IMG/VR virus record: IMGVR_UViG_3300028610_001866
Coordinates: 1 to 31,155 of that record
Direction: 5' to 3' (one strand)
DNA: 31,155 bases
From: a virus
Shown: positions 1 through 31,155 of the stretch, one piece after another
Numbering within the stretch: the stretch's first letter is position 1
How the letters are laid out: every line of letters starts with the position of its first letter
The notes under the pieces: model-generated
What the model saw: only the letters and a program-made list of their open reading frames with translations
Told to the model about the DNA's origin: nothing
The model's database searches: none
Position numbers and translations under genes: made by a program

Positions 1-1
1 G

Positions 2-1159
2 ATGATTGACTTCAAGGGTCAGTTCGTTTCTTGGACTGACTCGCGTATTCGACTGGTTTCGGGGGCGACGGTTGTGTGCAAGGGAATTACGGCGAAGTTT
101 CGAGGGATGAAAGAAGGGGGGCGCCGTCCCGATGCGTTGGTGCTCGACGATCCGCAAGACGAAGATGACATTTTGACTTATTATCGCCGCGAAAAAGTGA
201 ACCGCCGTTTTCGAAAAACGATTATGAATCTTGGCGGTCGCGAGTGTGACATCATTGCCGAAGGTAATCTGATGCACAAAGAGTCGTTGCTCTCGCAACT
301 CGTCAAGGATCATCGCGTTTGGGATGGCAAATTGTACAAGGCTGAGAATCTCCCGCCGAAAGCTGAAGAGGCAATGTTCAAGATCGGTAATCTCAAGCAG
401 GATGGTCAACCATTATGGCCGGAAGGCTGGACAATGGAAAGGCTCGCGCGCAAGAAATTGGAGATCGGGCGCCATTATGCAATCGAATTCTTGAACGAAG
501 ACCGGGGTGACGAAGAGAAGATATACAACACAGGCGCTTTCATGAGGTTTGACAGGCGACAATTAAAGCTCTCGGGCTTTCGCTTGGTCGCCTTTTGGGA
601 TGGTGCGACGGGGAAGAAGGAAGCGAAAGATCCTGATTTCGCGAGCATCGCGGTCGTCGCGACGCGCACGCTCACGGGCAAGCAGTACGGGGCTTGGTTG
701 AACGCGATCAAAGTGCCTGTCGATCCTGAGCGCGTGCGCATGTATAACGACTCACCTCAGCGGTTCTATTTTGTGCTCGATTGTTTTTTGAAAAGGTGCA
801 CGCCACAGATCCAAATTGATGCGGCGCTCGACTTGCTCGAACGTTACCCGATTGAGACGCTGTACTTTGAAGACAACGGGGCTTGGTCGATACTCGTGCC
901 CGAGATCAAAAGCCGGGCGGCTGAGAGAGGCGTGTCGGTTCCGCTCAAGCAATTCAATCAGTCGAAGAATAAAGCTCAGCGGATCATGAATGCCGAGCCC
1001 GTGATTCACAACCGAACGTTTTTTGCGAAGCAATTGCACCCTCTCGTGTTGGCTCAGTTTGGAGATTTTCCGCTCGGGCATGACGACGCGCCTGATTCGA
1101 TCATCGCGGTCGTTGAGCAATTCGAGAAAACCGGGCGCCGTATCATGGGTTTCGTGTAG
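2..1159 (+). CDS. terL: Terminase large subunit, C-terminal part (5' truncated by window)
   Basis: This is the ATPase/nuclease motor subunit that translocates DNA into the prohead and cuts it. The frame is open to the window edge, and the visible ATG at base 2 is probably internal because Walker A is missing. Counting from it, the Walker B strand is ALVLDD (residues 45-50). The RNase H-like nuclease fold has acidic residues at FWDG (D200), LYFED (E290/D291) and GHDDAPDS (D361, D362, D365), in the order and spacing expected of TerL nucleases. In known families Walker B and catalytic Glu drive ATP hydrolysis and the Asp triad binds two metal ions. It is followed after 9 bases by a small membrane protein. 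No small terminase is visible; it would lie upstream. The assignment is confident, but the packaging type (cos or headful) cannot be told. Confidence 0.9.
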   Translation: MIDFKGQFVSWTDSRIRLVSGATVVCKGITAKFRGMKEGGRRPDALVLDDPQDEDDILTYYRREKVNRRFRKTIMNLGGRECDIIAEGNLMHKESLLSQLVKDHRVWDGKLYKAENLPPKAEEAMFKIGNLKQDGQPLWPEGWTMERLARKKLEIGRHYAIEFLNEDRGDEEKIYNTGAFMRFDRRQLKLSGFRLVAFWDGATGKKEAKDPDFASIAVVATRTLTGKQYGAWLNAIKVPVDPERVRMYNDSPQRFYFVLDCFLKRCTPQIQIDAALDLLERYPIETLYFEDNGAWSILVPEIKSRAAERGVSVPLKQFNQSKNKAQRIMNAEPVIHNRTFFAKQLHPLVLAQFGDFPLGHDDAPDSIIAVVEQFEKTGRRIMGFV

Positions 1160-1162
1160 AAT
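1157..1162 (+). promoter_or_regulatory. -10-like hexamer TAGAAT, possible leaderless promoter
   Basis: TAGAAT overlaps the terminase stop codon and ends exactly 6 bases before the ATG at 1169. No Shine-Dalgarno precedes that ATG. The same -10/6 nt/ATG geometry recurs upstream of 2292 and 9322 and, on the minus strand, of 5717. No convincing -35 is visible. The call rests on the recurrence. Confidence 0.35.
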
Positions 1163-1168
1163 ATTGGG

Positions 1169-1471
1169 ATGAAACAAATACAGGTCGACGAGTCTCAAGG
1201 CACGGTCAAGCACATCGTCGAGAGGTTCGGTTTGCACTTCGGGCTCGCGGTGATGGTCTTCGCACTCGCACTTATATTTGTTCGATGGCTCATGGTTGCG
1301 ACTCCAGCATACGCCGACGACATCTTCGCGGCGGTGCTCGTGTTCGCAATCACGGCGCCTCGTGAAGCATTTGATGTTGCTCGGGGGCAACCCGTCAAGA
1401 AGGTTATTTACGATTATATCTCTTGGATCGCGGGCGCGATTTTCGCGCTTTTCTTACTCAAGCTGATCTGA
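1169..1471 (+). CDS. Small membrane protein, three hydrophobic segments
   Basis: A 100-residue protein with hydrophobic stretches at about residues 22-44, 51-63 and 83-100, so an inner-membrane protein is likely. The first segment starts after a polar N-terminus (KQIQVDESQ) and ends in RW. The short loop APREAFDVARGQP carries charges. Size and segment number fit a holin, but no lysin gene lies nearby and many small phage membrane proteins look alike, so a holin role is only one possibility. The ATG follows the terminase stop closely, has no Shine-Dalgarno, and sits 6 bases after TAGAAT, suggesting its own leaderless transcript. Confidence 0.65.
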   Translation: MKQIQVDESQGTVKHIVERFGLHFGLAVMVFALALIFVRWLMVATPAYADDIFAAVLVFAITAPREAFDVARGQPVKKVIYDYISWIAGAIFALFLLKLI

Positions 1472-1487
1472 GAGAAGAGGTGAAGCA

Positions 1488-2267
1488 ATGAAGATTATTT
1501 GGATGCGTCAACACAAAGGTAAGGGTGACACTATCGACAACCCGATTGTGATCCCACGATCTCTGCATTTGAAAGTCGAATATGAGGGTGATCGACCGAA
1601 AGAGGCTTTTCATCTGCGATGGGGGGGAACATGGATCAAACCACATTACAGCGTTGCGTCTAACTACCCGTGGCGTTGGTACGGTTTGGACGGCGGCGGG
1701 CATACTCCATTTTGCGGTGTGCCGTCGTTGAAAGAAGAAGAGGGGCACGGGATCATTCAGATCACGGCTTGGACAGAGTCTCGCAGTGGGAAAGGCAACC
1801 AAGTTAGTCGAAGATTCTTTGTCAGGAATCTGACTGCGGTTGAACGGAAAGCTGCGAAAAATGCGCGATGGGCGACTCTTCAAAGAGAAGTGGCATCGGG
1901 TCGAGGCGCTCGTTCAGTGAGATGTTCAGACGGTCGGATCACTTCGAGCCTAGTATGGATCATGCTGTTAAAGGAATTTCACGGTACGATCATCACGAAA
2001 ACGATGTTCGGCGGGCATAGATTCAGCGGCACTGTCGGTCAGTTCGCTGACGAGGTGTTATGGGCGGTCGATTTTTTGGAAAAGAAATTGGAGAACCCCG
2101 ACTATGATCCGGTTGAACCCGACGAACCTGACGAGCCTGATGAGCCTGATGAGCCTAAAGATCTCCCATTCACAAACGGTGAAGGTGTTAAGCTGAAAGA
2201 CATCGCCTTTGTTGTTGTGGAAGTTGATCAAGAAGAGAAAACATTGAAGCTTATTCAGGTGATTTGA
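1488..2267 (+). CDS. Unknown protein with beta-rich N-terminus and acidic Pro-Asp-Glu repeat
   Basis: A 259-residue protein not recognised as any known family. Residues about 1-115 read as alternating beta strands with many aromatics (RWGGTWIK, YPWRWYGLDGGG, HGIIQITAWTES, VSRRFFVRNL), resembling an Ig-like or jelly-roll sandwich; this is inference from pattern only. Residues about 125-200 are mixed alpha/beta. A low-complexity linker of DEP units (about residues 210-223) separates a short C-terminal strand-rich piece (AFVVVEVDQEEKTLKLIQVI). The start is an ATG preceded by AGAGGTGA. It lies between terminase and small genes, so a virion accessory protein is possible. Confidence 0.6.
   Translation: MKIIWMRQHKGKGDTIDNPIVIPRSLHLKVEYEGDRPKEAFHLRWGGTWIKPHYSVASNYPWRWYGLDGGGHTPFCGVPSLKEEEGHGIIQITAWTESRSGKGNQVSRRFFVRNLTAVERKAAKNARWATLQREVASGRGARSVRCSDGRITSSLVWIMLLKEFHGTIITKTMFGGHRFSGTVGQFADEVLWAVDFLEKKLENPDYDPVEPDEPDEPDEPDEPKDLPFTNGEGVKLKDIAFVVVEVDQEEKTLKLIQVI
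2121..2156 (+). repeat. Four tandem 9-base units encoding Asp-Glu-Pro
   Basis: Units GACGAACCT, GACGAGCCT, GATGAGCCT, GATGAGCCT are in frame within the 1488-2267 gene and vary only at synonymous positions. They encode an acidic, extended linker. Copy number could vary between relatives by slippage. Confidence 0.85.
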
Positions 2268-2276
2268 TCGCTCGCG

Positions 2277-2285
2277 GTGCATAAT
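2277..2285 (+). promoter_or_regulatory. Repeated phage promoter motif (copy A), GTGCATAAT
   Basis: GTGCATAATT matches the core also found at 5799, 9307 and 21941. The -10-like hexamer CATAAT (2280-2285) lies 6 bases before ATG 2292, which lacks a Shine-Dalgarno. It sits in a gene gap at the head of a block of small genes. No -35 box is shared among the four copies. Confidence 0.5.
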
Positions 2286-2291
2286 TCATGC

Positions 2292-2483
2292 ATGGCAAAA
2301 TACAAAGAGGTTCAATATCGACTTATCGTGCTCGATGCTATGCTCTCGAAGATCGAGAGTCATCATGGCATCGGGTGCGACTGTGCGACGTGTCTACCGA
2401 TCCTGACTGAGATAAATCATCTCAGAAGCGATCTAAGGCGTCGTAATAATTCACGAAGGTCAATACATGCGGTTGCTTGTTAA
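2292..2483 (+). CDS. Small CDCxxC-motif protein 1
   Basis: A 63-residue protein of unknown function. I chose ATG 2292 (MAKYKEVQYR) over an upstream in-frame codon because it falls 6 bases after the CATAAT promoter hexamer. The centre has GCDCATC followed by a helix rich in Leu and Arg (LTEINHLRSDLRRR). The next gene (2515-2715) has the same CDC-x-x-C-plus-helix plan, so the two are probably diverged paralogues. The closely spaced cysteines could bind a metal or form part of a zinc knuckle; that is inference. Confidence 0.6.
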   Translation: MAKYKEVQYRLIVLDAMLSKIESHHGIGCDCATCLPILTEINHLRSDLRRRNNSRRSIHAVAC

Positions 2484-2514
2484 AGTCGCGTGACGACGCA
2501 CTGAGGGGTCAGCA

Positions 2515-2715
2515 ATGCGGGCAAGTGTCATTCGGGCATCGGAACATTTGAGAGAACTAACTCACGACGTGATCAAGTCGGCGATCATCAACGGTGTTGA
2601 TCGGGGCGTGCTGCATTCTGCATTCTGTGATTGTGAGTCATGTATCGGGCTCAAGCGCAAGATCGCCGATGCAATCGAAGTGAAGATCAGGGCGGGGCTC
2701 AACACAATTGAGTGA
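2515..2715 (+). CDS. Small CDCxxC-motif protein 2
   Basis: A 66-residue protein of unknown function, started by ATG 2515 after GAGGGG. An N-terminal helix (ASEHLRELTHDVIKSAI) precedes HSAFCDCESC and a C-terminal amphipathic helix (KRKIADAIEVKIRAG). The motif and helix arrangement match the preceding gene, so tandem duplication is likely. No function can be assigned. Confidence 0.65.
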   Translation: MRASVIRASEHLRELTHDVIKSAIINGVDRGVLHSAFCDCESCIGLKRKIADAIEVKIRAGLNTIE

Positions 2716-2725
2716 GGTAAGCAAA

Positions 2726-3235
2726 ATGAATGAGAAGTTTACGAAACTATTCAAAGAGATTCGTATCGGGCTTGAATCACATTTCATTGCTTCAGTGATT
2801 CAGTACATCAATGATGATGGTCATTATCTGACAGTCAGAGTGCCCGCACTTTCGCAAAAAACAAAAGGCGTCGTTCGGGTGTTTCTCACATCGGACAAGG
2901 TGACAGAAATACCAATCAGGCGCATTGTCAAAGTTGAGCACGACGACCCGATATGGCAAGGCGTGCTCAACCTGATCTTGCATGAGTACAAGACATTCTT
3001 GCTCGAAGAAGGTGCACGGGAAATTGCCGAATTATTGGAACGTCCCGAAGAGTATAAAGAGCAGTTGAGAACGGAATTAAAGAACAAGACGCCGCCGCCG
3101 AGTCTTGCACCGCCTGATGAGTATTCCACAAATACGGGTGTTCCGCGTGACGTGGAACACGATGAGGCGCCGCCCGAGCCGCCCCCGAATCTAGTGTTCA
3201 AAGGTAACAAAGAGGTAAGCAAAGATGAAAAATAG
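2726..3235 (+). CDS. Hypothetical protein with proline-rich acidic tail
   Basis: A 169-residue protein from ATG 2726, preceded by GAGGTAAG, which favours this start over an in-frame TTG at 2708. Residues about 8-75 look like a small beta-barrel (IASVIQYI, YLTVRVPAL, VVRVFLTS, IRRIVKV), followed by helical LLEEGAREIAELLE. The last 50 residues are rich in Pro, Glu and Asp (PPPSLAPPDEY, EAPPEPPPN) and probably disordered. Its 3' end overlaps the epimerase gene by 11 bases, and that gene's Shine-Dalgarno (AAGAGGTAAG) is inside it, so the two are probably translationally coupled. The family is not recognised. Confidence 0.65.
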   Translation: MNEKFTKLFKEIRIGLESHFIASVIQYINDDGHYLTVRVPALSQKTKGVVRVFLTSDKVTEIPIRRIVKVEHDDPIWQGVLNLILHEYKTFLLEEGAREIAELLERPEEYKEQLRTELKNKTPPPSLAPPDEYSTNTGVPRDVEHDEAPPEPPPNLVFKGNKEVSKDEK

Positions 3236-4136
3236 ACGGGTGATAGTGACAGGGGGTTCGGGTTTTATCGGCTCGCATTTGTGCGAACGATTACTTGAGC
3301 ACGAGTTCAAGGTGCTCAACGTCGACAGGCGAGTATTATCTCACCCTCCGGTCGGTAATTATTCATCGGTATATTGTGACATTACCGTGCCCGGTGCGGT
3401 GCTAAATGTTGCACGTGAGTTCGACCCCGGTGTGATCTTTCACCTTGCGGCGCTCGCGGGGGTCTTGCCGGGGGAAGAATCGCCCGAAGAATACAACCGC
3501 GTTAATATCACAGGCACCGCGCGAGTTGTCGAGGCGGCGTTGAATTGTCGAAGCAAATTGATTTTCGCCTCGTCGTCATCGGTATATGGTGACGGTCCTG
3601 AAGAGTTGCCGGTTCATGAGAAGTCGAAGGTCAACCCGTTGTCGCATTATGCGCGAACGAAGTTCTTCGGGGAATCGCTTGTGACTGATGCCGGGCTCAC
3701 AGATTGGACGGTCGCGAGACTGTTCACCGTGTATGGACCGCGACAGCGTCAAGACATGTTCATCACGAAGGCGGTACGCACGATACTCTTGAATCAAGAG
3801 AACGTAATTACATTGAGATCGCCGACGAGTCTTCGAGATTACACGCATGTCTCGAATACGGTCGACGGGCTCATGTGTTGTTTGGCGACATGCAACAATG
3901 TTTTCAATATCGGCACGGGCGACCCGGTGCCATTGTTCAGGGTCTTGCGTATCATCGAAGACGCGCTCGGGGAAAAGCCGAAGAAGGTAATCATCGAGAA
4001 GATGACAAACGTCGAGCCTCAAGTTACGTGCGCTGACATCGGGAGCATCGCCGGATATGGTTACGTGCCGACACGGAAATTTGAAAACGGGATTCGAAAT
4101 TTCATCGAGGGAATAAAAACATCATGGCGACAGTGA
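3225..4136 (+). CDS. NAD(P)-dependent sugar epimerase/dehydratase (extended SDR)
   Basis: A 303-residue enzyme acting on nucleotide sugars. The N-terminal Rossmann motif is TGGSGFIG (residues 9-16), followed by an acidic dinucleotide-binding strand end (NVDRR). FASSSSVYG contains the conserved Ser/Thr active-site strand, and YARTK gives the YxxxK catalytic pair. DYTHVSNTVDG and FNIGTGDPV match the C-terminal substrate region of UDP-glucose 4-epimerase-like enzymes. Family and fold are clear; the substrate is not. It is the first gene of the glycan block 3225-5300, coupled to the methyltransferase at 4124 by a 13-base overlap. A second, distinct SDR is encoded at 27750-28754. Confidence 0.88.
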   Translation: MKNRRVIVTGGSGFIGSHLCERLLEHEFKVLNVDRRVLSHPPVGNYSSVYCDITVPGAVLNVAREFDPGVIFHLAALAGVLPGEESPEEYNRVNITGTARVVEAALNCRSKLIFASSSSVYGDGPEELPVHEKSKVNPLSHYARTKFFGESLVTDAGLTDWTVARLFTVYGPRQRQDMFITKAVRTILLNQENVITLRSPTSLRDYTHVSNTVDGLMCCLATCNNVFNIGTGDPVPLFRVLRIIEDALGEKPKKVIIEKMTNVEPQVTCADIGSIAGYGYVPTRKFENGIRNFIEGIKTSWRQ

Positions 4137-4654
4137 CTCTCGCGAGAACAGAATCAAACAAGTGGATTCGGAAGCATGCGCACGGCATCACGGGTAAGGT
4201 GCTCTCGCTCGGTTCGGGTTCGGATCTCGACAACGAAGGCGGGAAGTATCGCGATTATTTTTTCAATGCGGAGTCATACTCGACTTCAGATATCAGTTCG
4301 ACGGCGCCCGCACAATACGTGCTTGATGTGCGTGACATGTCAACGGTTGTATGCGGGTATTATGATTGCATTTTCGCCGCCGGGCTTCTCGAACACGTCG
4401 ACGATATGTTCAGGGCGATGCGTGAGATCAATCGAATCATGAAAACGGGCGGGGTGATCCTGACGGGCATGCCGTTCGGGTATCGAATTCACCGGGCGCC
4501 TCAAGACTATTGGCGGGCAACAATTCATGGTATGAGGTACTTGCTTGAGGGCTTCGGCTTCGAGGTTGTTGAGATGATTACGGTGCCCGGTGTATACAAA
4601 GATTTTCCGGCGGCATATTGGGTGAGGGGAACAAAGATCGAAGAGGCGAGATAG
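4124..4654 (+). CDS. Class I SAM-dependent methyltransferase
   Basis: A 176-residue Methyltransf_11-type enzyme. Motif I appears as KVLSLGSGSDLD (about residues 24-35), an acidic strand follows (YSTSDISST), then DVRDM, and the motif IV region YDCIFAAGLLEHVDD precedes the helix MFRAMREINRIMKTGGVILTGMP, typical of this family. The C-terminal FGFEVVEM and MRYLLEGFGFEV are also typical. The substrate is probably a sugar or glycan precursor because it sits between a sugar epimerase and an FkbM methyltransferase, but this is inference. The start overlaps the epimerase by 13 bases and the next gene begins 2 bases after its stop. Confidence 0.85.
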   Translation: MATVTLARTESNKWIRKHAHGITGKVLSLGSGSDLDNEGGKYRDYFFNAESYSTSDISSTAPAQYVLDVRDMSTVVCGYYDCIFAAGLLEHVDDMFRAMREINRIMKTGGVILTGMPFGYRIHRAPQDYWRATIHGMRYLLEGFGFEVVEMITVPGVYKDFPAAYWVRGTKIEEAR

Positions 4655-4655
4655 C

Positions 4656-5300
4656 ATGAAGAAAGAAGACACAGAATTGCTCACTCAGTTAGACGGCTTT
4701 GAGCCTGATCTCGTGTTCGATATCGGGGCGAATCAAGGCGAGTCTATTGTGCGCTTCAAGGCGCTTTGGCCCGACACGCGGATCGAGAGCTTTGAGCCGC
4801 GCCTGTCAGCGTATTCGCAACTTGTCATTGTTGGGAAACAGTACGAAGGTGTGAGGTGTAATTGTTACGGGCTCGGAGATTACAACGGTACGCACGTGAT
4901 CAACGAGATCCTCGACAAGAACGGCTTCGGCGGTCGCTCGTCGATTCTCGATCACAAGATCTTGCCCGCCGGGCATACGACGACAAAAGAGGTGATGACG
5001 CTGTTCAGACTCGATGACATTATAGAAGACATGCCGAGCTTCAAGAGGCTCTTCATCAAGATCGATGTTGAGGGGTATGCAAAGCACGTGATCGACGGTG
5101 CGAGTGAAACGATCCGGCGCGCGTACGCATGTCTCATTGAGGTCAATCTCAATGACAAGTATGATTATGATCAAACAATGACTTATGAGGTGCGCGAGCG
5201 AATGACAAAGCTCGACTTCGAGTTCTTGGGGCTGACGCGCAAAGTCATCTCGGGGGTGCCATTATGGCAAGACGAACTTTGGATCAATTCGAAGGGATAA
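4656..5300 (+). CDS. FkbM-family methyltransferase
   Basis: A 214-residue O-methyltransferase of the FkbM type. DLVFDIGANQGES (residues about 19-31) is motif I, RIESFEPR the acidic end of beta-2, and RLFIKIDVEGYAKHVIDGA the FkbM signature IKIDVEG. The C-terminal strands include CLIEVNLND and FEFLGLTRKV. Members often methylate sugars in surface glycans, and the neighbouring epimerase and methyltransferase support that role. The start is ATG 4656, preceded by GAAGAGGCGAGATAGC. It is the last gene of the first glycan block, and a terminator for the opposite strand lies just beyond. Confidence 0.88.
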   Translation: MKKEDTELLTQLDGFEPDLVFDIGANQGESIVRFKALWPDTRIESFEPRLSAYSQLVIVGKQYEGVRCNCYGLGDYNGTHVINEILDKNGFGGRSSILDHKILPAGHTTTKEVMTLFRLDDIIEDMPSFKRLFIKIDVEGYAKHVIDGASETIRRAYACLIEVNLNDKYDYDQTMTYEVRERMTKLDFEFLGLTRKVISGVPLWQDELWINSKG

Positions 5301-5305
5301 AAGAA

Positions 5306-5327
5306 AAGCCCCGGTTTGCCGGGGCTT
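5306..5327 (-). terminator. Rho-independent terminator of the minus-strand gene
   Basis: A 9-bp GC-rich stem (AAGCCCCGG / CCGGGGCTT) with a 4-base TTTG loop. On the minus strand it is followed by TTTTCTTTTA, a good U-tract; on the plus strand only GGTG follows. It lies 6 bases past the stop of the minus-strand gene and also separates it from the convergent glycan block. Confidence 0.85.
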
Positions 5328-5333
5328 GGTGAC

Positions 5334-5717
5334 TCAGGTCAAGTACGCGAGGCACTCATACCGCTTGCTTGCCATCTTGTACCAAGTCAGGCGAAGAGCG
5401 GTGTTCTCGAAGGGAGTGTAAGTCAGAAAGTCTTCGAGGGTGCCCGAGTGAGGAGTGACACTCCAAGCATGCCCATACTCGAAGACCGCTTCACCCGACT
5501 CACCGCACAACAGGCAACTGAGAGGAGTGCCGTCTTCTTGCAACAGAACAAGACCATAAGCGCGGAGAAGATCTTCTATCTCTTCAAGCGGTATGTCAGT
5601 GAAATAAGTCGGCTTCATCAGGGCATAAAGTTCTTTAGCAACCGGGGCTTTCTGTTTGGCAGTGAAGAAGGTCTCGGTGCGGGGGGCGGCGGGGGTCGTT
5701 GTTTGTTTCATCATCAT
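5334..5717 (-). CDS. Unknown minus-strand accessory (moron-like) protein
   Basis: A 127-residue protein of unknown function, the only clear minus-strand gene in the window. The start chosen is the first of three consecutive ATGs (MMMKQTTTPAAPR), lying 6 bases after a TACCAT hexamer; an earlier in-frame ATG at 5735 would fall inside that promoter. The sequence has a polar N-terminus, a helix (AKELYALMKPTYFTD), LEEIEDLLRAYGLVLL, a CLLC pair, and aromatic C-terminal strands. Codons such as GCC, ACC, CGC and CTG are prominent, unlike the CGA/GGG-rich neighbours, which suggests recent acquisition. It has its own terminator and probable promoter, the layout of a lysogenic-conversion or anti-defence moron, but no family is recognised. 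Confidence 0.7.
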   Translation of the reverse strand: MMMKQTTTPAAPRTETFFTAKQKAPVAKELYALMKPTYFTDIPLEEIEDLLRAYGLVLLQEDGTPLSCLLCGESGEAVFEYGHAWSVTPHSGTLEDFLTYTPFENTALRLTWYKMASKRYECLAYLT

Positions 5718-5723
5718 GATGCT

Positions 5724-5752
5724 ATGGTAAACCATGCGGGCGAGAAAGTAAA
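5724..5752 (-). promoter_or_regulatory. Promoter for the minus-strand gene
   Basis: On the minus strand, TTTACT (5747-5752) and TACCAT (5724-5729) are separated by 17 bases, and TACCAT ends 6 bases before ATG 5717. There is no Shine-Dalgarno, consistent with a leaderless mRNA. A short inverted repeat (ATGGT-tt-ACCAT) overlaps the -10 region. Confidence 0.5.
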
Positions 5753-5766
5753 GTGATATGTATCAC
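5753..5766. promoter_or_regulatory. Operator-like palindrome GTGATA-TG-TATCAC
   Basis: A perfect 6-bp inverted repeat with a 2-base centre, directly upstream of the minus-strand -35 and about 45 bases before the plus-strand promoter copy B. Position in a divergent promoter region and half-site sequence resemble operators of phage repressors; the binding protein is unknown. Confidence 0.45.
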
Positions 5767-5798
5767 ATTTTTCGCCTAAAATGAAAAAAAGTCGCACG

Positions 5799-5818
5799 GT
5801 GCATAATTAAGACGAGAG
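5799..5818 (+). promoter_or_regulatory. Repeated phage promoter motif (copy B)
   Basis: GTGCATAATTAAGACGAGAG is identical over 20 bases to the copy at 21941-21960. The -10-like CATAAT is at 5802-5807. The downstream gene (5841) has a leader with a good Shine-Dalgarno (GAAAGGGGTAAAG), so this copy gives a leadered mRNA. It opens the long block of small genes. Confidence 0.55.
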
Positions 5819-5840
5819 AAAATTTGAAAGGGGTAAAGCA

Positions 5841-6299
5841 ATGAACGAGGAAAGAAAGATTTACGAGAGGGGCACGATGGTACTCATATACCGGAATGAT
5901 CGGTATTACGAGGGTGTGATATTCGACGGGCCGAACGGTGCGGGCAAATACTATGTTGAGTTTGAAAAAGACGTTCGCGATCTTGTGCATGTCAGTGAGA
6001 TATTCGGCGAGATCAGCGATTCGGGTTTAGATCTCAAGACAGAGATCGAAGTCATCTTGCCGCAGAGCGCCGAGCCGTATCGAGACAAATTCGAAGATGA
6101 TGCATTTCTCGACAACTCGTACACCGAGTTCGGGCAGTGGGTTGACTTGCTCGTGATAAGATCATATCAACGAGTATTTGACGCAGATCGGTTGAAAGAT
6201 CTTCACACCGCTCAGGTGTATGTTGATTTGATGCAAGCGAAATTACTTGCCGAACGAGAACTTATTTCGAGGTTGATTGATGAATCGCCGGGACATTGA
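5841..6299 (+). CDS. Hypothetical protein with Tudor/SH3-like N-terminal barrel
   Basis: A 152-residue protein. Residues about 10-55 form five predicted strands (GTMVLIYRN, YYEGVIFDGP, KYYVEFEK, RDLVHVSEIF) in the pattern of Agenet/Tudor or SH3-like domains, where an aromatic-rich barrel precedes a val-his-x-x-x-ile strand. The C-terminal half is helical (YTEFGQWVDLLVIRSYQRVFDAD, VYVDLMQAKLLAERELISRLID). Fold-level resemblance is inference; function is unknown. It starts at ATG 5841 after GAAAGGGGTAAAGC and overlaps the next gene by 20 bases. Confidence 0.6.
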   Translation: MNEERKIYERGTMVLIYRNDRYYEGVIFDGPNGAGKYYVEFEKDVRDLVHVSEIFGEISDSGLDLKTEIEVILPQSAEPYRDKFEDDAFLDNSYTEFGQWVDLLVIRSYQRVFDADRLKDLHTAQVYVDLMQAKLLAERELISRLIDESPGH

Positions 6300-6780
6300 T
6301 TTCGCCATTTTTGGCAAACAGGGTTCAGGATTGAGAACGCTTGCAAGTGCGCTCGGCGGGCACAGCAAGCTCACGGTAAACACTGATGGGCTTGACGGTA
6401 TTAAGAATTCGCGAACGTATGGTGACGGTGAGGTGCGCGGCACAGTCATTGAGTACAAGCGGTCACACATGCTCTTTACGGCATTGCCGCCACGTGTGAT
6501 ACACCTGACGCGCATACCGTACAACAACGCGAGAGAGATGCTTGCGATACAGTCGAGCACTGAGCCAAAAGAATGGGAGATCAACGCAACATCGAAGAGG
6601 ATACTCTTTCAACAAATGGAATACAGGCGCAAGCTTGACAAGCGTAAAGGTGTTGAGATTCACGAGGTTTGTTTTGAGGATCTCGACCCGTTGAACCGAA
6701 GCATCAATGAAGCATTGACTGACTTCTTATTTGTGCACTTTCAGATACTCAAAGTGAGGCGGTTAAAAGATGAGTGGTAA
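6280..6780 (+). CDS. Sulfotransferase-like protein
   Basis: A 166-residue protein. FAIFGKQGSGLRTLASALGG (residues about 9-28) resembles the 5'-phosphosulfate-binding loop of PAPS sulfotransferases, a strand-loop-helix with GSG followed by T and Leu. RVIHLTRIPYNNAREMLAIQ resembles the 3'-phosphate motif (hydrophobic-HLxRxP). VEIHEVCFEDLDPLNR and LTDFLFV match the family's YEDL and C-terminal Phe-Leu helix. The protein is shorter than typical members (about 250-300 residues). A plain P-loop NTPase is less likely because a GKT/S Walker A is absent. With glycan genes elsewhere in the window, sugar sulfation is plausible. ATG 6280 is chosen over TTG 6277. Confidence 0.45.
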   Translation: MNRRDIDFAIFGKQGSGLRTLASALGGHSKLTVNTDGLDGIKNSRTYGDGEVRGTVIEYKRSHMLFTALPPRVIHLTRIPYNNAREMLAIQSSTEPKEWEINATSKRILFQQMEYRRKLDKRKGVEIHEVCFEDLDPLNRSINEALTDFLFVHFQILKVRRLKDEW

Positions 6781-7090
6781 GATTTTAGATGCGCCTATAT
6801 ACGCTGACAAGGTTATCGGCGCCGGGCGCAAGACAAAGGCTTGGTTCAAAATCGGCGTCGAGAAAACTCGACTCGGTAAAATGATTCACGAGAAGCTGTT
6901 TGAAGATGAGAGCAAAGGGTACATTGTCTTTGAACATTGCGAAGCACGACAGAAGAGAGCAATTGCGACAGCGGTTGACAACACGAAAACAGACAGGGGT
7001 GAGGCTCTTGTGTTTGTGTGTCACAAATGTCACCGACGGGTGCCTGTATTGCCGCCGTTCAATTTCGATCTGAAGGTCGTCAAACGGTGA
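6770..7090 (+). CDS. Hypothetical protein with CxxC near C-terminus
   Basis: A 106-residue protein not recognised. The N-terminal half is basic and alpha/beta mixed. VFVCHKCHRRVPV (about residues 83-95) contains CxxCxxR and could be half of a zinc site; another Cys occurs in FEHCEARQKR. Its start overlaps the previous gene by 11 bases and its stop overlaps the next gene's GTG start (GTGA), so it is translationally coupled on both sides. Confidence 0.55.
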   Translation: MSGKILDAPIYADKVIGAGRKTKAWFKIGVEKTRLGKMIHEKLFEDESKGYIVFEHCEARQKRAIATAVDNTKTDRGEALVFVCHKCHRRVPVLPPFNFDLKVVKR

Positions 7091-7341
7091 CAAAATTTGC
7101 ACCGGGTACACGTTGTGAAGTTCGATCAAATTATGTCGGTATTGAGACACCGTTCGGTAATATCAATATTGCCGATGTCGTCTCATGTACATTCAATACC
7201 GAGACAAACAGGTTTTCGATGACTTGGAAAGTTGAACCGGGGCGGGGCAACGGGGTCATCGACAGTGAAGATACGGTTGAAGGCGACACGCTCGAAGAAG
7301 TTTTCTTACGGTATGTCGCTCGCCGTTTAATGAAAGGGTAA
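7087..7341 (+). CDS. Hypothetical small protein
   Basis: An 84-residue protein of unknown family. The start chosen is GTG 7087, which overlaps the preceding stop as GTGA, the usual junction in this region; an earlier in-frame start at 7018 would overlap by 73 bases and adds unlikely sequence. The body is beta-rich (TRCEVRSNYVGIETPFGNINIADVV, RFSMTWKVEP) with a final helix (LEEVFLRYVARRLMKG). Confidence 0.55.
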   Translation: MTKFAPGTRCEVRSNYVGIETPFGNINIADVVSCTFNTETNRFSMTWKVEPGRGNGVIDSEDTVEGDTLEEVFLRYVARRLMKG

Positions 7342-7342
7342 G

Positions 7343-7603
7343 ATGATGCCGGATGTATTTGTATTGATTGCGGTTGTGCAAATTGGTGGTATACATCGAG
7401 ACGAAAGTGCGCCGTTGAAAGTGCTGTGCGGTGTATTAACAAAGTTTGAGGATGTTGAGAAAATGGTTGCTGCTATCGTCGAACAGGGATACGTGAAAGA
7501 AGAGGACGGATCATTGCCGATAGTTGAGGCGAATATTCATGCGCGATTTTTTCCTCTTGCTCAAATCTCGTATTTCGATGTGTTCTTAGAGAGACGCGCA
7601 TGA
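7343..7603 (+). CDS. Hypothetical small protein
   Basis: An 86-residue protein starting with two ATGs (7343, 7346), 1 base after the preceding stop. A hydrophobic beta strand (DVFVLIAVVQIGGI) opens the protein, followed by a helix (FEDVEKMVAAIVEQG) and a strand (AQISYFDVFLE), a compact alpha/beta plan. No family is recognised. It overlaps the next gene by 4 bases. Confidence 0.55.
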   Translation: MMPDVFVLIAVVQIGGIHRDESAPLKVLCGVLTKFEDVEKMVAAIVEQGYVKEEDGSLPIVEANIHARFFPLAQISYFDVFLERRA

Positions 7604-8163
7604 GTGAGAAGAGCAACAACAAGGTGTGTCCGCAATGTCGCGGGCACGGTGGCAAGGTTACGAGAGGCGGTCAGTCAGGGTATTACTACAAACCTTGTGC
7701 TTTGTGTGATGGCTTGTGCGAAATTGCGATATGTGAAGACGAAGAAAATTTCGATCATTGTGATTATTGCAATAAGCGGTTCACGCCCGGTGGTCAACTC
7801 ATTCAACTCGGAACGGTCGATGTGCTCAAAGATTTTCTTGATGGGCCGATCTCGTGCGCAACAATCAAGAAGCGGTATTGTTCGAGCCAGTGTTTGATTC
7901 ATGACACGAGCGCCGAGTTGGAATACGCTGACAAGAAGAAAGTGAGCATCAGTGAACTGATCGTTAATCGGCTCGTGATTGATCTCGGGGTGATCCTCGT
8001 TGAAGAGAGTCAACAAGGCACGGTGCATGTGCTGAACCAAGAGCGCGCGTGTGAAGATGTCTTCAAAAGGATTGCCCGCGATTGTGGTTCAACTGTCGAG
8101 TATGTGCGCTTCGTTTACAAACAAGAACGTTCGAAGCTGATCAAGCGAGACAAGCTAAAATGA
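7600..8163 (+). CDS. Zinc-finger protein with DnaJ-like CxxCxGxG and a second Cys cluster
   Basis: A 187-residue protein. VCPQCRGHGGKV and KPCALCDGLCEI (about residues 9-42) match paired CxxCxGxG repeats of the DnaJ cysteine-rich domain, here only one pair. A second cluster, CDYCNKRF (about 54-61) with YCSSQC (about 93-98), looks like a treble-clef zinc site. The C-terminal DVFKRIARDCGSTVEYVRFVYKQERSKL could be a helix-turn-helix. A nucleic-acid- or protein-binding role is inferred. The stop overlaps the next start (ATGA). Confidence 0.6.
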   Translation: MSEKSNNKVCPQCRGHGGKVTRGGQSGYYYKPCALCDGLCEIAICEDEENFDHCDYCNKRFTPGGQLIQLGTVDVLKDFLDGPISCATIKKRYCSSQCLIHDTSAELEYADKKKVSISELIVNRLVIDLGVILVEESQQGTVHVLNQERACEDVFKRIARDCGSTVEYVRFVYKQERSKLIKRDKLK

Positions 8164-8414
8164 TCAAGCAAGCGTACCTCTTCGTTATGACCGATCCTCG
8201 AACGGGCGAAGAGGGCGTATTATCAATGAAACGACCCGAAGGTCATATGCCGATGATCGCGACAGATCAAAAACTTCTTGAAAAGCTCTTGCCGATTGCG
8301 TCGAGAGCAGCGAGAAAAATGAAGAGAGTCGTGAAAGTTATTCGCCTCTGTACTCGTGAAGAGTTGGGGCGGCTCGGCATCGACGGGTCAATACAAGTGA
8401 GGTACAAAGAATGA
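8160..8414 (+). CDS. Hypothetical small protein
   Basis: An 84-residue protein from ATG 8160, overlapping the preceding TGA. It reads as alpha/beta (KQAYLFVMTDPRTGEEGVLSMK, KLLEKLLPIASRAARKMKRVVKVIRL). The layout, a short strand pair and a basic helix, is not diagnostic. An upstream in-frame start at 8082 lies inside the previous gene and is rejected. The stop again overlaps the next start (ATGA). Confidence 0.55.
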   Translation: MIKQAYLFVMTDPRTGEEGVLSMKRPEGHMPMIATDQKLLEKLLPIASRAARKMKRVVKVIRLCTREELGRLGIDGSIQVRYKE

Positions 8415-8530
8415 GCTTCTTAACTACACGATTCGAGAAGATGCCTGTGTATGGTTGGACACTCATAGTGATTGTGGGTTTACTCATCATCACCGCGTTA
8501 GCAGTCGCCGACTGGACGGGGGTATTTTAA
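8411..8530 (+). CDS. 39-residue single-pass membrane protein
   Basis: A short gene joined by ATGA to its neighbour. After a polar N-terminus (SFLTTRFEK), residues about 14-33 (YGWTLIVIVGLLIITALAVA) form one transmembrane helix, ending in DWTGVF. The start and stop fit the coupled-gene pattern exactly. Function is unknown; it could be a regulator of a membrane complex or part of lysis, but nothing shows this. Confidence 0.6.
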   Translation: MSFLTTRFEKMPVYGWTLIVIVGLLIITALAVADWTGVF

Positions 8531-8533
8531 CGA

Positions 8534-8755
8534 ATGGCTCGGTGTGCAACGTGTGCGGTCATATCGGCTAATTGCCGAATGCTTATTCTCGGGACGATCA
8601 TTTTCTTTTTGGGAGTGCTCGCCGGGTATAGAATGGGCGCACACGTTGACGTACACTTTCAAATTGAATCACAGGGAGAAGGTACAATTGAAGACTATGA
8701 GCAACCATATGCAGGATTTGTTGAAGCGCGTCGAACAAGAGAAGATCGCCTTTAA
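8534..8755 (+). CDS. Small membrane-anchored protein
   Basis: A 73-residue protein beginning 3 bases after the previous stop. One hydrophobic helix (residues about 16-32, MLILGTIIFFLGVLAGY) is followed by a soluble tail rich in acidic and polar residues. Four Cys/Ala-rich residues at the N-terminus (RCATCAVISANC) are unusual, but no lipobox is evident. The 3' end overlaps the next gene by 59 bases in another frame. Function is unknown. Confidence 0.5.
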   Translation: MARCATCAVISANCRMLILGTIIFFLGVLAGYRMGAHVDVHFQIESQGEGTIEDYEQPYAGFVEARRTREDRL

Positions 8756-9194
8756 TACACAAGAGGATCTCATCGAATGGCTCAGGTCACACGGGTGCAA
8801 CGAAGTACCGATGTTTGTGCCTGTTTCAATTGACTACCCACCGACCCGATCAGGTAATCAAATGATTCACGAGTTTCACATTGAGCACGAGAATCTTACT
8901 TATCGAATTCTTGTGCCGACTGATATCTGTCTTTCTCAATTGAGGGGTGAAGAGTGCGGTGAGAGTGCTTGGTTCGATGCGTCTCATCTTGCGTTTTGCA
9001 AAGAGTGTGATGAAATATATCGAGAGATATCTCTTGAGATTGCACACGTCATTGCCGGGGCTTTCTTGTATGCCGCGAACCGGGCTGAAGAACGGGTGCG
9101 TGAAAATGGCGCTCGAACATTGCCGCCTGTACCAAATACATTCGAAGATGTGCTCTTGGCTGATAACAAAGGCGTGTTAAGAATACAGGTCTGA
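8697..9194 (+). CDS. Hypothetical protein, last gene before a terminator
   Basis: A 165-residue protein from ATG 8697 (MSNHMQDLLKRVEQEKIAF), chosen because the longer in-frame version back to 8544 would overlap the membrane gene by over 200 bases. GGGAGAAGG lies about 15 bases upstream. It has an N-terminal helix, beta strands (YRILVPTDICL), a CxxC in LAFCKECDEIYREI and a helix (ISLEIAHVIAGAFLYAANRAEERV). The Cys pair may bind a metal. Family is not recognised. A rho-independent terminator follows 80 bases after the stop. Confidence 0.6.
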   Translation: MSNHMQDLLKRVEQEKIAFNTQEDLIEWLRSHGCNEVPMFVPVSIDYPPTRSGNQMIHEFHIEHENLTYRILVPTDICLSQLRGEECGESAWFDASHLAFCKECDEIYREISLEIAHVIAGAFLYAANRAEERVRENGARTLPPVPNTFEDVLLADNKGVLRIQV

Positions 9195-9273
9195 AGAAAA
9201 ATGTCGCCCCGTTGCTGTATCTTCTCGGATGAGCGATTCGAGATAATTGCCCCTCTCTCATGAATTGCCATAG

Positions 9274-9304
9274 AAAGCCCGGCTTCGGTCGGGCTTTTCT
9301 TGTT
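9274..9304 (+). terminator. Rho-independent terminator with TTCG tetraloop
   Basis: A 10-pair stem AAAGCCCGGC / GTCGGGCTTT (one G-T wobble) capped by TTCG, followed by TCTTGTTT. It closes the 5841-9194 block; the next promoter starts 3 bases downstream. The rest of the gap (9195-9273) shows nothing recognisable. Confidence 0.9.
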
Positions 9305-9306
9305 TG

Positions 9307-9321
9307 GTGCATAATTAAGAC
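9307..9321 (+). promoter_or_regulatory. Repeated phage promoter motif (copy C), leaderless type
   Basis: GTGCATAATTAAGAC is identical to copies B and D over 15 bases and is followed directly by ATG 9322. CATAAT (9310-9315) ends 6 bases before the ATG, so transcription is expected to start at or next to the start codon. No Shine-Dalgarno exists. The region where a -35 would sit is occupied by the terminator hairpin. Confidence 0.6.
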
Positions 9322-9525
9322 ATGCGAAAAGAATTGAAGTTCAAACTTGTTGCTGTGTTGAAGGGGTTCAGATCTCGACAGGTGACTGTCTTTAATGCTG
9401 AGACCCGTCGAGACTGTATCAGTGAGGTTGGCTGGATCTGTCAACGAGGGTATATCACCGATCCGCCGAGCCCGTATGCATACCCATTGCACCGGGTCAA
9501 AAGATTCGAGGTGAAGGTTACGTGA
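9322..9525 (+). CDS. Hypothetical small basic protein, probably leaderless
   Basis: A 67-residue protein rich in Lys and Arg (MRKELKFKLVAVLKGFRSRQ), with strands around FKLVAVL and RFEVKV. The family is not recognised. The ATG directly follows promoter copy C, and no ribosome-binding site is present. It is the first gene of the 9322-10859 block. Its stop overlaps the next gene's GTG start (GTGA). Confidence 0.6.
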   Translation: MRKELKFKLVAVLKGFRSRQVTVFNAETRRDCISEVGWICQRGYITDPPSPYAYPLHRVKRFEVKVT

Positions 9526-9827
9526 AGAACTCTCAAAACTCGACGACTTCAAATGATGTGCACAGTGTTGTCAAAGAATGGCTCGGGGAATATGGGCACG
9601 TGCTCTCACCTGAACAACTGGCAAGCATCAGAGAGGTGTGTGATGACATCAACGATTCGGTCGCTGTTCTCGATGAGACCGGGCGCATGGGCGCGCTTAT
9701 GTTCTTGTTCACGATGACGTATACGCACCCGTTTGTTCAAGAGCAGTTTATGTCACGACAGATTACGGCGCTCGCGAATTATCGAGAGATTTCTGAAGAG
9801 AGAGCGAAGGGAGCAATGCTTAATTGA
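9522..9827 (+). CDS. Hypothetical helical protein
   Basis: A 101-residue protein started by GTG 9522 within the preceding stop (GTGA). It is predicted mostly helical (VHSVVKEWLGEYG, SPEQLASIREVCDDIND, FVQEQFMSRQITALANYREISEERAKG). No motif points to a function. The stop overlaps the next ATG by one base. Confidence 0.55.
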   Translation: MKNSQNSTTSNDVHSVVKEWLGEYGHVLSPEQLASIREVCDDINDSVAVLDETGRMGALMFLFTMTYTHPFVQEQFMSRQITALANYREISEERAKGAMLN

Positions 9828-10105
9828 TGACACTCAACCGGGCGAAGTATCGAGATAAGAAAAAGAAGATTGACTCAGCACCGATTGAAAAGTTCGGGGC
9901 GACCGATGTGACGAAAGCGATTGAAGAACGTCGGGCGCTTGCTGAAGAAATTGACAATCTTGAAAGAACACTGATACAGCACGATCACTGTACGGTGTCA
10001 AATCGAGAGGTTCTTCGCCGCATGCTTCGTGCGGTGATCGGACTTCAGAAGTCAGTTGTAAATTTAGAGCGATCATATCTAAGGAAAGAATTAGAAAATG
10101 CTTGA
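9827..10105 (+). CDS. Hypothetical coiled-coil protein
   Basis: A 92-residue protein from ATG 9827 (an in-frame TTG is immediately before). A basic N-terminus (RAKYRDKKKK) precedes helices with heptad-like spacing (KAIEERRALAEEIDNLERTLIQHD, VLRRMLRAVIGLQKSVVNLERSYLRKELE), likely an antiparallel coiled coil. It overlaps the next gene by 8 bases. Function is unknown. Confidence 0.55.
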   Translation: MTLNRAKYRDKKKKIDSAPIEKFGATDVTKAIEERRALAEEIDNLERTLIQHDHCTVSNREVLRRMLRAVIGLQKSVVNLERSYLRKELENA

Positions 10106-10403
10106 AATATTATTGATCATATTGATTGTTGTGCTTTACTTTGTCGGTGGTTCACTCTTCTCAGTTGCGTATGTCAAAGGATACCCTCAGGACACACGTC
10201 CAAATCTCGGGCTCATGGTTCTCTTTTGGGTGTTCATTGTGATCTTTCATGTTGTCTATCAGACGGCGGGCGGGATCGGTAAGTCAGCGAATCGACTTGC
10301 AACAGGTTTAGGGGAAGATCCGAAGGCGCTAAAAAAACAGAGAAGAATATCTGTACCCCGTTCGACAGGGATTTCAAAAGATAATGGGCCGGGCACAAAA
10401 TGA
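10098..10403 (+). CDS. Small two-pass membrane protein
   Basis: A 101-residue protein with hydrophobic segments at about residues 2-25 (LEILLIILIVVLYFVGGSLF) and 38-57 (LGLMVLFWVFIVIFHVVYQT), then a basic C-terminal tail (KALKKQRRISVPRS). Two segments plus a positively charged tail are seen in class II holins, but no endolysin is nearby, so lysis is only a possibility. The stop overlaps the next start as ATGA. Confidence 0.6.
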   Translation: MLEILLIILIVVLYFVGGSLFSVAYVKGYPQDTRPNLGLMVLFWVFIVIFHVVYQTAGGIGKSANRLATGLGEDPKALKKQRRISVPRSTGISKDNGPGTK

Positions 10404-10672
10404 ATGAGCGAGTTGAACAGATAATTTCGGCTGATGAAGAGAGTTTCTTCGATAATCTTGCTCGACATGAGAAGCTCTTCGGGGCATTCTCAACTTCTGA
10501 TGGGCGGGTTGCGATTGGATTTCGTAAAGTCAGGGGCGGGGTGTATGAAAGCGACAAGGGTGTCGGGATCTTTCTTGACCCTGATGATATTCGACATTTG
10601 CTCAATGTGTTGAGACTCGCACGTAAGCGAGCGAGAGAGGTACAATTCGAAAATGACAACGCCTGTCGATAA
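10400..10672 (+). CDS. Hypothetical small protein
   Basis: A 90-residue protein from ATG 10400, overlapping the preceding stop. Its N-terminus is acidic and helical; strands FGAFSTSDGRVAIGFRKV and GVGIFLDPDDIRHLLNVLRLARKRA follow. The pattern resembles small DNA- or protein-binding modules but no family is recognised. It overlaps the next gene by 20 bases. Confidence 0.55.
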   Translation: MNERVEQIISADEESFFDNLARHEKLFGAFSTSDGRVAIGFRKVRGGVYESDKGVGIFLDPDDIRHLLNVLRLARKRAREVQFENDNACR

Positions 10673-10859
10673 TGATTTTGAGATAATTGAGAATATTGAA
10701 GGCGATCTCTTTGTGACGTGTGCACATTGCGATCCGCCTCAGTTGATATACAAAGACAAGCTCGCGGTGCACGAAGCATTTAAGCACGGGCGCCCGCTGA
10801 GTGAAGTCTTTGAAGAAGAGGATCGAGACGAAGACGAAGATGACGGCGACTTCTTTTGA
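10653..10859 (+). CDS. Small acidic protein with CxxC
   Basis: A 68-residue protein. FVTCAHCDPPQLIYKDKLAVHEAFKHG contains a Cys pair followed by His residues 15-19 positions later, the spacing of a C2H2-like zinc finger. The C-terminal 20 residues are nearly all Asp/Glu (EEEDRDEDEDDG). It could mimic DNA or bind a basic partner; this is inference. Last gene before the portal. Confidence 0.55.
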   Translation: MTTPVDNDFEIIENIEGDLFVTCAHCDPPQLIYKDKLAVHEAFKHGRPLSEVFEEEDRDEDEDDGDFF

Positions 10860-10906
10860 TCGCCTCTGTCATCATGAGATGGTAAACTTCGAGGTTGAGA
10901 CAACTT

Positions 10907-12505
10907 ATGAGAGAACTTTTCAGAAGCATAGAAGCATCGGCGGTTACACGTGTACCTCGAATACCTGAGGACAAGACTAAAGTCGAAGATTATTCTGACG
11001 AGTATGTCGCTTCGCAAGAGATTACCATTGAGAACGCGATTGCTCGACAGGCTCAAATCTTAGAAGCGGCTGAGAAAAAGAGCATGAACTTTTTCGAAAC
11101 CGGGCGGTCGGTATCGGGGTCACTCAACAACGGCACATCTTTTCATGAGCGACGATTCAGGACTCGTGTTGAGAAGCTCAAGAATTTGAGCGAGTCTTCA
11201 ATACCCTCTCGGGCGATCAACATCATTCGCGGCGGTATCGGCAATCTTGAGTATGCGGTTAGACCGAGAGATCCGAATTTGCGACCGTCAGAGATCTCGA
11301 CATTTGAGGAAAGCATCAAGAAGGTTCGTCATGTGATCGACAATCCGAACGCGACTGATGATGATTTGAATTCGTTTCTCGGGCAAATTGTTGAAGACAT
11401 TCAGGTATTCGACGCGGGGTGTTGGGAGTATGTTGAAGAACCTGAATTCACGAATCCGTTTCTCGCGCTTGAAGTTGTACCGGGGTACACAATTTCTCAG
11501 GCTCTTGATTGGAAGGGCGATCCTGATGCAACACGATGGGCTCAGGTTGTCAATGGCACTGCGAAGGTCTTTTTCAAAGACAAAGAACTCGAATATTTGA
11601 TGTCGAGAAAACGGTCATGGACACCGTTCGGGTATTCGAATCTCGAAAGCGCGATGGAAATACTCGATGCATTCTTCAGTGTTTCGGCGTTTCAGCGGGC
11701 GACCGCGAGTGAGGCTTTCCCGCCTTTTCTCGTTTGGCTTGGTGAGAATATCGGCGATGGTGAGATGAGACAGATGCGCGCCTTTTGGGATATGGAATTA
11801 AAGGGGCGCGGCACTCCTGCATTTTGGGCGAACACCGGCAAGCCCGAAGTGATCTCTCTCAAGCCGCACACTGATGATGGTCTCTTTTTGCGGTATACCG
11901 AACTTTTGATCAGGGTGCTTGCATTTTGTTTCAATCTCAAGCCTCAAGACTTCGGGATCGAGCGTGATGTAAACAGGTCGACCGCACAGGTCGCTCAATC
12001 GGCATCGGTCGAAGAAGCAATCAAACCGATTGCCTCGATGATCGCCGCGAAGTTCAACACGAAAGTTTTGCCGCGCATTGCTGAGGTGTCAGGTGATGAG
12101 AAGATTCTTGACCTAGAATTCTTTTGGGGCAACATTGACCCGAGAGATGATAAGCAAGAGAGCGAGATCGTTCGCGGGTATACGCAAGATGATCTCCTGA
12201 AAATGGACGAAGCACGTGCTCGAATGGATTTGCCACCGTTGCCGAATGGTGTCGGGCAACTTACGATCACGGCATATCGAGATCTTGTGAAGTTCAACCC
12301 CGAACTCGCGGTTGACGATGCAACTCGCGATTTACTTTTCCCTGAACAAGATGAAGCTGAAGCTGCGGTGCTCGAAGAACTTCGCGAAGATGCGGCGCTA
12401 TCAGAAGAAGAAAAGGCGTTGAAGGACATCGCCGAACAGCTTCTTGTTCAGAATGAGCCTGATGCTCCTACAGGCGCTTCGAGTGGCGCGGACGATACAT
12501 CATAA
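10907..12505 (+). CDS. Portal protein
   Basis: A 532-residue portal forms the dodecameric ring at the capsid vertex through which DNA enters. Evidence: length; position before the MuF gene; a helical N-terminus; SRAINIIRGGIGNLEYAVRP as the stem/wing strand; RSWTPFGYSNLESAMEILDAFF (about residues 237-258), the conserved Gly-x-Ser-x-Leu-x2-Ala helix of portals; and NRSTAQVAQSASVEEAIKPI (about 356-375), matching the usual NxStaeva region. The tail is acidic and Ala-rich. ATG 10907 is chosen over TTG 10895. GAGG lies 12 bases upstream. Confidence 0.85.
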   Translation: MRELFRSIEASAVTRVPRIPEDKTKVEDYSDEYVASQEITIENAIARQAQILEAAEKKSMNFFETGRSVSGSLNNGTSFHERRFRTRVEKLKNLSESSIPSRAINIIRGGIGNLEYAVRPRDPNLRPSEISTFEESIKKVRHVIDNPNATDDDLNSFLGQIVEDIQVFDAGCWEYVEEPEFTNPFLALEVVPGYTISQALDWKGDPDATRWAQVVNGTAKVFFKDKELEYLMSRKRSWTPFGYSNLESAMEILDAFFSVSAFQRATASEAFPPFLVWLGENIGDGEMRQMRAFWDMELKGRGTPAFWANTGKPEVISLKPHTDDGLFLRYTELLIRVLAFCFNLKPQDFGIERDVNRSTAQVAQSASVEEAIKPIASMIAAKFNTKVLPRIAEVSGDEKILDLEFFWGNIDPRDDKQESEIVRGYTQDDLLKMDEARARMDLPPLPNGVGQLTITAYRDLVKFNPELAVDDATRDLLFPEQDEAEAAVLEELREDAALSEEEKALKDIAEQLLVQNEPDAPTGASSGADDTS

Positions 12506-12515
12506 GGGGGCACGT

Positions 12516-12563
12516 GTGAAAGTCTCTTCACGGGCCGCTCAGCACACTTTACGAGGGTTTTAA
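12516..12563 (+). CDS. Possible 15-residue leader peptide ahead of the MuF gene
   Basis: AAGGGGG, then GTG, then 14 further codons (KVSSRAAQHTLRGF) ending in a TAA that shares its last A with the MuF ATG (TAATG). The Shine-Dalgarno and the exact stop/start overlap suggest translational coupling, which could limit expression of the downstream toxin-fused protein. A chance mini-ORF cannot be excluded. A GTGAA/TTCAC inverted repeat spans its start. Confidence 0.25.
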   Translation: MKVSSRAAQHTLRGF

Positions 12564-14296
12564 TGTGCGAAGCACATCGCGTGCCGAAGTTATCGGCGGC
12601 ATCATTCAAAAAACTCAAGCCCGCCGAAGAGCGGCGCCGGGCTCGACTGTATGCTGAACTTTGGGGTGAGCTTGAACCTGAGATCGAGACTCTCACCGAG
12701 ATCATTCGTCTCGATGCGCTCGCTGAACTCAGAGAACTCGAAGGTAAGTTCGCGGGTTTGCGACAGGGGCGAGAACTAAAAGCGGCAACTGTTCAACACA
12801 TCGCCTCTCTCGAAGCGGTCGGTCAAGGATACATCGACGATCTCAACGTCACCATTACACAGATACAGAGTAAGCGGGCGCCCGTTCTTGAGACAAGGAT
12901 CTCGGGCACACTTGACAAGGCGGGTCAGAAGTTCAGCAAATCAACATCGACGCGCATTGGTTTCAAACATCCCGGCTTTCCTAAAGAGATTCGCCCGTGG
13001 ATTAACTCACGAGTACCCGAGCTTGCCGATAAGATGGGAGTGTTGCGAAAGCGTGCGGTGTTCCGATCCGTTGTGCGAGGTGTGCGTTCAGGCGAGACGC
13101 TCGACAAGATCGAGGGCCGTATTCGACAACGGTATCAATCTTGGGCGAAGTCAAGCCCGGCGTCAATTGCTCGCACTGAGGTCGGCTTTGTACATGCTCA
13201 GTCGCAATGGGCGACGATCAAGAAGCTCGGTATACCGCCGAATGAACTTGTTAAGATTTGGCTCACGTCGCGAGACAGTCGAGTTCGAGGGCTCAACCCG
13301 AGAGACAATGCGAATCACGTTGTGCTCGATGGTAAGCGTCGTTTTCTCAATCAACGATTTTCGAACGGACTCTTATATCCTCGTCAACCCGGTGGGCGCG
13401 CGAGTGAGGTGATCAATTGTCGTTGTGTATTACTCTTCGAGCGAAAGAAGGGTAAGATGCGCCGGGTCAAACCGGGTAAGTTCACCACGAAGCGGACGGT
13501 GCCGTTCAATCAGTTTGGAGATATTGAGCCGCCGACTTCAATTGTATTGCCTGAAGAACTCATTGAAACGATCCCGAAGGCATCAAGAGACGATGCGCTC
13601 GAAGGTGCTCGTGCTCTATTCAATAATGGCAAGGCGGTTGAACCCGAGATCTCGGGCATTTTCAAGAGTGTTGCCAAAAGTGAGAAGGGTGAGATTCACG
13701 GTTTCGCGTTCAGGCTCAAGACACGTAAGAGTATTGTCTCGAAGATCGGGCGCCTCATGAATGAAGAGGCGATGTCATTGCCGCAAGCTCTTGATAATAT
13801 TCAAGATATCAATAGATATACGATGGTCTTTGAGCATGATACATTTGTACGGAATTCGAAGAACGCAATCAGGGCATTCAGGAAAGAAGGTTGGCATCTC
13901 GTCAAAGGAAATAATGCATTCGGCGGTGACTTTTATCATGGGTATAATGTGAAACTTCAAAAGGGAGGTCAGTTCATTGAAATTCAGTTTCATACACCGA
14001 CAAGCATTGAGATAAAAGAACCGTCACATATACTATATACGAAGAGTCGCGATTTGCCGAAGGGCTCGGCTGATCGACTCGACATGGAAGAAGAGATTAG
14101 AAAGTTATGGCAAGAAGATCTCTTGCCCGCCGGAGATTGGCAAGGGTTACAGACGAAAGGCGATGTTTTAATATTCAAGCCGAAAATACCTCGCCCGTTC
14201 TCAGGTAAGCCGGGGCCGTTCGATGTCGGCACGTTGCCGTTTTATAATCGAGTCGGTACTACATTTGGGCCGAGTGGCGGTGGTGAAGGGGGTTAA
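12563..14296 (+). CDS. MuF-type head morphogenesis protein fused to a RelA/SpoT-like toxin-type domain
   Basis: A 577-residue two-part protein. The MuF/SPP1 gp7 part (about residues 150-295) has ARTEV (203-207), LTSRDSRVRGLNPRDNANHV (234-253) and the family-ending INCRC (284-288). MuF proteins are minor head proteins that may be carried with DNA into the host. After a linker, residues about 365-500 resemble RelA/SpoT nucleotidyltransferases: FRLKTRKSIVSKIGR (383-397), QDINRYTMVF (414-423), YHGYNVKL (458-465), EIQFHT (473-478), SHILYTKSR (488-496). Catalytic-type residues R384, K394, D415, Y461, E473 are retained. MuF fusions to polymorphic toxins are a described class. The C-terminal DNA is AT-richer than the rest. 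ATG 12563 follows GAGGG. Confidence 0.78.
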   Translation: MCEAHRVPKLSAASFKKLKPAEERRRARLYAELWGELEPEIETLTEIIRLDALAELRELEGKFAGLRQGRELKAATVQHIASLEAVGQGYIDDLNVTITQIQSKRAPVLETRISGTLDKAGQKFSKSTSTRIGFKHPGFPKEIRPWINSRVPELADKMGVLRKRAVFRSVVRGVRSGETLDKIEGRIRQRYQSWAKSSPASIARTEVGFVHAQSQWATIKKLGIPPNELVKIWLTSRDSRVRGLNPRDNANHVVLDGKRRFLNQRFSNGLLYPRQPGGRASEVINCRCVLLFERKKGKMRRVKPGKFTTKRTVPFNQFGDIEPPTSIVLPEELIETIPKASRDDALEGARALFNNGKAVEPEISGIFKSVAKSEKGEIHGFAFRLKTRKSIVSKIGRLMNEEAMSLPQALDNIQDINRYTMVFEHDTFVRNSKNAIRAFRKEGWHLVKGNNAFGGDFYHGYNVKLQKGGQFIEIQFHTPTSIEIKEPSHILYTKSRDLPKGSADRLDMEEEIRKLWQEDLLPAGDWQGLQTKGDVLIFKPKIPRPFSGKPGPFDVGTLPFYNRVGTTFGPSGGGEGG

Positions 14297-14611
14297 ATGA
14301 TTACGAGATTTTTTGTGCGACAAGTACCGCTCAGGGTCGTGCGTCGATTCGAGAGTGATGATGACACCCGTACTGAGATATTTACTGACAGGGGCTTTGA
14401 ATGGCTCGATGCCGGGGGTGTCTTCTTACGCATCGCGGGCATGGGCGGTGATACCGATTACGATGAGATGACGCTCAAGCAAGCGCGAGCGATCATGGGT
14501 GTCATGATTCCTGAGCATTTCACGAGGGCTGACAAGTTCTTGTTCGACGGCTTGCCCGACGGGGCGGTTAAGACCGTGCCGAAAAAGAAAGCCGATTTGA
14601 TGATTCGATAA
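14297..14611 (+). CDS. Small protein abutting the MuF-toxin gene; candidate immunity protein
   Basis: A 104-residue protein whose ATG follows the MuF stop with no gap. It is alpha/beta (ITRFFVRQVPLRVVRRFE, GFEWLDAGGVFLRIAG, LKQARAIMGVMIPEHFTR) with an acidic centre and basic tail. It matches no structural family I know. In MuF polymorphic-toxin loci, immunity genes usually lie directly downstream, so this is the best local candidate. A virion accessory role is the alternative. Confidence 0.5.
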   Translation: MITRFFVRQVPLRVVRRFESDDDTRTEIFTDRGFEWLDAGGVFLRIAGMGGDTDYDEMTLKQARAIMGVMIPEHFTRADKFLFDGLPDGAVKTVPKKKADLMIR

Positions 14612-14696
14612 CGTCGTGCTTGTGAGGTACACTTTAGCATCACGTCGACGATTAAAAAAATGGGGCGAAATTTTTAATTCGCGAGAGGTTTAGAAC

Positions 14697-15023
14697 ATGG
14701 CAATCGAAAGAGGTTTCAAAGGACCGGAAGGTAAGATCGGGCAGACAGTCGCAATTATCGAGGCATCAAGCTCGACGCCTGTTGCACTCACAGCGCATGA
14801 ATCAGAGACAGAGGCGCCTGTGATTGTTGACATCATCTCGACCGTTAATTGTTTTATTCGTATCACGCCTTCGACGGGCACGCCTGTCGCCGGGGTGTCA
14901 AATGGATATTTCGTGGTTGCGAATGCGGTGTACCGTATCCCTGTCACAACCGGGGCACTGTTCTCGGCAATCTCAGCGGTCGGTGCGGGCGGGGGTAATG
15001 TTTACATTCACCCGGTGAGTTGA
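14697..15023 (+). CDS. Small phage head-region protein (probable virion protein)
   Basis: A 108-residue, mostly beta protein rich in Gly, Ala, Thr and Val. VIVDIISTVNCFIRITPSTGTPVAGVSNGYFVV resembles small phage head or tail proteins that form a compact beta fold and often decorate particles; no exact family can be given. The start is ATG 14697 with GAGAGG upstream, and the stop overlaps the leader of the next gene, whose ATG follows after one base. The preceding 85-base gap (14612-14696) contains a weak GCGAA/TTCGC hairpin and an A-run but no clear promoter. Confidence 0.55.
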   Translation: MAIERGFKGPEGKIGQTVAIIEASSSTPVALTAHESETEAPVIVDIISTVNCFIRITPSTGTPVAGVSNGYFVVANAVYRIPVTTGALFSAISAVGAGGGNVYIHPVS

Positions 15024-15024
15024 T

Positions 15025-16347
15025 ATGTCAACATTTTCTGATGACTTCAATCGTGCGAATAGTAACGATCTCGGGCCGAATTATATCGAAGTTGATCCTT
15101 CGAACGACGCTTCGATTTGGTCGAATGAACTTCAAATTGATAGTTCAACATTCTTCACCGTCTTAGTTGATCCGACTGTGCAAGCAGTTTTTCAACGGAA
15201 TCAAGAAGCCTCAATTGTATTCAGATTAAATTCTTCAGGCTCAGGTTTTGGTCCGATAGTTCGGGGGTTGAGCGCAGATGGTAACACATTCCCCGGTGGG
15301 TATTGTGCCGCATACGATACAGGTACGGGTAAGGTTCGATTGTGTAAATGGTTTGCATTCGCGGGGAATCTTGGCTTGGGGTCAAATCTCACGGTGATCG
15401 GTGATTACACTGTCGTGTTAACACCCGGTGATGTGTTGAAGATCCGCGCAATCGACTCAACAATCTCAGTTCAGATCAATGATGTTGAGAGAATCTCGGT
15501 CATCGATACACAATACAATTATGGACAACCCGGTTTTGCTTCTATGGATGTGATAGGAATCAGTACTTGGGATGACTTCTTGTGTAGTGATGAGTTTACC
15601 GGGAACAACAACGAGTCGGGTGAAGATGTTGAACCGTGGTTGACCGCATCTGAACTTGGGGGCGGTGGGGGCTCAGGTGGTGCGAGAGCGGGCGGGCATC
15701 CGTTCGCGGTAGGCAATCATTATCAGAGACTCGTCAAATCGGCTTCGCCTATATTCAATGCTGCGGGGGGCGGCGGCGGGAGCACCGGGCTTACTCCTGA
15801 TCTTGAGTTGATCGCCGCGCTCGATTGGAAGTTAGTATATAACGGCTCAACGAATCCGTGGTCAGCTACAGCGAAAACGATTTCAGATTTGAATGGTAAT
15901 ACTGATGTACTGTATTTGATTCGCGCGACGATGCATCTTGAGGGCAACGGAACGTACTTGCTCTTACAACCGAATGCTGATTCGAACACAGCAAATTATT
16001 CGGGGGTCGGTCGCTTTATCAATTATGCGGGGGGTGCCCCGTCTGACTGGCAAGTGAATTTGAACGCTAAAGCGGGTTTGCCTTTTTATGGTAGCAGTAT
16101 TCAAGAAGGTCCAGCAATTTATGAGATGTTTCTTTGGGCTGAAACCGGGCAAGCGCGGGTCGCTCAATTGCGCACGGCGAATCAGCGATTCGACATCAAT
16201 CTTCACGATTACGACAGCGTGCTTGACACGATAGCGATGTGGAAAGATACAAGCGCGAACATCACGAGTTTGAAATTTGCTTTTACCGCGAACTGTACAG
16301 GTTGGGGAAAGGTTGAATTGTATCGAGTAAAGTGGGCCGAATCATGA
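15025..16347 (+). CDS. Fibre/decoration-like protein with ConA/LamG-like N-domain
   Basis: A 440-residue protein. The N-terminal 195 residues start FSDDFNRANSNDLGPNY, the opening of a concanavalin/LamG-like jelly roll common in phage adhesins, followed by regular strands (SIVFRLNSSGSGFGPIV, VLKIRAIDSTISVQINDVE). Gly-rich linkers (GGGGGSGGARAGG and AAGGGGGSTG) lead to a C-terminal domain (about residues 255-440) that resembles the whole of the next two gene products, sharing a strand like LLLQPNADSNTANY. Location among head genes, rather than after tail genes, suggests head decoration or head fibres, possibly glycosylated; this is inference. Confidence 0.6.
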   Translation: MSTFSDDFNRANSNDLGPNYIEVDPSNDASIWSNELQIDSSTFFTVLVDPTVQAVFQRNQEASIVFRLNSSGSGFGPIVRGLSADGNTFPGGYCAAYDTGTGKVRLCKWFAFAGNLGLGSNLTVIGDYTVVLTPGDVLKIRAIDSTISVQINDVERISVIDTQYNYGQPGFASMDVIGISTWDDFLCSDEFTGNNNESGEDVEPWLTASELGGGGGSGGARAGGHPFAVGNHYQRLVKSASPIFNAAGGGGGSTGLTPDLELIAALDWKLVYNGSTNPWSATAKTISDLNGNTDVLYLIRATMHLEGNGTYLLLQPNADSNTANYSGVGRFINYAGGAPSDWQVNLNAKAGLPFYGSSIQEGPAIYEMFLWAETGQARVAQLRTANQRFDINLHDYDSVLDTIAMWKDTSANITSLKFAFTANCTGWGKVELYRVKWAES

Positions 16348-16871
16348 GTATATTGATTGAGAAGAAGACACTCTCAGCGAACGCGAGCTTGACATTCTCG
16401 GGCTTAGAAGGTGACACCGATTTTTGGTATCGGCTCATGGGGCGGTTCAGAAGTACGTGTACAACGACCGGGCAATTGATCGCTCAGTTCAACGGCGATA
16501 CGAATGCTGCGAATTATAATTCGCTTGAGCGGGCGACGAAGAACGATGGGGGATCGGTCACTCAATCTGATGATGACTGGAATACGGCGCCCGGTTTGTT
16601 TCTTGCGAAGCATTGGTCGAACCGAGAAGTCATGATCAATATTGATTTGATGATTTTCGCGGCGAGCGGTTATCGGCGGTATGTGCAAGGCGCTTCTCAC
16701 ATCTCAGTGCCGTCAGATTTAGCTGACACTCAGATTTTACGTATCGGGGGTATATGGTCGAACACCGCTGACGAACTCACTCAGATCGTGCTGACATCTC
16801 AAAATGGAAGTGATGTCTTGTATAACTCAGGGTCGTTGTACCTTTTCAAAGAACGTTTGGAGACGGCATGA
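16344..16871 (+). CDS. Beta-sandwich virion-like protein, paralogue 2
   Basis: A 175-residue protein from ATG 16344, overlapping the previous stop by 4 bases. It shows regular strands and a motif LIAQFNGDTNAANYNSLERA parallel to the strand in the upstream protein and to FLMQLNGITAVTSYMTIV in the downstream one. It ends in strands QIVLTSQNG and SGSLYLFKE. Probably a virion surface or fibre domain; carbohydrate binding is possible but not shown. Confidence 0.55.
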   Translation: MSILIEKKTLSANASLTFSGLEGDTDFWYRLMGRFRSTCTTTGQLIAQFNGDTNAANYNSLERATKNDGGSVTQSDDDWNTAPGLFLAKHWSNREVMINIDLMIFAASGYRRYVQGASHISVPSDLADTQILRIGGIWSNTADELTQIVLTSQNGSDVLYNSGSLYLFKERLETA

Positions 16872-17392
16872 TTGTTGTAAGTAGTGGCGCAATTTCGGCA
16901 GTGAAGACAATCGAGGTCTCGTCTCTTGATCTTAGAAAGCACTGGACCTATCGCTTTATATTTCGCGGGCAAGTGAGCGGCGACGGCGCGACAGAGTTCT
17001 TGATGCAACTCAATGGGATCACGGCGGTGACATCATACATGACGATTGTCAACTCAACGAGATGGAACGGATCAGCGGAAGCGTTAGCAAACTTCCATTA
17101 CAACACATCGGCGGGTGCGGTTCTTGGGTTCTCATATGATGACTTGCAATCGCATCTATTCACCGATGTCACGATCAAGAGAGGGCGTATCGGAAGTCTT
17201 GTTGATTTTGCGGTGCTATCAGTCTTCGGTAAAGTTGCCGATGGTAAGTTCTATTCTTGGATGTCAACGAGTCATATGCCCGATGTGAATATTGATGTGA
17301 TTTCTCTCAAGTTGTTGTTATCGAATGCCGGGCTGACATACACGGGTGATTATTGGTTGTTGCGTGAGGCTATCGAAGACACGCGACCGTAA
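16868..17392 (+). CDS. Beta-sandwich virion-like protein, paralogue 3
   Basis: A 174-residue protein from ATG 16868, joined by ATGA to the previous gene. The strand pattern WTYRFIFRGQVSGDGATEFLMQLNG, followed by TSYMTIVNSTRW, and a C-terminal ISLKLLLSNAGLTYTGDYWLLRE, mirrors the two upstream proteins. It lacks the LamG-like domain of the first. It may form a hetero-oligomer with the paralogues. A glycosyltransferase follows after 12 bases. Confidence 0.55.
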   Translation: MIVVSSGAISAVKTIEVSSLDLRKHWTYRFIFRGQVSGDGATEFLMQLNGITAVTSYMTIVNSTRWNGSAEALANFHYNTSAGAVLGFSYDDLQSHLFTDVTIKRGRIGSLVDFAVLSVFGKVADGKFYSWMSTSHMPDVNIDVISLKLLLSNAGLTYTGDYWLLREAIEDTRP

Positions 17393-17404
17393 GGGGGCAA
17401 GCAC

Positions 17405-18049
17405 TTGAAAATTGAAGGCGTCGTGTGTGTATGCTCTCGTGGCATGATGATGTCACGAACGAGTGAAAGCATTGACCGCAACAAAGAGAACATGTTCGGG
17501 TATTGGATCACCGAGTACACGCACGAAGACGAGATACCTGACGCTCAGAATAATGTCACAGCGACGGCGCTCGCACACAAGCCCGAATGGATTTGGTTTG
17601 TCGAAGAAGATGTAGTACCGCCGATTGATGCACTTGTGAAGATGGTCGAGTATGCGGTCAACAACGGGTTGCCTGTCGTTACGGCATGGTACGGGCTCGA
17701 CGGGGGGCTCAAGTCATACGAGCTTGCGAACGATGGCACATTGCTTTTCGCCGGGCTCGGGTGTCTTCTCATACGGGCTGATGTGTTTGAACAATTCGAC
17801 CGACCGATCTTCAGAACAGATACGATTTGGACTGCAAAGATTCATGAGGCGAAGATGGTGCGGCAAGCCGACCCGGTTGGTGATAGCGGGGTGAAATATG
17901 GTAAGCAAGATATTCACTTCTTCGGTGTGCTGAATGAAAAGCAAATTGCGTGCGCGCTTGTCGACATAGAATGTTTGCATCTCGGTGTTAAGAAATGGGG
18001 CGCTCAGGGCGACAATCGAGGTGTGCATCAATTACGCCTGAAAGGATAA
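17405..18049 (+). CDS. GT-A-type glycosyltransferase-like protein
   Basis: A 214-residue protein. It starts with a strand (VVCVCSRG), followed by WIWFVEEDVVPPIDALVKMVEYA, where EEDVVPP matches the acidic DxD/EED metal-binding motif of GT-A enzymes. VVTAWYGLDGG and LLFAGLGCLLIRADVFEQFDRPIF fit the acceptor-side segment. KQDIHFFGVLNEKQIACALVDIECLHLG closes the domain. The start appears to be TTG 17405, preceded by AAGGGGG; no ATG fits. Substrates are unknown. It directly follows the fibre-like genes, so modification of those or of other virion proteins is an inference. Confidence 0.7.
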   Translation: MKIEGVVCVCSRGMMMSRTSESIDRNKENMFGYWITEYTHEDEIPDAQNNVTATALAHKPEWIWFVEEDVVPPIDALVKMVEYAVNNGLPVVTAWYGLDGGLKSYELANDGTLLFAGLGCLLIRADVFEQFDRPIFRTDTIWTAKIHEAKMVRQADPVGDSGVKYGKQDIHFFGVLNEKQIACALVDIECLHLGVKKWGAQGDNRGVHQLRLKG

Positions 18050-18113
18050 TACTAAACAGGATAAACTCGGTGGCGCACAACACCAAAAACTAAAGCGCAA
18101 TAGGCGAATATTG

Positions 18114-18175
18114 GTTTACATGCGTCGGGTTTTTTTCGCCTGTCACGGTGAGTGAATTCGGCGTAAACTTTTTTT
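18114..18175 (+). terminator. Possible terminator after the glycosyltransferase gene
   Basis: GTTTAC (18114-18119) can pair with GTAAAC (18163-18168), with CGCC/GGCG pairing inside, followed by seven T residues (18169-18175). The loop is long, so this is weak. The stretch 18050-18113 shows nothing else recognisable. Confidence 0.3.
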
Positions 18176-18186
18176 GACTTATTTTC

Positions 18187-18201
18187 TGGCACGGGGCTTG
18201 C
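18187..18201 (+). promoter_or_regulatory. Sigma-54 (RpoN) promoter match P1
   Basis: TGGCACGGGGCTTGC matches the -24/-12 consensus TGGCAC-N5-TTGC exactly, with the -24 GG and -12 GC at the required 10-base gap; it continues with A, matching TTGCW. Transcription would start near 18213, towards the capsid operon. Confidence 0.65.
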
Positions 18202-18257
18202 ATGCATTTTCGGATTTTCGAAAAGTCCAAAATCGCCTGAGGATCGCTTCTAACGAG

Positions 18258-18276
18258 TTGCACATGCTTTGTGCAA
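18258..18276. promoter_or_regulatory. Dyad TTGCACA-N5-TGTGCAA, possible activator site
   Basis: A perfect 7-bp inverted repeat with a 5-base spacer lies 42 bases upstream of sigma-54 match P2. Enhancer-binding proteins recognise such dyads, usually 80-150 bases upstream; this one would suit P2 or the reverse promoter P3. The binding protein is unknown. Confidence 0.35.
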
Positions 18277-18317
18277 ATTGACAGGGGGCGGTATGTAAGT
18301 TCTTTAGAATCAATGAG

Positions 18318-18332
18318 TGGCACGGGTCTTGC
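18318..18332 (+). promoter_or_regulatory. Sigma-54 (RpoN) promoter match P2
   Basis: TGGCACGGGTCTTGC is a second exact TGGCAC-N5-TTGC match on the plus strand, 131 bases after P1 and sharing its TGGCACGGG start. Transcription would begin near 18343, before the structured dyad at 18373-18411. Confidence 0.6.
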
Positions 18333-18372
18333 GTTCTTGTGGATAGAATTTTCCGAATAGTAGGGTAAGGGG

Positions 18373-18411
18373 GTGCCTGAGTTTTTGCTCTCAGAGCAAT
18401 CCTCAGGGCAC
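18373..18411. other. Nested inverted repeat (structured RNA or operator)
   Basis: An outer stem GTGCCTGAG / CTCAGGGCAC (one bulge) encloses an inner 6-bp stem TTGCTC / GAGCAA with a 3-base loop. If transcribed from P2 or P3 it would fold stably. No U-tract follows on the plus strand. It could equally be a protein-binding dyad. Confidence 0.4.
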
Positions 18412-18460
18412 GACTGTAAGGTGTTGTGAACAAAGAGTTTATAGCGACGAAAACTGTGTT

Positions 18461-18475
18461 GCAATAATCGTGCCA
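18461..18475 (-). promoter_or_regulatory. Sigma-54 (RpoN) promoter match P3, reverse strand
   Basis: On the minus strand TGGCACGATTATTGC matches TGGCAC-N5-TTGC exactly and continues with A. It points away from the capsid operon and would produce RNA antisense to P1/P2 transcripts, starting near 18450. No convincing minus-strand gene lies downstream within the gap. Confidence 0.55.
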
Positions 18476-18511
18476 TAAACAAAGTTAAAATAAGTTTCAC
18501 TGTTATTATAT

Positions 18512-18531
18512 CTTTCACCAAGCGGTGAAAG
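18512..18531. promoter_or_regulatory. Operator-like dyad CTTTCACC-AAGC-GGTGAAAG
   Basis: A perfect 8-bp inverted repeat with a 4-base centre, ending 3 bases before the TTTACA -35 of the promoter for 18570. A half-site-like TTTCAC also occurs at 18495-18500. The XRE-type regulator encoded at 18916 is a natural candidate to bind it; that is inference. Confidence 0.45.
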
Positions 18532-18534
18532 TGG

Positions 18535-18565
18535 TTTACACGGTGTCACTTTTTGATGGTAGAAT
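18535..18565 (+). promoter_or_regulatory. Vegetative-type promoter TTTACA-N19-TAGAAT
   Basis: TTTACA (18535-18540) and TAGAAT (18560-18565) precede ATGATG at 18570/18573 with no Shine-Dalgarno, giving a spacing of 4 or 7 bases from the -10, again close to the leaderless geometry. Confidence 0.45.
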
Positions 18566-18569
18566 CTCA

Positions 18570-18944
18570 ATGATGCAAGTCTTCGAATCTAAGTCATTAG
18601 AGAGGCTCAAAGGATGTCCGCGATGCGGTAACGCGAAGTTCATTGCCGATCCTCTTTCGCCTTTTCCTCTTTGTGAAGAGTGTGCGCAATGTGATGAGTG
18701 TTCAGGGGCGAAAATAGTTGATCGAAAGATATGCGAGAAATGTCACGGTCGTGGGTACATTTTGAAGAACGTCAAGGTTTGGGGTCCGTCAAAAGGCGGG
18801 GGGCATGATTATGATGAAGAGAGCGATGACTTCTTCACCGAGGTTGAAGAGGGCGATGACATCGAAATGATTTCGCTCGACGATCTCGCTGATGATGAGT
18901 TCGCTGAATTCGAAGATGGCGAAGAAGGTCTCGATTTGTATTGA
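18570..18944 (+). CDS. Zinc-ribbon protein with three CxxC pairs and an acidic tail
   Basis: A 124-residue protein. CPRCGNAKF, CEECAQCDECSGAKI and CEKCHGRGY provide the cysteine pairs of a DnaJ-like or rubredoxin-like zinc domain; the last has CxxCxGxG character. Residues 75-124 are strongly acidic (EESDDFFTEVEEGDD, LADDEFAEFEDGEEG). I chose ATG 18570 because a promoter hexamer lies just upstream; a GTG at 18525 would extend it by 15 residues across promoter and operator. It overlaps the next gene by 29 bases. It resembles the zinc protein at 7600 in its Cys spacing. Function is unknown; protein or nucleic-acid binding is likely. Confidence 0.6.
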   Translation: MMQVFESKSLERLKGCPRCGNAKFIADPLSPFPLCEECAQCDECSGAKIVDRKICEKCHGRGYILKNVKVWGPSKGGGHDYDEESDDFFTEVEEGDDIEMISLDDLADDEFAEFEDGEEGLDLY

Positions 18945-19377
18945 CAGTCGAGGCGAAATTGAAACGACGGGTGCGATAACAATGTCACCCCGATGTGCTT
19001 TCATATGCGGTGACACCGAGGCAAACATGGCAAGTCAAATTTGTATAGGGGCGAGAGGCGAAATTAGAATTGAAGATGTGCCGACATCAGAACTCTCGAT
19101 TACTGAGTCGGGTGACATCGTCGAAACATTGCAAGCGGGTGAACGACTCGGCACAATTCTCGAACGCAAACGGGTTGACATGGGCTTGAGTTTCGAAGAC
19201 GTTGTTGAGAAGTTACCGATCAGGATCGGGCCATATGCTCGAATCGAATCGGGTTTCAATTCGCGACCGCCTGATGACATTCTTCAGGCAATTGCGAAAG
19301 TGCTCAAGCTGAACTTTAACAAACTGAAAGAGGTCGGCGATTTGGATCAAGCCGAACCTGTTGAGTTTTTGTTTTAA
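18916..19377 (+). CDS. XRE-like helix-turn-helix protein with duplicated N-terminal motif
   Basis: A 153-residue protein. Its C-terminal LGTILERKRVDMGLSFEDVVEKLPI, then YARIESGFNSRPPDDILQAIAKVLKLN, matches the five-helix XRE/Cro DNA-binding domain. The N-terminal half has two related strand motifs, SICIDSRGEIETT and QICIGARGEIRIED, suggesting a repeated beta element. The start is uncertain: ATG 18916 is used, but 18892 or 19027 are possible. It sits directly before the protease/scaffold gene and after operator-like dyads, so autoregulation of the capsid operon is plausible. A regulator inside the head operon is unusual. Confidence 0.65.
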   Translation: MAKKVSICIDSRGEIETTGAITMSPRCAFICGDTEANMASQICIGARGEIRIEDVPTSELSITESGDIVETLQAGERLGTILERKRVDMGLSFEDVVEKLPIRIGPYARIESGFNSRPPDDILQAIAKVLKLNFNKLKEVGDLDQAEPVEFLF

Positions 19378-19379
19378 TC

Positions 19380-20732
19380 ATGAGTAAAGAAGAAGTAAAG
19401 ACGATACAGTCACTCAGGTTTCTCTCAATCGACACAACGATTGAAATGCAAATGACAGCGAGCGGTGTGCGCGGCGAACATCCGTTTGTTGCTCTTGTGA
19501 CGTATGCCGGGCGATCAAGTGATAAGCCCGTCGGCGGCACCGAGTTGATTGAGGGCGGGCCGTATCGAGTCTTCATCCCGACTGATCTGATGCGTAAGAA
19601 GATCAGAGAACTCGAAGGCTGTTCGACTTTCGCCGAATGTAATTTAGATACGCACGCGAAGACGAAGCCCGTTGGTGAGTTTACGTCAGCATGGGTTGAA
19701 CCTGCTGATACTCCTGACGGGCGGCTTGTTCTCGCGGCAAGGGCTTCAGGGTTATTGTCGCACAACAGACACCCTGAAATTGTCGATGAAATTGTTGCTG
19801 AGGCTCGTGAGGGCAAACTAGGTTTCTCTTACGACATCAAAGACATTCACTTCACGCTCGAAGCACATGAAGTATTTCCTGAAATGAAAACTGTGAAGAT
19901 CATCGATTTCAAGTGGCGGGGCGCAACGATTCTGAAGAGAAAAGTTGCGGCATATAGTTTCACTGAACTCGCGGCGCGTGAGAAAGAAGTCAAGGCTTCG
20001 GTCTCACTTGATCGCATTCGCGAAGTTGCGAGTGCATCAGTGGCAACGGGTTTCAACAAATCTCCAAAAGAGGTAAACGTAATGAATGAAAACGAACTCA
20101 AGCAAATGCAGACAGCAATTGCTGAGGCGGTTAAAGTTGCCGTTGAACCTATTGAGACTCAGGTTACAGAACTCGGGACGAAAGTCGACGGGGTCGTGAC
20201 TGCTCAGGCTGAACTCAAGGCGAAAGCTGAAGAGTCGAAGTCGGGAGAAGAGTCAAACTCCGACGCTCCAAAAGAGAAAAATTCCGAGCCGAAAGTTATC
20301 GGCACGGTGAATGAACTCGTGAAGGGCATCGGTGAACAGTTCAAGGCGGCACTTGCACCCCTGAGCGAGAAGCTCGACAAGGTGGTCACGAAAGAACCTG
20401 AAGCAAAATCTGAGGGTGATGCTGAAGGCGACGACGCGACTAAAAACAAAGACGGTAAAGCGCCTGAGGCGAACGCCGAAGCGGCAAAGGATGCACCGAA
20501 GGGTCAGCGCAAATCGCATGATTCCTCGACGTTGATGTTGCTTGCCCGGTTTACCGATGAACAGTTCATGGACGGGTCAGACGATGTAACGGCTGATCAG
20601 CTACGTGCGGCATGCAAGAACATTGAGAAGGATAAGGACATGTCGAAAGCTGAGAAGGACCAAGCGATCTCGTCACTGAGCTTTCAACGGCGTCAGTTGC
20701 TCCGGCAAGAATGGCGTAAGAACCTGAACTAA
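19380..20732 (+). CDS. Prohead protease fused to scaffold
   Basis: A 450-residue protein. The N-terminal part (residues about 10-190) resembles HK97-type (S78/U35) prohead proteases: NLDTHAKTKPVGEF carries the likely catalytic His92, and EAREGKLGFSYDI the likely nucleophile Ser150. From residue 235 the sequence becomes Ala/Lys/Glu-rich and coiled (AIAEAVKVAVEPIETQVTEL, a typical scaffold), with a low-complexity acidic stretch and a basic, helical C-terminus (SLSFQRRQLLRQEWRKNLN) that could contact capsid subunits. A strong ribosome-binding site and ATG occur in frame at 20082. It lies immediately upstream of the capsid gene, the standard order. Confidence 0.75.
   Translation: MSKEEVKTIQSLRFLSIDTTIEMQMTASGVRGEHPFVALVTYAGRSSDKPVGGTELIEGGPYRVFIPTDLMRKKIRELEGCSTFAECNLDTHAKTKPVGEFTSAWVEPADTPDGRLVLAARASGLLSHNRHPEIVDEIVAEAREGKLGFSYDIKDIHFTLEAHEVFPEMKTVKIIDFKWRGATILKRKVAAYSFTELAAREKEVKASVSLDRIREVASASVATGFNKSPKEVNVMNENELKQMQTAIAEAVKVAVEPIETQVTELGTKVDGVVTAQAELKAKAEESKSGEESNSDAPKEKNSEPKVIGTVNELVKGIGEQFKAALAPLSEKLDKVVTKEPEAKSEGDAEGDDATKNKDGKAPEANAEAAKDAPKGQRKSHDSSTLMLLARFTDEQFMDGSDDVTADQLRAACKNIEKDKDMSKAEKDQAISSLSFQRRQLLRQEWRKNLN
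20082..20732 (+). CDS. Internal in-frame scaffold protein (nested in the protease gene)
   Basis: A 216-residue product starting at ATG 20082, 5 bases after AAAAGAGGTAA, the same ribosome-binding sequence used by gene starts elsewhere in this window. It would encode scaffold without the protease, like Nu3 within C of phage lambda. It covers the coiled, charged region and its C-terminal basic helix. Expression from this start is inferred from the site and the domain boundary, not proven. Confidence 0.6.
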   Translation: MNENELKQMQTAIAEAVKVAVEPIETQVTELGTKVDGVVTAQAELKAKAEESKSGEESNSDAPKEKNSEPKVIGTVNELVKGIGEQFKAALAPLSEKLDKVVTKEPEAKSEGDAEGDDATKNKDGKAPEANAEAAKDAPKGQRKSHDSSTLMLLARFTDEQFMDGSDDVTADQLRAACKNIEKDKDMSKAEKDQAISSLSFQRRQLLRQEWRKNLN

Positions 20733-20743
20733 GTGAGACGCTC

Positions 20744-20772
20744 TTGACAGAGTAAGTCAAACACACACTCTA
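20744..20772 (+). promoter_or_regulatory. Possible weak promoter ahead of the capsid gene
   Basis: TTGACA (20744-20749) is an exact -35 hexamer, but the -10 region (around 20767, ACTCTA/CTCTAA) is poor. A TTGAC/GTCAA inverted repeat spans the -35. It could boost capsid expression; weak evidence. Confidence 0.25.
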
Positions 20773-20786
20773 AGAGGTAAAAAATC

Positions 20787-21908
20787 ATGAACAGAGTTAC
20801 ACTTTTGAAGCACCTCGAAGATCTCAAGGCGTCAGGTAAACTAGCAGTGAATACCGACATCGTCGTTGGCGGCGAAGAAGCGGGCGCACTGTTAGGTGAT
20901 CTGAACCAGTTGATCGCGCAAGCAAAGGGCGGTCAATTGCCTCACGGTCTTCAGGCGGGAACAACTTTCGCAAATGGCGCGATCTTGATCGACGAATACG
21001 ACAACCTCGTGTTCGATGATCTTCGTCGCAATTTTCCTGTATGGAACAGGATCGACAAACGGCTCGCACCGGGTGAAACGACCGGGGGCTTTGATCAGAC
21101 GGCAGTCGCCACTGCTCGAAGTGCCGCAGTTCGAAACCTGTCTTTTGCAGGTACATCTCCCACGCGCTCGGCGAGAACCCGACGAGACATCAAGGCAATC
21201 GTATCTGATCTGTCTTTCACGATGTTTGATCGTTCGGTGTATCAACAGCAAGGTCGGAGATTTGGCAACCTCGAACAGAAGGACATCAGTGATCTGATGA
21301 CCGCTTGTTTCAACCAGTGGAACACCTTGTTCTATACGGGAGATGCAACCGGGTCGCCCCTTACGTTCGACGGTTTGAGGTCTCTTGTTACCGGGGCAGA
21401 GACCATCGCAAACACCACCTCAATCCTACTTGCGATTAACAACCGCATCACCAACATGCTGAACCAGTCGACGAAGATTGTCAGACCGACTGCAATTTAT
21501 TGCAACGCGGTCGTTCAGTTTCGGATTGAGCAGGAGTTGCTGAAGATGGGACATAAGCTCATTTACTCGCCGATTCAGGTCGGCCAAGCTGTGTTTCAGG
21601 TCGCATCTATTTCGACTCCCGTTGGTATGCTCCCGCTGATCGTTGATCCGTTCAACGCATCTGTTGCGGGCACCCCGACAGTGTACCCGACTTTCATCGT
21701 GAGTGAGGATAAACTGTCTTGGCAGTATGTCCAGCCTCTTGGTGCTTCGGGTGCCGATCCCAAAACATTCGAGATCAGCCTTGCAAACGATCTTGATCAG
21801 GAATACAAGACGGTGATGTTCGGTGCAATGGAGCTTCTTGGAGGCACGTCGCATCACTACCGACTTAACATTCAGGATCGAACGACCGTTGTTGATCCGA
21901 GTGCGTAA
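20787..21908 (+). CDS. Major capsid protein (HK97-fold type)
   Basis: A 373-residue protein of the expected size. A helical N-terminal arm (LLKHLEDLKASGKL) precedes the core; NQWNTLFYTGDATGSPLTFDGLRSLV (about residues 174-199) is the E-loop/P-domain-like segment that reads as in HK97-like capsids, with the typical Gly-Asp-x-x-Gly-x-Pro. VQFRIEQELLKMGHKLIY and STPVGMLPLIVDPF resemble the A-domain strands. Codon choice looks more biased (AAC, GGT, CGT) than in its neighbours, as expected for a very highly expressed gene. A ribosome-binding site TAAGAGGTAA lies before ATG 20787. Position after protease/scaffold supports the call. Confidence 0.82.
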   Translation: MNRVTLLKHLEDLKASGKLAVNTDIVVGGEEAGALLGDLNQLIAQAKGGQLPHGLQAGTTFANGAILIDEYDNLVFDDLRRNFPVWNRIDKRLAPGETTGGFDQTAVATARSAAVRNLSFAGTSPTRSARTRRDIKAIVSDLSFTMFDRSVYQQQGRRFGNLEQKDISDLMTACFNQWNTLFYTGDATGSPLTFDGLRSLVTGAETIANTTSILLAINNRITNMLNQSTKIVRPTAIYCNAVVQFRIEQELLKMGHKLIYSPIQVGQAVFQVASISTPVGMLPLIVDPFNASVAGTPTVYPTFIVSEDKLSWQYVQPLGASGADPKTFEISLANDLDQEYKTVMFGAMELLGGTSHHYRLNIQDRTTVVDPSA

Positions 21909-21940
21909 GTCGCTTTTCCCTGATCAACTCGATCAGGAAA

Positions 21941-21960
21941 GTGCATAATTAAGACGAGAG
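21941..21960 (+). promoter_or_regulatory. Repeated phage promoter motif (copy D)
   Basis: GTGCATAATTAAGACGAGAG is identical to copy B. CATAAT is at 21944-21949, so transcription would start near 21956, at the 5' arm of the hairpin at 21954-21985. A CCTGATC/GATCAGG inverted repeat (21919-21937) lies just upstream of it. Confidence 0.55.
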
Positions 21961-21990
21961 GTGAACACGGTTGTTTGCCTCTCGTTTTTC
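21954..21990 (+). terminator. Rho-independent terminator directly downstream of promoter copy D
   Basis: An 8-bp stem ACGAGAGG / CCTCTCGT, with an inner AACA/TGTT stem and CGGT loop, is followed by TTTTC. It terminates transcription from the capsid gene and, because it begins at the predicted start point of promoter D, would also end that transcript after about 35 bases unless bypassed. Confidence 0.8.
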
Positions 21991-22036
21991 TCATCTCACA
22001 TAAACGATTGTCAAATCGAAAGAGGTAAGCGAACAC

Positions 22037-22693
22037 ATGAAGAAGTTCAAAGTCTATTTGAAAGATGCGTTCAACGGAGAAGTCACCGCCGTCAATGAAA
22101 AAGGTGAAATTAACATTCTCAAGGTTTGGCCTGAACAACATGAAGGTTCAGGTCAGATTCTTGCGTACTTCTGTATTGCAACACCCGCTGAACGCGATGC
22201 TCTTTGGGAGTCGGGTCTTGCGTGCAATCGTGCGGCGGCTATGGGGCTTATTGCACCGCCTCTTTCGCGGGGCGATGCACCTGTCAAGTACGACGATCCG
22301 ATACCTGATCATCACAAGATCTCTGAGAACGATCAGATCGAAGACGACCCGGTTGATCTTCAAGGTTTTGCAGATGAGTTCGAGACGGGTGAAGAAGAGA
22401 TCGATCTCGCCGATGACGACAGAGATCAAGAATCACTTGAGCCCGCACCGAATGTGCTCGGAGTAAGTGATCAAGAGACGCCGACGCCGCATCCCTTACC
22501 AACTGATCAGAAGATCGAAGCGGTTGTATCTCTGAGTGCACCGATCCGCGCACGACTGAAGAGCGCCGGGCTGACAACTGTCAACGACTTGGTTGACAAA
22601 TCTATCGACGATCTCGAAGCGGTGCCGGGCATCGGTAAGACAACGGCTTCGAAGCTCTTCGATGCGATGAATCAATTCAGAGACGACGATTAA
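22037..22693 (+). CDS. Capsid-adjacent protein with C-terminal helix-hairpin-helix
   Basis: A 218-residue protein. Residues about 168-213 (IRARLKSAGLTTVNDLVDK, LEAVPGIGKTTASKLFDAM) form a helix-hairpin-helix DNA-binding domain with the PGIG hairpin. The middle is acidic and probably disordered. The N-terminal 70 residues (KKFKVYLKDAFNGEVTAVNE, then CIATPAERDALWESGLA) resemble the N-terminus of the glycosyltransferase at 23383, sharing a C-TPxER...GL pattern. Placement directly after the capsid gene suggests a virion-associated or DNA-organising role. ATG 22037 follows AAAGAGGTAAG. It precedes the large glycan block by one base. Confidence 0.65.
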   Translation: MKKFKVYLKDAFNGEVTAVNEKGEINILKVWPEQHEGSGQILAYFCIATPAERDALWESGLACNRAAAMGLIAPPLSRGDAPVKYDDPIPDHHKISENDQIEDDPVDLQGFADEFETGEEEIDLADDDRDQESLEPAPNVLGVSDQETPTPHPLPTDQKIEAVVSLSAPIRARLKSAGLTTVNDLVDKSIDDLEAVPGIGKTTASKLFDAMNQFRDDD

Positions 22694-22694
22694 G

Positions 22695-23405
22695 ATGATC
22701 GGCGCGATTGTCTCTTGTTACAATCAGCACACGACGGTCGGCGACACTATTGAATCACTCATCGTGCAACGAGCCGCGCTTGATTGCGGGCTTGATGTTC
22801 AGATGATTGACGATGCTTCGGTGCCGCCGATCATGGTCGATCATACTTTTCCATTGCCTGATGACGTTTGTATCACTCAATGTGGAAGTGACGAGAACGG
22901 GGGCGTTCAGCGAATTCGCAATCGGGGCTTCAAGATCTATCGGGATTATTATCTTCGAGACGATCAACCCGAGTTTGTGATCTTCGTCGACGGGGATGTC
23001 ACATTCAACCCCGGTGCTTTTGCCGCAATGAAAAAGGCTCTCGAAGAGAGTGATGAATCGGTCGCGTATGCATACGGGCATTACTCTCGGACGGGTGCAC
23101 TCACGGGTCGTTTTTGTGCATGTCCATTCAATGGTGCAAGACTCAGGCAACACAACTACATCTCGACGATGTCATTGATCAGATTCAATGTTCTTGTCGA
23201 GGCGACGCCTTTACCGTTCATCGAGGATGAACTTCGCCTTCAAGATTGGTCTTTGTGGCTCAGGCTTCTCAATGCTGGATACACGGGGGTGATGGTGAAT
23301 GAGGTGCTCTTCTCGGCGTATTATCCAAATTCAGGTATCTCAGTTCGAGATCCACTTGATTATCAGAATTGGCGAGAGATCATTGCAAAAAAATACAATA
23401 CTTGA
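22695..23405 (+). CDS. Glycosyltransferase family 2-like (GT-A)
   Basis: A 236-residue enzyme. GAIVSCYNQHTTVGDTIESL (residues 3-22) is the classic GT2 opening; VQMIDDASVPP the first acidic strand; GGVQRIRNRGFK matches the conserved GxxxARNxG region; EFVIFVDGDVTFNPGAF contains the DxD metal motif (D98-G-D100). FIEDELRLQDWSLWLRLLNAGY contains the ED/QDWxLW catalytic-base region typical of this family. Sugar and acceptor are unknown. It begins the second glycan block, starting one base after the HhH gene, and its 3' end overlaps the next glycosyltransferase. Confidence 0.85.
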   Translation: MIGAIVSCYNQHTTVGDTIESLIVQRAALDCGLDVQMIDDASVPPIMVDHTFPLPDDVCITQCGSDENGGVQRIRNRGFKIYRDYYLRDDQPEFVIFVDGDVTFNPGAFAAMKKALEESDESVAYAYGHYSRTGALTGRFCACPFNGARLRQHNYISTMSLIRFNVLVEATPLPFIEDELRLQDWSLWLRLLNAGYTGVMVNEVLFSAYYPNSGISVRDPLDYQNWREIIAKKYNT

Positions 23406-25095
23406 AAAGACGTATGTCACGGTGTCGGGTGAGCTTGTTGCGGGCGGTCCTGTCAGAAAGATTTACACTGACGAGAATGGTGACAATTGGTTGAAGTGCA
23501 CACCGACCGAGCGTGCGGTGATTATCAAGCACGGGCTTCTTGCACCTGAGAAGCCGTGGGTTGACATTCTCCTGATCAAGTACGGGCAACCGAAGCTCGA
23601 AGCTCAATGCATTGATTCGATCAAGAAGTGCACCGATCTCTTTAAGCATCGACTCACTGATGTCGATAACAAATACATCGATAAGAATCTCGGGGCGCTT
23701 TGGAATGATTTGATTGACGCGACTGATGCGCCGTACGTGATTCTCTTGAACACCGATACGATTGTTTCGCCCGGTTGGGTTGATGATCTGCTCGAAGCTG
23801 CGATCAAATCGAAAGCTGATGCAGTCGGGCCGATGACTGACAAGTGCGGCATCGCATATCAAGTCGGTGAGCCGACGGTCAACCCTGAGCTTCGTGATGT
23901 GCCTCAACTCTCGGGCTTTTGTGTATTGATTAAGAAGAGGGCTTGGGCGCGGGTCGGTGGCTTTCCTGAGTTCTTTCCATTCTATGGGCAAGAATCAGAT
24001 CTCATGGATCGGATCGCAACGAAGATTCTTGCGAAGCACGTATTCGTCAAACATTTCGGCGGCAGTACGATTAAGAACACAAAGGGTCGATCTCAAAAGA
24101 TTGAGAAGGATCTCTCGCTCGGGGTGTATCGAAAAGTTCAGCGGTTCGATTGGCGGGGTACACGACTTCTTGTGCTAGGCGCCGGGCAAGGTAATCATTT
24201 CCCATTATGGCGGGGGATTGATCAGGCATGTTCAGAGATCCTCAAGCGCGGCGGGCAAGCGGTGCACCTACCTCTTGAGAAAATTCAAGAGGACGCAACG
24301 CTTCAATTTGCCCGTGAGATGATGCCGACAGCGACGCTTGTTGTGTGTACGAATCCGACGCGACTCATCGAGAGTGCGAAGAATATACAGAACGTGCCGG
24401 GCTCGCGCGCGCTATGGCACAATGATCTTCGCCCGGTCATCAACGATTATGTCGCATTGCATGGGTGCTTTCGTGCGCTCTTCATGTGCTGGAAACACAC
24501 ACAACTCAAATACGATCTCGAACAATGGGTTCAACTTCTCGGTGCGCCGTCATTCTATATGCCGCAAGGTTCAGTGATCAATCCGTATCTGAGACGTACG
24601 AAAGAAAAGTACAAGGCTCTCTTCATTGGGGGCACGACGAATGGTGAGTATCATGTCGGGCGCAAAGATTTCTTCACGCGGATCGGGGCAACAGTGCTCA
24701 ATGAGTTCGGGCGAAGTAAGAGATTAGAGGTCGAAAAAAGATCGCCTCGATTATACAGATCTGCACGATACAGTTTTGCATACTCACCGAATGTGGCGGG
24801 GTACAATTCATTAAGGTTGTACAACATGCTTGCATACGGCGGGCTTGTGCTCACGAAGTATTTCGGGGGGGTTGAAGAACTCTTCGAGTCGGGTCGACAT
24901 CTCTTCACGTTCAAGAATGTGCGTGAAGCTGAGTCAATTATGCACGAACTTGATGAACAACCGGCAATGCGTGAACAGATCGCGCGAGACGGTTGGAGAT
25001 TACAACAGGCGAAGCATACCGTGCTTTGGCGTATTATGAATATGATTGAAACGCTCAAGACAGGGCAACACACATTTTGGGGCAACAATGAATAA
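23383..25095 (+). CDS. Two-domain glycosyltransferase (GT-A plus GT-B/CgeB-like)
   Basis: A 570-residue protein. Residues 9-55 form a small domain resembling the N-terminus of the HhH protein (CTPTERAVIIKHGLLA). Residues about 58-240 are a GT2-like domain: YVILLNTDTIVSPGWVDDLL holds the NTD metal motif (123-125), and LSGFCVLIKKRAW with GGFPEFFPFYGQESDLMDRI the acceptor/base segment. Residues about 270-560 are GT-B-like: RLLVLGAGQGNHFPLWRGID and a C-terminal GYNSLRLYNMLAYGGLVLTK, matching the Glyco_trans_1_2 (CgeB) pattern. Two transfer reactions in one chain are likely. The start is uncertain: TTG 23383, preceded by GAGAG, is used; GTG 23422 is possible. It overlaps the previous gene by 23 bases. 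Confidence 0.75.
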   Translation: MQKNTILEKTYVTVSGELVAGGPVRKIYTDENGDNWLKCTPTERAVIIKHGLLAPEKPWVDILLIKYGQPKLEAQCIDSIKKCTDLFKHRLTDVDNKYIDKNLGALWNDLIDATDAPYVILLNTDTIVSPGWVDDLLEAAIKSKADAVGPMTDKCGIAYQVGEPTVNPELRDVPQLSGFCVLIKKRAWARVGGFPEFFPFYGQESDLMDRIATKILAKHVFVKHFGGSTIKNTKGRSQKIEKDLSLGVYRKVQRFDWRGTRLLVLGAGQGNHFPLWRGIDQACSEILKRGGQAVHLPLEKIQEDATLQFAREMMPTATLVVCTNPTRLIESAKNIQNVPGSRALWHNDLRPVINDYVALHGCFRALFMCWKHTQLKYDLEQWVQLLGAPSFYMPQGSVINPYLRRTKEKYKALFIGGTTNGEYHVGRKDFFTRIGATVLNEFGRSKRLEVEKRSPRLYRSARYSFAYSPNVAGYNSLRLYNMLAYGGLVLTKYFGGVEELFESGRHLFTFKNVREAESIMHELDEQPAMREQIARDGWRLQQAKHTVLWRIMNMIETLKTGQHTFWGNNE

Positions 25096-25738
25096 TGAAT
25101 CAAGACCACTAAGTGAATTAGAACCGCCGACAAGTGTCGGGCTTTACGGGGGATCTTGGACAGAAGATGAGAGCCGCCGAGAAGATCTTCGTCTCATGTT
25201 TGCTGAGAACAGATTGAAATTGAATCTCGGAAGCGGGCCGAAGAGATTTCATAAAAAGGATCACATCAACATTGACATCTCGCCCGCATGTGATCCTGAT
25301 TTCAAGCTCGATGTCGAGAATCGACCGATGCCGTTCGAGACTAATTCAGTGATCAGCGCATACGCTGACAACTTGCTTGAACATCTCGGAGATTTAACGC
25401 ACTTCATGAACGAGCTTCACCGGGTGCTTAGAGTTGGCGGTTTGTTTTGGTTTCGTGTGCCCGCCGTTGATCGATTCGAATTGCTAGAAGATGATGAGCA
25501 TAACGCAAAGGGTTTCAAGAAGGCGATGCAGGTTATCATGTGGGGCGCCTTCAGAGATCCCACGCACAAGACTTTCTTCTGTCAAGGAACAATGGACTAT
25601 TGGAATCACGAGCACCCGACTCATCGGGACTACGGGCGGGCTTATAGTTTCCTACCGTGGCATGTCGAAACAAAGGTGTTCCATAACCCGAGCAACGGTT
25701 TGTTCTTCTATGACGTGACGCAAGTACCAATAAAGTAG
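25088..25738 (+). CDS. Class I SAM-dependent methyltransferase
   Basis: A 216-residue Methyltransf_11-type enzyme. LKLNLGSGPKRF (about residues 43-54) is motif I, HINIDISPACDPDFKLDV the acidic beta-2 and following strand, and VISAYADNLLEHLGDLTHFMNELHRVLRVGGLFWFRVPA the motif IV/V region with the LLEH signature. The C-terminal FRDPTHKTFFCQGTMDYW with HPTHRDYG is typical of methyltransferases in polysaccharide clusters. ATG 25088 lies 8 bases before the stop of the glycosyltransferase. The following 53-base gap contains a short CTTTC/GAAAG hairpin only. Confidence 0.82.
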   Translation: MNNESRPLSELEPPTSVGLYGGSWTEDESRREDLRLMFAENRLKLNLGSGPKRFHKKDHINIDISPACDPDFKLDVENRPMPFETNSVISAYADNLLEHLGDLTHFMNELHRVLRVGGLFWFRVPAVDRFELLEDDEHNAKGFKKAMQVIMWGAFRDPTHKTFFCQGTMDYWNHEHPTHRDYGRAYSFLPWHVETKVFHNPSNGLFFYDVTQVPIK

Positions 25739-25791
25739 GCGTAAGGTGTGCTGAGAGCGTCATCAGGCGACTTTCTCGAAAGGCGAAGGCA

Positions 25792-26619
25792 ATGAGTCAA
25801 AGAAAAGTTTTCGGCGTCATCTTGCCGCATATGAGAGCATTCGGGGGCGTGCGGCGATTTCTTGAGATTGGTACGTGTTTAACACGACTCGGGCATCAAG
25901 TCATATACTTCGTCGGCGAAGTCTCAGATCTCAAATGGTATGGTGATAAGGCAAAGCCTCGTGTGCGAAGTTGGAACGAGACACCGTACAATGTCGACAT
26001 TATGTTGATCGGCGATCCGACAAATGCATGCGCGGGTAAATTGTCGCACGTCGTCGGGCACACTCAAGTATTCTTTTGGGTAATTGCCGGGGGCGAGTAT
26101 CGGGCGATGTATGAGAAGATTTACAAGACCGAGAGCAAGCGATTACATTTCATCGTCAACAATCGAGTTTTCTTGAAACACTACCCGAAGTCGTACTTGT
26201 GCGAGGGCGGGGTTAACACTCACCTCTTCAAGAGTACACGCAAACTTCGAGTCGGTTATTATGCCGGGCGGGGTCGGATCAAAGGCGAACCGACAATCGT
26301 CGACGCGCTTTATGATGTGCCTCAAGTCAAGTTGATACCAATACAGGGGCGCACATCTCAAGAGCTTGTGTTGATTTACAATTCGCTCGATTACTTCGTT
26401 GCATGGGAAGGGCGCGAAGGATGGTCAAACACGGCGGCTGAGGCGCTTGCATGCGGGGTGCCTGTTGTGAGCAATGGGTGCAACGTCGAACCGTTCTCGA
26501 ACCGGGTGATCTTGGTCGACGACTTGCGTGAGTTCTTTACTCAACCGATGGGCGACTTCTCATGGCAAGAGACAACTGACAAACTCTTGAATATTTTCAA
26601 ACTTACGGGGGCAATGTGA
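25792..26619 (+). CDS. GT-B glycosyltransferase (GT4-like, short)
   Basis: A 275-residue protein. VFGVILPHMRAFGGVRRFLEIGTCLTRLGHQVIYF is the N-terminal Rossmann segment of GT4 enzymes, including the Gly-Gly-x-x-Arg loop. LRVGYYAGRGRIKGEPTIVDAL corresponds to the inter-domain strand, and YFVAWEGREGWSNTAAEALACGVPVVSNG is the C-terminal donor-binding motif with the E-x7-E pattern (EGREGWSNTAAE) characteristic of GT4. It is shorter than usual (about 350-400). The start ATG 25792 has AAGGCGAAGGC upstream. The stop overlaps the next GTG start. Confidence 0.82.
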   Translation: MSQRKVFGVILPHMRAFGGVRRFLEIGTCLTRLGHQVIYFVGEVSDLKWYGDKAKPRVRSWNETPYNVDIMLIGDPTNACAGKLSHVVGHTQVFFWVIAGGEYRAMYEKIYKTESKRLHFIVNNRVFLKHYPKSYLCEGGVNTHLFKSTRKLRVGYYAGRGRIKGEPTIVDALYDVPQVKLIPIQGRTSQELVLIYNSLDYFVAWEGREGWSNTAAEALACGVPVVSNGCNVEPFSNRVILVDDLREFFTQPMGDFSWQETTDKLLNIFKLTGAM

Positions 26620-27164
26620 AGAGTTTTCAGTACAGGCACTTTGTGTGCAAGCTCATTGACAAAGCGAGAAGTAAGGCGGTCGTCGAAGTCGGTTGTTGGG
26701 ATGGCGGGCTTTCGCGCATGATATGGTCGCTCGGGTGTGTCGATAGTTTGATACTTGTCGACCCTCTTACAGTTGCCGGATGCAACCCGACGCGCGATGG
26801 CATTCAGTATCATATGCGCATGGGGAACGCGGGCACCATGACACAAGAGCAACTCGATGATGTGTGCATGAAGATCCTCACCGATGCGCCGGGCTTCGTG
26901 AGCTTCTTTCGTATGACATCGCTCGATGCGGCAAAGTATGTTGAGGATGAGTCGCTTGACTTCATTTTTATTGATGGCTTGCACTTTTACGAGAGTGTCA
27001 GAGAAGACATACTCGCTTGGTCGCCGAAGATCAAACCCGGTGGTATCATTTCAGGTGACGACATCAAGGGCGGCACATGGGCGAATGATGTTCGACGGGC
27101 GGTTGAAGAACTTGTGCCTGAATACGAACGAGAAGGTAAGGTATGGTATGCCGAGAAGGTATGA
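26616..27164 (+). CDS. Class I SAM-dependent methyltransferase (Methyltransf_24-like)
   Basis: A 182-residue protein. AVVEVGCWDGGLSRMIWSLG is motif I, SLILVDPLTVAG the acidic beta-2, and LDFIFIDGLHFYESVREDILAWSPKIKPGGIISGDDI the motif with FIDGxHxY typical of the Methyltransf_24 group, known for sugar or hydroxyl methylation. The start is GTG 26616 inside the previous stop (ATGTGA). The 3' end overlaps the next methyltransferase, which has the same family features; the two may be paralogues. Confidence 0.82.
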   Translation: MKSFQYRHFVCKLIDKARSKAVVEVGCWDGGLSRMIWSLGCVDSLILVDPLTVAGCNPTRDGIQYHMRMGNAGTMTQEQLDDVCMKILTDAPGFVSFFRMTSLDAAKYVEDESLDFIFIDGLHFYESVREDILAWSPKIKPGGIISGDDIKGGTWANDVRRAVEELVPEYEREGKVWYAEKV

Positions 27165-27753
27165 GAATCTAAACAAGATTATTGATGAGATCAACCCGAA
27201 GATCATTGTCGAGATCGGTACGTTCAACGGCAATCAGGCAATCAACATGATGACTGAGGCGTTGAGGTTTCATGCAATCGAGAAGCTCAGGTATATCGGG
27301 TTTGATCTTTTTGAGAAGCCGCCCGAGTACGAAGGCTCGAAGCCGGGCACGTTACCATTCAACGCGGTCGTCGCGAAGTTACACCGGGCATTACCGAGAT
27401 TGCGATTCAATCTTATCAAGGGGAATACGCGCGAGTCGATTGCAAACTTTCTCGGGGTAAGTGTCGGTGAGCGTATTGATATTAAAGCTGATTTTGTTTT
27501 CATCGACGGCGGGCATTCGCTCGATACGATTTGGAATGACTTTGATCTTGTGCGTCGATACATGTGCAAGTCAGGTACGGTGATCGTACTCGATGATTAT
27601 TATTTCGACCGGGATGATAAAGGATGCAAGCCGCTTATTGTTGAGATCATCGATGACGACAAGATTGAGATTGAGCTTCTCGATCCGATTGATAAGTTCG
27701 ACAAACCTGACGGGGTGTTGTCGGTTCAGTTTGTGAAGGTGACAATATTATGA
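27148..27753 (+). CDS. Class I SAM-dependent methyltransferase (Methyltransf_24-like), second copy
   Basis: A 201-residue protein. KIIVEIGTFNGNQAINMM is motif I, YIGFDLFE the beta-2 acidic end, and ADFVFIDGGHSLDTIWNDFDLVRRYMCKSGTVIVLDDYY the FIDGGHS motif with following aspartates that could bind metal. It is related in layout to the preceding gene. ATG 27148 follows AGAAGGTAAG; an earlier in-frame start at 26926 would lie inside the preceding gene and is rejected. It overlaps the next gene by 4 bases. Confidence 0.82.
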   Translation: MPRRYENLNKIIDEINPKIIVEIGTFNGNQAINMMTEALRFHAIEKLRYIGFDLFEKPPEYEGSKPGTLPFNAVVAKLHRALPRLRFNLIKGNTRESIANFLGVSVGERIDIKADFVFIDGGHSLDTIWNDFDLVRRYMCKSGTVIVLDDYYFDRDDKGCKPLIVEIIDDDKIEIELLDPIDKFDKPDGVLSVQFVKVTIL

Positions 27754-28754
27754 AGATTGCGATTACAGGGGGATGCGGCTTTCTCGGCACGAACGTTGCG
27801 CTCAGGCTCATGAGTCGCGGGCATTCGGTTGTGTGTGTTGATAACTTTAGTCGACGAGGTTCGGAATGGAACGGGGCGACGTTGAAGAGGGCGGGCGCGT
27901 GTGTAAAAGAAGGTGACTTCCCTTACTTTGTTTACAAAGATTTTGATGTTGTGTTGCATTACGCGGCTCAGGTTACGGTGTCAGAATCGCTCGAAGATCC
28001 GTACGGGGATTTCCAAACAAACGTATCGAAGACTTTGATGATGCTCGACAACATCGGGCGAGATGCAAGTACGACACCTGTATTTATTTACGCCTCGACG
28101 AACAAGGTATACGGGCAAGGTTCATTCGATCTCATCTCTGAAGATTTCCCGCTTGGGTACACATCACCGTATGCTCTCTCGAAGGGCACCGCTGATAATT
28201 ACTTTACGATGCTCGGGCATCTCGGTGATCTCTCTTCAATTGTGCTTCGACAGTCGTGCTTATATGGCTCGTATCAATACGGTATCGAGGGGCAAGGTTG
28301 GCTCGCATGGTTTCTTCAGAAGATCGCCGGGGGCGAGACGCTCACGATCTTCGGTGATGGGCAACAGGTGAGAGATGTGCTCGAAGTTCGTGATTATGCG
28401 AACTTGATCGTGAAGATTATCGAGCATCCAAACTTGCGACAACAACTTGCGACAGGTGAAGTCTTTAATGTTGGCGGCGGGGTTGAGAATGCGCTCTCGC
28501 TCATGCAAGCGGTTGACATTATTTCGGGGTTGACTAAGTCGAACCCGACGATTAGATTCGAAGCCGGGCGCCTCGGAGATCAACAACATTATGTGAGCGA
28601 CATCGAGAAGGCGAACACGGTGTTCAATTGGCAACCGAAGATCAGTCCTGAGCGCGGGCTCACCGATCTATTGAGTTGGGTTCAAGGGCGTGTACCGTCA
28701 GAGAGTTACGAGATAATTGAAAGAGGTGATTGTGAGCGGGGATACTTTGTTTGA
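27750..28754 (+). CDS. NAD-dependent sugar epimerase/dehydratase (CDP-paratose 2-epimerase-like)
   Basis: A 334-residue extended SDR. TGGCGFLGTN (residues 6-15) is the dinucleotide-binding loop; VVCVDNFSRRGSEWNGATL closely recalls the DNxSRxGSExN segment of CDP-tyvelose/paratose epimerases. FIYASTNKVYG carries the Thr/Ser active-site strand, and YALSK the YxxxK pair. FNVGGGVENALSLMQ is the C-terminal substrate region. Epimerisation of a nucleotide-activated deoxysugar is likely; which one is inference. ATG 27750 overlaps the previous stop (ATGA). Its sequence differs clearly from the SDR at 3225, so the phage encodes two distinct sugar-modifying SDRs. Confidence 0.86.
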   Translation: MKIAITGGCGFLGTNVALRLMSRGHSVVCVDNFSRRGSEWNGATLKRAGACVKEGDFPYFVYKDFDVVLHYAAQVTVSESLEDPYGDFQTNVSKTLMMLDNIGRDASTTPVFIYASTNKVYGQGSFDLISEDFPLGYTSPYALSKGTADNYFTMLGHLGDLSSIVLRQSCLYGSYQYGIEGQGWLAWFLQKIAGGETLTIFGDGQQVRDVLEVRDYANLIVKIIEHPNLRQQLATGEVFNVGGGVENALSLMQAVDIISGLTKSNPTIRFEAGRLGDQQHYVSDIEKANTVFNWQPKISPERGLTDLLSWVQGRVPSESYEIIERGDCERGYFV

Positions 28755-29532
28755 ATACTTGAACATTTATACGGAAGATCAGCGGGGTGCGCACCCGTGG
28801 ATTTTGCGACGGTGCGCGCTTGAGATCCGCAAAATGTATCCGGCGGTTACGATCAATGGGGCGCCGCGAGAGATTAACTACTCGATCAATTATGCCTTGT
28901 TCCGAAATGTACCGGGTATCAGGGTCGGTCACTATACTCATCTTGAAGAGCGCGGCAAATTTCGACAGCGGTTTATCGAGACGATACCGTTGTATAATTA
29001 CTACACGCTGACGTGTAATAATACCGCGAAGCTCTTGCTCGAATATGGCGCCGAACGGGATCGGATTTTCAAGGTGCCGTACGGGAGTGACGACCGGGTG
29101 AAGAAGAAGCCCGTGTTCGGTGTTGTTGGGCGCACATACCCGAGCGGGCGAAAAGGCGAATACATGGTTGAACGAATGGTCGCCGAAGGCTATGACGTGC
29201 GCGCATGGGGTCGAGGTTGGCCTGTGCCGAATGTTCAGAATGAATGGGAACAGATTCCTGACTTCTATAAGTCGCTCGATTATCTTGTCGTGACGAGCTT
29301 GAACGAGGGTGGTCCTGTACCAGTCATTGACGCGATTGCGGCGGGCGTGCCTGTTATCGCGCCCGATGTTGGTTGGTGCTTTGAGTTTCCTGTTATCAGG
29401 TACAAGCGCGGAGATTGGCACTCGCTCTTTAACGTGCTCAAGAAATTAACTCAACCGCCGACATGGGCGAAGTGGTCAGCGGCTCATGGCAATATATTCA
29501 CAAAGATTGCCCGGCAAGAAGGGATAATTTGA
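28732..29532 (+). CDS. GT-B glycosyltransferase
   Basis: A 266-residue protein. The N-terminal half is variable; FGVVGRTYPSGRKGEYMVERMVAEGYDVRAWG is the donor-side strand-loop-helix of GT-B enzymes. FYKSLDYLVVTSLNEGGPVPVIDAIAAGVPVIAPDVGW is a clear GT4-like donor-binding motif, with NEGGPVPVIDAIAAG in the E-x7-E position (second acid replaced by Asp). The start is GTG 28732 with AAAGAGGTGA upstream; a longer TTG start at 28717 would place that site inside the gene. It overlaps the epimerase by 23 bases and closes the glycan block. Confidence 0.8.
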   Translation: MSGDTLFEYLNIYTEDQRGAHPWILRRCALEIRKMYPAVTINGAPREINYSINYALFRNVPGIRVGHYTHLEERGKFRQRFIETIPLYNYYTLTCNNTAKLLLEYGAERDRIFKVPYGSDDRVKKKPVFGVVGRTYPSGRKGEYMVERMVAEGYDVRAWGRGWPVPNVQNEWEQIPDFYKSLDYLVVTSLNEGGPVPVIDAIAAGVPVIAPDVGWCFEFPVIRYKRGDWHSLFNVLKKLTQPPTWAKWSAAHGNIFTKIARQEGII

Positions 29533-29533
29533 A

Positions 29534-30241
29534 ATGGCAAACACACTCAGCGACTTCGTTGATGATGAAGACATTGTCGGATTCGTCAACGACATTAAGA
29601 CGGCTGATGCAACGAACCGGGCGCAACTGAGAACAGCGCGAGGTATCGATGCACTTTTTCGTCAGGCGATGAAACGTAATTTCACAACGTCAAATGTCTC
29701 CGAGTTGATCGATGTTCAAAAAGAGATTTCATGGCACGGGGAAGTTCAACGTCCGGTTGCGATCCTCAGATTGAAAGAGTTTCCGCTCACATCGTTTACT
29801 TCGCTTGAAATGATTTCGAGCTTTGACACAAACGGTGATCCTGATGATACAACGATAATGGAGAAGAACGAGTATCAAGTTGATCTTATTGGGGGGTTGG
29901 TCAAGTTGGTTGGGCTCGTGCCGAATTCTGATGTACAGATTCAGATATTCGGGGCGAATTCAGGATGGAGTTTTCCGGCGGGCGTCGCCTCGATGCGTGC
30001 GATATATGTTGCCGGTGTTGCGACGGCTGATGTGCCTGAAGACATCAAGCTCGCTTGGCTGATTGAGTTCTCAAAGTATTGGACAATGCGACGCTCTGAC
30101 AAGTGGGCTGAAGAATCAGTCGAGGCGGGTGAGGTCGGCGGTGTGCTCAGGCTCGTGCGTGCGAAGTTCGCACCCGAGACTGTTGACATTCTGAAGGCTC
30201 AGGGGCGCCGAGCAATGCTTTCAGCGGCGGGCGTATATTAA
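29534..30241 (+). CDS. Head-tail adaptor/connector-like protein
   Basis: A 235-residue protein. It is helical at the N-terminus (EDIVGFVNDIK, NRAQLRTARGIDALFRQAMK), has a strand segment in the centre (VAILRLKEFPLTSFTSLEMISSFD, EYQVDLIGGLVKLVGL) and ends in helices (DIKLAWLIEFSKYWTMRRSDKWAEESVEAGEVGG). This matches phage connector proteins (gp6/gp15-like) that sit under the portal. Position before an HK97-gp10-like gene supports the call. It starts one base after the glycosyltransferase stop, at the end of the inserted glycan block. Confidence 0.7.
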   Translation: MANTLSDFVDDEDIVGFVNDIKTADATNRAQLRTARGIDALFRQAMKRNFTTSNVSELIDVQKEISWHGEVQRPVAILRLKEFPLTSFTSLEMISSFDTNGDPDDTTIMEKNEYQVDLIGGLVKLVGLVPNSDVQIQIFGANSGWSFPAGVASMRAIYVAGVATADVPEDIKLAWLIEFSKYWTMRRSDKWAEESVEAGEVGGVLRLVRAKFAPETVDILKAQGRRAMLSAAGVY

Positions 30242-30244
30242 AAC

Positions 30245-30778
30245 ATGGCAGGTAACAAGGCACCCAATACAGTTAAGATTGTTGAGAGGGTCATCGACGA
30301 CGCGGTCGTCGATTGGCAGAAGACAGCTTTCTTGACAATCATGAATGAGGTCATGCTCAATCTTACCGGGCGTGTATTGAAGAGAGACTCTGGTGCTCTT
30401 ATCGGCAATGTCGGTGCGGTGTCAGGTATCAGGGGCGGGGTGATTGAGATCGCCGTCGATTTGCCGTATGGTAAAGGATGGGAACAAGGTTTCACACGTA
30501 AGTCATTTTATCTTCGTCCGGTGAAGGCGAAGGCTCTTGCATGGGGCGGGTCGGTGCCCGCACCGCCGAGAGGATTTAAGAAGCTCGCGAAGAATCAGAA
30601 GTTTTTTTCGAAGGGTCATACGATTCCGGCGAAGCAATTCAAAGCTCGACCGTTCTTGTCAACGGCGATTGACAGCACAAGTGAAGAGGTCGGCTTACAA
30701 TTACAAGACGAATTAAATCGAAGGTTTGCTCGTGATATTCCCGACTGGAAATTGAATGTGAAAGTGAGTGTGATATGA
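30245..30778 (+). CDS. HK97-gp10-like head-tail joining/tail completion protein
   Basis: A 177-residue protein. LNLTGRVLKRDSGALIGNVGAV (about residues 39-60), followed by VIEIAVDLPYGKGWEQGF and a C-terminal ARPFLSTAIDSTSEEVGLQLQDELNR, matches the gp10-like neck family: a conserved strand with tyrosine and a Gly-x-x-x-Glu-x-Gly loop, then RPFL...A. The family joins heads to tails in siphoviruses. It starts 3 bases after the previous stop and overlaps the next gene by 4 bases. Confidence 0.75.
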   Translation: MAGNKAPNTVKIVERVIDDAVVDWQKTAFLTIMNEVMLNLTGRVLKRDSGALIGNVGAVSGIRGGVIEIAVDLPYGKGWEQGFTRKSFYLRPVKAKALAWGGSVPAPPRGFKKLAKNQKFFSKGHTIPAKQFKARPFLSTAIDSTSEEVGLQLQDELNRRFARDIPDWKLNVKVSVI

Positions 30779-31155
30779 GTTTACTGACGGCGATGAAAAA
30801 GTTCGTCACTGAGTTCAATGCCGAATCGGGATTCACGACAACGTTCGGCACGCTCGACAATGAAGGCATCCCTGAAGACGCGATCAAGGGGCCGTTCCCC
30901 GGTGTGTATCTTGAGCAAGGACCGACAACCCGCGAGTATGGTTCGCGATTACCTGACGCACCAACAGCGAATAACAGTGATGCATTCTTGCTGCATGTGT
31001 TTAACGCTGACGATGTATCGAGTGGCGAGACAATGAAGAATGAGGCGGCTCGACGTGAGCAACTTATTGTTGATTGGATCGAGACCGAGACAGGTTTACG
31101 AACATGGGAAAGCGATGGTGCTGACGGCTTCGGTCTCGTACCTGTCACGACGTTG
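30775..31155 (+). CDS. Probable tail terminator protein, 3' truncated by window
   Basis: The first 127 residues of a protein open to the window edge, from ATG 30775 (ATGA overlap with the previous stop). The N-terminus is helical (SLLTAMKKFVTEFNAESGF), followed by strands (FPGVYLEQGPTTREYG, DAFLLHVFNADDVSSGETMKNEAARREQLIVDWIE). The pattern helix, strands, variable loop and helix, and the position after the gp10-like gene, fit tail-terminator proteins that cap the tail tube. This is inferred mainly from gene order. Confidence 0.5.
   Translation, partial: MSLLTAMKKFVTEFNAESGFTTTFGTLDNEGIPEDAIKGPFPGVYLEQGPTTREYGSRLPDAPTANNSDAFLLHVFNADDVSSGETMKNEAARREQLIVDWIETETGLRTWESDGADGFGLVPVTTL

Follow-up and report, generated by a model that had tools for sequence, protein, structure and literature searches.

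The window, meaning the whole stretch of DNA analysed here, is a complete IMG/VR virus record of 31,155 bp, and the non-coding gap before its probable capsid operon holds three exact -24/-12 elements of the type read by sigma-54, a stress and nitrogen sigma factor of bacteria. Two of these (P1 and P2) are aimed at the capsid genes, while the third (P3) faces P1 and P2 from the other end of a segment that lies reversed in the closest relative. We put the probability at roughly 0.5 that this gap is a control region binding the host's sigma-54 RNA polymerase, most likely promoting the capsid operon via P1 and P2. The direction of P3, the inversion between relatives and the orientation-blind clusters of such sites in other phages leave some weight on a binding, decoy or recombination-related role.

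Sigma-54-type sites in the gap before the capsid genes

All accepted genes of the window lie on the plus strand, with the terminase at the left end, the portal gene at 10895 and a Mu-F-like head protein at 12563. The site-bearing gap is the second largest non-coding gap, spanning 18050-18524, or reaching 18573 if the likelier start codon of the next gene is used.

17405..18049, plus strand: upstream gene encoding 214 aa, without a Pfam match; on the same strand in all relatives
18187..18201, plus strand: P1, sigma-54 -24/-12 element TGGCACGGGGCTTGC, exact match; faces the capsid operon; predicted start ~18213
18259..18275, no strand: dyad TGCAC-N7-GTGCA with NtrC-site spacing, sole exact copy in the window; possible activator site or operator
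18318..18332, plus strand: P2, sigma-54 -24/-12 element TGGCACGGGTCTTGC, exact match; predicted start ~18344
18461..18475, minus strand: P3, facing sigma-54 element TGGCACGATTATTGC, exact match; predicted start ~18449, away from the capsid genes
18574..18944, plus strand: first gene downstream, rich in cysteine and weakly similar to the DnaJ zinc finger; start set from the relative, GTG at 18525 possible
20787..21908, plus strand: probable major capsid protein, matching the PHROG for major head protein weakly; part of the same plus-strand gene run

The three TGGCAC-N5-TTGC matches lie exactly where the initial annotation had placed them, at 18187 (plus), 18318 (plus) and 18475-18461 (minus), and a pattern scan of the whole record found no fourth. 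Tolerating one mismatch added a single match in the window, at 27785. The annotation's expected count of about 0.001 agrees with simulation, which gave 0.0015 sites per 475-bp gap; among 100,000 order-1 Markov sequences of the gap, 148 held one site and none held two. On a weight matrix derived from the sites of other phages, P1 reached 22.2 and P2 and P3 21.1 each, with the next-best position in the window at 11.9. Each of the three has GG at -24 and GC at -12 at the fixed spacing, and each has a G after TGGCAC, a position that was absent from the original search pattern; the rest of the extended consensus is present in part (Y before TGG in one of three, W after TTGC in two of three). Predicted starts were calculated with the C of TTGC set at -12. 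P1 and P2 are upstream of and aimed at a gene, and P3 is not. A packaging or recombination site found in many copies across the genome, which the annotation had named as an alternative, fails on copy number, as all copies lie within this one gap.

The closest relative in the collections searched is IMGVR_UViG_3300028883_000095 (locus L004), whose capsid protein is 83% and portal protein 68-71% identical to those of the window; the portal proteins of two distant relatives are ~45% identical. Gene order around the gap is common to the window and all three, and homologues of the capsid protein sit at the same place in relatives (83% and 63% identical). Neither the capsid protein nor the portal had relatives in 84,980 genomes, and named phages gave no match to the capsid protein or the gap. 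The initial annotation had proposed looking for the same element in related phages. In the closest relative, the gap has an exact plus-strand site and, facing it, a second site that departs from the pattern at one base; they are the best two weight-matrix matches in 35 kb. The two distant relatives have no exact site across their whole records. One of the two, L048, nevertheless has its best sigma-54-like match in 15 kb (13543-13557) within this gap, ahead of the cysteine-rich gene; TGGCAC is intact there and the -12 part broken, and the match is perhaps a decayed sigma-54 site.

No sigma-70-like pair was found in the gap of the window or of the closest relative. This absence is weak evidence, since the distant relatives have no such pair either. 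Together with the exact -24/-12 geometry, the additional G and the conservation in the closest relative, it makes recognition of the window sites by sigma-54 very probable. This part of the initial annotation's RpoN reading is therefore well supported, whereas its tie between the capsid operon and the host's RpoN state, along with promoter function and physiology-dependent expression of the region, is a step that we infer; no result favoured its suggestion of spatially patterned expression.

Among the window proteins scanned with Pfam, neither sigma-54 nor enhancer-binding domains appeared. Likewise, no sigma-54 DNA-binding domain and no enhancer-binding domain was found in 48 records, possibly mostly fragments: 46 phages with the site clusters described below, plus the closest and one of the distant relatives. 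The reader of the sites would thus be the host's sigma-54. A candidate for the activator's site is the dyad between P1 and P2, which has the ten outermost bases of the NtrC consensus TGCACCAnnnTGGTGCA (PMC8743547). The closest relative's gap also has one exact TGCAC-N7-GTGCA dyad, the sole copy in its 13-kb locus, along with both of the exact IHF-type sites of that locus. In the window the dyad precedes the P2 start by ~76 bp; in the closest relative it lies downstream of both sites and also resembles a weak terminator on the minus strand. The dyad and IHF-type sites appear to fit a sigma-54 control region, though the dyad is not consistently upstream.

A search of the gap for RNA families found none, the lone match being a sub-threshold eukaryotic snoRNA, and leader folding in the window was not clearly better than in shuffles. 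Two minus-strand ORFs spanning the gap were rejected as genes for want of conservation at the protein level. The weak tblastn match of one of them reflects inverted DNA similarity, and the relative's matching stretch has a stop in all three frames.

Inversion of the site-bearing segment in the closest relative

The stretch that holds the sites aligns with the closest relative in reverse, and is bounded in both phages by imperfect inverted repeats.

18177..18496, no strand: segment reversed in the closest relative; reverse-complement match to L004 3430-3746
18165..18202, no strand: left arm of an imperfect inverted repeat (38 nt), comprising P1 and an A/T-rich stretch; agrees with the right arm at 27 of 38 positions
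18460..18497, no strand: right arm of this repeat, comprising P3 and an A/T-rich stretch

The inverted alignment of the segment scored 115 against 53 for the forward alignment and a shuffle maximum of 50, and the forward score was due to one arm only. With the bounding sites left out, the inner segment scored 82 inverted and 33 forward (shuffle maximum 40). Across four scoring schemes, both local and global, z ranged from 7 to 17 for the inverted and from 1 to 4 for the forward direction. Tested by halves, the left half was decisive alone; the right half was weaker (20 of 1000 shuffles reached its score) but collinear. The flanking genes, by contrast, align in the forward direction (112 and 125 vs 32 and 22). 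Despite similar global identities over aligned columns when end gaps were free (183/259 forward, 202/297 inverted), the scores relative to shuffles lead us to prefer inversion. On these alignments, a short non-coding segment is in opposite orientations in two lineages, with the order and strand of the flanking genes kept. An assembly artefact or a mixed population may be the source of the apparent inversion.

The closest relative has a 32-nt inverted repeat (81% matching). Thus both orientations between inverted repeats were seen, across two phages rather than within one population. In the inverted alignment, P1 pairs with the relative's facing site and P3 with its exact plus-strand site, while P2 has only a degraded counterpart. 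Copies aimed at the capsid genes are therefore exact in three of three cases and their counterparts aimed away in one of three, a pattern that fits selection on the plus direction in numbers too small to test.

Site clusters in other uncultured phages

Facing pairs at the window's spacing matched 20 stretches in the collection, against an expectation of ~1 (an estimate that assumes ~4e10 bases, made without a shuffled control scan), and several of them proved to be dense clusters. A scan for close tandem pairs matched at least 120 stretches. With near-copies removed, the matches listed included 29 clusters with at least four sites, and 74 independent groups of close-site loci. The pooled logo of 159 sites among the matches listed is the sigma-54 consensus, and this includes positions that, for most of the sites, were outside the search pattern: T/C before TGG (80%), G after CAC (81%) and A/T after TTGC (84%). 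The following are dense clusters of exact sites.

L030 418-925
L037 7749-8719
L038 1803-2123
L040 10961-11190
L045 8686-9063
L119 3661-3779
L131 55-227
L132 1964-2251

At the extreme, one cluster repeats its site ten times in tandem, mostly at intervals of 26-28 bp, and others alternate strictly every 18-25 bp; phasing of the tandem spacings at ~10.5 bp is only moderately supported (p ~0.015 after the period scan). The facing pairs of L030 mirror TGGCACG and TTGC but not the four bases between, a pattern that points to recognition of double-stranded DNA by a protein rather than to an RNA hairpin. In at least 12 cases a terminase gene shares the locus of the cluster, usually within a few kb. 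Among records with related terminases, seven named phages and one entry of a named collection had no clusters, and a blastn search with cluster DNA gave no match in named phages.

These clusters may, tentatively, serve to capture host sigma-54 polymerase as decoys or orientation-blind control regions, with the window as a sparse, invertible member placed before capsid genes. For the window itself, the corresponding explanation is that the sites hold the host's sigma-54 polymerase as stable closed complexes without starting transcription, so that polymerase is drawn off host genes, or transcription or replication across the gap is blocked. We consider this possible, at lower odds than the promoter reading. 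Such sites occur in clusters in many phages, in spacings down to 18-28 bp that are too tight for side-by-side polymerases, and their orientation appears unrelated to the genes: between co-directional genes, 28 sites were productive and 24 non-productive (approximate counts, from ORF-based gene calls), and some clusters sit between convergent ORFs. In Yersinia, by comparison, 26 of 29 intergenic RpoN sites are aimed at a gene start (PMC7657599). The window segment, moreover, has flipped freely. In Salmonella and Yersinia, RpoN binds intragenic and antisense sites that have no evident function as promoters, and some of these have been proposed to work by interference or storage (PMC3844500, PMC7657599), the silent sites serving as a store of RpoN polymerase in the latter proposal. 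Those are single chromosomal sites, however, unlike the phage sites clustered in non-coding gaps. Many close sites in gene-independent orientation are a feature of the other phages' clusters; the window has three well-spaced sites only, two of them well placed as promoters, and titration is hypothetical.

Two clusters have features of their own. In a 94-kb phage record, eleven sigma-54-type sites fall within 2.2 kb (L077 1455-3641), all on the minus strand like most of the longer ORFs, and this shared strand makes the cluster more promoter-like than the mixed ones. The nine-site cluster of L038 (1803-2123) has two DnaA boxes (TGTGGATAA) in or beside it, which could mark a replication origin.

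Possible modes of action and known systems

If the gap is a promoter region for the capsid operon, host sigma-54 polymerase would load at P1 and P2 and wait as a closed complex. Opening would fall to an enhancer-binding protein of the host, perhaps an NtrC-like one at the 18259-18275 dyad. The region would be nearly symmetric, with P3 at its mirrored end: with an inward-facing site at both ends, a flipped segment would still present one site towards the capsid genes. This reading draws on the aim of P1 and P2, the relative's two best sites lying in the same gap, the exact geometry and extra G, the top scores in the window, and the lack of a sigma-70-like pair in either gap. It also draws on the exactness of the plus-strand copies (3/3 vs 1/3 for their minus-strand counterparts, few as these are), on the NtrC-like dyad shared by the two gaps, on the relative's IHF-like sites, and on the sigma-54 logo from other phages. 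Against it stand the retention of P3 although it is wrongly directed, the inconsistent position of the dyad, the distant relatives without sites, the lack of orientation preference in other phages' clusters, and the implied 5' leader of ~230-360 nt. The region resembles the sigma-54 promoters glnAp2, pspA and nifH in its identical -24/-12 elements and spacing, its intergenic position and a possible NtrC-like dyad upstream. It differs from them in belonging to a phage, in lying before capsid genes, in its inward-facing pair and putative activator, and in the inversion of the segment between relatives.

Promoter segments of the fimS type and the G segment of phage Mu are likewise non-coding or variable, are flanked by inverted repeats and are found in both orientations. 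A switch of this kind, in which a recombinase acts at the inverted arms and flips the segment to turn capsid-operon transcription up or down, would account for the inversion between the two phages and for the 32-38-nt imperfect repeats that bound it, but we regard it as unlikely. Here the orientations differ only between diverged phages, and the arms match at 71-81%, whereas near-identity is usual for active invertible sites. Neither integrase nor resolvase families (PF00589, PF00239) were found among the window proteins scanned or in three relatives and twelve cluster phages (records that are possibly fragments). The putative promoters are also symmetric, and little change is expected from flipping a symmetric region.

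Somewhat less likely still is a different protein, such as a small terminase, a replication initiator or a repressor, whose motif happens to coincide with that of sigma-54. The frequent proximity of clusters to terminase genes and the DnaA boxes in one cluster family speak for it. The same asymmetric motif, however, recurs across phages with unrelated terminases and G+C contents from 0.31 to 0.67, which is better explained by a factor common to the hosts, and the cluster logo is that of sigma-54. Insertion of a small non-coding mobile element (MITE-like) in opposite directions in the two phages would suit the terminal inverted arms and the 289 vs 285 bp between the sites' outer ends, but is very improbable given a single copy per record in the window and closest relative, its location in the same gap of both phages, the lack of a target duplication on visual inspection and an inverted repeat that continues outward beyond TGGCAC.

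Sigma-54 promoters and the use of host regulators by phages are already known. We know of no face-to-face arrangement of sites among the phages that carry CtrA sites. In such alphaproteobacterial phages, the host regulator is reported to control phage genes according to host state (PMC9437464); they differ from the window in that CtrA is not sigma-54 and in that their hosts are known. The resistance of Salmonella rpoN mutants to some phages works through nutrition and RpoS (PMC8744999), a mechanism different from the one proposed for the window. We found no reports in the open-access literature of sigma-54 acting over phage structural genes or of sigma-54-site clusters in phages, and the window and the clusters hint at an undescribed phage link to host sigma-54. 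If the promoter reading is true, capsid production would depend on the nitrogen, envelope or motility state of the host; alternatively, the phage would draw sigma-54 off host promoters. Orientation-blind capture, if true, would be a new class of phage-host transcriptional interaction, and the wider class of clusters could be more novel than the window region if a decoy function holds. The clusters also make such phages searchable by sequence, and the inversion is a natural experiment on site retention after a change of direction.

Elsewhere in the window, the largest gap among accepted genes (5301-5840, 540 bp) contains a doubtful ORF (5316-5756) and a strong terminator-like hairpin on the minus strand (5327-5306). 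The gene following the capsid gene (22037-22693) has a C-terminal helix-hairpin-helix domain that also scores above the cut-off for PF03118, the RNA polymerase alpha C-terminal domain. Beyond it, predicted glycosyltransferases, methyltransferases and a sugar-nucleotide epimerase, partly conserved in relatives, lie amid structural genes (22695-29532).
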